Below are positions 1 through 64,000 of a stretch of 64,000 bases of DNA, one piece after another. Position 1 is the first letter of the stretch; each line of letters begins with the position of its first letter. A model generated the notes under the pieces. That model did no database searches and was not told the origin of the DNA. It was given only the letters and a program-made list of their open reading frames with translations. The position numbers and the translations under genes were made by a program. This DNA comes from Lachnospiraceae bacterium (lineage in GTDB: Bacteria > Bacillota > Clostridia > Lachnospirales > Lachnospiraceae), in contig JAGBBV010000013.1 in NCBI GenBank assembly GCA_017938315.1, forward strand, positions 124,001 to 188,000, read 5' to 3'.

Positions 1-1
1 T

Positions 2-1141
2 TCCTATCCGCTTCATGGAGTATCCAGGCATCAGGATTTTAAAGAGATTGGAAATGCCATCAGCAGAAACCGGATGGATTATGACATGGAGCTTATCAAA
101 GAAGTGGGGGCTAATACAATCCGGCTTGCGCATTATCAGCATGACCAATATTTTTATGATTTGTGTGATAAGCACGGTATGATTGTGTGGGCAGAAATTC
201 CTTATATATCTGAGCATATGCCGAAAGGGCGTGAGAACACTTTTTCCCAGATGAAGGAATTAATTGTACAGAATCATCATCACCCCTGTATTGTGACCTG
301 GGGAATCTCCAATGAAATTACTATTTCTGGAAGAAAGCATAGAGCGGATATGCTTGACAACCATAAAAAACTGCAGGAACTTTGCAGGGAAATGGACCCG
401 AAAAGACCTACTACGCTGGCATGCTTTGCCATGTGTCATCCCTTCCATCCGGTATCAAAGATAACGGATTTGGTGGGATGGAATTTATACCTTGGCTGGT
501 ATATACCGGGGTTGTTCCTGAATGACTGGTGGATTTCCTTTTATCATAAGATTTATCCCAACAGATGCTTATGCTACTCGGAATACGGGGCAGAAGGAAT
601 GCCGAATCTGCACAGCAGTAAGCCAAGACGGGGGGATAATACAGAAGAATATCAATGTAAATATCATGAGTTTATGCTGGAATGTTTTCAGAGACATCCC
701 TATATGTGGGCAACCTATGTGTGGAACATGTTTGATTTCGCTGCAGATGCAAGAAATCAGGGCGGTGAGCCGGGTATGAACCATAAAGGGCTGGTTACTT
801 TTGACAGAAAGATTAAAAAAGATAGCTTTTATCTGTACAAGGCATATTGGACAAAAGAGCCTTTTGTATACCTTGCAGGAAAGCGATATGAATACCGGGC
901 AGGAGAAAAAACAGAAATTACAGTATATACCAATCAAAGAGAAGTGACGCTTTATCACAATGGTAAAAAGATAGAAACAAAGACAGGTGAATACGTTTTT
1001 AGATTCCGACTTTCTATGGAAGAGGAAAACTATGTGGAAGTAAGAAGTGGAGAATGTGTGGATAAGGCTGTAATTTATAAGACAGAACAAGAGCCTATGG
1101 AGTATAAACTGAAAAAAGGTAACAGTGCAAATTGGATGTAA
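2..1141 (+). CDS. Glycoside hydrolase family 2 enzyme, 3' part only
   Basis: This is the C-terminal part of a GH2 glycosidase (beta-galactosidase/beta-glucuronidase type); the frame is open from base 2, so the gene begins before the window. GH2 enzymes are retaining exo-glycosidases. The visible part starts within the TIM barrel, with an LHGVSRHQD-like strand and the run GANTIRLAHYQHDQ. The likely acid/base Glu lies in the SNE motif at 314-316 and the likely nucleophile Glu in SEYGAEG at 581-583. The barrel is followed by about 90 residues of beta-rich C-terminal domain. It ends 17 bp before the GH3 gene and probably shares an operon with it and the sugar carrier. Substrate cannot be read from the sequence; beta-galactoside is the most common choice for this subgroup. 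Confidence 0.88.
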   Translation, partial: SYPLHGVSRHQDFKEIGNAISRNRMDYDMELIKEVGANTIRLAHYQHDQYFYDLCDKHGMIVWAEIPYISEHMPKGRENTFSQMKELIVQNHHHPCIVTWGISNEITISGRKHRADMLDNHKKLQELCREMDPKRPTTLACFAMCHPFHPVSKITDLVGWNLYLGWYIPGLFLNDWWISFYHKIYPNRCLCYSEYGAEGMPNLHSSKPRRGDNTEEYQCKYHEFMLECFQRHPYMWATYVWNMFDFAADARNQGGEPGMNHKGLVTFDRKIKKDSFYLYKAYWTKEPFVYLAGKRYEYRAGEKTEITVYTNQREVTLYHNGKKIETKTGEYVFRFRLSMEEENYVEVRSGECVDKAVIYKTEQEPMEYKLKKGNSANWM

Positions 1142-1158
1142 AGAGAAGGAGAAGAAAG

Positions 1159-4125
1159 ATGGGAGATAGGAAGGAGCTTAAGGAACAGAAAAAGACGTAC
1201 CGCAAGGCAAGAAGAAGGGCAACCAGACCATGGAAGGCACTTACATGGATTAGCGGACCACTGGCAATTGTTTTAACCATAGTAACGATTATTGCGGGAA
1301 TGTTTGACAATACAATGGCTATTTTTATTGGGGGAACATTTTGGGAACTGGAAGATGCAGATGAAGATGCACAGTATTTCAAACCGGACTTTGATACGGT
1401 AGATGAAATTGTAGCATACGGACTTGAAATTGCAGAGCAGGTGGAAGCAGAAGGTGCAACACTATTATTAAATGAAAATCAGGCACTTCCCCTGGGAAAA
1501 GGCGCAAAAGTAAGTCTGTTTTCAAATTCCATGGTAAATCCAGTGTATGGTGGCACCGGTTCGGGAAATATTGACGCCAGTACGGCACTTTCTTTTAAGG
1601 ATGCTTTTAGAGAATCAGGAATTGAAGTAAACGAAACTTTGTGGAATTTTTATCTGGGCGAGGATATGGCACAGTATGAACGTGACGGTGGCGGATTTAC
1701 CAGTTCTGCTGCAGTGGGCGAAGTGCCATGGAGTGTTTATACCGATGAAGTGAAAAATTCCGTAACACAATATAAAGATGCCGCAATTGTAATGTTCTCC
1801 CGTGTCGGTGGGGAAGGTGTAGACTTAAATTTTGAGGAGAACTATTTAGAGCTTAATCAGGATGAACAGGATCTTCTCGCAGGTCTTTCGGGGATGAAGG
1901 CAGCAGGAGATGTAGAAAAAATTATTGTTCTTTTAAATACAGCAAATACCTTGGAAGTGGATTTCCTTTGGGAAGATGCATACGATATTGATGCCTGCCT
2001 TTGGATTGGCGATGTAGGCATTAAAGGAACGGAAGCGGTTACAGACATGATTGCAGGTTTGGTAACACCTTCAGGAAGTCTTGCAGATACATACTGCAAG
2101 AATAACTTTACCTCTCCTGCGATGGTAAATAATATTGCAACTATGTATGAAGGTGCAGATGCACCGGCTGATGGGGGTACACTGGTACCAAGTGCCGCAA
2201 GCTATTATATGGTATATCAGGAAGGTATCTATGTAGGATACCGCTATTATGAAACGCGCTACGAAGATCATGTAATGGAAAAAGGGCATGCAGGGGAATA
2301 TGCTTATGCAGATGATGTGGCATTTCCTTTTGGATACGGACTCAGCTATACCGACTTTGCATACAGTGATATGCAAGTTGCTTATAACGGAGAAACGGAT
2401 CAGTTTGAAGTAACAGTAACCGTAACAAATGTGGGAGATACTTATTCCGGTAAGGAAACCATTCAGGTATATTCCCAGTCACCGTATACTGATTATGACA
2501 AAGAAAACGGTGTGGAAAAAGCATCAGTCACACTCTGCGGATTTGGAAAGACTGATATATTGGCACCGGGAGAAAGCGAAATTATCACGGTGAAAGTGGA
2601 TAAAAGAGATCTTGCGTCTTATGATGCCTATGGTGCAAAAACCTATATTTTGGATGAGGGCGACTATTATCTGACTCTGGCAACAGATGCCCATAATGCC
2701 GTGAATAATATTCTGGCGGCAAAAGGATATACACCGGAAAATACAGCAGAACGTATGGATGCACCGGGAGATACAAGTCTTGTTTACAAGTGGACGCAGG
2801 ATGTCTTTGATGCAGAAACTTATGCCCTATCTGCAAAGGGAACAAAAATTACAAACCAGCTGGAAATGGCAGATCCAAACCTGTATGAAGGAAGCGGAAC
2901 TAAAGTTACCTATTTGACACGTAATAACTGGGTAGGTACATTCCCCACAGAGAATGTAAAAATTGCTCTTACAGATATGCTTGTATCTGATCTGCAGAAT
3001 GTACAGTATGACCCGGACGATTATGAGCAGGTAGAGATGCCTGTTATGGGGGCAGATAACGACCTGAAACTTTATGATATGATGGGACTTGCCTATGACG
3101 ATCCTAAGTGGGATAAACTGTTAGACCAGATGACTTATGACGAGATGGCAAAGATGGTGACCGACGGTTTCCACTGGCAGATGCCTGTAAAGTCTATTGA
3201 AGCACCCGGTACCAGGGATGAAAATGGTCCTCAGGGACTTACCGCTTCTTTGATGAAGACTTCTGACACCAAGGGTACCGCATTTACATCGGAAGATGTG
3301 ATGGCAGCAACCTTCAATACTGAGCTCATGTATGAAGTGGGAAAATGCATTGCCAACGACTGTCTGTCAGCAGGGGTATCCTTCTTATACGGAACAGGTG
3401 CAAATATACACAGAACACCGTATGGCGGACGTAACTTTGAATATTATAGTGAAGACGGTTTCCTTGCGGGTGAAATTTGTGCGGCAGAGACACTTGCAAT
3501 GGAAGAACGCGGTGTAGGCGTTCTTATGAAACACTTTGCATTAAATGACAGCGAGCAGCAGAGAATCGGACTTGGTGTATGGGTGCCTGAACAGGCGGCA
3601 CGTGAAATTTATCTGAAAGCATATCAGGCACCGGTGGAGGATGGAAATGCAAATGGTGTAATGACTGCTTATACCAGATGGGGAGCACTTTGGTCAGGTG
3701 CAAATTATAATTTGATTACCAATATTCTCCGTAATGAATGGGGATGCGATGGTAAGATTATCACCGATAATGCATTGAATGAGTATTTAAACGTAGCAGA
3801 CTTTGTGCTTGCAGGAGGAAGTATCTTTGATGCAATGCTTCCTACACAGCAAAATCAAGCCAAAGCATATAAAGATGACCCTGTCATTGTATCAGCAATC
3901 CGTGAGGCATGTCACAGAAATCTATATAAAACTGTGAACGGAAGTGCCATGAACGGTGTGGGAGAGGACACAGAAATTAAACTGGTAAATCCTACCATTG
4001 TAAACGTGACAAGAGTGATAACTTTAGTTCTTTGGATTGCATTTGCCGGTTCTCTGGCAATGTGGATGCGTAAGAGACGTCAATTTAAAAAGAGTGATAG
4101 GGCAACAAAAACAGAGGAGAATTAG
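1159..4125 (+). CDS. Membrane-anchored GH3 glycosidase with permuted domain order
   Basis: A 988-residue GH3 family protein, probably a beta-glucosidase or related exo-enzyme. The ATG at 1159 is preferred over one at 1132 because it has a purine-rich AGGAGAAG ribosome site. A basic N-terminus is followed by a membrane segment at about residues 27-49, and a second one lies at about 948-971 before a basic tail. The order is GH3 C-domain first (EGATLLLNEN near the start), then a fibronectin-III-like domain, then the GH3 N-domain barrel with KHFALND. The usual order is barrel first; this permutation is known from rumen beta-glucosidases. The likely nucleophile is Asp870 in KIITDN. With both ends anchored, the catalytic body should sit outside the membrane. 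It lies between a GH2 gene and a sugar carrier. Confidence 0.88.
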   Translation: MGDRKELKEQKKTYRKARRRATRPWKALTWISGPLAIVLTIVTIIAGMFDNTMAIFIGGTFWELEDADEDAQYFKPDFDTVDEIVAYGLEIAEQVEAEGATLLLNENQALPLGKGAKVSLFSNSMVNPVYGGTGSGNIDASTALSFKDAFRESGIEVNETLWNFYLGEDMAQYERDGGGFTSSAAVGEVPWSVYTDEVKNSVTQYKDAAIVMFSRVGGEGVDLNFEENYLELNQDEQDLLAGLSGMKAAGDVEKIIVLLNTANTLEVDFLWEDAYDIDACLWIGDVGIKGTEAVTDMIAGLVTPSGSLADTYCKNNFTSPAMVNNIATMYEGADAPADGGTLVPSAASYYMVYQEGIYVGYRYYETRYEDHVMEKGHAGEYAYADDVAFPFGYGLSYTDFAYSDMQVAYNGETDQFEVTVTVTNVGDTYSGKETIQVYSQSPYTDYDKENGVEKASVTLCGFGKTDILAPGESEIITVKVDKRDLASYDAYGAKTYILDEGDYYLTLATDAHNAVNNILAAKGYTPENTAERMDAPGDTSLVYKWTQDVFDAETYALSAKGTKITNQLEMADPNLYEGSGTKVTYLTRNNWVGTFPTENVKIALTDMLVSDLQNVQYDPDDYEQVEMPVMGADNDLKLYDMMGLAYDDPKWDKLLDQMTYDEMAKMVTDGFHWQMPVKSIEAPGTRDENGPQGLTASLMKTSDTKGTAFTSEDVMAATFNTELMYEVGKCIANDCLSAGVSFLYGTGANIHRTPYGGRNFEYYSEDGFLAGEICAAETLAMEERGVGVLMKHFALNDSEQQRIGLGVWVPEQAAREIYLKAYQAPVEDGNANGVMTAYTRWGALWSGANYNLITNILRNEWGCDGKIITDNALNEYLNVADFVLAGGSIFDAMLPTQQNQAKAYKDDPVIVSAIREACHRNLYKTVNGSAMNGVGEDTEIKLVNPTIVNVTRVITLVLWIAFAGSLAMWMRKRRQFKKSDRATKTEEN

Positions 4126-4126
4126 A

Positions 4127-5668
4127 ATGGGTCAGACAAAGATGGATACCGGCAATTTGAATAGGGCAAAGATGTATCAGTTGATACTTTTTCCGTTTAA
4201 TAACGGTGCCACCAATGTGTATTATATTTTGACCTTGAATTTTATTGCGTACTATGCAAACGGGGTACTGGGACTTGCCATGATGTTTGCAACTACCATG
4301 GTAACGGTCATGCGTCTTTTTGATGCAGTGACTGACCCTATTATTGGTATGCTGATTGACAAAACCCAGACAAAGTTTGGCAAGTTCAGACCATTTATGG
4401 TACTTGGTAATGGTATTATGGCACTCTCAGCAGTGTTACTATATTTTGGTACCCGCCTTGTGGCAGATGATATGAGATGGCTGAAGTACACGTTGTTTGT
4501 GCTGTTTTATGCACTCTATGTAATTGGCTATACCTTTCAGACCGCATGTACCCGTTCAGGACAAACCTGCCTTACCAATGACCCCAGGCAACGACCTTTA
4601 TTTACAGTTTTTAATACCATAGCAAGTTTGCTTGGTATGGGACTGGTACAGTTTCTTGCCCCTATTTTGGAAGGAAGGCTGGGGGGCTATAACAGTGCCG
4701 GATTCTTTGATTTTATGATTCCCCTTGCCATTATTGTATCCGCAGTGCTGACCCTACTATCCGTTATCGGTATTTGGGAAAAGGACAGACCGGAATTCTT
4801 TGGCGTAGGCGGCACGCAGGAAAAGGTTAAAGTGAAAGAATACATTGCTATCTTAAAAGCAAATAAAGAACTGCAGCGCCTTATGATAGCAGGAGCGGGA
4901 ACAAAACTGGCCTTTTCCATCGCCACCAATATGACGGTGCTGTGTATGCTTTATGGTGCTATGATGGGAAATTATCAGGGACTGTATCTACCAATGATGA
5001 TTATTGGATATGTATTTTCCGCGCCGTTCTTTTTATTGACGGTTAAGACATCCCAGAAATATGGACAAAAAGCATCACTTGTCAGGTATACGACCATCGC
5101 CCTTGTGATGTATGTGGGAGTACTGGTATTACTGGCCTTTTGGCAGCCCGGAAATGCAGCAACAATCTTGTCATTAAAAGAAATTAACATCTATACGGTT
5201 TTGTTTATTTTATTTTTTGGAGTCGGCTATGGTGCTTACTATGCAACGGCAGATATGCCCATTCCCATGGTGGCGGATTGCTCCGATTATGAAACCTATT
5301 GTTCCGGAAAATATATTCCCGGTATTATGGGAACCTTGTTTAGCCTGGTAGATAAGCTTGTCAGTGCCCTGGGGTCCACTATCGTAGGATTTGCACTTGC
5401 AATGATAGGAATTTCCACACTGCCGGACAGTACTACGCCATATGCACCGGGCATGAAAGGGGTAGTGATTGCATTGTTTTGTATTATTCCTATGCTTGCG
5501 TGGCTGGCAACGTTACTTTCAATGAAGAAATATAGTTTGACGGGAGAGCGCATGAAAGAGATTCAGGCAGTCAATCATGTGCGTAGAGAAGCAATCGCAA
5601 AAGGGATGCCCGTTAGTGAAGCCCTAAATAAGTGGAAAACCATCGCTGATTTAAGTGAGGATTTATAA
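4127..5668 (+). CDS. GPH-family sugar:cation symporter (MelB/YicJ-like MFS)
   Basis: A 513-residue membrane carrier with about 12 hydrophobic helices. The region RLFDAVTDPIIGMLIDKTQTKFGKFRPF, read in parts, carries the family hallmarks: an early helix 2 with Asp residues and the GKFRP loop. The family imports galactosides, glucuronides or pentosides with Na+ or H+. ATG 4127 is chosen because a GAGGAG site lies just upstream; the reading frame also extends further 5' but inside the GH3 gene and without a ribosome site. It begins 1 bp after the GH3 stop, so these two genes should be cotranslated and the carrier probably imports a product or substrate of the two glycosidases. Its stop codon lies inside the large inverted repeat described next. 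Confidence 0.9.
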   Translation: MGQTKMDTGNLNRAKMYQLILFPFNNGATNVYYILTLNFIAYYANGVLGLAMMFATTMVTVMRLFDAVTDPIIGMLIDKTQTKFGKFRPFMVLGNGIMALSAVLLYFGTRLVADDMRWLKYTLFVLFYALYVIGYTFQTACTRSGQTCLTNDPRQRPLFTVFNTIASLLGMGLVQFLAPILEGRLGGYNSAGFFDFMIPLAIIVSAVLTLLSVIGIWEKDRPEFFGVGGTQEKVKVKEYIAILKANKELQRLMIAGAGTKLAFSIATNMTVLCMLYGAMMGNYQGLYLPMMIIGYVFSAPFFLLTVKTSQKYGQKASLVRYTTIALVMYVGVLVLLAFWQPGNAATILSLKEINIYTVLFILFFGVGYGAYYATADMPIPMVADCSDYETYCSGKYIPGIMGTLFSLVDKLVSALGSTIVGFALAMIGISTLPDSTTPYAPGMKGVVIALFCIIPMLAWLATLLSMKKYSLTGERMKEIQAVNHVRREAIAKGMPVSEALNKWKTIADLSEDL

Positions 5669-6119
5669 TTTCCACCGGGAGTTTTGCACCTTTATGAAAA
5701 GTTCTCTCTCAAAGCATATACAATCTTTCTTGATTTTTTGAACCCGCTCTTTTCACATGCTTATTAACTACCCGGCGTGCAACTTAAGCCGTTAATTGTA
5801 ACACGTGCCAGGAGCCTTTTAAAGCTTTTGTAAAAAATGAATCAGCACACTTTAAATTATGTACATCTCATTCCAACATGCCTAAGCGACAGCGAGTTTT
5901 GGAATGAGATGTTTATCACATCTTTAAAGTGTGCTGATTACATTTTTCTTAAAAGTTTTATAGGCTCCGCACGGTTACAATAACGGCTTTTCGAACAGTT
6001 ACGCCGGGCAGTGCATTTGTGAAAAGAGCGTTTCTAAAAAATCTACGAAAGATTGTAAAAAGCTTTTATCGCGAGAACTTTTCATAATAGTGCAAAATCT
6101 CCGGTGGAAATTAAAATCC
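5659..6119. repeat. Very long imperfect palindrome filling a convergent intergenic gap
   Basis: The whole gap between the carrier and the YolD gene is one interrupted inverted repeat of about 460 bp. Paired segments seen directly: AATTTCCACCGG at 5667-5678 with its exact complement at 6101-6112; ATGAAAAGTTCTC with its complement around 6075-6087; ACAATCTTTC with its complement in the right arm; CGCTCTTTTCAC with its complement near 6020; AATCAGCACACTTTAAA at 5840-5856 with 5923-5939; and ACATCTCATTCCAA at 5863-5876 with 5899-5912. Small bulges break the arms, and the apical loop is about 22 bases. The outermost GGATTT/AAATCC pair even includes the carrier's last codons. I see no open frame in it. 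It could act as a two-way terminator or 3' UTR structure, be a MITE-like element, or encode a structured RNA. Confidence 0.85.
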
Positions 6120-6126
6120 AAAGGAG

Positions 6127-6462
6127 TTAGGAAGGGAAACTAATGTCCAGGAGGTCATCGAAGGGAATTTTGTTATTCACAATCTGAAGTAACCGGCAGG
6201 TGGTGTCGATTCGGGCAACCATGCCGGTTATTTTTAGGTATTCGCCGTTGTGAAAGTAAATAACGGTAGCAATCTGTCCTTTGCAAAGCAGGTGCATTTT
6301 CCTGTCAAGTTCTTCTGCCATCTCGGGAGACAAGTCTTTTTTGGGGACGGTAATATGTTCCTTGGCAGCGAGTGCTTCGGGAAGCCCTTTTAGGGCAGCG
6401 AAGGGCATAAACTGTTTTGCACGGTCAGAAACAGACATTTTATATTTGGGTTTAGATGCCAC
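6127..6462 (-). CDS. YolD-like protein
   Basis: A 111-residue protein of the YolD-like family. The family occurs in Firmicutes and their phages beside UmuC-type polymerases; its molecular role is not settled. The N-terminus has the family pattern SDRAKQFMPFAALKGLPEAL, and the second half is beta-rich (IATVIYFHNGEYLKITGMV). The start overlaps the end of the upstream polymerase gene by 11 bp, a sign of translational coupling in an SOS-induced operon. Its stop codon lies only a few bases from the long palindrome, which is probably this operon's 3' UTR. Confidence 0.85.
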   Translation of the reverse strand: MASKPKYKMSVSDRAKQFMPFAALKGLPEALAAKEHITVPKKDLSPEMAEELDRKMHLLCKGQIATVIYFHNGEYLKITGMVARIDTTCRLLQIVNNKIPFDDLLDISFPS

Positions 6463-7717
6463 TTTTGTGTCCTCCTATCTGATGATTCCGTTCTCTGGTA
6501 GTTCCGTGTTCTTCCAAATTCATTCCTTTTAATATTGCATTTTTTCCAAATTTGTTTTTTATACTGATAACAGCCTTTTGTACTTTCCGGTTTTTCTCCA
6601 GTTCTTCTGCGTCCACAAGCAGGCTGTACTGGTGATACTCTTCAGGAATGACATTGTTACAGGTGATGGTAACTCTTCTGATGGCATAGGCGGGATTTAC
6701 AATGCGCCTGTAAAGCTGCGTTATGGCAGGGATGATTAAAATATCCGCATTGGTTTCTTCATTTAAAGTGGCAGTGCCGTGGGCAGAGGGCAAATTCAAC
6801 CGGTTGTCGTAGCCTACATGCAGGGTAACAGATTTGGTTACCAAATTTTTGTCCACCATATCAAGACACAAAAGATCCATCATTTCTTTGACAATCAGAA
6901 TGCCCTCTTCAAACTGATAGGAGCGGGAGAGAACTTGTCCGCTGGATAGGCAATTTGTCTGCGACTTGTAGGATTTGATGTCTGCTATGGTAACAGGTTC
7001 TCTGCCATAGGCATGGTCGATTAGAAGTTCTGCATCCACACCGAAGAGATGATAAAGAAGATTCTCATCTGTATTTGCAATATCCTTCATTGTAAAAATA
7101 CCGACGCCGGCAAGCCTGCTTGCAGTGCCGACGCCAACTCTCCAAAAGTCGGTTAACGGTTTATGGTTCCATAAAGATTCGCAGTATGTTTTTTCTGTCA
7201 GTTCGCCGATAAAATTTGGAGAATGCTTGGCGGTAATATCCAGTGCAACTTTTGCAAGATACAGGTTCGTGCCGATGCCACAGGTGGCACGGATAGATAG
7301 CGTATGATAAATGTCGTCGATTATTTTTTGGCCCAGTTCTGAAGCAGTCAGCTGATAAAGTGTCAGGTAATCGGTTACGTCCATAAATACTTCATCAATA
7401 GAGTAAACGTGAATATCTTCTTTGGATACATATTTAAGATAAATACTGTATATTTCCGCAGCATAGTCAATATACAGCTGCATTCTGGGTGGTGCAGCAA
7501 TGTATTTTACGCTTTTTGGTATTTCAAAGATTCTACATCTGTTTTTGATGCCAAGTGCCTTCATGGCGGGGGTAATGGCAAGGCAGATGGTCTTTTCAGA
7601 GCGTTCTAAGTCAGCAACAACTAAATTGGTAGTCATGGGATCAAGCCCCAGTTTGGCACATTCTACGGAAGCGTAAAAAGACTTTAAATCAATGCACAAA
7701 TAAATTCTGCTGTTCAT
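6452..7717 (-). CDS. Y-family DNA polymerase, UmuC/UvrX-like (translesion synthesis)
   Basis: A 421-residue Y-family polymerase for DNA synthesis across lesions. The first metal-binding Asp is Asp10 in CIDLKSFYASVEC, and the second carboxylate pair is Asp108-Glu109 in YSIDEVFMD. Palm, fingers, thumb and little-finger regions all appear present, so it should be active. The pairing with a YolD-like gene and the sequence style point to the UmuC/UvrX branch found in Firmicutes and plasmids rather than to DinB. A consensus-like SOS box upstream suggests LexA control. The ribosome site before ATG 7717 is weak (GAAAGG about 12 bases upstream). Confidence 0.9.
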   Translation of the reverse strand: MNSRIYLCIDLKSFYASVECAKLGLDPMTTNLVVADLERSEKTICLAITPAMKALGIKNRCRIFEIPKSVKYIAAPPRMQLYIDYAAEIYSIYLKYVSKEDIHVYSIDEVFMDVTDYLTLYQLTASELGQKIIDDIYHTLSIRATCGIGTNLYLAKVALDITAKHSPNFIGELTEKTYCESLWNHKPLTDFWRVGVGTASRLAGVGIFTMKDIANTDENLLYHLFGVDAELLIDHAYGREPVTIADIKSYKSQTNCLSSGQVLSRSYQFEEGILIVKEMMDLLCLDMVDKNLVTKSVTLHVGYDNRLNLPSAHGTATLNEETNADILIIPAITQLYRRIVNPAYAIRRVTITCNNVIPEEYHQYSLLVDAEELEKNRKVQKAVISIKNKFGKNAILKGMNLEEHGTTRERNHQIGGHKSGI

Positions 7718-7768
7718 AAGCTGTCTTTGCCTTTCATCTACATATTATCAAGGTAAAATACCAAATTG

Positions 7769-7794
7769 ATTATAACATGCCGAACATATGTTTG
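7769..7794 (-). promoter_or_regulatory. SOS (LexA) box and -10 element of the umuC-like operon
   Basis: Bases 7781-7794 read CGAACATATGTTTG, which fits the Bacillus-type LexA box CGAAC-N4-GTTCG except at one position. On the minus strand a TATAAT hexamer lies at 7774-7769, so the box covers the -35 region, a good place for repression. The divergent promoter of the next gene starts about 15 bp away, so LexA might also touch that one, though this is less certain. Confidence 0.8.
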
Positions 7795-7808
7795 CATAGT
7801 GGAAAAAA

Positions 7809-7837
7809 TAGACAATGATTGAAAATTACGATATAAT
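7809..7837 (+). promoter_or_regulatory. Promoter of the HD-GYP sensor gene
   Basis: TAGACA at 7809-7814 and TATAAT at 7832-7837 are separated by 17 bp. The predicted transcript starts just before the GGGAGG ribosome site of the gene starting at 7865. Confidence 0.65.
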
Positions 7838-7864
7838 AAATAGCATATAGGGAGGGCTATTTCC

Positions 7865-9070
7865 GTGCGTATACAAATGAAAACAACGAAAAACAGCATA
7901 GTTATTTTATCCCTTTGTTTATTGGTATGGTTGCTATTTGCGTTCTATTTATATTATCGTGTGGAAAGTGATGCCAACAGACCGGCTGTTGAAAAAATAG
8001 AACCGGGGAAGATGGCGGAAAACATCATGGTGGAAGTTAATGACAGCAAATTTTGGTATAATGATGTTGGGCAGCAAACGCAGAGCGTAGGTGCACAGTA
8101 TGATGGTGTTGTGACGAATACCGGTGACGTTGACATTTCTAAATGGGAAATGATAATTTCACTGCCGGAGGAAGGTATCATAGACAGTTTTTGGAATGGT
8201 GAATTTCAATTAGAAGAAGGCCAAATCCGCATCATTCCGGATGAAAATACGGCACTGATACCGGCAGGCCAAAGTAAAACATTTGGTTTTATCATGATAT
8301 CGAGGGATATCATAGATTTTGAAAGTTTCCAATTGATTATATGCCGGCAGGTCAGATATATCGATTATCCGTTATTTTGGATACTGATTGTGACAGCTGT
8401 GGCATGGATTGCCATGGCAATCGCGGTGGTGATTGTAGATTTTAAGGTCAGATATTTCCGCGAGCAGAAGATAAAGGATGCAAATATTATTTCCCAGACC
8501 ATGAAAACTTTTGCAGAGATGATTGACGCAAAGGATCCTTACACCAGAGGTCATTCTGTCCGTGTTGCTTACTATGCAAGAGAAATCGGAAGACGGCTTC
8601 GTATGAATGAGGAGGAATGTATTCAGCTTGGTTATATAGCACTTATGCATGACTGCGGAAAAGTGGGAGTGCCGGATTACGTGCTTACGAAACCGGGGAA
8701 ACTGGACCCGGAGGAAAGAAAAATGATTGAAGAGCATACTGTTATTGGTGGAAAGATGTTAAGCAGTTACACAGCAATAGAAGGAATTAAGGATGGAGCA
8801 CTTTATCATCATGAACGCTTTGATGGTAATGGATACCCACAGGGGATCAAAGGAAAGGAAATTCCTTTGCTAGGCAGAATTATCGGGGTGGCGGATGCAT
8901 ATGATGCTATGAATTCAGACAGGTGCTATAGACCGCATTTGTCAAAGGAAGAGATTTTGGATGAACTTCACAAACATACCGGAACACAGTTTGATCCGGA
9001 TATTGTAAAACATATGATTGATATGATTCAAGACGGTTTTTGCGACAATAAAGAAATTGCAGAATTATAA
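7865..9070 (+). CDS. Membrane HD-GYP phosphodiesterase with CBM2-like sensor domain
   Basis: A 401-residue predicted c-di-GMP (or cGAMP) phosphodiesterase. The GTG at 7865 follows a GGGAGG site; ATG 7877 is an alternative. A membrane segment at about 12-31 and another at about 170-192 enclose an external domain at about 55-145 that reads like a family-2 carbohydrate-binding module: VVTNTGDVDISKW, a central SFWNGEF and AGQSKTFGFI. The cytoplasmic HD-GYP domain (about 205-395) keeps the key residues: His230, His262-Asp263, His315-His316 and the GYP triad at 323-325. The CBM2 assignment is by eye. If right, external polysaccharide may set second-messenger turnover. It is a single-gene unit ending in a strong hairpin. 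Confidence 0.85.
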   Translation: MRIQMKTTKNSIVILSLCLLVWLLFAFYLYYRVESDANRPAVEKIEPGKMAENIMVEVNDSKFWYNDVGQQTQSVGAQYDGVVTNTGDVDISKWEMIISLPEEGIIDSFWNGEFQLEEGQIRIIPDENTALIPAGQSKTFGFIMISRDIIDFESFQLIICRQVRYIDYPLFWILIVTAVAWIAMAIAVVIVDFKVRYFREQKIKDANIISQTMKTFAEMIDAKDPYTRGHSVRVAYYAREIGRRLRMNEEECIQLGYIALMHDCGKVGVPDYVLTKPGKLDPEERKMIEEHTVIGGKMLSSYTAIEGIKDGALYHHERFDGNGYPQGIKGKEIPLLGRIIGVADAYDAMNSDRCYRPHLSKEEILDELHKHTGTQFDPDIVKHMIDMIQDGFCDNKEIAEL

Positions 9071-9082
9071 ACCATAAAATAA

Positions 9083-9120
9083 AAATGGTCTGTTGCCCGA
9101 AAAGGAGTGACAGACCATTT
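9083..9120. terminator. Bidirectional terminator between convergent genes
   Basis: AAATGGTCTGT at 9083-9093 pairs exactly with 9110-9120, with a 16-base loop. T-rich stretches follow on the plus side (GTTTTTG) and, for the minus strand, the plus-strand A run at 9079-9085 gives a U tract. It can end both the HD-GYP gene and pyrI. Confidence 0.8.
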
Positions 9121-9138
9121 GTTTTTGCAGTTAAGAAA

Positions 9139-9570
9139 TTACAGATTTTCCTGACATTTCTCTTCACAGTACTTGCAACGGTAGATTTCTTTTTCTTCAT
9201 CGGCAAGAACAAAAATATGAGGCAGTTCCTGCTCGATGGAAGTGATACATCTGGGGTTTTTACATTTGATGATATTTTTGATTTCCTTGGGAAGAACAAG
9301 GTCCTTCTTGGAAACAATTTCACCATCTTTAATTACGTTTACGGTAATGTTATGATCAATAAAAGCAAGGACGTCAAGGTCAAGCATGTTGATATCACAT
9401 TCGACCTTCAAAATATCTTTTTTTCCCATTTTATTACTCTTTGCATTTTTGATGATGGCAACGGTACAATCCTGTTTATCAAGCTGTAAGTGATGATAAA
9501 CGGATAAGCTTTTGCCGGCTTTAATATGGTCTAAAACGAAACCTTCTTCGATTTTTCCTACGTTTAACAT
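9139..9570 (-). CDS. pyrI: Aspartate carbamoyltransferase regulatory subunit
   Basis: A 143-residue regulatory chain of aspartate carbamoyltransferase, which binds nucleotides and carries feedback control to the catalytic chain in the first committed step of pyrimidine synthesis. The N-terminal nucleotide-binding domain is followed by a zinc domain with Cys103, Cys108, Cys132 and Cys135 (CKNPRC and CKYC). It directly follows pyrB, with a 12 bp gap, so this species has an enterobacterial-style PyrBI holoenzyme rather than the unregulated B. subtilis type. Confidence 0.95.
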   Translation of the reverse strand: MLNVGKIEEGFVLDHIKAGKSLSVYHHLQLDKQDCTVAIIKNAKSNKMGKKDILKVECDINMLDLDVLAFIDHNITVNVIKDGEIVSKKDLVLPKEIKNIIKCKNPRCITSIEQELPHIFVLADEEKEIYRCKYCEEKCQENL

Positions 9571-9582
9571 GTTGCTACCTCC

Positions 9583-10500
9583 TTAATCTACATGAATGTC
9601 AAGCAGTGTCAGAATCAGTGCCATACGGACATAAACACCGTACTGTACTTGTCTGAAATAAGCGGCTCTTGGGTCATCATCCACTTCTACGGAAATTTCA
9701 TTTACTCTGGGGAGGGGATGTAAAATAAGCATATCTTCTTTTGCAAGTTCCATTTTTGCCTTGTCCAGAATATAGAAATCTTTTAAGCGGACATAATCTT
9801 CTTCGTTAAAGAAACGTTCCCGCTGTACTCTTGTCATATATAAGAAGTCGAGAGTTGGCATTACTTCTTCCAGACGGATTACTTCCTCGTAGGGGATGTT
9901 TTTATCTTTTAACATATCTGTGATATAATCAGGAACTTTTAACTCCACGGGAGAGATAAAGATAAACTTAATTCCTTCGTAGCGGACCAAGGCATTGATT
10001 AAAGAGTGAACGGTACGGCCGAATTTAAGGTCACCGCAAAGGCCTATGGTAAAATTGGAGAGAGTTCCTTTTAAAGAACGGATAGTAAGCAAGTCTGTAA
10101 GAGTCTGTGTGGGATGCTGATGTCCACCGTCACCGGCATTGATAACCGGAATCGTGGAACGGCTTGCCGCAACCATAGGTGCTCCTTCTTTGGGATGACG
10201 CATGGCACAGATGTCTGCAAAACAGGAGATGGTGCGGATGGTATCCGAGACACTTTCTCCTTTGGCAGCAGAAGAGGAATTTGCATCGGAAAATCCCAGA
10301 ACACTTCCACCAAGGCTTAGCATAGCAGATTCAAAACTAAGGCGCGTGCGTGTGCTCGGTTCATAAAAGCAGGATGCAAGCTTTTTGCCGGCACAGGCAT
10401 GTGCATACTTGTCCATGTTTTTTTCAATGTCATTTGCCAGATCAAACAGGCGGTCCAATTCCTCTGTGGTAAAATCCAGAGGACTCATCAAATGTCTCAT
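9583..10500 (-). CDS. pyrB: Aspartate carbamoyltransferase catalytic subunit
   Basis: A 305-residue catalytic chain that joins carbamoyl phosphate and aspartate to carbamoyl-aspartate. The carbamoyl-phosphate motif STRTR lies at 49-53, followed by the AAKGES loop with its catalytic Lys, then HPTQ and the C-terminal LHPLPR loop. The frame is open for 24 further codons, but the ATG at 10500 is chosen because AAGGAG lies 8 bases upstream and the family normally starts there. It forms a pair with pyrI. An intrinsic hairpin lies immediately upstream. Confidence 0.96.
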
Positions 10501-10526
10501 ATTATAATCTCCTTTTTGTATTTTTC

Positions 10527-10557
10527 CAAAAAAATCGAAGAGAAAAAATCTCTTCGA
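10527..10557 (-). terminator. Terminator or attenuator in the pyrB leader
   Basis: On the minus strand, TCGAAGAGA and TCTCTTCGA (10557-10535) form a 9 bp stem followed by a run of seven Ts. It lies after the nitroreductase stop and 27 bp before pyrB. It could simply end the nitroreductase transcript, or it could be a UTP-sensitive attenuator of pyrBI, since no clear promoter fits between it and pyrB. Confidence 0.75.
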
Positions 10558-10568
10558 CTTTGAATGAT

Positions 10569-11111
10569 TCATGATTGATAAGATAATAAATCTTCTACAG
10601 GTTTACGTCTGGGAGCAACAGGAGCTTCATCGGCATAACCAATAGGAATAAGAGCTGTAATTTCCTGAGTTTCAGGAATGTTTAAAAGAGAAGCAACCTT
10701 TGCTTCATCAAAAATACCCATAATAACAGTGCCAAGGCCTTTTTCGTGAGCTGCAAGGCAAAAACTCTGAGCAGCAATACCGGCATCAAACATTTGCCAG
10801 GAGTCTCCTTTGACGGTGGTAAAAGAACCGTCTCTTTCATAACCGCAACGGCCTTTCACATAGGTGAGAGCAATTAACATAGGAGCATTTTCGATAATGA
10901 CGCCATTGCCGGGGAACATTTCGGTACATTCTTTAGCAATGCGGTTTTTTAGTTCGCCTTCTACAGCAATGTAACGGGCAATCTGCGTATGCTTCCAACT
11001 GGGAGCATAAGAAGCTGTTTCAATGATTTCATTAAGCAGAGCATGGTTCACAGGGGTATCCTTATATTTACGGATGCTTCTGCGGCCTCTGATACAATCG
11101 TTCGCTGTCAT
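10569..11111 (-). CDS. Nitroreductase-family flavoprotein
   Basis: A 180-residue FMN-dependent oxidoreductase of the nitroreductase fold. The start has the typical [12 protein letters not shown] stretch that contacts FMN phosphate; [11 protein letters not shown] and the C-terminal [10 protein letters not shown] and IPIGYADE segments are also typical. ATG 11111 follows GGAG. The substrate cannot be inferred; the short form with APSWKHTQ is common in Clostridia. A small hairpin (GCCTG/CAGGC, 11126-11142) lies in its 5' leader. Confidence 0.88.
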
Positions 11112-11228
11112 TTTTACTCCTATCTGCCTGAAAGAAACAGGCGAATTGCATTTTTATTATCATAGCATAGAAGAACATTTCTTTCAATTGTCAAAAAGAA
11201 AAAATATTTGAAAAAAAAGGGAGAATAC

Positions 11229-11258
11229 TTTACATGATGACCTGAAATTTAGTATACT
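11229..11258 (+). promoter_or_regulatory. Promoter of the PH-domain gene
   Basis: TTTACA at 11229-11234 and TATACT at 11253-11258 are spaced by 18 bp, about 50 bp before the start codon at 11306. Confidence 0.6.
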
Positions 11259-11305
11259 ACGAAATAGGATATTATGTGTAAGGAATTGCTGAAGGAGGAA
11301 TGGTT

Positions 11306-11692
11306 ATGGCAACAGAGTTTGTAGAGAGAAAGAGATGGCTGTTTTTTGGACTTCCATTTACTTTTACTAAATATTATGTAAAGGAAAATACGCTTACCAT
11401 TAAGAGTGGATTTTTCAAAATTGTAGAAAATGACTGCTATATGTATAAAATTGTAGATGTAGAATTGACCACATCATTATTCGAAAGAATGTTTAAATTG
11501 GGAACTGTTGTATGTCATACAGGAGATACCACCCATCCCAGACTTACCCTTGTGCACATTAAAAATGCGCGGGCAATTAAGGATTTTATTTTAGAGACAT
11601 CAGAAGCAGCCAGATTAAAAAGACGGACAATTAATACATTGGATATCAGTGCGGATGCAGTGGATGATTTAGACGGCATGCTGGATTCATAA
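11306..11692 (+). CDS. Bacterial PH-domain protein (bPH2/DUF304-like)
   Basis: A 128-residue protein whose core, FTKYYVKENTLTIKSGFF followed by YKIVDVELTTSLFERMFKLG, fits the bacterial PH-like (bPH2) fold. It lacks membrane helices, unlike the YdbS/YdbT forms. The C-terminal ~40 residues look helical and acidic. The ATG at 11306 is preferred because the GGAGG site is only 2 bases from the ATG at 11300. It stands alone, with its own promoter. The function is unknown. Confidence 0.75.
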   Translation: MATEFVERKRWLFFGLPFTFTKYYVKENTLTIKSGFFKIVENDCYMYKIVDVELTTSLFERMFKLGTVVCHTGDTTHPRLTLVHIKNARAIKDFILETSEAARLKRRTINTLDISADAVDDLDGMLDS

Positions 11693-11700
11693 TTAAAAAA

Positions 11701-11729
11701 AGGCAGGGCGGTATGAGAACTCATACCGC
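11701..11729 (-). terminator. Hairpin at the convergent 3' ends
   Basis: GCGGTATGA at 11708-11716 pairs exactly with TCATACCGC at 11721-11729 around a 4-base loop. The minus-strand product is followed, after a few bases, by seven Us (A run at 11694-11700), so it best fits termination of the minus-strand gene. The minus-strand stop codon is inside the stem. Confidence 0.6.
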
Positions 11730-12152
11730 TTTATCTGTATGAACAGAGTGTTTGGACTTAAAAGGACACAACAATTTTTCAAATAAAAGACCGGCCATAA
11801 ACCAGTTAAAAAAATAGTCCAGGCGGATTACTTCCCGAATATGCCAACGGCTGCGTTTATAGTTCCATGGGCAGATTTCTTTTCGCATGAGGAAGCGGCC
11901 GCTTAAGTATTCACCGATAAAGATACATATGGAATAAATACTTCCCCTGACATAAAACGGAAATTTTTTTAATAGCCGGAACAAAGGAAGCAGGAAACTG
12001 GCACTTCCGTATATTGGGAACATCCAAAGGGAAGTTTCGCCTTTTAAGGTAAATTTTCTTTGCTGCAGGGAGTGAAGGGAAGTAAATAGTATTTCCAGAC
12101 ACCAACCTGCAAGACCACATTTTAAAAAGTTTTTAACTATTGTTTTCATCAT
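11721..12152 (-). CDS. Putative ABC-transporter type IV family membrane protein
   Basis: A 143-residue small membrane protein with about four hydrophobic helices. FTLKGETSLWMFPIYG, CPWNYKRSRWH and IRLDYFFNWFMAGLLFE match the pattern of the small permease-like family PF06541 of Firmicutes. The frame opens further upstream, but those residues would overlap the start of folC; ATG 12152 (or 12149) fits the family length, although no clear ribosome site is seen. It diverges from folC, with 36 bp between the two starts. The substrate is unknown. Confidence 0.72.
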   Translation of the reverse strand: MMKTIVKNFLKCGLAGWCLEILFTSLHSLQQRKFTLKGETSLWMFPIYGSASFLLPLFRLLKKFPFYVRGSIYSICIFIGEYLSGRFLMRKEICPWNYKRSRWHIREVIRLDYFFNWFMAGLLFEKLLCPFKSKHSVHTDKAV

Positions 12153-12188
12153 AGTATCAGTATTTACGACAAAGGAGAAAATATACTT

Positions 12189-13526
12189 ATGGAAGCGGCA
12201 AAAACAGAAAAAACAATGACCTATGATGAGGTTTTGGATTATATGGAGAGTCTGCAGGGATACGGTATTGTTCCGGGGCTTACCAATGTTGCTAATCTGT
12301 GTGAAAAACTGGGGAATCCACAAAATGATTTACAGTTTGTGCATATAGCAGGGACGAATGGAAAGGGCTCCACCCTTGCATTTATATCCACAATATTAAA
12401 GGAAGCTGGATATCGTGTGGGAAGATATATTTCTCCCACGATCTTCGAATATCGGGAAAGATTTCAGATAAACGGCAGAATGATTACCAAAAAAGATTTG
12501 TGCCGTCTTATGATGGAGGTAAAGGAAGCCTGTGAATGTCTTATGAAAGAAGGGAAACCGCATCCCACACCCTTTGAGGTGGAAACTGCGCTTAGTTTTT
12601 TATATTTTAAAGAGCAGAAATGTGATTTGGTAGTACTTGAAACCGGAATGGGAGGAACACTTGATGCTACCAACATCATTCAAAACACATTAGTTGCAGT
12701 GATTACCTCTGTGAGTATGGATCATATGGGGATGTTGGGAAACTCTCTTTCAGCAATTGCGGAGCAAAAAGCAGGCATTATCAAGCCCGGATGCATCGTA
12801 GTGAGTTCTATGCAACAGAGGGAAGTTCTTGAAGTATTAGAAGAAAAATGTCAGGAAACCAATGTAAGCCTTAGCGTGACAAATACAAGACAAATAAGAA
12901 GTGTAAAAAGTTCACTGGAGAGACAAAAGTTTACTTATGATACATATGAAAATTTAGAAATTCCGTTAATAGGCAGATATCAGATAAGTAATGCCGTATT
13001 GGCTGTTGAAGTAATCAGAACACTCGCAAATTGCGGGTATCCTGTTTCGGAAAAAGCAATTTATAAGGGGTTAAAAGAAACAAAATGGCCGGGGCGGTTT
13101 GATGTGCTTTGTAAAAAGCCGTTGTTTATAGCAGATGGTGCACACAACCGGGATGGAGCAATGCGCCTTGCCCAGTCTATAGAGTTTTATTTTACAAATA
13201 AGAAAATTATATATATAATGGGAATGTTGAGAGATAAGGAGCAGGAAGAGATTATTAAGATGACCCACTTTTATGCACAGCAGATATTGACTGTGCCTAC
13301 AAAAGGATCAAGGGGAACATCTTCTTATGAACTGGCCTGTGTGGTAAAGAAATATCATGAGAATGTAACAGCGCTGGACAGTGTTCAGGAAGCCGTAGAA
13401 CTTAGCTTTCTGATGGCAGATAAGGATACGGTAATTGTAGCATTCGGCTCTCTGTCTTATTTGGGTGAACTTATAGAGACAGTGGAAAACAGAGATAAAA
13501 TCAGGAGTGATTCACATGGTAAATAA
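12189..13526 (+). CDS. folC: Folylpolyglutamate synthase / dihydrofolate synthase
   Basis: A 445-residue ATP-dependent ligase of the Mur-ligase fold that adds glutamate to dihydropteroate and folates. The P-loop GTNGKGST lies at 55-62, followed by the [15 protein letters not shown] stretch. [12 protein letters not shown] provides the Mg2+ Glu, and [13 protein letters not shown] the C-terminal domain start. An AAGGAG site precedes ATG 12189. It opens a folate operon: its 3' end overlaps folE by 11 bp. Confidence 0.94.
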
Positions 13527-14070
13527 AGAAAAAATAAAGGAAGCGGTATTACTTTTATTAGAAGGAATCGGTGAAGATGTAACAAGGGAAGGACTTGCAG
13601 ATACGCCGGACCGTGTAGCCAGAATGTATGAAGAAATTTACGGAGGCATGGATGAAGATGCAAAGGAGCATTTGTCCAAAACCTTTACCGCACAAAATAA
13701 TGAAATGGTGATTGAAAAGGATATTGTATTTTACTCCACCTGTGAACATCACTTGATGCCTTTTTATGGAAAAGCCCATGTGGCTTATATTCCGGACGGA
13801 AAGGTAGTGGGGCTTAGCAAACTTGCAAGAACGGTAGAGGTATATGCAAGAAGACCGCAGATTCAAGAGCAGATGACAGCCCAGATAGCCGATGCCATTA
13901 TGGAGCATTTAAGGCCCAAGGGAGTTATGGTGGTTTTAGAAGCAGAGCATATGTGCATGACCATGCGTGGTGTGAAGAAACCGGGAAGTCAGACAGTGAC
14001 AATGGTATCCAGAGGCGTATTTACGGAAGATACGAGATTACAGGATACATTTCTTAGGGTGATTCGATAA
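13516..14070 (+). CDS. folE: GTP cyclohydrolase I
   Basis: A 184-residue enzyme making 7,8-dihydroneopterin triphosphate from GTP, the first step of folate synthesis. The zinc ligands Cys76, His79 and Cys147 are in place ([10 protein letters not shown] and HMCMTMRGV). The second ATG, at 13516, is preferred because AGGAG lies 8 bases upstream; the in-frame GTG at 13507 lies on that site. It overlaps folC by 11 bp and its stop touches the start of the HD-domain gene, so the genes are almost certainly cotranslated. Confidence 0.95.
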
Positions 14071-14553
14071 ATGAAGCGGATTAATCAAATCTTGGAACTT
14101 GATTCCTATAGGAAATATTTGAAGAAGAATGAAAAGGCAGAAGAAGACCGGAAATTCTGTCATCATGATATGGCACATTTTTTGGATGTGGCGAGAATTG
14201 CGATGATACTAAATGAAAAGGAAGACTATGGCATAGAGGAAGAGTTTATTTATGCTGCAGCCCTGCTTCACGATATCGGCAGATGGAAGCAGTATAAGGA
14301 CGGAACACCGCACGAAGAAGCAAGTGCAGAATTAGCACCGGAGATTCTTGCTAAATGTGGATTTAGTCCCGAGGAGATTTCTGTCATTGTGACAGCCATC
14401 AGTCATCATCGAAACAGTAAAATCATGGATGACAAGGATTTAAACGGTCTTTTGTATCGTGCTGACAAGTTAAGCCGACCATGTTTTGCTTGTAAGGAAG
14501 AGAAAAATTGTAATTGGAAGGCAGATAAGAAAAACATGCGTCTTGTTTTATAA
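14071..14553 (+). CDS. HD-domain phosphohydrolase in the folate operon
   Basis: A 160-residue HD-superfamily protein. Metal ligands are visible: His31/His32 and His36, the His67-Asp68 pair (ALLHDIGRW), and Asp132 (YRADKLS). The C-terminus has three Cys residues (PCFACKEEKNC), perhaps a small metal site. It starts on the base after the folE stop and precedes folP. No Nudix-type dihydroneopterin triphosphate pyrophosphatase is present in the operon, so this HD protein is an attractive candidate for removing phosphate from the FolE product. That role is inferred only from position and fold. Confidence 0.85.
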   Translation: MKRINQILELDSYRKYLKKNEKAEEDRKFCHHDMAHFLDVARIAMILNEKEDYGIEEEFIYAAALLHDIGRWKQYKDGTPHEEASAELAPEILAKCGFSPEEISVIVTAISHHRNSKIMDDKDLNGLLYRADKLSRPCFACKEEKNCNWKADKKNMRLVL

Positions 14554-14574
14554 TGACGGAAAAAGAAAGAAAAG

Positions 14575-14598
14575 CGGGTTGTTTTGCAAGCCGTTTTT
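14575..14598 (+). terminator. Possible weak terminator or attenuator before folP
   Basis: CGGGTTG at 14575-14581 and CAAGCCG at 14587-14593 pair with one mismatch and are followed by TTTTT. It lies in the only sizeable gap (107 bp) of the folate operon. It may be partial, because folP needs upstream transcription and no clear promoter is seen in the rest of the gap. Confidence 0.4.
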
Positions 14599-14660
14599 AG
14601 GTGATAGAGTCAAAAATGAAAGAAATATTGCAAGACAGACTGTGAAGGAGGAAATGTAGA

Positions 14661-15470
14661 GTGAAAATTGGCAGCAAAGACTTCGATGTAAAAAATCATA
14701 CTTATGTAATGGGAATCCTAAACATAACACCTGACTCCTTTTCTGATGGTGGAAACTACCTTCAGATAGATGATGCCCTCTTTCATGTGGATAAGATGAT
14801 TTCGGAAGGGATGGATATCTTAGATATTGGCGGAGAGTCCACAAGGCCCGGATATGAAATGCTTTCGGAAGAGGAAGAAATTGCCAGAATCATGCCTGTT
14901 ATTGAGGCAGTTAAAAGTAGATTTGAAGTTCCGGTTTCATTAGATACCTATAAAAGTAAGGTGGCAGCAGCCGGCATAAGAGCAGGCGCAGATATGATAA
15001 ATGATATTTGGGGACTTAAATATGATGAGGAAATGGCTGCTGTTATTGCGGATTCGAAGGTTTCCTGCTGTCTGATGCATAACCGGAAGGAAGCGTGTTA
15101 TGTTAACTTCTTAGAAGATGTGGCGGCAGACTTGGCAGAGACCATTCATATCGCAGCAAAAGCAGGGATTGCGGATGATAAGATTATTTTGGACCCGGGC
15201 GTGGGATTTGGTAAAACCTATGAGAATAATTTAGAAATCATGGGTCATATGGAAAGCCTTCATATGTTCGGATATCCCATATTACTTGGAGCCAGCAGGA
15301 AGTCTGTCATCGGATTAACTTTAGATTTACCGGTAACGGAAAGATTAGAAGGTACATTGGTAACAACTGTTATTGCAGTGATGAAAGGCTGTAGTTTTGT
15401 ACGTGTTCATGATATTAAGGAAAATGTGCGGGCAATTAGGATGGCAGAAGCAATTTTGGGAAGAAGGTGA
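14661..15470 (+). CDS. folP: Dihydropteroate synthase
   Basis: A 269-residue TIM-barrel enzyme that condenses 6-hydroxymethyl-dihydropterin pyrophosphate with p-aminobenzoate; it is the sulfonamide target. Signature 1 (ILNITPDSFSDGG, about 19-31) and signature 2 (DIGGESTRPG) are both intact, as is the terminal VRVHDIKEN. GTG 14661 is used because AAGGAGG sits 9 bases upstream; an ATG at 14654 is followed at once by a stop. Confidence 0.95.
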   Translation: MKIGSKDFDVKNHTYVMGILNITPDSFSDGGNYLQIDDALFHVDKMISEGMDILDIGGESTRPGYEMLSEEEEIARIMPVIEAVKSRFEVPVSLDTYKSKVAAAGIRAGADMINDIWGLKYDEEMAAVIADSKVSCCLMHNRKEACYVNFLEDVAADLAETIHIAAKAGIADDKIILDPGVGFGKTYENNLEIMGHMESLHMFGYPILLGASRKSVIGLTLDLPVTERLEGTLVTTVIAVMKGCSFVRVHDIKENVRAIRMAEAILGRR

Positions 15471-15475
15471 GAGGC

Positions 15476-16294
15476 ATGGATGAAATCAGAATAGATAATC
15501 TGGAAGTGTATGCCGGTCATGGTGTTTTTGAAGAAGAAAACAAGAATGGGCAATCTTTTTTAATAAGTGCCATTTTGCATACAGATGTAAGAGATGCCGG
15601 TTTAAAAGATGATTTAACCATGTCAACCCATTACGGGGAGGTTTCCCATTTGATATATCATTACTTGCGGGAGAATACATTTAAACTGCTTGAGGCAGCT
15701 GCTGAGCATGTTGCGGAAGAGATATTACTATCATTTCCACTTGTACATGCATTGTCATTAGAAATCAAAAAACCCCAGGCACCCATTGGACTTCCTTTTG
15801 AGAGTGTTTCCGTGAAAATACATCGCGGATGGAAAAAAGCATATTTGAGTATCGGCTCAAATATGGGGGATAAACAAAAGTATTTGGAGGAAGCGATTGA
15901 TAAGTTGGGGAGTGCTTCTAAAATCAGGAAGGTGAAAGTATCTGACTTTTTGGTGACAAAGCCTTACGGCTTAGTGGATCAGGATGATTTCCTAAATGCA
16001 GCAGTGGAAATTGAGACTTTATATACTCCTATGGAGCTATTGCATTTTCTTCAGAAGACAGAATTAGAGGCGGGAAGAGAGAGAAAGATTCACTGGGGAC
16101 CCAGAACCTTGGATTTGGATATCCTTTTTTACGAGAATGTGATTTCCGATAGTAAGGAGCTGATGATACCACATCCCGATATGCAAAATAGAGAGTTCGT
16201 GCTAAAACCTTTGGCAGAACTGTGTCCCTATTATGTGCATCCGCTTTTGGGTAAGAGCGTAGGGCAGATGCTTAACGAGTTAAAGACGAAGTAG
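15476..16294 (+). CDS. folB-folK: Dihydroneopterin aldolase / HPPK fusion
   Basis: A 272-residue bifunctional enzyme. Residues 1 to about 117 are dihydroneopterin aldolase (DNLEVYAGHGVFEEE, STHYGEVSHLI, EIKKPQAPIGLPFESV). Residues about 120-272 are 6-hydroxymethyl-dihydropterin pyrophosphokinase, with AYLSIGSNMGD and GPRTLDLDILFY, whose Asp213 and Asp215 bind Mg2+. Such fusions are known in Clostridia and let two consecutive steps share one chain. ATG 15476 is preferred; a GTG at 15467 in frame overlaps folP. It closes the pterin branch of the operon. Confidence 0.94.
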   Translation: MDEIRIDNLEVYAGHGVFEEENKNGQSFLISAILHTDVRDAGLKDDLTMSTHYGEVSHLIYHYLRENTFKLLEAAAEHVAEEILLSFPLVHALSLEIKKPQAPIGLPFESVSVKIHRGWKKAYLSIGSNMGDKQKYLEEAIDKLGSASKIRKVKVSDFLVTKPYGLVDQDDFLNAAVEIETLYTPMELLHFLQKTELEAGRERKIHWGPRTLDLDILFYENVISDSKELMIPHPDMQNREFVLKPLAELCPYYVHPLLGKSVGQMLNELKTK

Positions 16295-16306
16295 AGGAAG
16301 ATAAAA

Positions 16307-16507
16307 ATGGCAAAAGGAAAGAAAAAGCAACCGGTAGGTACGTGTGAGCAGTGTAATAATTATGTCTATGACGAAGATTATGAGTGCTATACCTGTGATA
16401 TGAGTTTAGATGAGGATGAAATGGCAAAGTTCCTTGCGGATGAGTTCAGGGATTGCCCCTATTACCAGCCGGGAGATGAATATTTGATTGTCCGTAAGCA
16501 GATGTAA
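16307..16507 (+). CDS. Small Cys-rich protein (DUF6472-like)
   Basis: A 66-residue protein with CEQC at 13-16, CYTC at 27-30 and a later Cys50, embedded in an acidic YDEDYECYTCDMSLDEDEM stretch. The four early Cys residues look like a zinc ribbon. I believe this is the small Lachnospiraceae family named DUF6472, by memory of its pattern only. It lies 12 bp after the folB-folK stop and before a strong terminator, so it is the last gene of the folate transcript. No function is known. Confidence 0.75.
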   Translation: MAKGKKKQPVGTCEQCNNYVYDEDYECYTCDMSLDEDEMAKFLADEFRDCPYYQPGDEYLIVRKQM

Positions 16508-16522
16508 GGGAGATGAAAGAAG

Positions 16523-16562
16523 AAAACGCATGTGTATCAAAAGTGATACACATGCGTTTTTT
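16523..16562. terminator. Strong bidirectional terminator
   Basis: AAAACGCATGTGTATCA (16523-16539) pairs perfectly over 17 bp with 16544-16560 around an AAAG loop, followed by further Ts. The A run on the left side gives a U tract for the minus strand too. It separates the folate operon from the convergent propeller-protein gene. Confidence 0.9.
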
Positions 16563-16580
16563 GCTTATTTTAAAAGTACA

Positions 16581-17609
16581 TTATTGTGTTAATACCGCAT
16601 CTCTTGCCGCAGTAAAGGGGGTCACATGAATCATACCCTCGCAAGGAGTATGATAAATAGTAATTTCGTCAAAAAAGTCTTTGAAATACACATAGTTTGA
16701 CGTCATATGAATGTCGGTGTAAACTCCTTCAGCAACTACCTCGGGATTGCTGCCGTCAAGTTTCATTCTCATCAGTGCATTGTTATCTTTTTCGTTTTTC
16801 TGGTAATAGATGTATGAGCCGCCTACATTAAAGGCATCTACTCTGTCCGTGGTTAGCATTTCCACAGTGCTGTCAGAGAGAGAATAGCGGCATAAGCTAT
16901 AGTCGGAAGATAAATCCATATAGTAAATATAACCTTGATAATATACCGGATACCAGATATTTCCTTCCATAATAGCAGTGGATGAGTCCGTTCTTGTGTC
17001 AAAGGCGTAAAGATAATGATCTGTCTCGGTTCCATTGTGGTAAATGATTCCGTTATGACAGGCGGCCGGATTAATAATGCTATCGGATACCAGGATATCT
17101 TCGGACTTGTCCGTTTTGATTTTATGGAATTTGGTAAAGTCTTTATTATTATACCGCTGGTAATACAGGTAATCACCTACAAGCTGCATGGTAATGCATC
17201 CGTCTTTTACAAGACAGGTAGAATCGCTACCGTCAAGTTTGGAGCGGTAAACACCAAAGGTACGTACCATATAACCCATTCCCTTGCCGCCGTTGCCACT
17301 ATCCATAAAATAGTACAAATAGTTACCGGCACCATTTATGGAGGATGTACTGCTGGAAGTAATTTTAGTAAGGCTTGTCTCATCCGTGTTCATGGAATAC
17401 ATACATCCATTATCGTAACTGTTTGAAAAATAAACCTTACCGTCAAGTTCCAGAAACAATCCACCATTATTTAAGTTTCCCGCAGTATTACCTGTTACGG
17501 AAATGTCATTAGACGGTATTTTTGATTGTATATTTGAGATGATAAGTGTGGTAAATAGAATAATTACTATGATACCTGTAAGTAGGAGGGGTTTTATATT
17601 TGAATTCAT
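16581..17609 (-). CDS. Membrane-anchored beta-propeller protein (DUF5050-like)
   Basis: A 342-residue protein with a single N-terminal membrane segment (about 8-25) and a long external part built of repeated blocks such as YLYYFMDSG, YIYYMDLSS, YIYYQKNEK and YVYFKDFF, each followed by a MRMKLDGSN-like turn. This pattern is that of DUF5050/TolB-like propellers. ATG 17609 is chosen over an upstream in-frame ATG because GAGG lies 8 bases before it. It is probably an extracytoplasmic lipoprotein-like binding or sensing protein; the ligand is unknown. It has no operon partners. Confidence 0.75.
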   Translation of the reverse strand: MNSNIKPLLLTGIIVIILFTTLIISNIQSKIPSNDISVTGNTAGNLNNGGLFLELDGKVYFSNSYDNGCMYSMNTDETSLTKITSSSTSSINGAGNYLYYFMDSGNGGKGMGYMVRTFGVYRSKLDGSDSTCLVKDGCITMQLVGDYLYYQRYNNKDFTKFHKIKTDKSEDILVSDSIINPAACHNGIIYHNGTETDHYLYAFDTRTDSSTAIMEGNIWYPVYYQGYIYYMDLSSDYSLCRYSLSDSTVEMLTTDRVDAFNVGGSYIYYQKNEKDNNALMRMKLDGSNPEVVAEGVYTDIHMTSNYVYFKDFFDEITIYHTPCEGMIHVTPFTAARDAVLTQ

Positions 17610-17741
17610 AATAACATCCTCGTAGATTTTTTGTATGATAACATTATAACACAGAGATTTGCTTGATAACAGCACTTATTTGGTATAAAATATATTGAGT
17701 GAAAATACAGGTACATACCGTATAAAGAGAGGAATAAAAAG

Positions 17742-18866
17742 ATGGATTTACTGAAGCTGCGGGAGCAGATTGATGAAATTGATGCAAACATTGTAGAACT
17801 TTATGAGAAACGTATGGAAGTTTCTAAGAATGTGGCAAAGTATAAAATTGAAACAGGGAAAAAAGTTTTTGATAAGGCAAGGGAAGAAGAGAAAATCCGC
17901 AAGGTGAAATCCCTTACCCATAATGAGTTTAACAGTCACGGAATTGAAGAATTGTTTGAGCAGATTATGTCTATCAGCAGAAAACTGCAGTACCAAATGA
18001 TTGCAGAAAACGGTGGGTACAATAAACTTCCGTTTATCAAAGTGGATTCTTTGGAAACAGAAAAGGCAAGAGTCGTATTTCAAGGCGCGGAAGGAGCTTA
18101 TTCCCACGCAGCTATGTTAAAATATTTTGGTGATAAAGTAAACAGCTTCCATGTGGATACCTTTCGGGATGCCATGATTGCCATTGATGAGGGAAGAGCA
18201 GACTTTGCAGTGCTTCCTATTGAAAATTCAACAGCCGGAATAGTCAGCGAGATTTATGATCTTTTGGTGGAATTTGAAAATTATATTGTGGCAGAGCAGG
18301 TGATTAAAATAGAACATTGCCTGATGGCAGTGCCGGGAACCAAGATGGAAGATATCAAAACGGTATATTCCCACCCCCAGTCCCTGATGCAATCGGCAAG
18401 ATACTTAAATAATCATGCATGGCAGCAGGTGAGTATGCAGAATAATGCTTTCGCTGCAAAGAAGGTGGCGGATGATCAGGATAAATCGCAGGCGGCTATC
18501 GCAAGTGAGACGGCAGCAGATCTTTACGGACTGGAGGTATTGGAAAAGGGTGTCAATCAGTCCAGTAGCAATTCCACCAGATTTATTATTGTGACAAACC
18601 AGAAAATATTTATGGAAGATGCGAAGAAGGTCAGTATTTGTTTTGAAGTAGCCCATGAAAGCGGATCCCTTTATCACATGCTTTCCCATTTTATTTATAA
18701 CAATCTGAACATGAATAAGATTGAGAGCAGGCCCATTGAAGATAGAAACTGGGAATACCGTTTCTTCATTGACTTTGACGGAAATTTATCTGACAGTGCG
18801 GTGAAGAATGCCTTAAGAGGACTTAGGGAAGAAGCCAGAAACATGAAGATTTTGGGAAATTACTAA
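17742..18866 (+). CDS. pheA: Chorismate mutase / prephenate dehydratase
   Basis: A 374-residue P-protein with an N-terminal AroQ-type chorismate mutase (1 to about 90; LREQIDEIDANIVELYEKR), prephenate dehydratase (about 107-285) with the essential TRF motif at 279-281, and a C-terminal ACT domain (about 295-374) with the ESRP phenylalanine site at 328-331. It converts chorismate to phenylpyruvate and should be inhibited by phenylalanine. An AGAGG site precedes ATG 17742. It is followed 18 bp later by the DUF815 gene. Confidence 0.95.
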   Translation: MDLLKLREQIDEIDANIVELYEKRMEVSKNVAKYKIETGKKVFDKAREEEKIRKVKSLTHNEFNSHGIEELFEQIMSISRKLQYQMIAENGGYNKLPFIKVDSLETEKARVVFQGAEGAYSHAAMLKYFGDKVNSFHVDTFRDAMIAIDEGRADFAVLPIENSTAGIVSEIYDLLVEFENYIVAEQVIKIEHCLMAVPGTKMEDIKTVYSHPQSLMQSARYLNNHAWQQVSMQNNAFAAKKVADDQDKSQAAIASETAADLYGLEVLEKGVNQSSSNSTRFIIVTNQKIFMEDAKKVSICFEVAHESGSLYHMLSHFIYNNLNMNKIESRPIEDRNWEYRFFIDFDGNLSDSAVKNALRGLREEARNMKILGNY

Positions 18867-18884
18867 AGAACAGAGGATATGATT

Positions 18885-20180
18885 ATGAGAGAACAGGAAT
18901 TGATTGTATACAAAGATTTTGGAGAAGCCGGACAGATTTTATATGATATGGCTTTTTTGATGGAACATTATCAGGATGAATACTATAACATAGAAGATTT
19001 GGCAGGTCTTTTGTATGACTGTATTCACAGCCTTCTTGAAATGGCAGGGAATTATGGCTTTTACGGAAATCTCTGGCATTGTTATCTGACCAATCTTTTG
19101 GTGAATAACGAAAACAGTTACAGTCGTGCCTGTGAAATCCGTGGGGAAGTGGAAGGAACCATTAACAAAGCGGTATTGCATGATATTGTGATTTTTAAGG
19201 AATTTTATGATTATGATTTCACAGATATGGCAGCTAAGTTACATGTAGATTGTTTTTCGCTGATTGAAGACTATGAAAGCAGCGACAGCGAAAGCAAGGT
19301 ATACAATAGCCGAATCAGAGGAAGAATCTGTTCCCTTGCAGCGAAATTTACGCAGGATCATACACCGGAAGAGATGAAAGCGACACTTACAGAGTTTTAT
19401 AAAGAGTACGGTGTAGGAAAATTTGGTTTACATAAAGCGTTCCGCGTGGTGCATGATGAAAATGGTGTGCAGATTGTTCCCATTCAGAGAATTACCCATG
19501 CATACTTAGATGATTTGGTAGGCTATGAAATTCCTAAACGTAAATTAATCGAAAATACAGAAGCCTTTGTGGAGGGAAGAAGGGCAAATAACTGCCTGCT
19601 TTTCGGAGATGCAGGAACCGGGAAATCCTCCAGCATCAAAGGAATTGTAAATGAGTATTATGATAAGGGACTTCGTATTATAGAAATTTATAAGCACCAG
19701 TTCCAGGATTTAAATGAAGTTATTACACAAATTAAAAACAGAAATTACAAGTTTATCATCTATATGGATGACCTTAGTTTTGAAGACTTTGAAATTGAAT
19801 ATAAATATTTGAAAGCAGTGATTGAAGGCGGACTTGAGAAGAAGCCGGAAAACGTGCTGATTTATGCAACTTCCAACAGAAGACATTTAGTGAGAGAAAA
19901 ATTCAGTGACAAGCAGGATCGGGATGATGATTTACATACCAATGATACGGTACAGGAAAAATTGTCATTGGTGGCAAGATTCGGTGTGACCATTTTCTTT
20001 GCTGCACCGGATAAGAAGGAGTTCCAAAATATTGTAAAGGTACTTGCAGAGCGTTATCAGATCGAAATGCCGGAAGAGGAACTGCTTTTGGAAGCAAATA
20101 AATGGGAACTTGCCCACGGCGGACTCTCAGGCAGAACCGCCCAGCAGTTTATTGATTATCTTTTGGGAAAGAGGAACTAA
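18885..20180 (+). CDS. DUF815-family AAA+ ATPase
   Basis: A 431-residue protein. The C-terminal two thirds are a DUF815-type P-loop ATPase with Walker A GDAGTGKS at about 241-248, Walker B FIIYMDDLSF at about 290-298 and a sensor ATSNRRHLVREKF. The N-terminal ~190 residues are helical and acidic, without a recognisable domain. ATG 18885 is preferred to 18879 because the AGAGGA site needs that spacing. The family is widespread, but its substrate is unclear. It lies directly before ppx and ppk, with 1 bp to the ppx start, suggesting a link to polyphosphate or stress metabolism. Confidence 0.88.
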   Translation: MREQELIVYKDFGEAGQILYDMAFLMEHYQDEYYNIEDLAGLLYDCIHSLLEMAGNYGFYGNLWHCYLTNLLVNNENSYSRACEIRGEVEGTINKAVLHDIVIFKEFYDYDFTDMAAKLHVDCFSLIEDYESSDSESKVYNSRIRGRICSLAAKFTQDHTPEEMKATLTEFYKEYGVGKFGLHKAFRVVHDENGVQIVPIQRITHAYLDDLVGYEIPKRKLIENTEAFVEGRRANNCLLFGDAGTGKSSSIKGIVNEYYDKGLRIIEIYKHQFQDLNEVITQIKNRNYKFIIYMDDLSFEDFEIEYKYLKAVIEGGLEKKPENVLIYATSNRRHLVREKFSDKQDRDDDLHTNDTVQEKLSLVARFGVTIFFAAPDKKEFQNIVKVLAERYQIEMPEEELLLEANKWELAHGGLSGRTAQQFIDYLLGKRN

Positions 20181-20181
20181 T

Positions 20182-21726
20182 ATGGCAGTAAAAACCTTTG
20201 CGGCGATTGATGTAGGCTCCTATGAGCTTTCCATGAAAATATTTGAAGTGGCTAAGAACCATGGAATGAAAGAGATAGACCATATCCGATACAGTATTGA
20301 TATGGGAACCGAAAGCTATACTACCGGAAAACTAAGTTATGACCGTGTAGAGGAACTTTGCCGTATTTTGCGTGAGTTTGCAGATATTATGAAGACTTAT
20401 CAGGTATCTGATTACGTGGCGTACGGAACCAGTGCTATTAGGGAGACTGAAAATACAGGAATCTTGTTAGACCAGATTCGTCAGCGTACCGGTATTAAAA
20501 TAGGCATTTTAAGTAATTCGGAGCAGCGCTTTTTGGATTATAAATCAATCGCATTTCAGGGAGAAGGCTTCCAGAAGATTATCGAAAACGGAACAGCCAT
20601 TGTAGATATCGGTGGCGGTAGTATTCAGGTGTCTTTGTTTGATAAAGATACCCTTGTTTCCACCCAGAATATGAAGCTTGGTGTGCTTCGTCTGAGAGAG
20701 AGACTTACACATTTAGATGCCAGTTTTTCCCATTATGAAGAATTGTTAACAGAGCTTGTTGACTCCCAGCTTGTAGTTTATAAGAAACTGTATTTGCGGG
20801 ACAGAGAAATTAAAAATATTATCGTTGTAGATGACTATATTTCCACTTTGGTTAGAAAGAAAAGTATTAATCAAGGGAAAAGTGGCTATGCAGGCAAGGA
20901 ATTGTTTAAAGATTTTCTAAAAGCATACGAAACAAAGAGTATTTCAGAACTTTCCAAAGCATGGGATATGCCGGAAGAAAACATGTATTTGCTTTATATC
21001 TCATTAGTTATGATGAAGCGGATTATGGAAACCATGGGTGCGGAGCTTATTTGGGCACCGGGCGTAACTTTAAGCGACGGTATTGCATATGAGTATGCAG
21101 AGAAGAATAAAATGATAGCATCTGCCCACGACTTTGAGCAGGATATTATTGCTTGTGCACACAGCATCAGCAAAAGATATCAGGGAAGTAAAAAGCGCAG
21201 TGAAACACTGGAACAGATTGCACTTACAATTTTCGATAGTATGAAAAAAATACATGGTCTCGGAAAGAGGGAAAGGCTTCTCTTACAGATATCCACTATT
21301 TTACATGACTGCGGAAAATATGTCAGCATGGCAAATTTAGGGGAATGCTCTTATAGTATTATCATGGCAACGGAAATCATCGGGCTTTCCCATATGGAGC
21401 GTGAAATAGTAGCCAATGTTGTAAAGTACAATCATTTGGATTTTGCATATTATGAAGAAATGAGCCGTTACAGCATGATGGATAGAGAGGCTTATTTAAA
21501 GACCGCAAAGCTTACGGCAATCTTAAGGCTGGCAAACGGTCTTGACAGAAGTCATAAGCAGAAATTTAAAAACTTTAAAACATCCCTTAAGGATAATCAG
21601 CTGGTGATTACTGTGGATACCAATGAAGACATTACTCTTGAGAGAGGATTGTTTGGTGCAAGGGCAGAGTTTTTTGAAGAAGTTTACAGTATCAGACCCA
21701 TCATCAGACAAAAAAGGACGATTTAG
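20182..21726 (+). CDS. ppx: Exopolyphosphatase / Ppx-GppA family with HD domain
   Basis: A 514-residue ASKHA-fold phosphatase. AAIDVGSYELSMKI near the N-terminus is the phosphate-1 loop, and GTAIVDIGGGSIQVS the phosphate-2 loop. The C-terminal ~200 residues form an HD domain (ILHDCGKY) as in long Ppx proteins. It should hydrolyse polyphosphate ends, or pppGpp, or both. The ATG at 20182 follows GAGG and lies 1 bp after the preceding stop; the open frame further upstream lies inside that gene. It pairs with ppk, giving synthesis and breakdown in one operon. Confidence 0.92.
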   Translation: MAVKTFAAIDVGSYELSMKIFEVAKNHGMKEIDHIRYSIDMGTESYTTGKLSYDRVEELCRILREFADIMKTYQVSDYVAYGTSAIRETENTGILLDQIRQRTGIKIGILSNSEQRFLDYKSIAFQGEGFQKIIENGTAIVDIGGGSIQVSLFDKDTLVSTQNMKLGVLRLRERLTHLDASFSHYEELLTELVDSQLVVYKKLYLRDREIKNIIVVDDYISTLVRKKSINQGKSGYAGKELFKDFLKAYETKSISELSKAWDMPEENMYLLYISLVMMKRIMETMGAELIWAPGVTLSDGIAYEYAEKNKMIASAHDFEQDIIACAHSISKRYQGSKKRSETLEQIALTIFDSMKKIHGLGKRERLLLQISTILHDCGKYVSMANLGECSYSIIMATEIIGLSHMEREIVANVVKYNHLDFAYYEEMSRYSMMDREAYLKTAKLTAILRLANGLDRSHKQKFKNFKTSLKDNQLVITVDTNEDITLERGLFGARAEFFEEVYSIRPIIRQKRTI

Positions 21727-21764
21727 CTGAGAAACAAACAGCATATATCGCACGGAGGTAAAGA

Positions 21765-23894
21765 ATGAGCAAAGGCAACTATACAGATGCAAGCAATTAC
21801 AGCAACAGAGAATTAAGTTGGATATTGTTTGATAAGAGGGTATTAAGCGAGGCAAAGGATAAACAGAATCCGCTTTTCGAGAGATTGAAGTTTTTGAGCA
21901 TTACAGCATCTAATCTGGATGAATTCTTTATGGTAAGAGTGGCATCCTTAAAAGATATGGTAAATGCCGGATATGAAAAGCCTGACATTGCAGGGATGAC
22001 GCCAAAAAAACAGTTAAAAGAAGTAAATGCGGCGACCCATGAACTGGTAGAGCAGCAGTATCATGTTTACAACCGATCTCTCCTTCCGCTTCTTAAGCAG
22101 AATGGACTACGGGTAATTGAAAAACATGAAGATTTGTCAAAAGAGGAAGCTGCATTTGTGGATAAATTTTATGAGGAAAATGTATATCCTGTTTTGACAC
22201 CAATGGCAGTGGATTCTTCAAGACCTTTTCCATTGATTCGGAATAAAACTTTAAATATCGGAGCACTCGTAACAAAGAAAGGTGGCGAAGGAGAGCAGGA
22301 ATTTGCCACGGTACAGGTACCCGGTGTGCTTCCAAGAATCGTGCAATTGCCGGCGGAAAATGAGAAGGAAAAAGCAGTCATCTTACTGGAAGAAGTGATT
22401 GAGCGAAACATACATAAACTGTTTCTAAACTATGATATCGTATGTGCTTATCCTTTCAGAATTATGCGAAATGCCGATTTTGCCATTGAAGAAGACGAAG
22501 CGGAAGACTTACTGAAGGAAATTGAAAAACAGCTCAAGAAAAGACAGTGGGGAGAAGCAATCCGTTTGGAGGTTGCCCAGGGAATTGATAAGAGATTACT
22601 TTCTATTATTAAGAAAGAACTTTCGATCGGTGAAGAAGATATCTATCATATTGATGGTCCTCTTGATTTGACATTCCTTATGAAGATGTACGGACTTCCG
22701 GGATTTGACCATTTGAAAGAAAAGAGCTATGCAGGACCGCAGCCGGTGGCAGCACTTCCTGAAGGCTGTGATATTTTTGAGCAGATTAGAAATGGGGATA
22801 TTCTACTTCATCATCCCTATGAAAGTTTTATGCCCATTGTTGAGTTTATCAGGCAGGCGGCAAAGGATGAAAATGTACTTGCCATTAAGCAGACATTATA
22901 TCGTGTCAGCGGTAATTCCCCGATTATTGCAGCACTTGCACAGGCAGCGGAAAATGGGAAGCAGGTTTCCGTTTTGGTAGAGCTTAAGGCGCGATTTGAT
23001 GAAGAAAACAATATCGTATGGGCAAAGAAACTGGAGCAGGCAGGCTGCCATGTTATTTATGGTCTGGTGGGACTGAAAACCCATAGTAAGATTACTTTGG
23101 TGGTAAGAAGAGAGGAAGACGGTATCCGCAGATATGTACATTTGGGAACCGGAAACTATAATGACGCTACTGCAAAACTTTATACGGATGTGGGTCTTCT
23201 TACCTGTGCACCGTCCATCGGTGAGGACGCAACGGCAGTCTTTAACATGCTTTCCGGTTATTCTGAGCCTCTGTCATGGAATAAGTTGGCACTTGCCCCT
23301 CTATGGCTCAAGGATAGATTTCTATACCTGATTAACAGGGAAAAAGAAAATGCCATGGCAGGACGGGGCGGACATATTATTGCCAAGATTAACAGTCTGT
23401 GTGATAAGGATGTGATAGAAGCACTTTATGAAGCGGCGGCAGAGGGAGTAAAAATTGAACTCATTATCCGTGGTATTTGCTCCCTAAAAACAGGACTGCC
23501 CGGTATCGGGGACAATATTACGGTGCGTTCCATTGTAGGTAACTTCTTGGAACACAGCAGAATCTTTTATTTTGCAAATGACGGCAAACCGGAATATTAT
23601 TGTGCAAGTTCCGACTGGATGCCCAGGAATTTGGAACGCCGTGTGGAAATTATGTTCCCCATAGAAAAACCGGAGCTTAGAGAAAAATTAATGCACATAT
23701 TATCTACGCAGCTTAGAGATACTGTTAAGGCACATATTTTAAAGCCTGACGGCACTTATGAAAAAGTAGATAAGAGAGGAAAGGGAACCTTTATTGCCCA
23801 GAAAGCATTTTGCGAGGAAGCGGTAAAGGCAGCAAAGGAAAACGTGGAAGTAGTTAATAACAGAGTTTTCATTCCCAAAACACATCATGAATAA
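21765..23894 (+). CDS. ppk: Polyphosphate kinase 1
   Basis: A 709-residue PPK1 that reversibly makes polyphosphate from ATP. The N-terminal domain begins YSNRELSWILFDKRVL; the catalytic phospholipase-D-like part has LKTHSKITLV with His440, the expected phosphorylated His, and YVHLGTGNYND. The length is normal for the family. The start ATG 21765 follows an ACGGAGG site. It overlaps the maf gene by 8 bp. Confidence 0.97.
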   Translation: MSKGNYTDASNYSNRELSWILFDKRVLSEAKDKQNPLFERLKFLSITASNLDEFFMVRVASLKDMVNAGYEKPDIAGMTPKKQLKEVNAATHELVEQQYHVYNRSLLPLLKQNGLRVIEKHEDLSKEEAAFVDKFYEENVYPVLTPMAVDSSRPFPLIRNKTLNIGALVTKKGGEGEQEFATVQVPGVLPRIVQLPAENEKEKAVILLEEVIERNIHKLFLNYDIVCAYPFRIMRNADFAIEEDEAEDLLKEIEKQLKKRQWGEAIRLEVAQGIDKRLLSIIKKELSIGEEDIYHIDGPLDLTFLMKMYGLPGFDHLKEKSYAGPQPVAALPEGCDIFEQIRNGDILLHHPYESFMPIVEFIRQAAKDENVLAIKQTLYRVSGNSPIIAALAQAAENGKQVSVLVELKARFDEENNIVWAKKLEQAGCHVIYGLVGLKTHSKITLVVRREEDGIRRYVHLGTGNYNDATAKLYTDVGLLTCAPSIGEDATAVFNMLSGYSEPLSWNKLALAPLWLKDRFLYLINREKENAMAGRGGHIIAKINSLCDKDVIEALYEAAAEGVKIELIIRGICSLKTGLPGIGDNITVRSIVGNFLEHSRIFYFANDGKPEYYCASSDWMPRNLERRVEIMFPIEKPELREKLMHILSTQLRDTVKAHILKPDGTYEKVDKRGKGTFIAQKAFCEEAVKAAKENVEVVNNRVFIPKTHHE

Positions 23895-24519
23895 TTTTAC
23901 AAAGAAAATTATTTTGGCAAGTGCATCTCCCAGAAGAAAAGAATTGTTATCTCAAATTGGTGTTAAATTTGAGATTATAGTCAGCGATGCTGAAGAGATT
24001 ACCGAAGCAAGTGAGCCTTCGCAGGTGGTAATGGACTTGTCAAAATTAAAGGCAACCGATATTTTTATAAAATTGACAGAGGAAGAAAAAAGACAATCAC
24101 TGGTAATCGGTGCAGATACGGTAGTATCTCTTGAGGGACAGATTATGGGGAAACCCGGAAACGCGGAAAATGCAGTTAGGATGCTTTCCTCCCTGCAGGG
24201 GAAAACCCATCAGGTATATACAGGGGTGACACTTGTGTATTGGGAAGAAGCTTCTGATATGTGCCGGTGCCAGTCATTTTTTGAGAAGACAGATGTTACT
24301 TTATATCCCATGACAGAGGATGAGATTAAGGTTTATGTGACGACAGGAGAGCCCATGGACAAAGCAGGTGGATATGCCATTCAAGGGAAATGTGCTATTC
24401 ATGTAAAAGAAATTTGCGGTGATTACAGCAATGTGGTGGGGCTTCCCATTGGAAGATTATATCAGGAAATGAAAAACACTTTTTCGGGATTTGAAATTTG
24501 GGAGGATACAAAAGAATGA
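23887..24519 (+). CDS. maf: Maf-family nucleotide pyrophosphatase
   Basis: A 210-residue Maf protein, an NTP pyrophosphatase that cleans modified or non-canonical nucleotides and is linked to septum arrest in Bacillus. LASASPRRKELL at the N-terminus, IGADTVV and KAGGYAIQGKCA are typical. It starts inside the ppk 3' end and ends with an ATGA overlap with the HAD gene, so it is translationally coupled on both sides. Confidence 0.94.
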   Translation: MNNFTKKIILASASPRRKELLSQIGVKFEIIVSDAEEITEASEPSQVVMDLSKLKATDIFIKLTEEEKRQSLVIGADTVVSLEGQIMGKPGNAENAVRMLSSLQGKTHQVYTGVTLVYWEEASDMCRCQSFFEKTDVTLYPMTEDEIKVYVTTGEPMDKAGGYAIQGKCAIHVKEICGDYSNVVGLPIGRLYQEMKNTFSGFEIWEDTKE

Positions 24520-25316
24520 TTCGATTAATAGCATCGGACATTGATGGTACGCTGATTAAGGATTCAACGCCGGATATGTATCCCGAAATGTTTCAGATAA
24601 TCCGCGAGTTAAAGGAAAAAGGAATTGTATTTTGCGCTGCAAGTGGCAGACAATATGCAAGCGTCCGCAGAGTTTTTCATGAAGTGGCAGATGATATTGC
24701 CTATATTGTGGAGAATGGTGCCCATATCAGATATCAGGGAAAAGATATTTCAATTACGCCTATGAGGCGGGAACATGTGGAAGGCATTATGGCTATGCTT
24801 CGTCCCTATTATGGGGAGTGCGAAACTGTCATTTCTACGGCGAAAGGAAGTCTTATTGAGAGCAAAAATCAGGAATTCCTTGATCTGCTTACCTACGGCT
24901 ACCGCAATTCTTTCAGGCAGGTAGAAGATGTTCTGGCAGAGGATGAGGAAATCATTAAAATTGCCATTTATCATAAGGGAAGTATCCGTGAGCTTGGAGA
25001 AAATACACTGATTCCCGCATGGAAGGATAAAGTGAAAGCCTGCATGGCAGGAGATGAATGGGTGGATTTTATGGATGCCTCTGTAGATAAAGGAAATGCA
25101 TTAAAGGTTCTGCAGAACTATTTGGGGATTGATAAGTCCCAGACCATGGCATTTGGTGATAACAATAATGATATCGGTATGATGCTTGCTGCAGGCGAAA
25201 GTTATGCGGTTGAGAATGCAGTGGAAGAGGTAAAACGGGCAGCCGGAAACATTTGCCCCGGATATGAGGACAAAGGCGTATATCATATCATTAAAAAAAT
25301 GCTGGAAACATATTGA
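24516..25316 (+). CDS. Cof-type HAD phosphatase
   Basis: A 266-residue HAD hydrolase of the Cof/YidA type, acting on sugar phosphates or similar small molecules. Motif I is ASDIDGTLI near residues 6-14, motif II is ASGRQ, and motif IV is FGDNNNDIGM. The cap is of the C2 type. ATG 24516 lies 10 bases after GGAGG; the overlap with maf is ATGA. Confidence 0.92.
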   Translation: MIRLIASDIDGTLIKDSTPDMYPEMFQIIRELKEKGIVFCAASGRQYASVRRVFHEVADDIAYIVENGAHIRYQGKDISITPMRREHVEGIMAMLRPYYGECETVISTAKGSLIESKNQEFLDLLTYGYRNSFRQVEDVLAEDEEIIKIAIYHKGSIRELGENTLIPAWKDKVKACMAGDEWVDFMDASVDKGNALKVLQNYLGIDKSQTMAFGDNNNDIGMMLAAGESYAVENAVEEVKRAAGNICPGYEDKGVYHIIKKMLETY

Positions 25317-25390
25317 CGAGAGCGTGTGTTTCATGCAATATGAAGGTAGAAGATATCAGCACGATTCAATTTGTAAGGAGGATTTTTGGC

Positions 25391-25657
25391 ATGCATGAAT
25401 TTGACGATGCTGTATTAAAATGTTTTTTGGAAAATCAGGGACAGTTATTCCCGGAAGGAGACGTAGTATCCAATTTAGAAGAAGCTGAAAGCTTTTTGGA
25501 AGAATGTTTTGCAGTAGTAGTAAATTCCGTAGATGAAGTATGGGAATACTTTGAAGAAGAAGGCATTGATATGGATGGTGCCGAAGGCGATGAAATTCTG
25601 GAAGCTGATGAAGTCTTTGATATCGGTGATGGAAGATATTTAATAGTGGAAGGATAA
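25391..25657 (+). CDS. Small acidic protein of unknown function
   Basis: An 88-residue, very acidic protein (MHEFDDAVLKCF at the start, ILEADEVFDIGDGRYLIVEG at the end). The middle is an amphipathic helical stretch rich in Glu and Asp. The ATG at 25391 follows a TAAGGAGG site by about 11 bases; further upstream codons in the frame lack a site. I do not recognise a characterised family. It lies 74 bp after the HAD gene and ends before a terminator, so it may be the last gene of that operon. Confidence 0.7.
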   Translation: MHEFDDAVLKCFLENQGQLFPEGDVVSNLEEAESFLEECFAVVVNSVDEVWEYFEEEGIDMDGAEGDEILEADEVFDIGDGRYLIVEG

Positions 25658-25677
25658 GAGAAATATTAAAGAAAAAT

Positions 25678-25712
25678 AAAACCGGCAAACAACTCCGTCT
25701 GCCGGTTTTTAT
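25678..25712. terminator. Terminator between convergent small genes
   Basis: AAACCGGCA at 25678-25686 pairs exactly with 25700-25708, followed by TTTTTAT. The preceding A run provides a U tract on the minus strand as well. Confidence 0.8.
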
Positions 25713-25718
25713 AATTGT

Positions 25719-25871
25719 TTACTGTCCGCCTTCTCCGCCGGGACCATCTTTGCGGGGGACTTCATCCGGAATAATATCCTGCGGAAGATCTTCTTTGGGG
25801 ATATTTCCATCATCATATATGTTGGCAGGCTCCTGACCGCCGGGAGTAGTAGTGATTTTATCTTTTTCCAT
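25719..25871 (-). CDS. Short proline/glycine-rich hypothetical protein
   Basis: A 50-residue reading frame rich in Pro, Asp, Glu and Gly (ending VPRKDGPGGEGGQ), with no hydrophobic core, so it is probably disordered. An AAGGATGG stretch before ATG 25871 could serve as ribosome site, and a terminator follows it. Conservation cannot be judged here, so it may or may not be a real gene. Confidence 0.45.
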   Translation of the reverse strand: MEKDKITTTPGGQEPANIYDDGNIPKEDLPQDIIPDEVPRKDGPGGEGGQ

Positions 25872-25931
25872 ATTACACCATCCTTTCATCGCTAGGATGT
25901 GCAAAATAATTGATTTTATGCAGGAGGTACC

Positions 25932-26138
25932 ATGTTATTCAAAAAAAAGAAATTAACATATGATAAAGACAATAAGAAACCTGTCATAAAATGCAGTATA
26001 TGTAACGGAGAGCAGGTGGCAGGATTTAAAGATATCAGAACAGGTGAGTTTGAAGAGGTGATGCTAATCCGCAATGAAAAGGATTTGGCACAGTTTAAGG
26101 AAATGTATGGAATTGAAAGTGTGACAAAAGAGTATTAG
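25932..26138 (+). CDS. Small conserved hypothetical protein
   Basis: A 68-residue protein starting with a Lys-rich MLFKKKKLTYD and containing KCSICNGEQVAGFKDIRTG, then FEEVMLIRNEKDLAQF. Two Cys in a CSIC arrangement suggest half of a metal site or a redox pair. A strong CAGGAGG site precedes ATG 25932. It is 15 bp before the cyclase gene. It resembles a small Lachnospiraceae family, sometimes carrying a doubtful aspartate dehydrogenase name; nothing in 68 residues supports such an enzyme. Confidence 0.72.
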   Translation: MLFKKKKLTYDKDNKKPVIKCSICNGEQVAGFKDIRTGEFEEVMLIRNEKDLAQFKEMYGIESVTKEY

Positions 26139-26153
26139 GAAGGGGTGTAAAAA

Positions 26154-26756
26154 ATGAAAATATATGATATTTCCCAAGAAGTATTTGATTGCAAGGTATA
26201 TCCGGGAGATCCAAAACCGCAAAAAGAAATACTTGGTAAAATTTCCAAAGGGGATATTTGTAATCTGACAGCATTTCAGATGTGTGCCCATAATGGAACA
26301 CATGTAGATGCACCCTATCATTTTTTAGAAGAAGGTAAAACCATTGATGAAATTGAGTTAAAGAAAGTGGTGGGAATGGCTTATGTGATAAAACATGATG
26401 GCGTTGTCACAGCAGAGGATGCCACCAAAATTTTAAACAGAGCAAAGCAGGCAAACCCATCTTCTGCAAAGAGAATAATAATAAAAGGGAATGCTGAAGT
26501 TTCAGAGGAAGCGGCAGCAGTATTTGCAGATGCTGGAATTTTTCTTTTGGGAAATGAATCCCAGACGGTAGGGACGGAAAATGCCCCTATGAAAGTGCAT
26601 CTAAAGCTGCTTGGCGAGGAAGTGATACTTTTGGAAGGAATCCGTTTGTCAGAGGTGCCGGAGGGCGTATATTTATTAAATGCGGCACCACTTAATTTGG
26701 GTGGAGCAGACGGAGCACCGTGCAGGGCAATACTGATTGATATGGAAGAGGCATAA
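26154..26756 (+). CDS. Cyclase-family metal hydrolase (kynurenine formamidase fold)
   Basis: A 200-residue protein of the cyclase/KynB-like family. The metal motif HNGTHVDAPYHF (46-57) supplies His46, His50 and Asp52; the N-terminal IYDISQEV and the C-terminal ILIDMEE strands fit the fold. The family hydrolyses amides or lactones; N-formylkynurenine is one substrate, but no tryptophan-degradation genes are nearby, so the substrate is open. An AGGAAGGGG-like site precedes ATG 26154. Confidence 0.85.
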   Translation: MKIYDISQEVFDCKVYPGDPKPQKEILGKISKGDICNLTAFQMCAHNGTHVDAPYHFLEEGKTIDEIELKKVVGMAYVIKHDGVVTAEDATKILNRAKQANPSSAKRIIIKGNAEVSEEAAAVFADAGIFLLGNESQTVGTENAPMKVHLKLLGEEVILLEGIRLSEVPEGVYLLNAAPLNLGGADGAPCRAILIDMEEA

Positions 26757-26788
26757 TCTACTCAAAAAATAATTAGTTTTTTCATAAA

Positions 26789-26818
26789 TTATACTTGCAA
26801 TCTTTTGCTACATATAAT
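26789..26818 (+). promoter_or_regulatory. Likely tRNA promoter
   Basis: TATAAT at 26813-26818 lies 44 bp before the tRNA. A weak TTATAC (26789-26794) sits 18 bp upstream of it as a possible -35 box. Confidence 0.4.
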
Positions 26819-26862
26819 AAAATAATCAAGTGCGATACGAAAAGTAACGTACATGAATAAAT

Positions 26863-26934
26863 GGCTCGTTGGTCAAGCGGTCAAGACGCCGCCCTCTCAC
26901 GGCGGAAACAGGGGTTCGATTCCCCTACGAGCTG
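26863..26934 (+). tRNA. tRNA-Glu (CTC anticodon)
   Basis: Acceptor strands GGCTCGT (26863-26869) and ACGAGCT (26927-26933) pair, with a G-U at the first position. The D arm, an anticodon stem CCGCC/GGCGG with loop CTCTCAC (anticodon CTC, reading GAG), and a T arm AGGGG-TTCGATT-CCCCT follow. The CCA end is not encoded. An apparent open frame starting at ATG 26861 runs through this tRNA and is not a gene. Confidence 0.95.
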
Positions 26935-26977
26935 CGCGAAGGCAATTCGAATTGTGAACAGCCCAACCCTGAAGAAG

Positions 26978-27015
26978 TCCTTAAACCTTAATTGTAAGGT
27001 GTTAAGGATTTTTTT
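26978..27015 (+). terminator. Terminator after tRNA-Glu
   Basis: TCCTTAAACCTTA at 26978-26990 pairs with TAAGGTGTTAAGGA at 26995-27008 with one bulge, followed by seven Ts. Confidence 0.85.
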
Positions 27016-27090
27016 GTGCATTTTGTCTCTTACAATAACATTATTATTATGCTATTCTCTTTTATATCTTTATCACATTATTTATCTTTT

Positions 27091-27128
27091 ATTCAATGGT
27101 CGTATCGACCGTAGCGTGGCTACTGAAT
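27091..27128. repeat. Tandem short hairpins flanked by ATTCA/TGAAT
   Basis: GGTCG-TAT-CGACC (27098-27110) is followed directly by GTAGC-GTG-GCTAC (27111-27123), and the pair is enclosed by ATTCA (27091) and TGAAT (27124). It forms a compact cruciform-like structure in an otherwise AT-rich gap. The rest of 26935-27192 holds only the tRNA terminator and no gene I can support. Confidence 0.5.
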
Positions 27129-27192
27129 TCCGGTTGTATAAATGAATAAGCGGGGTGATGCGTATGAATGTTTGAATGTAACTATAATTTAA

Positions 27193-27999
27193 AAGATTAA
27201 AGCAAAGAGAGAAGGTAAATTACATACAGAAAGCACCATTACATATAATTGGACGGAGTTTGAAAATGAAGATTTGAAGCGTGTTTTAGCCGATACCATA
27301 TTGACGATTAATGGAAAATATAGTTATCATTTGGAAGCACAAATGACGGAAGATGAAACAATCATTTTGCGAGTGTTTGATTATGGCTATGGACATGCAG
27401 GTAGAACTGCAACGGAGGAAGAAGGTGTTTATAGGTTAAAGTTCCCGGAACCTAAAATCATATATCTCTATTCGGAAAAGCATGTGCCGGATGAGTATCG
27501 GATGGAATTAGACTTTGGAATACAAGGGACATTTATGTATAAGGTGTCAACATGTAAGTTTCAGGAGATATCTACGCAAGAATTAAATGATAAGAAAATG
27601 GTGATTTTGATTCCGTTTATGCTTTTGCGTGTTCGAAAAATCATGGAAAAAGAGCGCAGTGCAAGTAATTTGAAATTGTTGAAAAAACTCATACAGAATG
27701 ATATAATAAAAAGTATAAACAGAAACTTGGAAGTGGGAAATATTACAGTACAGGACGCACAAAAACTGAAAAGATATACGCATAAATTATATGAGCATAT
27801 ATATTCCCATTATGAAGAGATGGAGGAACTGAACGAAATGACAGATGAATCCTTAATGCTTGATATTGATATCATAGAAAAGAAACACGAAGAAGAAATG
27901 GCCCTTCTAGAGAAAGAGATGAAGGAAGTGATAGCAGAGAAAGATAAAGAGATTGAAAAGTTAAAAGCAGCATTGGAAAAGGCCGGTGCTTCGGCATAA
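27193..27999 (+). pseudogene. N-terminally truncated Rpn/PD-(D/E)XK transposase-like protein
   Basis: The frame is open from 27193, after an in-frame TAA, to 27999, but the first possible start (TTG 27274) has no good ribosome site. The visible sequence, TYNWTEFENEDLKR then VLADTILTING and HLEAQM, fits the core of Rpn-like PD-(D/E)XK proteins, with a D...ExQ motif, while the expected ~40 N-terminal residues are missing. The C-terminal ~80 residues are a Lys/Glu-rich coiled coil. Full-length relatives are recombination-promoting nuclease or transposase-like proteins common in Lachnospiraceae. Here it appears to be a remnant beside a tRNA gene. A functional short form is possible but less likely. 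Confidence 0.6.
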
Positions 28000-28044
28000 A
28001 TGCTTAAGATGACGATGATAGATAAGTAATATCTTGTTTGAGAG

Positions 28045-28077
28045 AGCACTTGCGGAAATAATCCGTGAGTGCTTTTT
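28045..28077 (+). terminator. Terminator after the Rpn-like remnant
   Basis: AGCACTTGCGGA (28045-28056) pairs with TCCGTGAGTGCT (28062-28073) with two imperfect positions, followed by TTTTT. Confidence 0.7.
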
Positions 28078-28107
28078 GACTGAACAGTATTTATTGATAG
28101 GATAATG

Positions 28108-28135
28108 TTGTGATACATGAAATATATGATATAAT
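28108..28135 (+). promoter_or_regulatory. Promoter of the Dabb/DUF3781 small-gene operon
   Basis: TTGTGA at 28108-28113 and TATAAT at 28130-28135 are 16 bp apart, and the start codon lies 37 bp downstream of the -10 box. Confidence 0.6.
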
Positions 28136-28172
28136 TATCACAATAATCATTATAATCACGGAGGTAAAAAGT

Positions 28173-28469
28173 ATGATAAGACATATTTGCATGTTTACAT
28201 TAAAAGAGGAAAATAAGGAAAACAATATTGTAGAATTTATGCAGAGAGCAGAAAGCTTAAAAGCAATTGAAGCGGTAAAAAGATTTGAAGTAGTACGCAA
28301 TGTGAAAGGAACACCGGATTCCAATTATGATGTTGCCTTAATTTTTGATTTTGAATCGGTGGAAACATTGGATGAATACCAGAAATCACCCATTCATCTT
28401 AGGTTTGGTGAATTTGTGGGTACAGTTAGAGAGCAGAGAGCATGTATTGATTATGAAATTATTGAATAA
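28173..28469 (+). CDS. Dabb-family (stress-responsive A/B barrel) protein
   Basis: A 98-residue protein with the typical Dabb start MIRHICMFTLKEEN, a central VVRNVKG and the end VGTVREQRACIDYEI. The family forms dimeric ferredoxin-like barrels; its role is uncertain. ATG 28173 follows ACGGAGG; the longer frame upstream is AT-rich non-coding sequence. It is the first of three tightly overlapping small genes. Confidence 0.85.
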   Translation: MIRHICMFTLKEENKENNIVEFMQRAESLKAIEAVKRFEVVRNVKGTPDSNYDVALIFDFESVETLDEYQKSPIHLRFGEFVGTVREQRACIDYEIIE

Positions 28470-28719
28470 CGAACTGCTTGAAAATATCGATAAAGTACAT
28501 ACAACAGAATTAGGGATAGTAAGAATCAAAAGGAATCTTTCTTTAGATACAGATGATGTGGTTAGTTTCTGTATGGCAAAGATAAAAGAACCCCATGCAG
28601 TTATCAGCAGAAACGGTAAAAACTGGTACATTCGTGTGGATGGCATTGTAATTACTGTAAATGCATATAGTTACACAATTATTACTGCACATAAAGAAAA
28701 GAGGGTGTGCTATGAATAA
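28453..28719 (+). CDS. DUF3781-like small protein
   Basis: An 88-residue protein with VHTTELGIVRIKRNLSL, FCMAKIKEP and the C-terminal GKNWYIRVDG followed by ITVNAYSYTIITAHK, a pattern I associate with DUF3781. ATG 28453 lies 17 bp inside the Dabb gene, so its translation is probably coupled to it. The start of the same frame at 28345 is rejected because it is inside Dabb without a ribosome site. The function is unknown. Confidence 0.75.
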   Translation: MKLLNNELLENIDKVHTTELGIVRIKRNLSLDTDDVVSFCMAKIKEPHAVISRNGKNWYIRVDGIVITVNAYSYTIITAHKEKRVCYE

Positions 28720-28957
28720 TGAATTTAATATGTCAGTATCACCTGTTTGTACAAAAGACGGAAAACAATATGCCTTTGTATCCTTTTCGGATGAAACCCG
28801 CTCTGCGGAAGGGCAGATACCGGAATGTACTATCATAAAAAATAACGGATTTAGTTCACAGGAAGTAGAACAGCTGGAGGATTATATGAGAAGAGAACTG
28901 CGGCAACTGAAGAAGATGGCAGCAGGAATTCGCATTCTTGATGCTTTTATGAAATAA
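28712..28957 (+). CDS. Small conserved hypothetical protein
   Basis: An 81-residue protein: a beta-rich N-terminal half (SVSPVCTKDGKQYAFVSFSD) and a helical C-terminal half rich in Arg, Leu and Lys (LEDYMRRELRQLKKM). ATG 28712 follows GAGGG and overlaps the DUF3781 gene by 8 bp. I do not recognise a characterised family. It is the last gene of a three-gene operon. Confidence 0.7.
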   Translation: MNNEFNMSVSPVCTKDGKQYAFVSFSDETRSAEGQIPECTIIKNNGFSSQEVEQLEDYMRRELRQLKKMAAGIRILDAFMK

Positions 28958-28961
28958 AAGA

Positions 28962-28983
28962 GGTACTTGCAAAGGCAAGTACC
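28962..28983. terminator. Hairpin between convergent operons
   Basis: GGTACTTGC (28962-28970) pairs exactly with GCAAGTACC (28975-28983) around AAAG. The U-rich side is better on the minus strand, so it chiefly serves the PHP-HAD gene. Confidence 0.7.
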
Positions 28984-28996
28984 CTAATATTATATC

Positions 28997-30676
28997 CTAA
29001 ATTAAATCAACAAGCACATGTGCAAGTCCGTCATGATCACTATCGAATTCGGTAATGGTGGTGGCGGCATTTTTTATATCATCACTTCCGTTTACCATGG
29101 CAATCCCCATTCCGGAAGCCTCTATCATGGAGATGTCATTTTCAGCATCGCCTGCAGCCACAGAAAGATAGGGATTAATGTTAAGCAACTCACAAAGCTT
29201 TTTCACGGCAGGTCCTTTACCGGAGGCAGAGGGGAAGAATTCCAAATAATAAGGATTGGAATAGAGCATGGTAATGCCTTCTTCTTTTGCCCAGGGCAAA
29301 AGGTCGTGACGGAGTTTTTCCAAGTCATCATGCCCATGTAATTTAATGGCAAGGCACTTGCAAGCATCGCTTTCTGCCATTGTTTTTTCGTCAGGATTGT
29401 AAATAACGGGAGTTTTAATCACACGTTGGTAATATTGTAATTCTTTATCATCGCAAGGCGCAAGAATATGGGTGTCCGTATAGGTGTGAATGTGAATCCC
29501 ATGTTCTGCGGCAGTTTTCATGATGTGGAGAATCTGGTGAGGCTTTAAGGAAATTTTATAAATCGTCTTTTCATTGTCACAATCCCAGATTTGTCCGCCG
29601 TTATACCCAATCAAATACATACCGGGGAAGTGTAAGTCTATAGATTCTTTTACATCTTTTACGCTGTTTAAATCCCTGCCGGAGCATAGCACCAGTTTAT
29701 GCCCCGCATTTGCCCATAAGGTAAGAACTTCCCGGGTATAATCACCGATTTCCCTGTGATCACGAAGTAAAGTTCCATCAAGGTCTGTAAAAAGAATTTT
29801 GGTACGTTTTAAAACTTCCGGATTTGCTTTCATATCAGCATGTTTCTCTTTGATTTTATCTAATATTTCCTCAGGGATAAAAAGCTTGCCGTAGCCTGTT
29901 GCAAGGTCAAGACCGGGCTTGGCACTACCATGAAAATCAGAGCCACCGCTGATACACAAGTCATATTTGGCAGCAAGGGAACGCATCCGGCGCTCCTCGG
30001 AAGGAGAGTAGGTGCAGTAAACAGCTTCCAGCCCCACCAGTCCGATGTCTTTTAACGTGGCTACCAGTTTGTCTAATTTTGCACTGCTCATACCATATAA
30101 AAGGGGATGTGCCAAAATGGGAACACCGCCTGCCTTTAGTATGATTTCTACGGCACGCATAGGAGTAATCTTTTTTCTGGGTACAAAGCAGGGACAGCGG
30201 TCCCCGATATAGCGGTCAAAGGCTTCTTTCAAGCTTTTCGTATAACCGTGTTTTAGTAAGTACTCAGCATAATGGGAACGGGTAATGACACAGTCCGGAA
30301 ATTCCGCGATGAGCTGTTCATACGTGACAGGCATGCCGTGCTCGGTGAGTCTTTTACACATTTCCTTATTACGGATGATACGGCCATTTACAAAGGCGGT
30401 GAGTCTACGCTTAAAAAAGTCACTGTTATAATCAATATATAGACCTACGATGTGAATGTCTTTCCCTTCGTATTCAGAGGAAAATTCAATACCGGGAATC
30501 ACTTCAATGGGTTTTCCTTCAGCAGCTTTTAATGCCTCCTCAATTCCGTCTGTGGTATCATGGTCTGTAAGTGCAAAGGCAGAGAGTCCTTTTTCCAAAG
30601 CATAGTTCACAAGCTCTGTAGGAGTCATACTTCCGTCGGATTTATTAGAATGTACATGTAAGTCTACGATATTCAT
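28997..30676 (-). CDS. PHP-domain phosphoesterase fused to Cof-type HAD phosphatase
   Basis: A 559-residue fusion. Residues 1 to about 285 are a PHP phosphoesterase: VDLHVHSNKSDGS, FALTDHDTTDG, IPGIEFSSEYEG, ILAHPLLYG and GGSDFHG supply the metal His/Asp/Glu set of the YciV/RnmM-type family. Residues about 300-559 are a Cof-type HAD phosphatase with FTDLDGTLLRDH and AGDAENDISM. YciV-like proteins attack 3',5'-bisphosphates or RNA 5' ends; HAD Cof enzymes act on sugar phosphates. ATG 30676 is chosen because residues before it do not belong to the PHP domain. It stands between two terminators. Confidence 0.88.
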   Translation of the reverse strand: MNIVDLHVHSNKSDGSMTPTELVNYALEKGLSAFALTDHDTTDGIEEALKAAEGKPIEVIPGIEFSSEYEGKDIHIVGLYIDYNSDFFKRRLTAFVNGRIIRNKEMCKRLTEHGMPVTYEQLIAEFPDCVITRSHYAEYLLKHGYTKSLKEAFDRYIGDRCPCFVPRKKITPMRAVEIILKAGGVPILAHPLLYGMSSAKLDKLVATLKDIGLVGLEAVYCTYSPSEERRMRSLAAKYDLCISGGSDFHGSAKPGLDLATGYGKLFIPEEILDKIKEKHADMKANPEVLKRTKILFTDLDGTLLRDHREIGDYTREVLTLWANAGHKLVLCSGRDLNSVKDVKESIDLHFPGMYLIGYNGGQIWDCDNEKTIYKISLKPHQILHIMKTAAEHGIHIHTYTDTHILAPCDDKELQYYQRVIKTPVIYNPDEKTMAESDACKCLAIKLHGHDDLEKLRHDLLPWAKEEGITMLYSNPYYLEFFPSASGKGPAVKKLCELLNINPYLSVAAGDAENDISMIEASGMGIAMVNGSDDIKNAATTITEFDSDHDGLAHVLVDLI

Positions 30677-30720
30677 AAAAGTTTTATCAGCCTTTCTGCT
30701 ACTATAAAATGCTTGAAAGA

Positions 30721-30750
30721 AAAAGCGCAAAAGTTAAGTTTTGCGCTTTT
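30721..30750. terminator. Terminator of the ABC-F gene
   Basis: AAAAGCGCAAAA (30721-30732) pairs exactly with 30739-30750, giving a 12 bp stem with U-rich ends on both strands. The neighbouring minus-strand gene ends at 30761. Confidence 0.8.
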
Positions 30751-30760
30751 GTTCCATGTC

Positions 30761-32401
30761 TTAATTTTCTTCTTCGTCAGATTCCTGTTTGGTATATACG
30801 GTACGTTTTCTTGCCATTTCATCACTTGCGAGATATTCGTCGTAAGTAGTAATCTTATCAATTAAGCTTCCGTCAGGAAGGATTTCCATAATACGGTTTG
30901 CAGTGGTCTGTACAAACTGGTGGTCATGGCAGGAGAATAATGCCACGCCGGGGAATTTAATCAGACCATTGTTTAATGCCGTAATGGATTCCATGTCTAA
31001 GTGGTTGGTAGGTTCGTCAAGAACAAGACAGTTTGCACCGCTGATCATCATCTTGGATAATAAACATCTAACCTTTTCACCACCGGATAAAACTTTTACC
31101 TTCTTTACACCATCTTCTCCGGCAAAGAGCATACGTCCAAGGAAACCACGTACATATGTTACGTCCTTGATGGGAGAGTAGCCGGTAAGCCAGTCTACGA
31201 TAGTGTAATCATTGTCAAATTCTTCAGTATTGTCCTTGGGGAAGTAAGCCTGGGAAGTAGTAACACCCCATTTATAGGTTCCCTCATCGGGTTCCATTTC
31301 TCCCATTAATATCTTAAATAAAGTGGTCTTTGCAAGTTCGTTGCCGCCTACAAAAGCAACTTTGTCATCGTGTCCTAAGATAAAAGTGACATTATCCAAT
31401 ACTTTTTCACCGTTAATGGTTTTGGAGATGCCTTCTACGGAAAGCACTTCATTGCCGATTTCCCGCTCGGGACGGAAATCAATGTAAGGATATTTACGGC
31501 TGGAGGGTTTAATTTCATCCAGTTCAATTTTTTCAAGGGCACGCTTTCTGGAAGTAGCCTGCTTGGACTTGGAAGCGTTTGCGGAGAAGCGGGAGATGAA
31601 TTCCTGTAACTCTTTAATCTTTTCTTCTTTCTTCTTGTTTGCTTCTTTCATCTGTTTGATAAGAAGCTGGCTGGATTCATACCAGAAGTCATAGTTTCCG
31701 GCATATAACTGAATCTTACCATAGTCAATATCTGCTGTATGAGTACAAACTTTGTTTAAGAAGTAACGGTCATGGGATACTACAATAACCGTATTTTCGA
31801 AATCAATTAAGAATTCTTCCAGCCATGCAATAGCATCCAGGTCAAGGTGGTTGGTAGGCTCGTCGAGGAGCAGGATGTCGGGATTACCAAACAGTGCTTT
31901 TGCAAGGAGAACCTTCACCTTTTCGTTACCGTTTAAGTCGCTCATCATAGCATAGTGAAGTTCTGTGCCGATGCCAAGACCATTTAATAACATTGCTGCG
32001 TTGGACTCAGCTTCCCAACCGTCCATTTCGGCAAATTCAGCTTCTAACTCACTGGCACGGATTCCGTCTTCATCGCTGAAGTCTTCTTTGGCGTAGATGG
32101 CGTCCTTTTCCTTCATAATTTCATAAAGTCTTTTATTACCCATGATAACCACATCCATAACAGGATATTCATCATATTTAAAGTGGTCCTGCTCAAGAAC
32201 GGAGAGACGCTGACCGGGGGTAATGACGATATCACCGTTTGTGGTGTCTAATTGTCCTGATAAAATTTTTAAGAAGGTGGACTTTCCGGCACCGTTTGCA
32301 CCGATAAGACCATAACAGTTTCCTTCGGTAAATTTAATGTTTACTTCTTCAAAAAGGGCTTTTTTGCCCACTCTGTAAGTTACATTGTTTGCACTAATCA
32401 T
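30761..32401 (-). CDS. ABC-F family ATPase (YbiT/YkpA-like)
   Basis: A 546-residue soluble protein with two ABC cassettes joined by a charged helical linker (about 240-300). ABC-F proteins act on ribosomes. The first Walker A is GANGAGKST (34-42) and the first Walker B is ILLLDEPTNHLD, but the first signature reads LNGNE (156-160) in place of LSGGE. The second site has GGNELAKTT (351-359) as Walker A, lacking the usual GxG, with an intact LSGGE (437-441). The second difference may be normal for this subgroup. No sign of an antibiotic-resistance type is seen. It is a single-gene unit. Confidence 0.92.
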   Translation of the reverse strand: MISANNVTYRVGKKALFEEVNIKFTEGNCYGLIGANGAGKSTFLKILSGQLDTTNGDIVITPGQRLSVLEQDHFKYDEYPVMDVVIMGNKRLYEIMKEKDAIYAKEDFSDEDGIRASELEAEFAEMDGWEAESNAAMLLNGLGIGTELHYAMMSDLNGNEKVKVLLAKALFGNPDILLLDEPTNHLDLDAIAWLEEFLIDFENTVIVVSHDRYFLNKVCTHTADIDYGKIQLYAGNYDFWYESSQLLIKQMKEANKKKEEKIKELQEFISRFSANASKSKQATSRKRALEKIELDEIKPSSRKYPYIDFRPEREIGNEVLSVEGISKTINGEKVLDNVTFILGHDDKVAFVGGNELAKTTLFKILMGEMEPDEGTYKWGVTTSQAYFPKDNTEEFDNDYTIVDWLTGYSPIKDVTYVRGFLGRMLFAGEDGVKKVKVLSGGEKVRCLLSKMMISGANCLVLDEPTNHLDMESITALNNGLIKFPGVALFSCHDHQFVQTTANRIMEILPDGSLIDKITTYDEYLASDEMARKRTVYTKQESDEEEN

Positions 32402-32501
32402 TCTAAAATCCTCATATTTTATTACTTATTTTATATGTTGCCTATTCCATTATACATAAAACAGACTTTTTTTCAAGCCAATTACAAAACGAGAGTAGTG
32501 C

Positions 32502-32530
32502 TTGAGAATAAATTCTATTTGGGCTATAAT
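32502..32530 (+). promoter_or_regulatory. Promoter of the MFS transporter gene
   Basis: TTGAGA at 32502-32507 and TATAAT at 32525-32530 are separated by exactly 17 bp, 36 bp before the start codon. Confidence 0.75.
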
Positions 32531-32566
32531 CATATAAGGCAAAAAAAGAAAAGAGAAGGGGTTACT

Positions 32567-33886
32567 ATGAAATTAAATTACAAGAGAACGTTTTTAATCG
32601 GACTTGCATTTTTATCCATATCTGCAATGTGGCAGATGTATGACAATATTATTCCGCTTATCTTGCAGAATACATTCGGACTTGGAGAAACCATAACAGG
32701 AGTGATTATGGCGGCGGACAATGTGCTTGCATTGTTTTTACTTCCCATATTCGGTGCACTGTCTGATAAGATAGATACCAAAGCAGGTAAAAGAATGCCG
32801 TTTATCGTGGGCGGAACAGTTCTGGCTGTATTCTTTTTAATGATGCTTCCCTTTGCTGACAGGGCTGTAAATTTAGTTCTTTTTGTAACAGCTTTGTTTG
32901 CACTTTTGGTTTCTATGGGACTGTACCGTTCTCCTGCGGTTGCCCTTATGCCGGATTTAACACCGAACAAACTGAGAAGTAAGGGAAACGCAGTCATTAA
33001 TCTGATGGGTGCAGTAGGCGGCGTATATACCCTGATTATGATAAAACTTTTGGTGGGTAAAGGTGACAGGCCTGATTACATGCCCTTATTTATCAGCTTG
33101 GCAGCACTTATGATTATTGCAGTAGGTGTATTAGCCATTACCATTAAAGAAAAGAAAGTAAAAGAAATTGTGGCGGCTGAAGTAAAGGCATATGAAGAGA
33201 CTTCAGGTATGCAGGTAGTAACTGAGGATTCGGAAGAAACGGCTACGAAAGATGCAGGGGAAAAGAAACCTATGCCGAAGGAAGTTAAGAGAAGTATGAT
33301 TTTCCTGCTTGCTTCCATTTTCTTGTGGTTTACGGCTTATAATGCGGTAACAACTGCTTTTTCGAGATATACTAAGGCTGTATGGCAGTTGGAAGGTGGT
33401 GGATTTGCGGACTGCCTTATGGTGGCGACAGTTGCAGCTATTATCAGTTATATTCCAATCGGTAATATTGCCAGTAAGGTAGGGCGTAAAAAGACCATTA
33501 TGGGTGGTATTGTGTTAATGAGTATTTGTTACTTTGCTGCCATTTTTGCAGGTGCGTACCATCCGGTTATTAATGTGGCATTTGCGGCAATCGGTGTAGG
33601 TTGGGCAGCCATTAATGTAAACTCGTATCCCATGATTGTGGAGATGAGTAAAGGGTGTGATATCGGCAAGTTTACAGGTACTTATTATACATTTTCCATG
33701 ACAGCCCAGATTATGACACCGATATTGTCCGGATTCTTATTAGAAAATGTCTCCTATAGAACATTATTCCCTTATGCGGTTGTTTTTTCGGTGTTGGCAT
33801 TTGTGACCATGACACAGGTACATCATGGCGATGCAAGACCGGATAAAAAGGCAAGTGCCCTTGAAAATTTTGATGTAGAAGACTAA
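32567..33886 (+). CDS. MFS transporter (SLC45/GPH-like sugar carrier)
   Basis: A 439-residue membrane protein with about 12 helices and a long charged central loop (about 200-245). LLPIFGALSDKIDTKAGKRMP is the MFS loop 2-3 motif, and the pattern, with GRKKTIMGG in the second half, resembles the SLC45-like sugar carriers often found in Lachnospiraceae. ATG 32567 is used because GAGAAGGGG precedes it; the longer frame has no hydrophobic start. It lies 29 bp before the GDPD gene, so the two may form an operon. Confidence 0.85.
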   Translation: MKLNYKRTFLIGLAFLSISAMWQMYDNIIPLILQNTFGLGETITGVIMAADNVLALFLLPIFGALSDKIDTKAGKRMPFIVGGTVLAVFFLMMLPFADRAVNLVLFVTALFALLVSMGLYRSPAVALMPDLTPNKLRSKGNAVINLMGAVGGVYTLIMIKLLVGKGDRPDYMPLFISLAALMIIAVGVLAITIKEKKVKEIVAAEVKAYEETSGMQVVTEDSEETATKDAGEKKPMPKEVKRSMIFLLASIFLWFTAYNAVTTAFSRYTKAVWQLEGGGFADCLMVATVAAIISYIPIGNIASKVGRKKTIMGGIVLMSICYFAAIFAGAYHPVINVAFAAIGVGWAAINVNSYPMIVEMSKGCDIGKFTGTYYTFSMTAQIMTPILSGFLLENVSYRTLFPYAVVFSVLAFVTMTQVHHGDARPDKKASALENFDVED

Positions 33887-33915
33887 AGCATAAAAAGAAA
33901 AAAAGAGGTAGTAAA

Positions 33916-34743
33916 ATGACAGCATTGTATGTGATATTGATTGTGATTGCGGTAATGGTAGTTCTTTATTTCCTGTCAATTAAGCCAAGAGGCAGCAAGA
34001 AAAAAGAACACAGTAAATTTACAGGTGTATATTATGCACACAGAGGACTTCATGACAACAGTGGTGATGCACCGGAAAATTCCGTGGAGGCATTTAAGAG
34101 GGCAGTGAAGAAAGGCTATGGAATTGAACTGGATGTACAGCTTTCCAAGGATGGCGTACCGGTTGTTTTTCATGACTACACACTGGAGAGAATGTGTGGC
34201 AAAGAAGGAAAGGTATATGAATATACCTATGAAGAACTGAAACAATTTTCTCTAGGTGTAAGTGATGAAAAAATTCCCCGTCTGGAAGATGTACTGAAAC
34301 TGATAAACGGAAGGGTTCCTTTAATAGTAGAACTTAAAGTGGAGTGGATGGATATTACAGTATGTCCTGCCGCTGATAAACTTCTGAAAAATTATCAGGG
34401 GGTATATTGTATTGAATCTTTTAATCCGATGGTTCTTTCATGGTATCGAAGATACCGTAATGATGTCTTCAGAGGACAGCTTGCGGATGCGTTTATTAAA
34501 ACAGGAGAGAAGAAAGGATTTTTATATTTAGCATTACAGAATTTGTGGTTTAACTGGATGACAAAGCCTGATTTTATAGCATATAATCATAAAAATGCAA
34601 ATGTACTTTCCAGAAAACTTTGCAGAAAGTTATATCATAATTTGGCGGTGGCATGGACAATTCAAAGCCAGAAGGAACTGGATGAGGCAAAAGAAAAGTT
34701 TGATTTGTTTATATTTGACTCGTTTATTCCTAAAAAAGTCTAA
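33916..34743 (+). CDS. Membrane-anchored glycerophosphodiester phosphodiesterase
   Basis: A 275-residue GDPD with an N-terminal membrane segment (about 3-22). Catalytic features are AHRGLHD, the metal site IELDVQLSKDG and VVFHDYTLERM. The enzyme cleaves glycerophosphodiesters from phospholipid turnover to glycerol 3-phosphate and an alcohol. AGAGG precedes ATG 33916. The C-terminal strand FDLFIFDSF closes the barrel. Confidence 0.9.
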   Translation: MTALYVILIVIAVMVVLYFLSIKPRGSKKKEHSKFTGVYYAHRGLHDNSGDAPENSVEAFKRAVKKGYGIELDVQLSKDGVPVVFHDYTLERMCGKEGKVYEYTYEELKQFSLGVSDEKIPRLEDVLKLINGRVPLIVELKVEWMDITVCPAADKLLKNYQGVYCIESFNPMVLSWYRRYRNDVFRGQLADAFIKTGEKKGFLYLALQNLWFNWMTKPDFIAYNHKNANVLSRKLCRKLYHNLAVAWTIQSQKELDEAKEKFDLFIFDSFIPKKV

Positions 34744-34790
34744 AAATAACAGATAATTTACATAAAAAAGATGCATATTTTGAAGAACTA

Positions 34791-34799
34791 TGCTATAAT
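34791..34799 (+). promoter_or_regulatory. Extended -10 promoter of ppdK
   Basis: TGCTATAAT at 34791-34799 is a perfect extended -10 element; no good -35 box is seen at the expected distance. The transcript would start near 34806, leaving a leader of about 105 bases. Confidence 0.55.
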
Positions 34800-34833
34800 A
34801 AATCAAATGCAGAAGAGTTGTAGATGCAGATAT

Positions 34834-34863
34834 ATATACCATGGGCGGATGTTCATGGTATAT
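34834..34863 (+). promoter_or_regulatory. Hairpin in the ppdK 5' leader
   Basis: ATATACCATG (34834-34843) pairs exactly with CATGGTATAT (34854-34863) around a 10-base loop. No long U run follows, so it is more likely an mRNA-stabilising or regulatory stem than a terminator. Confidence 0.5.
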
Positions 34864-34910
34864 TATTTCAGAGCGTTTTCTGCAAATAAGAGTTAAGAGG
34901 GAGATAAAAC

Positions 34911-37532
34911 ATGGCAAAATGGGTTTATTCTTTTGAAGAAGGCAGTGCCGATATGCGTAATCTTCTTGGTGGAAAAGGAGCAAATCTTGCAGAAATGACC
35001 AATTTAGGTTTACCTATTCCACAGGGATTCACAGTAACTACAGAAGCTTGTACAGATTATTATGCTCAGGGAAAGCAGATTTCTGATGAAATTAAAGAAC
35101 AGATTTTTGTAGCCCTTGCTGATTTGGAAAAGAAGCAGGGTAAGAAGTTTGGGGATACAGATAGTCCGCTTCTTGTTTCCGTGCGTTCCGGTGCGAGAGC
35201 ATCTATGCCCGGTATGATGGATACGATTTTAAATCTTGGTCTTACAGATGTTGCAGTAGAAGGTTTTGCTGCTAAAACCGGTAATCCGAGATTTGCATAC
35301 GATTCCTACCGTCGTTTTATTCAGATGTTCTCCGATGTTGTTATGGAGATTCCGAAATCTTTCTTTGAAAGAATATTAGACGAAATCAAGGAAGCCAAGG
35401 GAGTTAAGTTCGATACGGATTTAACAGCCGAAGATTTAAAAGAAGTAATTAATCGTTTTAAGGCAATTTATAAGGATAAGATGGGAGAAGAGTTCCCCCA
35501 GGATCCCAAGGTACAGCTTATGGAAGCTGTAAAAGCAGTATTCCGTTCTTGGGATAATGAAAGAGCTATCGTTTACAGACGTATGAATGATATCCCCGGT
35601 GATTGGGGAACTGCTGTTAACGTGCAGGCTATGGTATTTGGTAATATGGGAAATACTTCCGGTACCGGTGTTGCCTTTACCCGTAATCCTTCCACAGGTG
35701 AAAAGGGTATTTACGGGGAATACTTGATTAATGCACAGGGTGAAGACGTTGTGGCAGGTATCAGAACACCTCAGCCGATTACCAGGTTGGAAGAGGATCT
35801 TCCCGAATGTTATGCAAAGTTCCTTGAAATTGCAAACAGATTGGAAAACCATTACCGTGACATGCAGGATATGGAATTTACGATTGAAGAAGGAAAATTA
35901 TTCTTCTTACAGACCAGAAACGGAAAGAGAACAGCACCTGCGGCATTGCAGATTGCTTGTGATTTAGTAGATGAAGGCAAGATTACACCTGAGGAAGCAG
36001 TTCTCCGTATTGAAGCAAAATCCTTAGATCAGTTATTACATCCTACTTTTGATGCAGCGGCATTGAAAGCAGGCAAGGTAATCGGACAGGCCCTTCCTGC
36101 ATCTCCCGGTGCGGCAGCAGGTAAAGTATATTTTACCGCACAGGAAGCAAAAGAGGCACATGAAAAAGGTGAGCGAGTAATTCTTGTCCGTTTGGAAACA
36201 TCTCCGGAAGATATTGAAGGTATGCACGCAGCAGAAGGTATCCTTACCGTACGTGGTGGTATGACTTCTCATGCAGCAGTAGTTGCCCGTGGTATGGGAA
36301 CCTGTTGTGTATCCGGATGTGGAGAAATCAACATCAGTGAAGAAGATAAAGTATTTGAGCTTGGCGGATGTAAATATCAGGAAGGCGATTATATTTCCTT
36401 AGACGGTTCTACCGGTAAGATTTATGACGGAGATATTAAGACAGTAGAAGCATCCATCAGCGGTAACTTTGAAAGAATTATGGAATGGGCAGATTCCTTC
36501 CGTAAATTAAAAGTCCGTACCAATGCGGACAACCCTGCAGATGCAGCCAATGCAATTAAATACGGTGCAGAAGGTATCGGACTTTGCCGTACAGAGCATA
36601 TGTTCTTTGAACCTGACAGAATTCCTAAGATTCGCCAGATGATTCTTGCAAGAACACTGGAAGATAGAGAGAATGCATTAAATGAATTGATTCCTTATCA
36701 GAAGGGTGACTTCAAAGGAATTTATGAAGTAATGGAGGGAAGACCGGTTACCATCCGTTTCTTAGATCCCCCGTTACATGAGTTTGTTCCTACAGAACAG
36801 GCCGATATTGATGCCCTTGCTGCGAAAATGAAAATGACTTCTGATGAAGTAAAAGCCATTTGTGATTCCCTTCATGAATTCAACCCTATGATGGGTCACA
36901 GAGGATGCCGTTTGGCAGTAACTTATCCGGAAATTGCCAAGATGCAGACAAGAGCTGTTATGGAGGCTGCTATCGAAGTGAAGGAAGAAAAGGGATTTGA
37001 TATTATTCCCGAAATCATGATTCCTTTGGTAGGCGAAAAGAAAGAACTTAAATTTGTGAAAGATGTAGTAGTAGCTACTGCAGAACAGGTTAAGAAAGAA
37101 AAGAATTCCGATATTAAGTACAGCGTGGGAACTATGATTGAAATTCCCAGAGCAGCCCTTCTTGCAAATGAAATTGCAGAGGAAGCAGAGTTCTTCTCCT
37201 TTGGTACAAACGACTTAACCCAGATGACTTTTGGTTTCTCCAGAGATGATGCAGGTAAGTTCTTAGATGAATATTATAAGAAGAAAATATATGAATCTGA
37301 TCCCTTTGCAAGATTAGACCAAAATGGTGTAGGTCAGCTTGTCCAGATGGCAGCAGAAAAGGGTAGAGCAACAAGACCTGATATCAAACTTGGTATCTGT
37401 GGTGAACACGGCGGAGATCCTTCTTCCGTAGAGTTCTGCCATAAAGTAGGGTTGTCTTATGTATCCTGCTCACCGTTCAGAGTGCCGATTGCAAGACTGG
37501 CAGCAGCACAGGCTGCGATTAACAACAAATAA
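34911..37532 (+). CDS. ppdK: Pyruvate, phosphate dikinase
   Basis: An 873-residue enzyme that interconverts pyruvate + ATP + phosphate with PEP + AMP + PPi, important in PPi-based glycolysis of Clostridia. The N-terminal ATP-grasp part starts WVYSFEEG; the swivelling domain has GGMTSHAAVVARGMG with phosphorylated His454; the C-terminal PEP/pyruvate barrel has LGICGEHGGDP and its Cys. The length is that of the C. symbiosum enzyme. Its last codons (LAAAQAAINNK) recur in diverged form at 43795-43830 (see that entry). Confidence 0.97.
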   Translation: MAKWVYSFEEGSADMRNLLGGKGANLAEMTNLGLPIPQGFTVTTEACTDYYAQGKQISDEIKEQIFVALADLEKKQGKKFGDTDSPLLVSVRSGARASMPGMMDTILNLGLTDVAVEGFAAKTGNPRFAYDSYRRFIQMFSDVVMEIPKSFFERILDEIKEAKGVKFDTDLTAEDLKEVINRFKAIYKDKMGEEFPQDPKVQLMEAVKAVFRSWDNERAIVYRRMNDIPGDWGTAVNVQAMVFGNMGNTSGTGVAFTRNPSTGEKGIYGEYLINAQGEDVVAGIRTPQPITRLEEDLPECYAKFLEIANRLENHYRDMQDMEFTIEEGKLFFLQTRNGKRTAPAALQIACDLVDEGKITPEEAVLRIEAKSLDQLLHPTFDAAALKAGKVIGQALPASPGAAAGKVYFTAQEAKEAHEKGERVILVRLETSPEDIEGMHAAEGILTVRGGMTSHAAVVARGMGTCCVSGCGEINISEEDKVFELGGCKYQEGDYISLDGSTGKIYDGDIKTVEASISGNFERIMEWADSFRKLKVRTNADNPADAANAIKYGAEGIGLCRTEHMFFEPDRIPKIRQMILARTLEDRENALNELIPYQKGDFKGIYEVMEGRPVTIRFLDPPLHEFVPTEQADIDALAAKMKMTSDEVKAICDSLHEFNPMMGHRGCRLAVTYPEIAKMQTRAVMEAAIEVKEEKGFDIIPEIMIPLVGEKKELKFVKDVVVATAEQVKKEKNSDIKYSVGTMIEIPRAALLANEIAEEAEFFSFGTNDLTQMTFGFSRDDAGKFLDEYYKKKIYESDPFARLDQNGVGQLVQMAAEKGRATRPDIKLGICGEHGGDPSSVEFCHKVGLSYVSCSPFRVPIARLAAAQAAINNK

Positions 37533-37575
37533 TACCTATCAAGTTAGGCGTTGTTTTAAGCGAGTTTAAAAATTC

Positions 37576-37617
37576 AAATGACCATATCAATCTAAACGGT
37601 TGATATGGTCATTTTTT
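37576..37617 (+). terminator. Terminator after ppdK
   Basis: AAATGACCATATCAA (37576-37590) pairs perfectly over 15 bp with 37600-37614, followed by Ts. The remainder of 37533-37716 shows no gene. Confidence 0.85.
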
Positions 37618-37716
37618 AATGCCTAGTTTTGCGGTTGAGTTTGTGGTGATACTGCGGTGTACCAGAGGGGTGTTATTGTTTTTTGAAATTGGTGGATGTA
37701 AAAAGAAAAATAGTTA

Positions 37717-37745
37717 TTGATTAAACGCATATTATATACTATAAT
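37717..37745 (+). promoter_or_regulatory. Promoter of the GNAT gene
   Basis: TTGATT at 37717-37722 and TATAAT at 37740-37745 are 17 bp apart, 44 bp before the start codon. Confidence 0.65.
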
Positions 37746-37789
37746 ATAACCAAACATAAGTTCGATTATGGCATTAAGGAGAAATTAGT

Positions 37790-38362
37790 ATGAGAGATGT
37801 ATATGAATATTGTCCTAGTTTTGAAAATGATAAGTATTTGTTGAGATTGATATCAGAGGAGGATACATCAGATTTATTAAAGGTGTATTCAGATGATAAA
37901 GCAGTTCCGTTCTTTAACGGAGATAATTGTAATGGAGATGATTTTTATTACAAAACGCTCGAACGAATGGAGCAGGCAGTTGATTTCTGGATTTTTTCAT
38001 ATAAAGAAAGATATTTTGTTCGATGGTCAATTGTAGATAAAGACACAAAAGAGGTGGTGGGAACAATAGAATTATTCCATAGAGACGCAGATGCACATTT
38101 TTATGAGTGTGGATTATTGCGATTAGATTTACGAAGTGATTATGAAAATGCATCAGAAATAGAAAATATCATAAAGTTAATTGCTATGACCACATTTGAT
38201 TTGTTTTATTGTGACAAAATTGCGACTAAAGCGATATCTGAAGCAACTGAAAGAAGAAATGCATTGTATAATTTAGGTTTTTCTGTAGCCGACAAAAAGA
38301 TTGTTGGAAACGATGGGACAGTGTATGGTGATTATTTCATATTAGAAAAAGATAATGTTTAA
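37790..38362 (+). CDS. GNAT-family N-acetyltransferase
   Basis: A 190-residue protein of the RimJ/RimL-like GNAT type: LLRLISEEDTSDLLKVY at the start, VVGTIELFHRD as the central strand, and ATERRNALYNLGFS as the C-terminal acetyl-CoA helix region. Such proteins acetylate amino groups of proteins, small molecules or antibiotics; the target is unknown. AAGGAG precedes ATG 37790. Codon use is clearly more AT-rich than in ppdK, and this is the first gene of the accessory island. Confidence 0.82.
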   Translation: MRDVYEYCPSFENDKYLLRLISEEDTSDLLKVYSDDKAVPFFNGDNCNGDDFYYKTLERMEQAVDFWIFSYKERYFVRWSIVDKDTKEVVGTIELFHRDADAHFYECGLLRLDLRSDYENASEIENIIKLIAMTTFDLFYCDKIATKAISEATERRNALYNLGFSVADKKIVGNDGTVYGDYFILEKDNV

Positions 38363-38375
38363 AATTAAAATATTA

Positions 38376-38404
38376 TTGCAATAATTTGTTTTTCTGCATA
38401 TAAT
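38376..38404 (+). promoter_or_regulatory. Promoter of the structured RNA upstream of DUF3800
   Basis: TTGCAA at 38376-38381 and TATAAT at 38399-38404 lie exactly 17 bp apart. Transcription would begin near 38410, at the first stem of the RNA. Confidence 0.75.
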
Positions 38405-38409
38405 AATGG

Positions 38410-38487
38410 TGTAAACAAGTTTACATTGGGCTGGTCGAAAGACCCAGGTCCAACCTATTTGGCGGGGAGACTCCCCGCCGTTTTTTT
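38410..38487 (+). ncRNA. Structured RNA next to DUF3800 gene (candidate DUF3800 RNA motif)
   Basis: Between a good promoter and the DUF3800 gene lies a ~78-base unit with three stems. TGTAAAC/GTTTACA (38410-38425) is the first. The second has an inner GGTC-GAAA-GACC stem (38433-38444) with a GNRA-type loop, and outer TTGG/CCAA arms with G-U pairs. The third, GGCGGGGA/TCCCCGCC (38461-38478), is followed by seven Ts and looks like an intrinsic terminator. Comparative work has defined several RNA motifs beside DUF3800 genes (the DUF3800 RNA series); I cannot tell which of these, if any, it matches. It could be an independent small RNA or an attenuating leader. Confidence 0.7.
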
Positions 38488-38500
38488 ATTTTGAGGTATT

Positions 38501-39181
38501 ATGAGGGAATTAAGCGTTTTTGTAGATGAATCCGGGGATTTTGGTGAGTATGAAAAACATGCACCATATTACATCATAACTATGATATTGCATGACCAAA
38601 GTGTTGACATATCATCTGAAATTATAAAGTTAAATGAAGCATTAAAGAATATGGGGTATGGTAATGAACAAGCGATTCATACAGAACCACTAATTAGAAG
38701 AGAAGATCCATATCGATACTTTCAACCAAATGAAAGACGAGCTATCTTTTCAAAACTGTTTTATTTTACGCTAGAATGCGATATCAAATATAAATCTTTT
38801 GTATATAAAAAAGCAGAGTATGAGAATATATTTAAGTTAGAAGCAAGAATGGCAAGGGATTTATCGCAGTTTATTAAGGACAATCTTACATATTTTCAAA
38901 GTTTTGATAGGGTTATTTTGTACTATGATAATGGGCAACATGAACTAAACAGAATTCTTAATACCGTCTTTGCAACACAATTGGTTGAGTATGATGTGAG
39001 GAAGGTTATTCCGAATGAATATCGTTTGTTTCAAGCAGCAGATTTAATTTGTACGTTGGAACTGTTAAGAGTAAAAACGGAGCATAAGGAGTTATCAAAT
39101 TCGGAACAAAGGATATTTCATTCAAAACGTGAATTGAAGAAAGATTTTCTAAAAGGGATTAAGAAAAAGGAGTTTGCATAG
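38501..39181 (+). CDS. DUF3800-domain protein
   Basis: A 226-residue DUF3800 protein. The diagnostic N-terminal VFVDESGDFG (Asp9, Glu10) and the C-terminal FQAADLICTLELLR with a conserved Asp are present, as is YYDNGQHELNRIL. The set of acidic residues on a beta-alpha fold suggests an RNase H-like nuclease, but no activity is established to my knowledge. ATG 38501 follows TTGAGG and lies 14 bases after the RNA terminator. Codon use is AT-rich. It is followed by its own hairpin, so the RNA and DUF3800 gene may form one unit within the island. Confidence 0.85.
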   Translation: MRELSVFVDESGDFGEYEKHAPYYIITMILHDQSVDISSEIIKLNEALKNMGYGNEQAIHTEPLIRREDPYRYFQPNERRAIFSKLFYFTLECDIKYKSFVYKKAEYENIFKLEARMARDLSQFIKDNLTYFQSFDRVILYYDNGQHELNRILNTVFATQLVEYDVRKVIPNEYRLFQAADLICTLELLRVKTEHKELSNSEQRIFHSKRELKKDFLKGIKKKEFA

Positions 39182-39195
39182 GAAGTATATCATGA

Positions 39196-39226
39196 TTGTA
39201 CTCGAGACTTATGCCAAGAGTATAAT
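39196..39226 (+). promoter_or_regulatory. Possible promoter ahead of the helical-protein gene
   Basis: TATAAT at 39221-39226 with TTGTAC 19 bp upstream (39196-39201). A terminator-like hairpin lies between it and the next gene, so transcription from here may be attenuated. Confidence 0.4.
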
Positions 39227-39243
39227 GTAATCTGTTATCTAAC

Positions 39244-39282
39244 AAAAACACAGTTCATTGTTATATGATACTGTGTTTTTTA
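39244..39282 (+). terminator. Terminator-like hairpin between DUF3800 and the helical-protein gene
   Basis: AAAAACACAGT (39244-39254) pairs exactly with ACTGTGTTTTT (39270-39280). The 3' arm doubles as the U tract. No promoter is seen between it and the next gene at 39320. Confidence 0.7.
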
Positions 39283-39319
39283 TAAATAAATTTAGTTTCA
39301 TAGAGGAAAGAGAGCTAAG

Positions 39320-41182
39320 ATGAATAAAAACACAGAAAAAATAAAAGAAATATTTAATACGGCGGATAAGCTCATAGAAGATAGACCTGAACTTCTATCA
39401 ATGGATGTGGATTCAATTTTTGATGAATTAGATGATGGAACAAGTGAAATGCGAAGTGTTCGATGGGGCGTAATGACACGTGCGAAGATGAGGGAAATAG
39501 AATCCTTTGCAATTAGCAATTTAATAGATTTTTTGCTGACAGTTAATGAGTGGGATTTGCTTCGGGAATATGTGGGATATATTCTTCAAAGTGAATATAA
39601 CATTAGCTTAATAAATTTGTTAATAGAAGCTAGTAAAAAAGACGTTACTAATGAAATTTGTCCATTTGTTATACCTAGTTTAGAATATGAGAAAGTGTGT
39701 TCTGTTGATAAATTAGATGATATATTATGCATAATTAGAATAATTGGTAATGAGTGGAGAAAAGATCGATTTATAAGAAAATATGCGGTTTTAGTGGTTG
39801 AACAAAATCAAGAAAAAAGTATTTTAGAAAGATTCTTAATGGGTTATTCAGATGAATTAGAAAAATTAGTAGCTCAAATTGGAAGAGAGTTATTTACAAA
39901 AAGATATACTGATGCAAAGAAATGGTTAGATATATATTTTGGTGAAAAAACAAATCATTGTCTGTTGATGGGGTTAAATTTTCTCTATAATAGTTTGTTC
40001 TATGATAGTAATATCTTTGAAGAATATTATTCAATTTTGGAAAAAGAACTTAGTAATAATGTAGTTTATTGGAAAAAGATTATTCCAATTTATATTCAAT
40101 ACTTATTAAGTAATGATGAGAGAGTATATAAACAGCAGGTGAAAGACAAATTAATTGAGATAAAGAATGGAAGTATAGAAGAAAAGAGAATATGTGTACT
40201 AGCCATAAAATATGACGTAAGGAGTTTTCAAGATTGCGCTGATATTATGAACAGCATAATAAGTGTGTCTTTTGAGAAAGATAAGCAGATTTTAGATAGT
40301 ATTGATGCTTACATAGAAGCCTTATTTGAGAGAGATGCATGTGATGCTTTAAGCAAACTGTATCAGTTATATGATATAAATAGCTATAAAGACGGAGATG
40401 GTTTTTTAGATATACTTTCCCAGACGTGTGCTTTGATGAAGCAAAAACAGAGTGAAATACTAAAAATATGGTGGCAAAAATTTTTATATGGTAATGTATC
40501 TGAGTTTAACTTATCAATAGAAATATTTAGTAAGACAATCTCCATCAACAATGTGGATGAATTTTTAGAAAGCATTGAACCATCGAGAGAAGAGTTGCTT
40601 AGTTTTTTAGAAGGCGTTTGTTTATTTACAATTGAAGATAAGAAAATTGCTAAACTGACCTATATTATTGCATCACATATTAAGGACAAAGATTTCTTCT
40701 ATAAATATTGTTTAGATAATATTTATAGAAATTATGCAGGACTTTTGTTAGAATTTGCAGAAAAATATTATAGTTGCGAAGATGAGTTTAAAGTTGATCT
40801 TGCAAGAAAATTGAAAACTTATTATGAGAATATAAAAGAAAAAATAAATATGGGGTATATAGATAAAGATTTTATTCCATCTGCAGATAGGCAAGCTATT
40901 TATCGTAAAAGTCAGATTGAACGAAATCAGAAGATAAATAAAAAGGCTGAAGAGAACTCTTTCTTTGCAAATTTGTTTCCAAGTAAAAAAATGAAGTATG
41001 GAAAACGGATTGCTTTTATACAGACATTACAAAAGGGAGAAAAAAATTATAGTGTAAGTGAATATATGCAGCATACTGTTTCAGCAGAACTACCAAAATA
41101 TTATATTAATAATCCTATAGAATATATAAATATGCGACTTGAGTATTTGGATAGGAGAAGAGACAATGAGACTGATAATTAA
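39320..41182 (+). CDS. Large alpha-helical protein of unknown function
   Basis: A 620-residue protein that I do not recognise. It is almost wholly helical and charged, with repeated ~35-40-residue amphipathic blocks through the middle, suggesting a HEAT/TPR-like solenoid. There are no membrane segments, P-loop or obvious catalytic motif. The C-terminus (about 540-620) is more basic, with FANLFPSKKMKYGKRIAF. Gene start: GAGGAAAGAGAG before ATG 39320. It overlaps the next gene by 17 bp, so the two proteins are probably made together and may form a complex. It is AT-rich, like the other island genes. Confidence 0.75.
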   Translation: MNKNTEKIKEIFNTADKLIEDRPELLSMDVDSIFDELDDGTSEMRSVRWGVMTRAKMREIESFAISNLIDFLLTVNEWDLLREYVGYILQSEYNISLINLLIEASKKDVTNEICPFVIPSLEYEKVCSVDKLDDILCIIRIIGNEWRKDRFIRKYAVLVVEQNQEKSILERFLMGYSDELEKLVAQIGRELFTKRYTDAKKWLDIYFGEKTNHCLLMGLNFLYNSLFYDSNIFEEYYSILEKELSNNVVYWKKIIPIYIQYLLSNDERVYKQQVKDKLIEIKNGSIEEKRICVLAIKYDVRSFQDCADIMNSIISVSFEKDKQILDSIDAYIEALFERDACDALSKLYQLYDINSYKDGDGFLDILSQTCALMKQKQSEILKIWWQKFLYGNVSEFNLSIEIFSKTISINNVDEFLESIEPSREELLSFLEGVCLFTIEDKKIAKLTYIIASHIKDKDFFYKYCLDNIYRNYAGLLLEFAEKYYSCEDEFKVDLARKLKTYYENIKEKINMGYIDKDFIPSADRQAIYRKSQIERNQKINKKAEENSFFANLFPSKKMKYGKRIAFIQTLQKGEKNYSVSEYMQHTVSAELPKYYINNPIEYINMRLEYLDRRRDNETDN

Positions 41183-42761
41183 AGAATACATTTTACAACT
41201 AAAAGAAAAAGATGAATTAGATGAATTGCTGAGTGAATTATTCGTACAGAAAGGATATATAGCAGATAATCAGCCTAAAACAGGGAATAGACAATTTGGA
41301 GTAGATATACAGTTGCACAATGACAAGGAACTCCTATTGCTTGTTGTAAAGCAAGGAGATATAACTAGAGATGTATGGGACGGTAACAAAAATGCAGTTC
41401 GCCCAAGCTTAGATGAAATAAAGGATGTTGCAATTAAAGCATTAACCTATGAAGAATTACAAAAGAAAATACGAATTATTGTTGCGACAAATGGAAGAAA
41501 GGATGAAGCAACAAGAGCTAATTGGAGTGGCTATGTTAATGATAATCAAAGATGGAATCAGATTCCGATAGAAATATCTTTTATGGGTATTGATGAGATT
41601 GTAAAAGAAATTGTGGATAATTTCTTTAATGAATATCTATTTGAAGTACCGTTACATAGTGCAATGAGAAAAGCATTATACTTTGTTGGTGAAGGCGAAT
41701 ACAAACGTGGTTACTATGAACAAATAGTTGATTCTATAATAGGTAAAATAAAAGAGTCTGGTAGTAATAAAAAGAAATTTAACAAAGCTTGTTCTACTTT
41801 ATATTTAGCGAGTCAAATGATTTGTCAATTTGCACATGATGAAGGGATTGTTAAAACAGCTATCATGGTTTCAGAGTATGTGGTTATTAGATATTGGAAA
41901 TACCTTGTTGAAGCAGATAAATTAGAGAAAAAATCAGAAGTTGAATGGCTTATAAAGTTCTGCAAAAGTTATGAACGTTGGAATGAAATATATGTAGACA
42001 AGATAGCAAGAATTGCAAAAAAGGAGATAATATTACCTAATTATAATGTCGTAGAAAATAGAGTGTTATTATATGAAATTTTAGGATGTCTTTCGTCATA
42101 TTGCAATTATCTTTTAGAGTTTAATTGTGGAAGGGCAAAAGATGTTCTTAATATAATAGTTGCACTTTTGAATGAATACCCATATTTTGTTTATGCTCCA
42201 TATGATTCAAGTATCGGTATTATGATAATGATTTATAAGATATTTTATCATTATAATCGAATAGATGAAATTGGAGAAATAATGGAAAGACAACTTGGTG
42301 TATTAATGCGATTTTATGTGTGGCAAGGAAAATTTCCCGCCCCATCGGATTCTTTTGAAGAAGCTATGAAAATAGAAAACAAAAGTGATGAAGTAAATTA
42401 TGATGTGTCAGCTTTTTGGGGATATAGTTTATTGTTAATGCACCAATTTAAGTGCATGGAATTATATGCTGTATTAAACAAATTTTTGAAGCAGAATCTT
42501 TCTAGTGTTACAAAGTGTACTTGGTTTCTTCGTAAAGATGAAGAATTAGCTTTATATAATCCATGGGCAATGAATTTAGCAGGAGAGGGGATTGAAGTGC
42601 CAGTAGAAGATGATTTCAATAAGTTTCAAAACGGGGTGAAGTTTATTTTGGAACAATATAGAGATGAAGCATTTTCATTTGATGAGTATTCTTTTTCAAG
42701 TCTAGAGATATTAATATGTCATTATTATGGATATATACCGAGGGTAAAATTTAATAAGTAA
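41166..42761 (+). CDS. Protein with PD-(D/E)XK-like N-terminus and helical repeat tail
   Basis: A 531-residue protein. The first ~150 residues resemble a restriction-endonuclease-like fold: a helix with Glu23 (DELLSELFVQKGY), then TGNRQFGVDIQL with Asp47, a strand ending VVKQGDI (Lys62, Gln63), then IRIIVATNGR. The D...(V)KQ pattern fits the D...ExK/QxK nuclease motif, though the spacing and middle residue are not canonical. Residues about 160-531 are helical repeats. ATG 41166 follows AGGAGAAGAG. It overlaps the preceding gene by 17 bp. It may be the effector nuclease of a two-protein system; that is an inference. Confidence 0.7.
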   Translation: MRLIIKEYILQLKEKDELDELLSELFVQKGYIADNQPKTGNRQFGVDIQLHNDKELLLLVVKQGDITRDVWDGNKNAVRPSLDEIKDVAIKALTYEELQKKIRIIVATNGRKDEATRANWSGYVNDNQRWNQIPIEISFMGIDEIVKEIVDNFFNEYLFEVPLHSAMRKALYFVGEGEYKRGYYEQIVDSIIGKIKESGSNKKKFNKACSTLYLASQMICQFAHDEGIVKTAIMVSEYVVIRYWKYLVEADKLEKKSEVEWLIKFCKSYERWNEIYVDKIARIAKKEIILPNYNVVENRVLLYEILGCLSSYCNYLLEFNCGRAKDVLNIIVALLNEYPYFVYAPYDSSIGIMIMIYKIFYHYNRIDEIGEIMERQLGVLMRFYVWQGKFPAPSDSFEEAMKIENKSDEVNYDVSAFWGYSLLLMHQFKCMELYAVLNKFLKQNLSSVTKCTWFLRKDEELALYNPWAMNLAGEGIEVPVEDDFNKFQNGVKFILEQYRDEAFSFDEYSFSSLEILICHYYGYIPRVKFNK

Positions 42762-42781
42762 ATTCTACTATGGAGATGATT

Positions 42782-43423
42782 ATGGAAGGATATATAGAAT
42801 TTTTAGAGAAAGAAGAAACAGAAAAATGGGGGAAGAAATATTACGGAGAATGGGCAGAGAATTATGAAAAATTAATGAAATCTGCAAATGGATATACAAA
42901 GGATGAGAGTTGTCTTTACAGTATAGAACAATATTGTGGATATAATTATAAGCAGATAAATAAAGGATTGCGTAATGGATTTGACACCGGTAACCCTACA
43001 TATAGAATATTAGCGAATATATTAGCGATGGTTTTATGTAGTGCACCCAGAATCCCATGTGATATTGTGCTATATAGAATTATTGATATTGAAACGATGA
43101 AAATAATTCTAGATAATAATAAGCAATTTGTACAAAGCAAGGAAAATGGTTTTATAAGTGCAAGCATGTTGAAAACGATTGTTAATAGTGATGAAGAATA
43201 TGCTCGAGGTGAAATCCTTTTAAAGTTATATGTACCAAAGGGAACAGTTGGAGTATATGTAAATGAAGTTACTCGCAGAAACGAAGAGGAAATTCTACTG
43301 CCCCCAGGATTATATTTAAAGATTATAGGTGAACCTTATGAAGATGTCATGAGTAAAAAAACTATTTATGAGTGTAAAGTTATAGAATATAGGTGCAATA
43401 CTTATTATGGTGAGAAAGTATAA
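42782..43423 (+). CDS. ADP-ribosyltransferase-like protein (R-S-ExE type)
   Basis: A 213-residue protein whose C-terminal half has the order of motifs of arginine-specific ADP-ribosyltransferase toxins: VLYRII with Arg99, then FISASM (about 124-129) in the STS position, and NEEEILLPPG with Glu168-x-Glu170 followed by the LLPPG strand. Residues 1-75 are helical, including YKQINKGLRNG. This matches the ADPrib_exo_Tox fold by pattern only. It would transfer ADP-ribose from NAD+ to a protein or nucleic acid target. ATG 42782 has GGAG 6 bases upstream; ATG 42770 is the alternative. It is 20 bp after the preceding gene and looks cotranscribed. No separate immunity gene is evident. Confidence 0.78.
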   Translation: MEGYIEFLEKEETEKWGKKYYGEWAENYEKLMKSANGYTKDESCLYSIEQYCGYNYKQINKGLRNGFDTGNPTYRILANILAMVLCSAPRIPCDIVLYRIIDIETMKIILDNNKQFVQSKENGFISASMLKTIVNSDEEYARGEILLKLYVPKGTVGVYVNEVTRRNEEEILLPPGLYLKIIGEPYEDVMSKKTIYECKVIEYRCNTYYGEKV

Positions 43424-43520
43424 TCTAATATAGAGCAATTGATAGTTGTTCTGACTGAAGGCGTGTGGTCTACCGACGGGAGGGATTTGCCCCGCCATTT
43501 TATTTCATGTATAAGAGTAG

Positions 43521-43549
43521 TTGATTTTTCTGGAATATAGAGTTATACT
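43521..43549 (+). promoter_or_regulatory. Promoter of the broken SHOCT-like gene, with nearby palindromes
   Basis: TTGATT (43521-43526) and TATACT (43544-43549) are 17 bp apart. Just downstream, CACTTAAGTG (43556-43565) and AGACTAGTCT (43569-43578) are perfect 10-bp palindromes near the expected transcription start, and could be operators. Confidence 0.6.
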
Positions 43550-43605
43550 CCAACTCACTTAAGTGCAAAGACTAGTCTGAAACAAAATATGTAGGAGGAC
43601 TAAAT

Positions 43606-43783
43606 ATGGACGATTACAAAAATTAGCTACGATGAAAACGGAAGAGTAAGATTAGATTCAAGGCTCGTAGTTCTAACTTTGCTAGATGAACTGTTGAAAG
43701 CACAGATTATCAATGTTTCAACATACAACCGTGCAAAACAGGAAATATTGAGGGACATGAAATCCAATCCGAAACCTCCATAG
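43606..43783 (+). pseudogene. Frameshifted small SHOCT-like gene
   Basis: An ATG at 43606 has an excellent TAGGAGGA site but meets a stop after six codons. One base on, in a run of five As (43618-43622), the frame resumes as ISYDENGRVRLDSRLVV and continues through LLDELLKAQIINVSTYNRAKQEIL to TAG 43783, about 53 residues. The second part fits the short helical SHOCT pattern. A one-base insertion in the A run (or two-base loss) would explain it; a sequencing error or slippage is possible. Such short genes often sit near recombinases in Clostridia, but none is seen here. Confidence 0.55.
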
Positions 43784-43794
43784 CTCACCTGTGT

Positions 43795-43830
43795 ACTGCA
43801 GCGATACAGGCAGCTATCAGCAATAAATAA
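43795..43830 (+). pseudogene. Diverged copy of the ppdK 3' end
   Basis: The frame ACT...TAA reads TAAIQAAISNK-stop, against LAAAQAAINNK-stop at the end of ppdK (37500-37532). About 26 of 35 aligned bases agree, and most differences are in third codon positions. That is what would remain if a mobile element integrated in the 3' end of ppdK and carried its own replacement end. There is no ppdK sequence upstream of this point. Chance similarity is possible because the segment is short. Confidence 0.6.
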
Positions 43831-43861
43831 TTTTTAGTTTATAAGCGGCCTTAAGGCTTTG

Positions 43862-43893
43862 TCTCCCCTGTTATTTAGCAGGGGAGATTTTTT
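43862..43893 (+). terminator. Terminator at the far edge of the island
   Basis: TCTCCCCTG (43862-43870) pairs exactly with CAGGGGAGA (43879-43887), followed by six Ts. It lies 31 bp after the ppdK-like fragment, in the place where a ppdK terminator would be expected. Confidence 0.8.
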
Positions 43894-43904
43894 ATCACAA
43901 ACTG

Positions 43905-43931
43905 TTGTAATATGGAGAAATATGGTATAAT
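43905..43931 (+). promoter_or_regulatory. Promoter of the EAL gene
   Basis: An extended -10 TGGTATAAT ends at 43931, and TTGTAA (43905-43910) lies 15 bp before the hexamer. The start codon is 29 bp downstream. Confidence 0.6.
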
Positions 43932-43960
43932 AAGATATTACATAAACGAGGTAAAAATAT

Positions 43961-45961
43961 ATGACCAATGCAAAAGATAAAAGAATAAAAAAACTAAAGA
44001 AAAAACGTATATGGCCATCTGTATTTGGACTGCTTTTTATGTTGTTTCTTTTTACCGTTATTGTAATTGCTGTCATTGCATCAGTTGGACTTGACGTATT
44101 TGACAGAAAGATGAGTGATGGAAGCAATCAGTCTGCAATGGTTGCTAAAATATATGAAGGGTATACGGAAGAAAGTGCTTCACATATTAACGAGATGGTT
44201 ATGACGTATATCGGATTATCGCCGGAGATAGAGGCAGTAGGGCTTATAGACAGTGAGGGGAAAAAGGTGTGGTCCAGTCACAACGCATATCCCGATACTG
44301 AGCGTGTAACAACTTTTGAACTGCAGACCTTTGGAACGAACTTGCCAATGAAGATTGTCGTGGAAGAAGATCTGGAAGAAGTGTTTACCCTTGAAGACAA
44401 TGAAGTGACAGTCAATGATGACCTTATTGAAGCATTGGGACTGTTACGGGTGTTTAGGGATAACAGTATCGTTTTAGGCAGAGAAAATAGCAATTTGGTT
44501 AGCTTTAAAATATGGTTTGTTGTTCCGGTTAATCAATTAAATGTATATGTGTTAAACAATATCAGCATTAATGTTCAGGATTTGTTTATGCTTTTGGTAA
44601 GTGTGGGCATTTTTATTCTGATTATTTTAATCTTTACAATATACTATATTATTTCTTTCTTTAGCGTGATTGCGAGTATGCGTAAAACTACCAAAATCAT
44701 ATATACAGATATGGTGACGGGCGGAGATAATTGGCTCCACTTTGTAAAGAAAGGGGCATCACTTTTAAAGCGTAGTAAAAGAAATGCTAAGCGATATGCT
44801 GTGCTGCATATGAGAATGCGTAAATACAGAAGTTTTTGTACATGCTTCGGTGTGCAGGAGGGAGAAGCTTTAATTGAGAAATTATATTGTACAGCAAAAA
44901 AGAAACTGAAAAGAAATGAATTGATTGCATATCATGAAAATGCTGAATTCGGAATACTGCTTACTTATACGGACAGAGCACAATTGTCTTCGAGAATTGA
45001 AATGCTTGAGAAAGAATTGAGTACAGTTTTGCCAAATATGAAGTTATATTTCGGAATCGGAGTGTGCGAAGTAAAACCCGGTGAAAGGGATGTGGAGACG
45101 TTATATAATAATGCACTGATAGCATGTGATTTATTGGGTGAGGAAGCCGAACTGCAGATTGCGTTCTTTGACGAAGAAATGAATAAACAAAAGATGTGGG
45201 AACGCAAAGTGGAAGATGAGATGGAAAGAGCCTTAACCAACAAAGAGTTTAAGGTATATTTACAACCTAAAATCAGTGCAAAACAGGAAATTCTGGCAGG
45301 TGCAGAGGCCCTGGTCAGATGGATTCATCCGGTAGATGGCTTTATTCCACCGAACCGATTTATTCCCATATTTGAACAGAATGGTTTTATTCTTAAATTA
45401 GATGACTATATGCTTGAAGAGGTGGCAAGAATACAGGCACAGTGGATTTCTGAAGGCAGAAGGATAGTGCCTATATCCGTGAATGTCTCCCGGGCACATT
45501 TCACAAGAGAAGACTTGGCAGAACACATATGTAAGATAGTGGACAAATACAAAGTTCCCCATGACGTCATCGAATTAGAATTGACGGAAAGCGCATTCTT
45601 TGACGATAAAAAAGTGCTTCTTGGCACTGTGCAAAAACTTAGAAACTTTGGCTTCATTGTATCAATGGATGACTTCGGAGCCGGCTATTCTTCCTTAAAC
45701 TCCTTAAAAGAATTACAAATAGATGTGCTTAAGATAGATGCAGACTTCTTTAGAGGAGAAAATGTGGAAGAGAGAGGCATGTTGATTGTTTCCGAAGTAA
45801 TTGATCTGGCAAAAAAGCTGAATATGAAAATTGTGGCGGAAGGAATTGAGAGCAGGGAGCAGGTAGACTTCCTGATAGAGCAGGAGTGTGACTTGATACA
45901 GGGATATTTTTTCGCAAAACCTATGGCTATAGAGGAGTTTGTGGAGAAATACAAAAATTAA
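43961..45961 (+). CDS. Membrane EAL-domain protein with degenerate GGDEF domain
   Basis: A 666-residue predicted c-di-GMP phosphodiesterase. A basic start and membrane helix (about 20-45) are followed by an external region (to about 205), a second helix (about 208-232), a GGDEF-like domain in which the catalytic loop is replaced by HENAEF, and a C-terminal EAL domain. The EAL residues look intact: GAEALVRW with Glu449, ELTES, MDDFGAGYSS, KIDADF, AEGIES and QGYFFAKP. So it should degrade c-di-GMP, with the dead GGDEF perhaps a GTP sensor. It has its own promoter and sits at the head of a signalling cluster. Confidence 0.92.
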   Translation: MTNAKDKRIKKLKKKRIWPSVFGLLFMLFLFTVIVIAVIASVGLDVFDRKMSDGSNQSAMVAKIYEGYTEESASHINEMVMTYIGLSPEIEAVGLIDSEGKKVWSSHNAYPDTERVTTFELQTFGTNLPMKIVVEEDLEEVFTLEDNEVTVNDDLIEALGLLRVFRDNSIVLGRENSNLVSFKIWFVVPVNQLNVYVLNNISINVQDLFMLLVSVGIFILIILIFTIYYIISFFSVIASMRKTTKIIYTDMVTGGDNWLHFVKKGASLLKRSKRNAKRYAVLHMRMRKYRSFCTCFGVQEGEALIEKLYCTAKKKLKRNELIAYHENAEFGILLTYTDRAQLSSRIEMLEKELSTVLPNMKLYFGIGVCEVKPGERDVETLYNNALIACDLLGEEAELQIAFFDEEMNKQKMWERKVEDEMERALTNKEFKVYLQPKISAKQEILAGAEALVRWIHPVDGFIPPNRFIPIFEQNGFILKLDDYMLEEVARIQAQWISEGRRIVPISVNVSRAHFTREDLAEHICKIVDKYKVPHDVIELELTESAFFDDKKVLLGTVQKLRNFGFIVSMDDFGAGYSSLNSLKELQIDVLKIDADFFRGENVEERGMLIVSEVIDLAKKLNMKIVAEGIESREQVDFLIEQECDLIQGYFFAKPMAIEEFVEKYKN

Positions 45962-46055
45962 GTTATACATAGAAGATGTGTCGGAGAAAATGTTGGAAAA
46001 CACCCTATTTTTTGGTAAAATAATATTAATATAAAAAACAAAAGAGGACATTTAA

Positions 46056-46568
46056 ATGAAATACTTAATTGTGGTAGATATGCAGAATGATTTTATTGAC
46101 GGAGCATTGGGAAGCAAGGAGGCCTTGGCAATTGTTCCATATGTAAAAGAACTCATTGTTTCATTTGAAGGCAAGGTTCTTTTTACAAGAGACACACATT
46201 TTGAAAATTATATGGAGACCCAGGAAGGACGTAATCTTCCCGTGAAGCATTGCATAAAGGGTACGGATGGATGGAAAATCCGTGAGGAACTTGATACGCT
46301 TAGAAAGACAGAAGCAATTGATAAGACCACCTTTGGATCCAAGGAATTAGTATATTTGTTACAGGAGGAAAGGGAAATCGAAAGCATCATGTTTGTTGGA
46401 CTTTGTACAGATATTTGTGTGATTTCCAATGTTATGTTAGTAAAGGCTTTTTACCCGGAAATTCCGCTGACTGTAGATGCCAAGGGATGTGCAGGTGTGA
46501 CACCTGAAAGTCACAAAACGGCATTAGATGCCATGAAGGCAATACAGGTGAATGTTATAAATGAGTAA
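46056..46568 (+). CDS. Isochorismatase-like cysteine hydrolase (nicotinamidase type)
   Basis: A 170-residue hydrolase with the triad Asp8 (VDMQNDF), Lys90 (IDKTTF) and Cys121 (GLCTDICVIS). The DTH near residues 46-48 and the GTDGW stretch match nicotinamidases, which turn nicotinamide into nicotinate for NAD salvage. The related pyrazinamidase or biuret types cannot be excluded. AAAGAGGA precedes ATG 46056. The position between signalling genes does not indicate a shared pathway. Confidence 0.87.
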   Translation: MKYLIVVDMQNDFIDGALGSKEALAIVPYVKELIVSFEGKVLFTRDTHFENYMETQEGRNLPVKHCIKGTDGWKIREELDTLRKTEAIDKTTFGSKELVYLLQEEREIESIMFVGLCTDICVISNVMLVKAFYPEIPLTVDAKGCAGVTPESHKTALDAMKAIQVNVINE

Positions 46569-46598
46569 AAGAAGTAAACAATTGGAGTGAAGAAGGCT

Positions 46599-47582
46599 AT
46601 GAAGCATATTTTAGTTGTTGATGATAATAAAACAAATCTTGCAGTGGCAAAAAGTGAGTTGTCGAAAAACTATCAGGTGACGCCGGTAATTTCAGGGCAT
46701 CAGGCACTGCAGTTTCTGGAAAAAAGAAAAACAGATTTGATATTACTGGATATTAACATGCCGGAAATGGACGGAAGAGAAACAATGCGATGCATCCGTG
46801 AAAGGAAGGAATGGGCAAGTATCCCAATTATTTTCCTTACAGCAGACTCCTCTCCTGAGACAGAGGCACAGTGTTTATCAGACGGTGCTGATGACTTTAT
46901 TGCAAAACCCTTTGTGCCCCAAGTTATGCAGAGCAGGGTAGGACGTATATTGGAACTGGCAGAACTGAGAAGTAATCTGGAAATGAAATTGGCTGAGAAA
47001 ACAAAGCAGGTTGAACAGATAACTTTAAATGCCATTATGGCAATTGCAAATACGATTGAAGCAAAAGACAGATATACCAGAGGCCATTCTAACCGTGTTG
47101 CGCGTTACTGTGTAGAGATAGCTACTCGTCTTGGTATGAGCGAAGAAGAAATAAAGGCATTGAATTTCATGGCCTTGCTCCATGATATTGGGAAAATAGG
47201 CGTGCCGGATGAAATTCTTAATAAACCGATGCCGTTAGATGATGATGATTTTGAAATTGTTAAAATGCATCCTGCTATAGGTAGTGAAATCCTAAAAGAT
47301 TTAACTTCAATGCCCAATATGCATATAGGTGCACTGTGTCATCATGAGCGGTATGACGGAAAGGGATATCCTTCCGGATTGAAAGGAGAAGAAATACCCA
47401 TAGAGGCACGTATGATAGCAATTGCAGATTCCTATGATGCCATGTCATCTAATCGTGCATACAGAGAGGCACTTCCGCGGGAGCAAGTATTGGATGAACT
47501 GAGAAAAGGGCGGGGCACACAATTCGACCCGTCAGTACTGGATGTGTTCTTAGACATGCTGGACAAGAATTTTTTTGATTAA
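46599..47582 (+). CDS. Response regulator with HD-GYP output domain
   Basis: A 327-residue protein: a receiver domain (1 to about 120; VVDDNKTN, phospho-acceptor Asp51 in LILLDINMPEMDG, Lys103 in IAKPF), then an HD-GYP domain (about 145-325) with His163, His195-Asp196 (LLHDIGKIG), His248-His249 and GYP at 256-258. It should hydrolyse c-di-GMP or a similar dinucleotide when phosphorylated. ATG 46599 is preferred to GTG 46587; the ribosome site is moderate for both. It lies 16 bp before a hybrid kinase, its likely partner. Confidence 0.92.
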   Translation: MKHILVVDDNKTNLAVAKSELSKNYQVTPVISGHQALQFLEKRKTDLILLDINMPEMDGRETMRCIRERKEWASIPIIFLTADSSPETEAQCLSDGADDFIAKPFVPQVMQSRVGRILELAELRSNLEMKLAEKTKQVEQITLNAIMAIANTIEAKDRYTRGHSNRVARYCVEIATRLGMSEEEIKALNFMALLHDIGKIGVPDEILNKPMPLDDDDFEIVKMHPAIGSEILKDLTSMPNMHIGALCHHERYDGKGYPSGLKGEEIPIEARMIAIADSYDAMSSNRAYREALPREQVLDELRKGRGTQFDPSVLDVFLDMLDKNFFD

Positions 47583-47598
47583 CGGTGGAGGGCAGAGA

Positions 47599-50376
47599 GT
47601 GAAAAGAAAGATTTTACATATGTTTGGGAAAAAAGCAACCGAGCAGGACTTCGGAACACTGGCATTTTGTTGTTTGCTTATTACAGTTTTTTCAGCATTT
47701 ATGTGCGTGCTGAATATACTGACATTCAATAAAACGCTGGCTCTTATCACAGGCGGAAATGCGATATGGTGTTTTATTAATATTATTTTCTTTTGCGTTT
47801 ATAAAAGACGCAAACAGATTATTGCCGCAATGATGCTGGGCGGATACATTATGATGCTGCATTTCATGATAACAGGCGGTGTAAACGGATTCAGCCTTCT
47901 TTGGGTATTAGTGGTTCCCCAAGCCATCCAGTTTTGCTTTAATTCAAGCCAAGGTGTATACTTCAGTGTTTTCATGGGGGTAACAGTAGTGCTGTATATG
48001 TGGACACCATTACATGAAATTGGATATCCATATACGGAGACCTATTTGTCAAGATTCCCCATTGTTTATTTTTTTGTGACTTTTATCAGCAGTGCCATGC
48101 AGCACAGAATTGAGAATTACCACGAACGGCAGGAAACTTTGATTCATAATTTGCAGCATGCGAATAGTACAAAAAGCGATTTCCTGGCTAATATGTCCCA
48201 CGAAATCAGAACTCCCATGAATGCAATTGTAGGAATGTGCGAGCTCATTTTGCGAGATGACATAAATGAGAATGTAAGGGAAAATTGCTTTGCCATACAA
48301 AACTCAAGCCGTTCCCTATTGGCAATTATTAACGATATATTAAACTTTTCTAAGATAGAAGCCGGAATGATAGAACTGATAGAGGATAACTTTAACATTG
48401 CTTCTACAATTAATGATGTCATCAATATGGCGATGACCAGAAAAGGTGAAAAAAATATTGAAATTATTGTAAAAGTAGATCCCACAATTCCCAAGGGGCT
48501 TGTTGGTGACGAACTTAGAATCCGCCAGGTGATGATCAATTTAGTGACCAATGCGGTAAAATTTACCAACAAGGGCTGTGTTGTGATTAATATTACACAA
48601 AACCGTCATGACTATGGAATTAATTTAAATGTTTCCATAAAGGATACGGGGATTGGCATTTCAGAGGAAAACCTGGAAAAACTGTTCACCAGCTTCCAGC
48701 AGGTTGATACAAGGAAGAACCGCACAGTGGAAGGAACAGGTCTTGGACTTGCCATTTCTAAGAGATTAATAGCCAAAATGGGTGGATTTATCAATGTGTC
48801 CAGTACATATGGAGAGGGGTCAGAGTTTAGATTTGTAGTGCCCCTTAGAATATCAGACCCGGAACCATTTATACAGGTGAAAGATGCAGAAAAGGCAAAT
48901 GTAGCAGTTTATTTGGATGAAGCAAAATATAACCATCCAAAAACTGTTAAGGAATATCAGCGATTGGTACAACACTTGGGCGCGGAACTGCATGTGCAAT
49001 TTACAAGATTCCATTCTGCGGATGAGATGAAAGAAGAAATAGAAAGCGGAGAGTTTACTCATTGCTTTACGGCAACGGAAGAGTATTCAAGGACCCCGGA
49101 AGTGTTTAATGAAATTGCGAAAAAGTGCCAGATGATAGTTGTTCAGGACAGATTTGATGTGCTGGATTTACCGGATGACATTAAGCACGTATTTAAACCC
49201 TTTTATGCTCTTACCTTTGCGGCTATCATGAATAATGAACGGTATGCCTTGGGCGTGAGCGGACAAGACAGGTTTGATACCAGATTTATTGCACCGGATG
49301 CCAAGGTGCTTATTGTAGATGACAATGCAATTAATTTAAAGGTTGCAGCCGGACTGATGAAGCCCTACAACATGAAAATTATTACGGTTGCAAGTGGACA
49401 GGAATCCATAGAAGCATTGCAGTCAAAGGACTATGATATCGTGTTTATGGATCATATGATGCCGGATATGGATGGCGTGGAAGCAACGGAAATCATCAGG
49501 AGTATGCAGGATGAATATTATAAGAATGTGCCTATTATTGCCCTTACCGCAAATGCTGTAAGCGGTGCAAGAGAAATGTTCTTAGACAAAGGATTTAATG
49601 ATTTTCTTGCAAAGCCTATTGAAACAGCTGTCCTTGACAGAATGCTTAGGGCATGGTTGCCTAAAGAACTTCAGGTGACAACATCCATGATAATACCTGC
49701 AGAGGAAGAGAAAACGGTTAATGGAGAAGAAACGTTAGAAAAAGCCTTTGCCGGAGGCCCGGTTAATTATGAAAAAGGATTACTTTTTTCAGGGGGCGAC
49801 AAAGAAAATTATTGTGATATCCTAAAGGTATATGTGCACAGTAGCAAGAAATACAAAGAATCCCTTATGGCGCACTATGAAACTCAGGATTGGGGCAATT
49901 ACATCATAGAAATCCATGCATTAAAGAGCTCTTCCTTAAGTATTGGAGCCTTGGAACTTTCAGAGCAGTCCAAGAATTTGGAATTGGCTGGAAAAGACGG
50001 ACGCTATGAAGATGTGTCTAAACGCCATCCTGCGGCGATGAAAATGTATGATGAAGTGGTTGAAAATATTAAGTTATATTTGCAAGAAGCCGGATATTAT
50101 AAAAATGAAAACAAAGAATCGGCGGAACAAGATATAGAAGAATTATCAGTAGAGAAGTTTACAGAGTATGTTGATAAGATAAAGGCATGTTGTGAAAACT
50201 TTGAAGGTGATGAAGTTACAGAACTGGCAGAAGAATTGTGCAGATGCAAAGTGAACGGAATTTTGCTTGCGGATTATTTTGAAGATGTCAAGCAGTATGC
50301 GGAAGACTATGAGTATGAGCAGGCACTTTGTGCAATTGAAAAGGCACAGGCGTGCATTAAGGGAGAAGTATCATGA
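47599..50376 (+). CDS. Membrane hybrid histidine kinase with REC and HPt domains
   Basis: A 925-residue kinase. About six N-terminal membrane helices (to about 165) are followed by a short linker, HisKA with His201 (MSHEIRTPMN), a HATPase with GLGLAISKRL, a receiver-like stretch that lacks the Asp, a true receiver with Asp618 (VFMDHMMPDMDG) and an HPt domain with His773 (IHALKSSSLSIGA). A final acidic helical tail of about 90 residues is unassigned. GTG 47599 follows GGAGGG; the TTG at 47575 is inside the preceding gene. Phosphate can pass His-Asp-His-Asp to the neighbouring REC-HD-GYP protein. Confidence 0.92.
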   Translation: MKRKILHMFGKKATEQDFGTLAFCCLLITVFSAFMCVLNILTFNKTLALITGGNAIWCFINIIFFCVYKRRKQIIAAMMLGGYIMMLHFMITGGVNGFSLLWVLVVPQAIQFCFNSSQGVYFSVFMGVTVVLYMWTPLHEIGYPYTETYLSRFPIVYFFVTFISSAMQHRIENYHERQETLIHNLQHANSTKSDFLANMSHEIRTPMNAIVGMCELILRDDINENVRENCFAIQNSSRSLLAIINDILNFSKIEAGMIELIEDNFNIASTINDVINMAMTRKGEKNIEIIVKVDPTIPKGLVGDELRIRQVMINLVTNAVKFTNKGCVVINITQNRHDYGINLNVSIKDTGIGISEENLEKLFTSFQQVDTRKNRTVEGTGLGLAISKRLIAKMGGFINVSSTYGEGSEFRFVVPLRISDPEPFIQVKDAEKANVAVYLDEAKYNHPKTVKEYQRLVQHLGAELHVQFTRFHSADEMKEEIESGEFTHCFTATEEYSRTPEVFNEIAKKCQMIVVQDRFDVLDLPDDIKHVFKPFYALTFAAIMNNERYALGVSGQDRFDTRFIAPDAKVLIVDDNAINLKVAAGLMKPYNMKIITVASGQESIEALQSKDYDIVFMDHMMPDMDGVEATEIIRSMQDEYYKNVPIIALTANAVSGAREMFLDKGFNDFLAKPIETAVLDRMLRAWLPKELQVTTSMIIPAEEEKTVNGEETLEKAFAGGPVNYEKGLLFSGGDKENYCDILKVYVHSSKKYKESLMAHYETQDWGNYIIEIHALKSSSLSIGALELSEQSKNLELAGKDGRYEDVSKRHPAAMKMYDEVVENIKLYLQEAGYYKNENKESAEQDIEELSVEKFTEYVDKIKACCENFEGDEVTELAEELCRCKVNGILLADYFEDVKQYAEDYEYEQALCAIEKAQACIKGEVS

Positions 50377-51224
50377 AAAAGAAATTAGGAATAACATCTG
50401 ACTGTACCTGCGATATGTCAGAGGAACTGCTGGAACAATATGATGTGGAAGTAATCTACTTTTATATTAATACCGATCATGGTAGTTTTAAAGACATGCA
50501 GGAAATTACAGCATCAAATGTAGTAGAGTATTTTGCAAATGGTGGGAAGCAGATTAGTACTGTGGCACCGGCAGTCTATGAATATGCAGATTTTTTTGAA
50601 AAGATGCTTCATAAGTATGAACAGATTATTCATATTACAATTTGTGCAACACTCAGTAAATCTTACGAGAACGCGCTTGCTGCATCCCAGAGATTTGACG
50701 GACGGGTAAAGGTGTTTAACACCAATCATTTATCTACGGGAATAGCCCATTTTGTCATCCGGGCTACGGAGATGGTACGAGAGGGAAAAACGTCTGATGA
50801 CATATTAGCTAATTTAGAGAATATGATAAATAAAGTGTCTACCAGTTTCATTGCAGAAAACGCAGACTACCTGTACAGAACAGGAAGGGTAAATAAATTT
50901 GTGAGATTTGCGTGCTCCACCTTTAATATTCATCCGGTATTATTTGTAAAGAACGGAAAAATAAAATTGAAAACGGTACAAATCGGAGATTATGATAAGT
51001 CAGTGCTACGGTATGTACGGAAGGAACTTTCCAGACCAGGAAAAATAGACAGAAAACGGGTATTTATTACTTACTGTACTTGCCCTATCAGAGTGTTAAA
51101 TAAAATCAAAAAGCAGGTAAGAGAAATTTGTCCCTTTGATGAAGTGCTGGAGGCCACAGCTTCGGCAACGATTACCAGTAACTGCGGGGCGAATACGGTA
51201 GGTGTATTGTTTGTAAGAAAATAA
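50373..51224 (+). CDS. DegV-family fatty-acid-binding protein
   Basis: A 283-residue DegV/FakB-like protein. GITSDCTCDMSEELL at the start, the ISTVAPAVYEY region and the C-terminal ATASATITSNCGANTVGVLF all fit the family, which binds fatty acids and, in FakAB, presents them for phosphorylation. No fakA is close. It overlaps the kinase gene by 4 bp (ATGA), so it is translationally coupled; the reason for this link is unclear. Confidence 0.9.
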   Translation: MKKKLGITSDCTCDMSEELLEQYDVEVIYFYINTDHGSFKDMQEITASNVVEYFANGGKQISTVAPAVYEYADFFEKMLHKYEQIIHITICATLSKSYENALAASQRFDGRVKVFNTNHLSTGIAHFVIRATEMVREGKTSDDILANLENMINKVSTSFIAENADYLYRTGRVNKFVRFACSTFNIHPVLFVKNGKIKLKTVQIGDYDKSVLRYVRKELSRPGKIDRKRVFITYCTCPIRVLNKIKKQVREICPFDEVLEATASATITSNCGANTVGVLFVRK

Positions 51225-51267
51225 GGAATCATAGGTGCTATGTTGCCTGAGAAGGTTGGAGGAAAAA

Positions 51268-52185
51268 ATGAAATACTTAATTATTGGAGCAGGCGGGACT
51301 GGCGGATGCATGGGTGCTTATATGACACAAGCCGGAAAGGATGTAACGTTGATTGCCAGAGGGGCACATCTTAAAGCGATGCAGGAAAAGGGACTTTCTA
51401 TGGAGACATCCCACAAAGGGAATTATATAGTAAATCCCATAAAAGCAACAGATATGGAGCATTACGTGGAAAAACCGGATGTTATTTTTGTTTGTGTAAA
51501 GGGGTATTCCTTGGAAGATACCATTTCCTTTATCCGTAAAGTAGCCAAGCCTGAAACGGTTGTAATTCCGGTTTTGAATATTTACGGAACCGGTGGAAAG
51601 ATGCAAAAAGAACTGCCGGAACTTTTGGTGACGGACGGATGCATTTATATAGTAGGTTTGATTAAAGAACCGGGATGCATTGTGCAGAGCGGAAATTTAT
51701 TCAGAGTCGTTTTCGGTGTGCGTGAAGCATCAGAATATCGCAAGGTACTTCAAGATATCAAGAAGGATTTGGAAGAGAGCGGAATAGAATGTGTACTTTC
51801 CGATAATATCCGTAAAGATGCCATGAGAAAGTTTTCTTATATTTCACCGGCTGCAGCATGCGGACAATATTACAAGGCCGGTTCAGATGACATTCAAAAA
51901 CCGGGAGAGATACGTGATACGTTTATTGCATTAATTGATGAAATTATGCTTCTCTCGAAGAAGATGGGAATTGTATTTGAGGAAGATATGGTAAAAACCA
52001 ACTTGGCTATTATGGATAGTCTTGCACCCAAAGTTAAGACCTCAATGCAGCGGGATGTAGAAGCAGGAAAAGTTTCAGAAATCGACGGACTTGTTTACTC
52101 TGTGGCGCGCATGGGAAAAGAATACGGAGTGGAGTTACCGGTATATCAAAAGATAACGGATGAATTGTCCAAACTCTATTCGTAA
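51268..52185 (+). CDS. Ketopantoate reductase-family oxidoreductase (PanE-like)
   Basis: A 305-residue NAD(P)-dependent enzyme with the Rossmann motif IIGAGGTGGCMG near the N-terminus, FVCVKGYS, a central VIPVLNIYG and a helical C-terminal domain with RKFSYISPAAACG. It belongs to the ApbA/PanE family; several members act on substrates other than ketopantoate, and no pantothenate genes are near. ATG 51268 follows TTGGAGGA. Confidence 0.85.
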   Translation: MKYLIIGAGGTGGCMGAYMTQAGKDVTLIARGAHLKAMQEKGLSMETSHKGNYIVNPIKATDMEHYVEKPDVIFVCVKGYSLEDTISFIRKVAKPETVVIPVLNIYGTGGKMQKELPELLVTDGCIYIVGLIKEPGCIVQSGNLFRVVFGVREASEYRKVLQDIKKDLEESGIECVLSDNIRKDAMRKFSYISPAAACGQYYKAGSDDIQKPGEIRDTFIALIDEIMLLSKKMGIVFEEDMVKTNLAIMDSLAPKVKTSMQRDVEAGKVSEIDGLVYSVARMGKEYGVELPVYQKITDELSKLYS

Positions 52186-52250
52186 TTGCTATTTTCAGAA
52201 GTTCTTGCTATACTGTTAAAGAATATTAACAAAGATTGAGAGAAAGAGAA

Positions 52251-53561
52251 ATGAATATAATTTTACTATCCGGTGGTAGTGGAAAACGTTTATGGCCACT
52301 ATCTAATGATATTAGGTCTAAACAGTTCATTAAAATATTTAAGACAAGTGATGGCGAATATGAATCCATGGTACAGAGAGTTTACAGACAGATTCTCTCC
52401 GTGGATAAAGATGCAACCGTGACCATAGCAACTTCCAAGACACAGGTTTCTTCTATTCATAACCAGCTTGGAAACGGTGTGGGGGTTTGCGTAGAACCAT
52501 GTAGAAGAGATACTTTTCCGGCGATTGCTCTTGCTACCACTTATTTGCACGATGTGATGGGTGTGCCGGAGGATGAATCTGTTGTGGTATGTCCTGTGGA
52601 CCCCTATGTAAACCGGGATTATTTTGAAGCAGTACAAAAACTTGGAGAACTTGCGAAAACAGGAGATGCCAATCTGGTCCTGATGGGAATTGAACCTACT
52701 TATCCCAGCGAAAAATACGGATATATTATTCCGGATGGCAAGGAAAATGTGAGCAAGGTGCAGACCTTTAAAGAAAAACCGGATGAAGAAACAGCAAAGA
52801 GCTATATTGCACAAGGGGCACTTTGGAACGGCGGTGTGTTTGCATACAAATTAAAATATGTATTACAAAAAGCACATGAACTGATTGATTATACAGATTA
52901 TCATGATTTGTTCCATAAATATGAAAGCCTGAATAAAATAAGCTTTGACTACGCCGTAGTAGAAAAGGAAGACAATATTCAGGTGATGCGCTTCTCAGGA
53001 GAGTGGAAAGACTTGGGAACATGGAATACCTTGACGGAAGCAATGGAAGAGGCAAGTATTGGAGAAGCAATTTTAAATGATAAATGTGAAAATGTACATG
53101 TTATCAATGAACTTGATGTACCAATTCTTTGTATGGGACTTAAGGATGTGGTGGTATCAGCCAGCGCAGAAGGAATTTTAGTATCTGACAAAGACCAATC
53201 CAGTTATATAAAGCCTTTTGTAGATAAAATAGACCAGCAGATTATGTTTGCGGATAAGTCGTGGGGAAACTTCAGGGTGCTTGACGTGGAAGAAGAAAGT
53301 ATGACGATTAAGGTTACCTTAAATCCGGGACATAGTATGAATTATCATAGCCATGCGAGAAGGGATGAAGTCTGGAATGTGATTTCCGGAAGCGGAAGAG
53401 CTGTTATTGACGGACAGAGTATGCAGGTGAAGACCGGAGATGTAATCACTATGCAGGCAGGCTGTAAGCATACAATATTTGCAGAGACAGAGCTGAAGAT
53501 GATAGAAGTACAAATCGGCAGGGATATTTCCGTGCATGATAAGAAAAAACATGAGTTATAA
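52251..53561 (+). CDS. manC: Mannose-1-phosphate guanylyltransferase with PMI-II cupin domain
   Basis: A 436-residue enzyme. The nucleotidyltransferase half begins IILLSGGSGKRLWPLS and has FKEKPDEETA as its sugar-phosphate loop; the C-terminal ~100 residues are a type II phosphomannose isomerase cupin with MNYHSHARRDEVW and GDVITMQAGCKH. It should make GDP-mannose, perhaps also isomerise fructose 6-phosphate. ATG 52251 lies in a purine-rich AGAGAAAGAGAA context. It is 21 bp before the sugar dehydrogenase gene. Confidence 0.88.
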   Translation: MNIILLSGGSGKRLWPLSNDIRSKQFIKIFKTSDGEYESMVQRVYRQILSVDKDATVTIATSKTQVSSIHNQLGNGVGVCVEPCRRDTFPAIALATTYLHDVMGVPEDESVVVCPVDPYVNRDYFEAVQKLGELAKTGDANLVLMGIEPTYPSEKYGYIIPDGKENVSKVQTFKEKPDEETAKSYIAQGALWNGGVFAYKLKYVLQKAHELIDYTDYHDLFHKYESLNKISFDYAVVEKEDNIQVMRFSGEWKDLGTWNTLTEAMEEASIGEAILNDKCENVHVINELDVPILCMGLKDVVVSASAEGILVSDKDQSSYIKPFVDKIDQQIMFADKSWGNFRVLDVEEESMTIKVTLNPGHSMNYHSHARRDEVWNVISGSGRAVIDGQSMQVKTGDVITMQAGCKHTIFAETELKMIEVQIGRDISVHDKKKHEL

Positions 53562-53582
53562 ATAATGTGAGGTATGGACAAG

Positions 53583-54893
53583 ATGAAAATAGCAGTAGCA
53601 GGAACAGGTTATGTGGGCCTGGTGGCAGGAGTATGTTTTGCAGAAATGGGATATGACGTAACCTGCGTGGATGTAGATGAGAAGAAAGTAGAGACTATGC
53701 GTCAGGGAATCTCCCCCATCTATGAAGACGGATTGGAAGAACTGATGCAGAAGAATAATGCAAGAGGAAATCTGCATTACACAACGGATTATAAGGCTGC
53801 ATATAAAGATGCAGATGCCATTTTTATCGGGGTGGGAACACCTGAGATGCCCGATGGAAGTGCAAATTTAAGTTATATTGCTACCGTTTCCAGACAGATT
53901 GCTGAAAACGTTGAGAAGGATTGCCTTGTAGTGGTGAAGTCCACAGTGCCTGTGGGAACAAACGATAAAGTAGAACAGTTTATTAAAGACTTTTTGGTGC
54001 ACGATGTAAAGGTAGAGGTTGCATCCAATCCGGAATTTTTAGCACAAGGTACAGCAGTTCATGATACACTTCATGCCGCAAGAATTATCATCGGAACGGA
54101 AAGCAAAGAAGCAGAAGCACTCCTTATGAAAATATACGAACCTTTTGGTATTCCCATTGTTTCCGTAAAAAGACGTTCTGCAGAAATGATTAAATATGCA
54201 AGCAATGATTTCCTTGCACTTAAAATTTCTTATATGAATGATATTGCAAACCTTTGTGAACTGGTCGGCGCAGATATTACAGATGTAGCAAAAGGAATGT
54301 GCTATGATGAGCGAATCGGATCCAGGTTTTTAAATGCCGGAATCGGATATGGAGGCAGTTGTTTCCCGAAGGATACCAAAGCACTTAAGTTTCTTGCAAA
54401 GGAACATGGCTATCAGCTCCGTACAGTGGAAGCCTGTGTGGCAGTAAACGCAGATCAGAAAACCCGTTTGTTTGAGAAAGCAAAAGAAAGAATGATTTCT
54501 TTCAGCGGACTAAAAGTAGCGGTTCTTGGTCTTACCTTTAAAGCGGGAACGGATGATTTGAGAGAAGCGCCTTCCATCGATAACATAAAACTGCTTTTGG
54601 AAAACGGAGCAGATATTTATGCTTTTGACCCCAAAGGGGCAGACAGAGCAAAGCAGATTTTCCCGGAAGGAAAGGCAGATAGAGGAACGATGAATTATGT
54701 ATCCTCGCCAAAAGAAGCGTTGGATGGTGCCAATATTTGCTTTGTGTTTACTGAGTGGAAAGAAATGAAAGAACTTACGCCTGCACAGTTTAAGGAATAT
54801 ATGCATACACCCCTTGTGTACGATGGACGTAATCTCTATGTACCGGAAGAAATGAAGCAGGCAGGTGTGGAATATTACAGCATAGGCAGATAG
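53583..54893 (+). CDS. ugd: UDP-glucose 6-dehydrogenase family
   Basis: A 436-residue NAD-dependent dehydrogenase. The Rossmann start IAVAGTGYVGLVAG, the dimer helix and the catalytic Cys260 in GGSCFPKDTKAL are present, with a C-terminal domain GLTFKAGTDDLREAP. UDP-glucose to UDP-glucuronate is the usual reaction; because a ManC-like gene precedes it, GDP-mannose oxidation is a possible alternative. Start at 53583 or 53574; the first gives the family-normal N-terminus. No glycosyltransferases follow, so the polysaccharide locus must be elsewhere. Confidence 0.88.
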   Translation: MKIAVAGTGYVGLVAGVCFAEMGYDVTCVDVDEKKVETMRQGISPIYEDGLEELMQKNNARGNLHYTTDYKAAYKDADAIFIGVGTPEMPDGSANLSYIATVSRQIAENVEKDCLVVVKSTVPVGTNDKVEQFIKDFLVHDVKVEVASNPEFLAQGTAVHDTLHAARIIIGTESKEAEALLMKIYEPFGIPIVSVKRRSAEMIKYASNDFLALKISYMNDIANLCELVGADITDVAKGMCYDERIGSRFLNAGIGYGGSCFPKDTKALKFLAKEHGYQLRTVEACVAVNADQKTRLFEKAKERMISFSGLKVAVLGLTFKAGTDDLREAPSIDNIKLLLENGADIYAFDPKGADRAKQIFPEGKADRGTMNYVSSPKEALDGANICFVFTEWKEMKELTPAQFKEYMHTPLVYDGRNLYVPEEMKQAGVEYYSIGR

Positions 54894-54920
54894 TGTTTTT
54901 GCATTTTTTAGAAAATGCTA

Positions 54921-54949
54921 TTGATTTCTGCGAAAAACGGTGTTAATAT
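54921..54949 (+). promoter_or_regulatory. Promoter of the rimP-nusA-infB operon
   Basis: TTGATT (54921-54926) and TAATAT (54944-54949) are 17 bp apart. Transcription would start near 54956, giving a ~65-base leader before rimP. Confidence 0.6.
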
Positions 54950-54976
54950 AAAGAAGAATTAAATAATGATTACTAG

Positions 54977-55003
54977 AAAGTGGACTTGCAAGTCCACTTT
55001 TTT
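54977..55003 (+). terminator. Intrinsic terminator in the rimP leader (likely attenuator)
   Basis: AAAGTGGACT (54977-54986) pairs exactly with AGTCCACTTT (54991-55000) around TGCA, followed by further Ts. It lies 17 bases before the rimP start and downstream of the operon promoter. In B. subtilis the equivalent operon is reported to be autoregulated by NusA-dependent termination in its leader, which this arrangement closely resembles. Confidence 0.75.
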
Positions 55004-55019
55004 GTTGCGAGGTGAGAGA

Positions 55020-55487
55020 ATGTCAAAGAGGGAAACCTATGAAACAAGGACAGAAGAAATACTTTTGCCGATAGTGGAAAAGTATGGCGTTGAAATCTAT
55101 GACGTAGAATATGTCAAGGAAGGAAGCGACTGGTACTTGCGTGCTTACATCGACAAAGAAAAAGGCGTTAACATTAATGACTGCGAGGCAGTCAGCAGGG
55201 CACTTTCTGATGAACTGGATAAGGCAGACTTTATTGAAGATGCTTATATATTGGAAGTGAGCAGTCCCGGACTTGGGAGGACGTTAAAGAAAGATAAGCA
55301 TTTACAAAAAAGTTTGGGAGAACTTGTTGAACTGAAAACTTATAAACCTATAAATGGCACAAAAGAGTTTGAAGGAACTTTAAAAGCTTTTGACGAAAAG
55401 CAACTTGTTTTGGAAACAGAAGAAGAAAAAGAACTGGTATTTGAGAGAAATGATATTGCCATGGTCAGATTGGCATTTGATTTTTAA
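55020..55487 (+). CDS. rimP: Ribosome maturation factor RimP
   Basis: A 155-residue protein needed for 30S subunit assembly. The family features ILLPIVEKYGVEIYDVEYVKEG, ISRALSDELD-like helix and LEVSSPGLGRTLKKDKHL are present. ATG 55020 follows GCGAGGTGAG; the frame upstream runs through the leader hairpin and is not coding. It is the first gene of the classic transcription/translation operon. Confidence 0.95.
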   Translation: MSKRETYETRTEEILLPIVEKYGVEIYDVEYVKEGSDWYLRAYIDKEKGVNINDCEAVSRALSDELDKADFIEDAYILEVSSPGLGRTLKKDKHLQKSLGELVELKTYKPINGTKEFEGTLKAFDEKQLVLETEEEKELVFERNDIAMVRLAFDF

Positions 55488-55519
55488 AAATTAAGAAAGG
55501 GATAAGGGATAAAGGAAAA

Positions 55520-56668
55520 ATGAACAAGGAATTAATGGAAGCATTGGATATTTTAGAAAAGGAGAAAGAAATCAGCAAGGAAACATTATTCGAAGCCATT
55601 GAAAATTCGCTGATTACTGCTTGCAAGAATCATTTCGGCAAATCAGACAATGTAAAAGTAGAAATTGACAGGGATACCTGTGATTTCCTTTGCTATGCGG
55701 AAAGAGAAGTTGTTTTAGAAGTAGAAGATGATTGCCTGCAGATTACCTTAGAGGATGCACAGAAAATCAAATCTGATGCAAAAGTCGGCGACATCTTAAA
55801 TGTAGAGATTAAGTCTAAAGAATTTGGACGTATTGCAACACAGAATGCAAAGAATGTTATTTTACAAAAAATCAGAGAAGAAGAAAGAAGCGTTATCTAT
55901 AATCAGTATTTTGAAAAAGAAAAAGATGTTGTGACAGGTATCGTTCAGCGCTATGTTGGAAAGAACATCAGTATTAATTTAGGTAAAGCTGACGGTATAT
56001 TAAATGAAAGTGAGCAGGTAAAGGGAGAATACTTTAAGCCCACTGAGAGAATTAAGGTATATATTCTGGAAGTTAAGAATACACCTAAGGGACCCAGAAT
56101 TTTAGTAAGCCGTACACATCCTGAACTTGTTAAGCGGTTATTTGAATCTGAAGTAACTGAAATTAAAGACGGAACAGTTGAAATTATGAGCATTGCCAGA
56201 GAAGCAGGAAGCAGAACAAAAATGGCAGTCCGTACCACAAATCCTAACGTAGATGCAGTAGGTGCCTGCGTTGGTTTAAATGGTGCGAGAGTAAATTCTA
56301 TTGTAGAAGAACTTCGTGGTGAAAAGATTGACATCATTAACTGGGACGAAAACCCCGGTAACCTGATTCAGAATGCATTATCACCTGCAAAGATCGTTGC
56401 AGTATTTGCAGATCCGGATGAAAAGACTGCTAAGGTAGTTGTTCCTGATTACCAGTTATCTCTTGCAATCGGTAAAGAAGGTCAGAATGCAAGACTTGCA
56501 GCAAGACTTACCGGTTATAAGATTGACATTAAGAGCGAAACACAGGCGAAAGATGCTCTCGGATTCCGTTATGAAGATTATATGGATGAGTATGATGAGT
56601 ACGAAGAGGGAGAATACGAAGAAGATTACGAGGAATATGAAGAAGCAGAAGATGGCGACCTTGTATAA
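55520..56668 (+). CDS. nusA: Transcription termination/antitermination factor NusA
   Basis: A 382-residue NusA with the N-terminal RNA-polymerase-binding domain, an S1 domain (about 135-200), and two KH domains (NGARVNSIVEEL and SIGKEGQNARLAARLTGYKI-type stretches). It modulates pausing and intrinsic termination. The last ~30 residues are a run of Glu, Asp and Tyr, which is unlike B. subtilis NusA but seen in some Clostridia. It lies 32 bp after rimP and may regulate the leader terminator of its own operon. Confidence 0.96.
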   Translation: MNKELMEALDILEKEKEISKETLFEAIENSLITACKNHFGKSDNVKVEIDRDTCDFLCYAEREVVLEVEDDCLQITLEDAQKIKSDAKVGDILNVEIKSKEFGRIATQNAKNVILQKIREEERSVIYNQYFEKEKDVVTGIVQRYVGKNISINLGKADGILNESEQVKGEYFKPTERIKVYILEVKNTPKGPRILVSRTHPELVKRLFESEVTEIKDGTVEIMSIAREAGSRTKMAVRTTNPNVDAVGACVGLNGARVNSIVEELRGEKIDIINWDENPGNLIQNALSPAKIVAVFADPDEKTAKVVVPDYQLSLAIGKEGQNARLAARLTGYKIDIKSETQAKDALGFRYEDYMDEYDEYEEGEYEEDYEEYEEAEDGDLV

Positions 56669-56682
56669 GAAAGGAGCATCCT

Positions 56683-56952
56683 ATGGCAAAAAAAATTCCC
56701 TTAAGACAATGCGTGGGCTGCGGTGAAATGAAAAGCAAAAAAGAAATGATGCGTGTTTTAAAAACGCCGGAGGAAACCATTGTGTTAGATAAGACAGGCA
56801 AGAAAAACGGCAGAGGAGCTTATCTTTGCGTGGAAAAGGAATGTCTGTTAAAGGCAAGAAAAAATAAAGGATTGGAACGGTCTTTTAAGATGAGTATTCC
56901 AAATGAAGTCTATGACAGTCTCGAAAAGGAGTTTGATGAAGAAAATGGATAA
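56683..56952 (+). CDS. ylxR: YlxR/RnpM family protein
   Basis: An 89-residue RNA-binding protein of the YlxR (DUF448) family, shown in B. subtilis to bind RNase P RNA and lower its activity. RQCVGCGEMKSKKEMMRV and the diagnostic GRGAYLC are present. AAAGGAG precedes ATG 56683. It overlaps the next gene by 17 bp. Confidence 0.94.
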   Translation: MAKKIPLRQCVGCGEMKSKKEMMRVLKTPEETIVLDKTGKKNGRGAYLCVEKECLLKARKNKGLERSFKMSIPNEVYDSLEKEFDEENG

Positions 56953-57265
56953 AGTCTTATCCCTTTTAGGCCTTTCTGCCAGGGGAAGAAATCTGGTGAG
57001 CGGAGAGTTTTCTACTGAAAAAGCAGTAAAAGAAGGAAAAGCAGCACTGGTTATTATCGGAACAGATGCATCTGATAATACAAAAAAGATGTTCACCAAT
57101 ATGTGTAATTACCGAAGCATACCGATTTATTTTTACAGTACCAAGGAAGAAATAGGTAGGGCTATCGGCAAGCAGATGAGAGCATCTGTGGCAGTGACTG
57201 ATTTCGGAATGGCAGCAAATATAGAGAAACATTTGGATGCATTAAAAGAATGCGGAGGTAAATAA
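56936..57265 (+). CDS. ylxQ: L7Ae-type ribosomal protein YlxQ
   Basis: A 109-residue L7Ae/L30e-like protein that probably binds kink-turn RNA. The pattern VLSLLGLSARGRNLVSGE and LVIIGTDASDNTKK is typical. ATG 56936 lies just after AAGGAG; ATG 56945 is an alternative. The stop codon adjoins the infB start. Confidence 0.92.
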   Translation: MKKMDKVLSLLGLSARGRNLVSGEFSTEKAVKEGKAALVIIGTDASDNTKKMFTNMCNYRSIPIYFYSTKEEIGRAIGKQMRASVAVTDFGMAANIEKHLDALKECGGK

Positions 57266-60052
57266 ATGGCAAAAATGAAAGTGCATGAACTTGCAAAAGA
57301 ATTGAACATACAAAGCAAAGAAGTGATTACTTTTTTGCAGGAAAAAGGATTTGAAGTAAAAGCGGCACAGTCATCAATTGAAGATGATGCAATTACCCTT
57401 GTAAAAAAGCAATTTGGTCAGGAAACTGTAAAGGCAGAAGAAAAAGCACCTGCAAAAGAACCGGTAAAGGAAGTTACTGCAAAGACAGAGGAAAATGCTA
57501 CGGTTAAAGCAGAGGAAGCACCCAAAAAGAAAAAGAAAATTATTTTTGTAAGCAATCCTCATAACAGCAACATTCCCGGACAGCGTCCTTCCGGTGGCGA
57601 AAGACGCCCGATGCAAGGCCAAAACCAGGGAGGCAGACCTCAGGGACAAGGAAACCGTCCCGGTCAGGGAAGAGCCCAGGAAGCTCCCCATAAGATTATC
57701 AGACCTCTTACAGCCCCCACTGCACCGGATAATGTAAAACCGGATTTTAAAGAAAACGCAAGAAGAATGGAAAGCGAAAGAATTGCGGCTAAAAATGCAG
57801 CAGTGCAAAAAGACAACAGAGAGAACAAAGATAATGCACAAACTGCGCAGGGCTCTAAAGCACCGGCAAGGGAAGAAAGAAATAACAGAAATGAAAGAAA
57901 TACAAATAATACAAGAGAACCAAGAAATGAAGGAAGGGGTAATTCCTTCGGCAATCGTCAGGGTTCTGCAAATAGCAGGAATGATTTCCGTGATGGTGGC
58001 AATAACCAGAGTGGTAACAGACCTAATCAGGGTGGTCAGCGCCCTGAAAGAGCAAATGGCGGGCAGGACAATCGATTTAAAAAAGGTGAAAAGCCCGGTA
58101 AGAGCTTTGTTTCAGAAGCACCGGTAAAGGATCTTGAAAAGCCCAGAGCAGATGAAAAGCGCAGAAGCAATCAGGACCGTGACAAGAAGTCAAGAAAAGA
58201 TTTCATTTATGAAGAGGATGATGTAGCAGTAAAGGGCAAAAATAAGGCAGGAAAATTCATCAAGCCGGAGAAAAAAGTGGAAACAGTGGTTGAGGAGCAG
58301 ATTAAGGTAATTACCATTCCTGAGTCACTTACCATTAAAGACCTTGCAGATAAGATGAAAATGCAGCCCTCTGTAATTATTAAAAAATTGTTCTTACAGG
58401 GACAGATTGTAACCGTTAACTCTGAAATTTCTTTTGAAGATGCTGAAAATATTGCAATCGAATATGAAATCATTTGTGAGAAGAAAGTAAAGGTTGACGT
58501 AATTGAAGAACTCTTAAAAGAAGAGGACGAGGCAGAAGAAAGCTTAGAAAACAGACCGCCTGTTATTTGTGTTATGGGTCATGTTGACCATGGTAAAACG
58601 TCCCTTCTTGATGCAATCCGTAAAACAAATGTAACGGATAAAGAAGCCGGAGGTATTACACAGCACATAGGTGCGTATACTGTAACAATAAACGGACAGA
58701 CTATTACATTCCTTGATACACCGGGACATGAAGCGTTTACTGCTATGCGTATGCGTGGTGCAAATGCAACAGATATTGCTATCCTTGTTGTTGCTGCTGA
58801 TGATGGTGTTATGCCCCAGACAGTGGAAGCAATCAATCATGCTAAGGCTGCAGGCATTGAAATTATTGTAGCAGTAAATAAGATTGATAAGCCCAGCGCA
58901 AACATTGATAGAGTAAAACAGGAAATGACAGAGTACGAACTCATTCCTGTAGATTGGGGCGGAAGCACAGAATTTGTACCTGTATCCGCAAAATCAGGGG
59001 AAGGTATTGAAGACCTCCTTGAAACCATTCTTCTTACTGCAGAAATCTTAGAATTGAAAGCAAATCCTGACAGAAGAGCAAGAGGTCTTGTAATCGAAGC
59101 TGAGCTTGACAAGGGCCGTGGTCCTGTTGCAACTGTACTTGTACAGAAAGGTACCTTGCATGTAGGTGACTTTATTTCAGCAGGCGCAAGTCATGGCAAA
59201 GTAAGAGCTATGGTAGACGATAAGGGAAGAAGAGTAAAAGAAGCAACTCCTTCTACACCTGTGGAAATTTTAGGTCTTTCCGATGTGCCCAGTGCAGGTG
59301 AAGTATTTATTGCACATGAAAGTGATAAGGTTGCAAAATCCTATGCAGAAACTTATTTGGCACAGAACAAAGAAAAAATGCTGGAAGAAACAAAAGCAAA
59401 AATGTCTCTTGATGATTTGTTTACCCAGATTCAGGCAGGCAATCTGAAAGAACTTAATATTATTGTAAAAGCAGACGTTCAGGGTAGTGTTGAGGCTGTA
59501 AAACAGAGCCTTATGAAGCTGTCAAATGAAGAAGTTGTGGTGAAGTGTATCCATGGAGGAGTTGGTGCAATCAACGAATCCGACGTAACACTTGCATCTG
59601 CATCAAATGCGATTATTATCGGATTTAATGTACGCCCTGATGTGACAGCAAAGACCATCGCAGAGCGTGAAGGCGTAGATGTAAAACTGTATAAGGTTAT
59701 CTACCAGGCAATTGAAGATATTGAAGCAGCCATGAAGGGTATGCTTGATCCTATTTTCGAAGAAAAAGTAATCGGTCATGCAGAAGTAAGACAGATATTC
59801 AAAGCATCTGCAGTAGGTAATATCGCAGGTTCTTACGTACTTGACGGTATCTTCCAAAGAGGCTGTAAGGTTCGTATTACCAGAGAAGGTGAACAGATTT
59901 ATGAAGGTGAACTTGCATCCTTAAAGCGTTTCAAAGACGATGTGAAGGAAGTAAAAGCAGGATTCGAATGTGGTCTTGTATTTGAAGGTTTTGACCGGAT
60001 GCAGGAATTTGATATTGTGGAAGCTTATATTATGGTGGAGGTTCCCAGGTGA
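57266..60052 (+). CDS. infB: Translation initiation factor IF-2
   Basis: A 928-residue IF-2. The N-terminus has an IF2N domain ([16 protein letters not shown]), then a disordered, Gly/Arg/Asn/Gln-rich linker at about 95-310, then a second IF2N and the GTPase core with GHVDHGKT at 438-445, DTPGHEAF and NKIDK. Domains II, III and IV follow normally. It places initiator tRNA on the 30S subunit. ATG 57266 follows CGGAGG. The linker is long and low in complexity but not unusual for the family. Confidence 0.97.
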
Positions 60053-60417
60053 GAAAAAACAGTATGAAAAACACCCGTATTAACGGGGAGGTGCAAAGAG
60101 TGCTTGCAGAAGTAATAAGGGGTGAAATTAAGGATCCAAGGATCAGCCCCCTTACCTCTGTGGTAGCAGTTGAGGTTGCACCTGATTTAAAAACCTGTAA
60201 GGCATGGATTAGTGTATACGGGGATGAACAGGTGATTTCGGATACCTTGGCAGGACTTAAGAGTGCAGAAGGATATATCAAAAATCAGCTTGCTAAGAAA
60301 ATTAATCTTCGCAATACACCGGAAATCCGTTTCATCGTTGATGAATCCATTGCTTATGGTGTAAGAATGTCGAAGCTTATTGATGATGTAATCAGCAATG
60401 ACAACCGTGAAGAATAG
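60049..60417 (+). CDS. rbfA: Ribosome-binding factor A
   Basis: A 122-residue 30S maturation factor with [22 protein letters not shown] and the KH-like [18 protein letters not shown]. The GTG at 60049 overlaps the infB stop (GTGA) and has GGAGG 8 bases upstream; ATG 60064 is the alternative. It belongs to the rimP-to-ribF operon. Confidence 0.95.
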
Positions 60418-60426
60418 GGAGTGTCT

Positions 60427-61377
60427 ATGAATATTTTTGAAGAAGTAAAAGGTGCAAAGACCATTGGCATTAGTGGACATATCAGACCTGACGGAGACTG
60501 CGTAGGCTCCGTCATGGGACTGTATCTGTATTTAAAGAAGATTTGTCCAAAAGCAAAAATTCAGGTGATGCTGGAACAACCTGCTGATATTTTTTCCTGT
60601 ATCGCGGGAGTTGAAGAAATAAACAGTGATTTTGAGCCGATCACAGACTGCTTTGATGTCTTTATTGCACTGGACTGCGAAAAGACAAGGCTTGGAGAAG
60701 CAGAGAAGTACTTTGACCATGCGGGAAAGAAAATAAATATTGATCACCATATAAGCAATGCTACAGGCTGCGGGGATGTTAATTTTGTTGTACCAACAGC
60801 CAGTTCTGCAAGCGAGCTGGTGTACAAGGTTTTGGAGGATAAATCCCAAATTGATGCAGAGATTGCCAAGGCACTTTACATAGGAATCATTCACGATACC
60901 GGTGTGTTCCAGTATTCCAATACCGCACCGGAAACATTGGAGATTGCAGCAAAACTGATTGCTTACGGTTTTGATTTCCCGAAACTGATTGACAGTACTT
61001 TTTATGAGAAAACATATGTACAGAATCAGATTATGGGAAGAGCACTGCTGGAAAGCATTCTATTTATGGATGGTAAATGTATTGTCAGCATGATAGATAA
61101 GAAAACCATGGCTTTTTACAATGCAGCTCCACATGACCTTGATGGAATCGTAAACCAGCTTCGAAACACAAAAGGAGTGGAGTGTGCCATATTTATGTAT
61201 GAGACCGGTTCACTAGAATACAAAGTAAGTCTTCGCTCAAACGGAGAGCTTGATGTGGCAAAAGTGGCATCCTTTTTTGGAGGCGGCGGACATGTGAAAG
61301 CAGCAGGAGTTACCATGCAGGGAACTTTCCATGATATTGTCAATAATTTATCTGCACAGATTGCAAAGCAGTTATAG
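60427..61377 (+). CDS. nrnA: DHH/DHHA1 phosphoesterase (NrnA-like)
   Basis: A 316-residue DHH-family enzyme of the NrnA/GdpP-soluble type that degrades nanoRNA, pAp or pApA-like molecules. SGHIRPDGDCVGS holds the first metal Asp residues, IDHHISN is the DHH motif, and GGGGHVKAAG is the DHHA1 glycine motif. ATG 60427 is taken over GTG 60421 for ribosome-site spacing. Its place between rbfA and truB is standard in Firmicutes. Confidence 0.93.
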   Translation: MNIFEEVKGAKTIGISGHIRPDGDCVGSVMGLYLYLKKICPKAKIQVMLEQPADIFSCIAGVEEINSDFEPITDCFDVFIALDCEKTRLGEAEKYFDHAGKKINIDHHISNATGCGDVNFVVPTASSASELVYKVLEDKSQIDAEIAKALYIGIIHDTGVFQYSNTAPETLEIAAKLIAYGFDFPKLIDSTFYEKTYVQNQIMGRALLESILFMDGKCIVSMIDKKTMAFYNAAPHDLDGIVNQLRNTKGVECAIFMYETGSLEYKVSLRSNGELDVAKVASFFGGGGHVKAAGVTMQGTFHDIVNNLSAQIAKQL

Positions 61378-61403
61378 GAGTGTAGAAAAGTCAGGAGAAA
61401 ACT

Positions 61404-62306
61404 ATGTTCCACGGAATGATAAATGTCTATAAGGAAAAAGGCTATACATCCCATGATGTGGTTGCCAAGCTTCGTGGTATCTGTAAACAGAAAAAAATAG
61501 GACATACAGGAACCCTTGATCCGGATGCGGTGGGGGTTCTTCCTGTTTGTTTGGGAAATGCTACGAAATTATGTGATATGCTTACAGACAAGGAAAAAGA
61601 ATATATTGCGGAATTTAAGCTTGGCATTACTACCGATACCCAGGATATTTCAGGGAAAGTGCTGGAAGAGAAGGAAATCCATGTATCAAAGAAGCAGGCA
61701 GAAGATACGATTATGTCTTTTATGGGGCATTATGACCAGATTCCGCCCATGTATTCCGCACTTAAAGTAAATGGAAAAAAACTTTATGAGCTTGCCCGGG
61801 AAGGGAAGGAAGTAGAGAGAAAGAGCCGTCCGGTGACGATTTTTGAAATAGAAATTATGGATGAAAAATTTCCGGAATTTATGATCCGGGTACGCTGCTC
61901 CAAGGGCACATATATTAGGACACTGTGTCATGATATTGGACAGAAACTGGGCTGCGGAGCTGTTATGACATCATTAAAAAGAACCAAGTCCGGATGTTTT
62001 TTTGTAGAAAATGCATATGGGCTTGATGAAATCCAAAAGAGAAGTGATGATGGCACATTACAGAGTATTATTATTCCGGCAGAAAAGATGTTTGAGAATC
62101 TGCTTGCAGTAGAGGCAGAAGAAAGTGCCGGAAAAGCACTTGCAAACGGTAACCAGCTTAAAAAGGGTGAATATGTGACTACAGAGGAATTGAAACCGGA
62201 GCAACAGGTAAGACTTTACCGTTATGACGGACAGTTCCAAGGGGTATACCGCTATGACGCAAGACGCAAATTATTATGCCCGGTACAGCTGTTTTTCGGG
62301 GAATAA
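61404..62306 (+). CDS. truB: tRNA pseudouridine-55 synthase
   Basis: A 300-residue TruB that makes pseudouridine 55 in the T loop of tRNAs. The catalytic Asp39 is in HTGTLDPDAVGVLP; RCSKGTYIRTLCHDIG and a C-terminal PUA-like domain are present. CAGGAG precedes ATG 61404. It is 26 bp after nrnA. Confidence 0.96.
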   Translation: MFHGMINVYKEKGYTSHDVVAKLRGICKQKKIGHTGTLDPDAVGVLPVCLGNATKLCDMLTDKEKEYIAEFKLGITTDTQDISGKVLEEKEIHVSKKQAEDTIMSFMGHYDQIPPMYSALKVNGKKLYELAREGKEVERKSRPVTIFEIEIMDEKFPEFMIRVRCSKGTYIRTLCHDIGQKLGCGAVMTSLKRTKSGCFFVENAYGLDEIQKRSDDGTLQSIIIPAEKMFENLLAVEAEESAGKALANGNQLKKGEYVTTEELKPEQQVRLYRYDGQFQGVYRYDARRKLLCPVQLFFGE

Positions 62307-62329
62307 TAAGTGAGAAAGGTACAGATAGA

Positions 62330-63256
62330 ATGCAGATTATAAGAGGGCTGACAGACTTTAAAATTGAACAGAAAAGTGCGGTGGCAATCGGGAAGTTTGA
62401 TGGGATACATAAAGGGCATCAGGAGCTTCTTTCTTATGTGTTAAAACAGAAAGAAAAAGGAAGATGTGCAGTTGTATTTACTTTTGATAAGCCGGCAGGT
62501 CTCTTTTTCAAAACTGCAGGAGAAAAGGAACTTACGCCCATAGAAGAAAAAAGAAGGTTTTTTGAGAAAATGGGTATTGATATTGTCATAGAATTCCCCT
62601 TAAATAAGGAAACGGCATCCATACCGGCCGAAGCGTTTGTTAGAGACGTTGTTTCGGGAAAAATGAATGCAGCATATATTGTTGCAGGGAGTGACTTATC
62701 CTTTGGGGCAGGGGGACGTGGAAACAGCCACCTTCTAGTTGCTATGTCAAGACAGCTGGGATATGAGGTTTGTATCATCGATAAGATTTTCTGCGAGGGC
62801 AGAGAAATCAGTTCTTCCCTTGCGAGAGAAGAAGTGGAAAAAGGAAACATGGAAATTGTAGAAAAACTTCTGGGAAGAGCATATGAAATCACGGGAAGTG
62901 TACAGAACGGAAAAAGGTTAGGCCGCAAGCTTGGTATGCCCACGATCAACCTTTATCCGGGTGAGGATAAACTTTTGCCACCCAATGGGGTTTATTACTC
63001 TTATGTAACATGGGAAGACCAAAAATATAGAGGGATTACCAACGTGGGATTAAAGCCTACGGTAAATGATACGCTTTGTGTGAATGTAGAAACGTATCTG
63101 TATGATTTTGACGGTGATTTGTATGGTGAAGAAGTGACAATTTCGTTGCTGCATTACAAAAGACCTGAAATGAAATTTGAAAGTGTAGATGCACTAAAGA
63201 ACCAAATGCGTAGGGATTTAGAGGATGGAATCATCTACCACAATACAAAAAGTTGA
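62330..63256 (+). CDS. ribF: Riboflavin kinase / FAD synthetase
   Basis: A 308-residue bifunctional enzyme. The N-terminal FMN adenylyltransferase has AIGKFDGIHKGHQ and VAGSDLSFGAGGRG followed by SSSLAREEV; the C-terminal riboflavin kinase domain has GRKLGMPTINLYP and GVYYSYV. It makes FMN and FAD. ATG 62330 is used although AAAGG is about 12 bases upstream. No FMN riboswitch is seen. It is the last gene of the operon; the stop codon overlaps the next gene's -35 box. Confidence 0.95.
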   Translation: MQIIRGLTDFKIEQKSAVAIGKFDGIHKGHQELLSYVLKQKEKGRCAVVFTFDKPAGLFFKTAGEKELTPIEEKRRFFEKMGIDIVIEFPLNKETASIPAEAFVRDVVSGKMNAAYIVAGSDLSFGAGGRGNSHLLVAMSRQLGYEVCIIDKIFCEGREISSSLAREEVEKGNMEIVEKLLGRAYEITGSVQNGKRLGRKLGMPTINLYPGEDKLLPPNGVYYSYVTWEDQKYRGITNVGLKPTVNDTLCVNVETYLYDFDGDLYGEEVTISLLHYKRPEMKFESVDALKNQMRRDLEDGIIYHNTKS

Positions 63257-63281
63257 CATAATTCTTCTCTCTTGTTATAAT
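63253..63281 (+). promoter_or_regulatory. Perfect consensus promoter
   Basis: TTGACA (63253-63258), a 17 bp spacer and TATAAT (63276-63281) give a full sigma-70/sigma-A consensus. It overlaps the ribF stop codon and drives the SH3-domain gene. Confidence 0.9.
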
Positions 63282-63326
63282 TTCGTTAATGGACTGTAAC
63301 AAATTCGTAACATTTTGGAGGGCAAT

Positions 63327-64000
63327 GTGAAGAAGATAATAAAGTACGGGCTTTGCGTATTGTTAAGTGGTGCCATGGTGATGACACCTGTAACCGTAAA
63401 TGCAGCAGAGCAACCGGAGGAACTTTTGACAGCAGGAATCGGGGATTTATTTGCCGATGTCCTGACAGAAGAGGAATACAAAGAAATAGCAAAGAAGGCA
63501 GAGGGAGCCAGATGGGGATACACCAATCTGGGAATTTGCAATGTGGAAGAAAATAATTTAAATATCCGTAAAGTTCCTGATGAGGCAGGGGGACTTGTAG
63601 GTAAGTTACCTAAAAATGCCGCATGTGAAATTGTGAGCAGCGAAGATGGCTGGGCGCATATTACATCAGGTAAAGTAGACGGATATGTGAAGGAAGAATA
63701 TTTACTTACAGGCTTTGCCGCCCAGCAGAAGGGAGAGGAACTTGCAAGTGCTATGGCAGTGGCATCCACTGATGCTTTAAATGTCAGGGAACAGCCCAGT
63801 ACTGAGGCAGAAGTAGTAACCCAGGTAGCACAAGGGGAAACACTGGATATTGCAGAGATTCTTGATAATGGTTGGGTAAAAATATATCTGGATGATGAAG
63901 AACTATATGTATCTTCTGATTATATAGAAGTGAAATCTGATTTATCAACTGCTATTACCATGACAGAGCTGATGTATGGCGAGGGTGTCTCAGATGTAAG
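63327..64000 (+). CDS. Secreted protein with two bacterial SH3 domains, 5' part
   Basis: The gene starts at GTG 63327 after GGAGGG and is open to the window end, so at least 224 residues are coded. An N-terminal signal peptide (IIKYGLCVLLSGAMVM, then an AxA-like VNAAE cut near residue 26) is followed by two SH3b domains: about 75-130 (NNLNIRKVPDEAGGLVGKLP) and about 145-205 (DALNVREQPSTEAEVVTQ). In this layout the C-terminus is usually a wall hydrolase such as NlpC/P60 or a SleB/CwlJ-like domain, but that part is outside the window. Confidence 0.85.
   Translation, partial: MKKIIKYGLCVLLSGAMVMTPVTVNAAEQPEELLTAGIGDLFADVLTEEEYKEIAKKAEGARWGYTNLGICNVEENNLNIRKVPDEAGGLVGKLPKNAACEIVSSEDGWAHITSGKVDGYVKEEYLLTGFAAQQKGEELASAMAVASTDALNVREQPSTEAEVVTQVAQGETLDIAEILDNGWVKIYLDDEELYVSSDYIEVKSDLSTAITMTELMYGEGVSDV

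Follow-up and report, generated by a model that had tools for sequence, protein, structure and literature searches.

An AT-rich island in a Lachnospiraceae genome with a putative divergent Olokun pair, a DUF3800-XI RNA unit and a lone ADP-ribosyltransferase gene

RESULTS AND DISCUSSION

Three probable modules in one AT-rich island

The gene block at positions 38376-43423 of the window (the whole 64,000-nucleotide stretch of Lachnospiraceae DNA analyzed here) is most likely a divergent member of a known anti-phage system, Olokun, with a known RNA-gene pair and a solitary ADP-ribosyltransferase (ART) gene as neighbors. We consider it quite likely that the locus represents a small island, probably acquired, carrying three independent modules: a DUF3800-XI RNA with its DUF3800 gene, a divergent pair of Olokun genes (oloA and oloB), and the ART. 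An earlier note on this DNA had proposed the RNA and the four genes as one functional group and a candidate new system. In the loci examined, the genes did not co-occur and the two large proteins matched a named system, the two outcomes that the note itself had listed beforehand as speaking against it. A candidate new system is thus removed, and a known pair is shown to be easy to overlook, here because OloA is so diverged that the library model matches only its last quarter. The anti-phage character that the earlier note suspected is retained through the match to Olokun, and the locus would presumably serve in phage defense.

Table 1. Features of the proposed island and its borders, in window coordinates
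Feature	Position	Strand	Basis
ppdK 3' end	37500..37532	+	Proposed left island boundary; last codons of ppdK ORF 34911-37532
GNAT-like acetyltransferase gene	37790..38362	+	PF13302, E 8.1e-6, 27 bits vs cut-off 25.4; GC 0.31; AT-rich
Sigma-70-like promoter of RNA	38376..38404	+	TTGCAA-17-TATAAT, 10/12, ending at 38404
DUF3800-XI RNA (5' hairpin, core, terminator)	38407..38491	+	RF02975, fold, own model R1
DUF3800 gene	38501..39181	+	PF12686, E 1.7e-9; directly downstream of RNA
oloA, divergent; helical solenoid	39320..41182	+	PADLOC OloA match, helical model, position before oloB
oloB, divergent; N-terminal restriction-endonuclease-like fold and helical tail	41166..42761	+	
ADP-ribosyltransferase gene	42770..43423	+	PF03496, E 2.6e-18, 66.5 bits vs Pfam cut-off 23.4
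Second, decayed DUF3800-XI copy	43438..43508	+	Model R1, 29.1 bits, E 1.3e-7 in 64 kb (R1 E-values rough)
ppdK 3'-end copy	43806..43829	+	Proposed right island boundary; 22/24 bases identical to ppdK 3' end of same-genus genome G608

Setting and proposed borders of the island

All parts of the block, namely the promoter-RNA-terminator unit, the DUF3800 gene, the two large overlapping genes and the ART gene, are AT-rich, as the earlier reader first noticed. G+C content is 28-32% per kb across 38-43 kb, versus 34-45% (mean 40%) outside 38-44 kb. We propose that the upstream GNAT-like gene lies inside the island as well.

The island probably entered the genome at the ppdK 3' end. The short sequence at the proposed right boundary aligned to the ppdK end of G608 with a score of 38, which was reached by none of 2,000 single-base shuffles, while its score against the ppdK end of the window itself was 29, not above shuffles (maximum of 31 in 500); the case for a ppdK-end copy therefore rests on the G608 match. 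Judged from these alignments, the sequence may be a remnant of insertion at the ppdK 3' end, giving an island of ~6.3 kb. The borders are what we infer and not what we read from a clean empty site, since none was seen: G608 was considered as a simple empty site and rejected, because its slot between ppdK and a GGDEF-EAL gene is filled with other genes, and in the four further stretches examined from the genus, no ppdK was found beside the GGDEF-EAL gene.

A short broken ORF at 43606-43780 (+) may be a mobile-element leftover. Its second piece belonged to no significant family (CARD, E 0.073; SHOCT, E 0.093), the ORF matched no phage and none of 149 other genomes of the family, and the DNA at 43424-43900 had no plasmid match.

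The two large genes as a divergent Olokun pair

Olokun, composed of OloA and OloB, was reportedly described as an anti-phage system by Millman et al. in 2022. The system is named in excerpts of PMC10121019 and PMC12926258, and its mechanism is called unknown or not thoroughly characterized in the literature excerpts available; our literature search found no paper on the mechanism. For the two large proteins the earlier note had recognized no named system. PADLOC identified them as OloA and OloB, and as no other family. The OloB match is near full length (PDLC03926, E about 2.2e-66 to 2.4e-66, residues 1-523 against positions 1-543 of the 556-position model), whereas the OloA match is C-terminal only (PDLC03925, E 3.1e-15, residues 466-615 against positions 449-595 of 596). 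The same PADLOC models match 53 of 53 OloA rows and 61 of 61 OloB rows of our alignments. Two NCBIfam matches of OloA, FliW (E 0.011) and one other, were dismissed as far below the cut-off.

The oloA product has 620 residues and the oloB product 531, counted from the ATG at 41166, which fits the start position of relatives; the ORF as listed starts at a TTG at 41139. The two genes overlap by 17 nt (41166-41182) and the ART follows oloB after a gap of 8 nt, in agreement with the overlapping or nearly touching arrangement that had been described. Scanning a genome collection with a six-row OloB alignment returned 140 relatives, 80 of which were kept with their flanks. OloA was found by profile in all 80 loci, on the same strand and ahead of oloB. 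The genes were within 60 nt of each other, or overlapped by no more than 60 nt, in 72 of the 80, with overlaps of 4 or 17 nt being the commonest. The locus thus shares with Olokun a pair of neighboring genes that overlap and follow the Olokun order, and differs from it in the divergence of the pair and in having an ART downstream.

On sequence grounds (the PADLOC matches, the order and overlap of oloA and oloB, and the OloB tree), the two large genes are divergent Olokun and not a new pair. The window OloB is considered divergent because it scored 223 bits against PDLC03926, versus 669 and 647 bits for two others in the phylum. Identity to aligned relatives was 19-30% for OloB and 10-16% for OloA, and the closest full-length OloB among the relatives found is 30% identical. 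In a tree of 63 OloB proteins, the window sequence grouped with that of Sediminibacillus albus, to which it is 30% identical (support, 100/99). The two stand apart from the remaining 61, and the window sequence has an end branch of 2.07, a length at which the tree program warns that the placement of a row is unsure. Given this large divergence, the function of OloA and OloB could have drifted.

OloB is sparsely distributed. It was present in 2 of 200 genomes of the family (this genome and one fragment) and in 3 of 398 genomes of the phylum, this genome included. Neither genome contigs nor viral contigs yielded relatives when scanned with the single OloB sequence. The OloB alignment found six viral-contig loci, which were checked for the OloA, OloB, ART and DUF3800 families only: OloA was present in 6/6, ART in 0/6 and DUF3800 in 0/6. 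An OloB-relative fragment was also seen at L010 10129-10708 (G107:C8), with 46% identity over 109 residues and without OloA or ART; a gene near it is presumably a type I restriction subunit.

Predicted structures and catalytic residues

OloA was predicted to be almost all helical, as the earlier note had described it, and forms a helical solenoid in the model (pLDDT 81.0, pTM 0.63). Foldseek searches with this model returned helical-repeat matches, five of them at E <= 0.001. The predicted structure of OloB has two parts: a helical tail and, at the N-terminus, a fold like that of restriction endonucleases, with FokI as the closest. Foldseek alone gave no OloB match at E <= 0.001, and sequence searches of solved structures gave none for OloB at E <= 1 and none better than E 0.21 for OloA.

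Of the PD-(D/E)XK-like N-terminus proposed for OloB, the fold is supported by the model and structure comparison, but the motif is incomplete. All 61 aligned sequences keep D47 and K62, and E14, E17 and D19 are invariant in the 59 rows having those columns. A complete D...(D/E)xK motif calls for D or E at position 60, yet none of the 61 sequences has either there: 59 carry S, V or T, and the remaining two carry A or L. Nuclease activity of OloB is not certain because this second acidic residue is absent. We nevertheless regard cutting of nucleic acid by OloB as most likely. A catalytically dead domain that binds nucleic acid, with the pair acting by another route, is a less probable reading to which we give roughly one chance in four; the S, V, T, A and L residues at position 60 speak for it, although a dead enzyme need not keep D47 and K62, or E14, E17 and D19, unchanged across so many sequences. 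In the favored reading of OloB as an active nuclease, OloA would most likely be an infection sensor, or would bind and restrain OloB, and OloB, with its FokI-like fold on a helical tail, would most likely attack nucleic acid once phage had been recognized. The 61-sequence alignment and the model together provide a testable hypothesis for Olokun, in which OloB has a FokI-like nuclease domain that always keeps D47 and K62 but lacks the second motif acid.

The DUF3800-XI RNA and its gene

The promoter-RNA-terminator unit of the earlier note was recovered, and its RNA belongs to a known family, Rfam DUF3800-XI. The covariance model RF02975 matched 38427-38476 with 66.2 bits (gathering cut-off, 37.8), a terminator hairpin is located at 38460-38480, and the 76-nt stretch 38411-38486 folds into three hairpins of -32.3 kcal/mol (z of -3.9), with 0 of 200 shuffles as good. 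Our own model R1 scored 76.0 bits, with the window copy among its 29 training rows. The promoter match is weak taken alone, since the window has 43 such sites versus 40.8 in shuffles; for terminators the numbers were 4 versus 1.7. TATAAT-like boxes also precede many other copies of the RNA, as judged by eye. The whole-model match and the DUF3800 gene behind it make the window copy a DUF3800-XI in full. The DUF3800 gene that had been noted after the RNA aligned with related sequences in which D9 and E10 were present in 14 of 15 sequences, and D143 and D181 in all 15. According to an excerpt of PMC10910872, DUF3800 has an RNase H-like fold. We found no paper on the function of DUF3800-XI in the literature.

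The window copy is the same in kind as RF02975, with a variable 5' hairpin (38407-38426 in the window) outside the 48-position Rfam model. The copies compared were those of the window, L050-L084 and L011. In the 30 nt ahead of the Rfam core, 26 of 37 copies can form a 5' stem of at least 6 pairs with a short loop; across 200 single-base shuffles this number averaged 4.7 and never exceeded 10. The stem-loops comprised 25 distinct sequences. The hairpin, kept through changing sequences, is a small addition to the family.

Thirty-six other DUF3800-XI loci were examined (35 of 40 listed from other genomes of the family, plus the second copy in this genome), with flanks extending as far as 8 kb either way, though often shortened by contig ends. 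The DUF3800 profile matched in 23 of these, and none was detected in 13. Of 37 genomes of the genus, 20 have the RNA and this one alone has OloB. At L011 16434-16688 (G000:C20), the second copy in this genome occurs with the start of another DUF3800 gene, which is 46% identical over 48 residues and is cut by the contig end. Several copies in other genomes are likewise near contig ends.

The decayed RNA copy just past the ART, which Rfam does not report at E <= 1, places the set between two RNA copies. The idea that the RNA copies generally bracket cargo was considered and rejected, as all 36 other loci have a single copy within up to 8 kb; further RNA matches in these loci were the same place read on the opposite strand. 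Between DUF3800 and oloA, at 39244-39281 (+), a long-loop inverted repeat followed by a T-run was seen by eye. It is a possible terminator separating the DUF3800 and oloA units, and is not listed by the terminator scanner, which covers loops of 3-8 only.

Co-occurrence of the parts

The grouping of the four genes did not survive comparison with other loci. ART and DUF3800 profiles, which were narrow and built from few sequences (five for ART), matched in none of the 80 Olo loci drawn from the 140 relatives, with flanks reaching ~9 kb if the contig extended that far. Neither matched in 13 further Olo loci (three other genomes, four plasmids and six viral contigs). OloA, OloB and ART were found in 0 of the 36 other DUF3800-XI loci, over flanks of up to 8 kb that contig ends often truncated. 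No Olo genes were found beside eight ART relatives, of which one was on a viral contig, two were on plasmids of Clostridioides and Lactococcus, and five were in further genomes; some of these stretches extend only ~1.5 kb to each side. A single new four-part cassette was rejected on these counts.

The same counts weigh on the broader idea that the RNA, DUF3800, OloA, OloB and ART constitute one new RNA-containing anti-phage system, which we find very hard to credit. The parts are contiguous in a single AT-rich block, and the decayed RNA copy just beyond the ART would suit such a unit; set against this are the missing partners at both RNA and Olo loci, the single RNA copy at every other RNA locus, and the hairpin and T-run seen by eye between DUF3800 and oloA. 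Three independent modules remain the preferred explanation, the first being the RNA with its DUF3800 gene and the second the Olokun pair.

The ADP-ribosyltransferase gene

The third module would be a lone intracellular ART downstream of oloB, probably co-transcribed with it and not a standing part of Olokun. The catalytic motif of PF03496 domains is R-S-ExE. The window protein contains R103, S130 and E172-x-E174, as the earlier reader recognized in assigning it to this NAD-using family; in our ART alignment (A4), S130, E172 and E174 are present in 5/5 rows and R103 in 4/5. A profile of this alignment finds Vip2 (E 1.6e-15). The window protein resembles VIP2/C3-type domains (PF03496) in its domain match and R-S-ExE residues, but differs from those enzymes in its length of only 217 residues, in leaving no space for another large domain, and in lacking a signal peptide as far as can be judged by eye. 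In 398 genomes of the phylum, the ART profile gave three matches besides this genome at E <= 1e-8. A phage origin was rejected, as no match was found in phages; in viral contigs, one weak relative was found using the alignment and none using the single sequence.

The position of the ART raises the question of whether oloA, oloB and ART are one three-gene operon, in which the ART, as an added effector or held in check by OloAB, would stop host or phage metabolism on triggering. We judge this improbable. The three genes are on the same strand, with the short overlap and gap described above and no terminator-like site found between them by the scanner, and the catalytic residues of the ART are present. 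ARTs also act as defense effectors, CmdT being an example in the excerpt of PMC11618068; CmdTAC, an ART-based defense system, shares with this locus an ART in a possible phage-defense setting, and differs in including a chaperone and an antitoxin, neither of which was identified here. A same-strand ORF lies within 150 nt after oloB in 18 of 79 relatives, though by Pfam the scanned downstream genes form a heterogeneous set. Against an operon stand the ART-free Olo loci, the eight ART relatives lacking Olo genes alongside, and the closest full-length OloB relative, L105, in which the genes after oloB are on the opposite strand. Since the ART profile was narrow, the genes downstream of oloB were also scanned with Pfam: PF03496 was found in 0 of 89 such genes (E <= 0.001), which came from 78 of the 80 loci, each represented by the first gene passing length and no-ambiguity filters (not always the nearest), with second genes for 11 loci. 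The window ART, scanned as member 1, was the sole match, since PF03496 is not among the families with at least two matching members.

It is thus unlikely that the ART works with Olokun at this locus, and we take it to be a passenger. The specific proposal that Olokun in this lineage gained a third gene, with OloA-OloB detecting phage and the following ART serving as added effector, seems to us slightly less probable still than the operon in general; if true, Olokun would be a core of sensor and nuclease to which effectors that use NAD can be added. At L205 332-3810 (G136:C320), an ART relative overlaps the end of a 943-residue gene, which we take to be a DNA methyltransferase.
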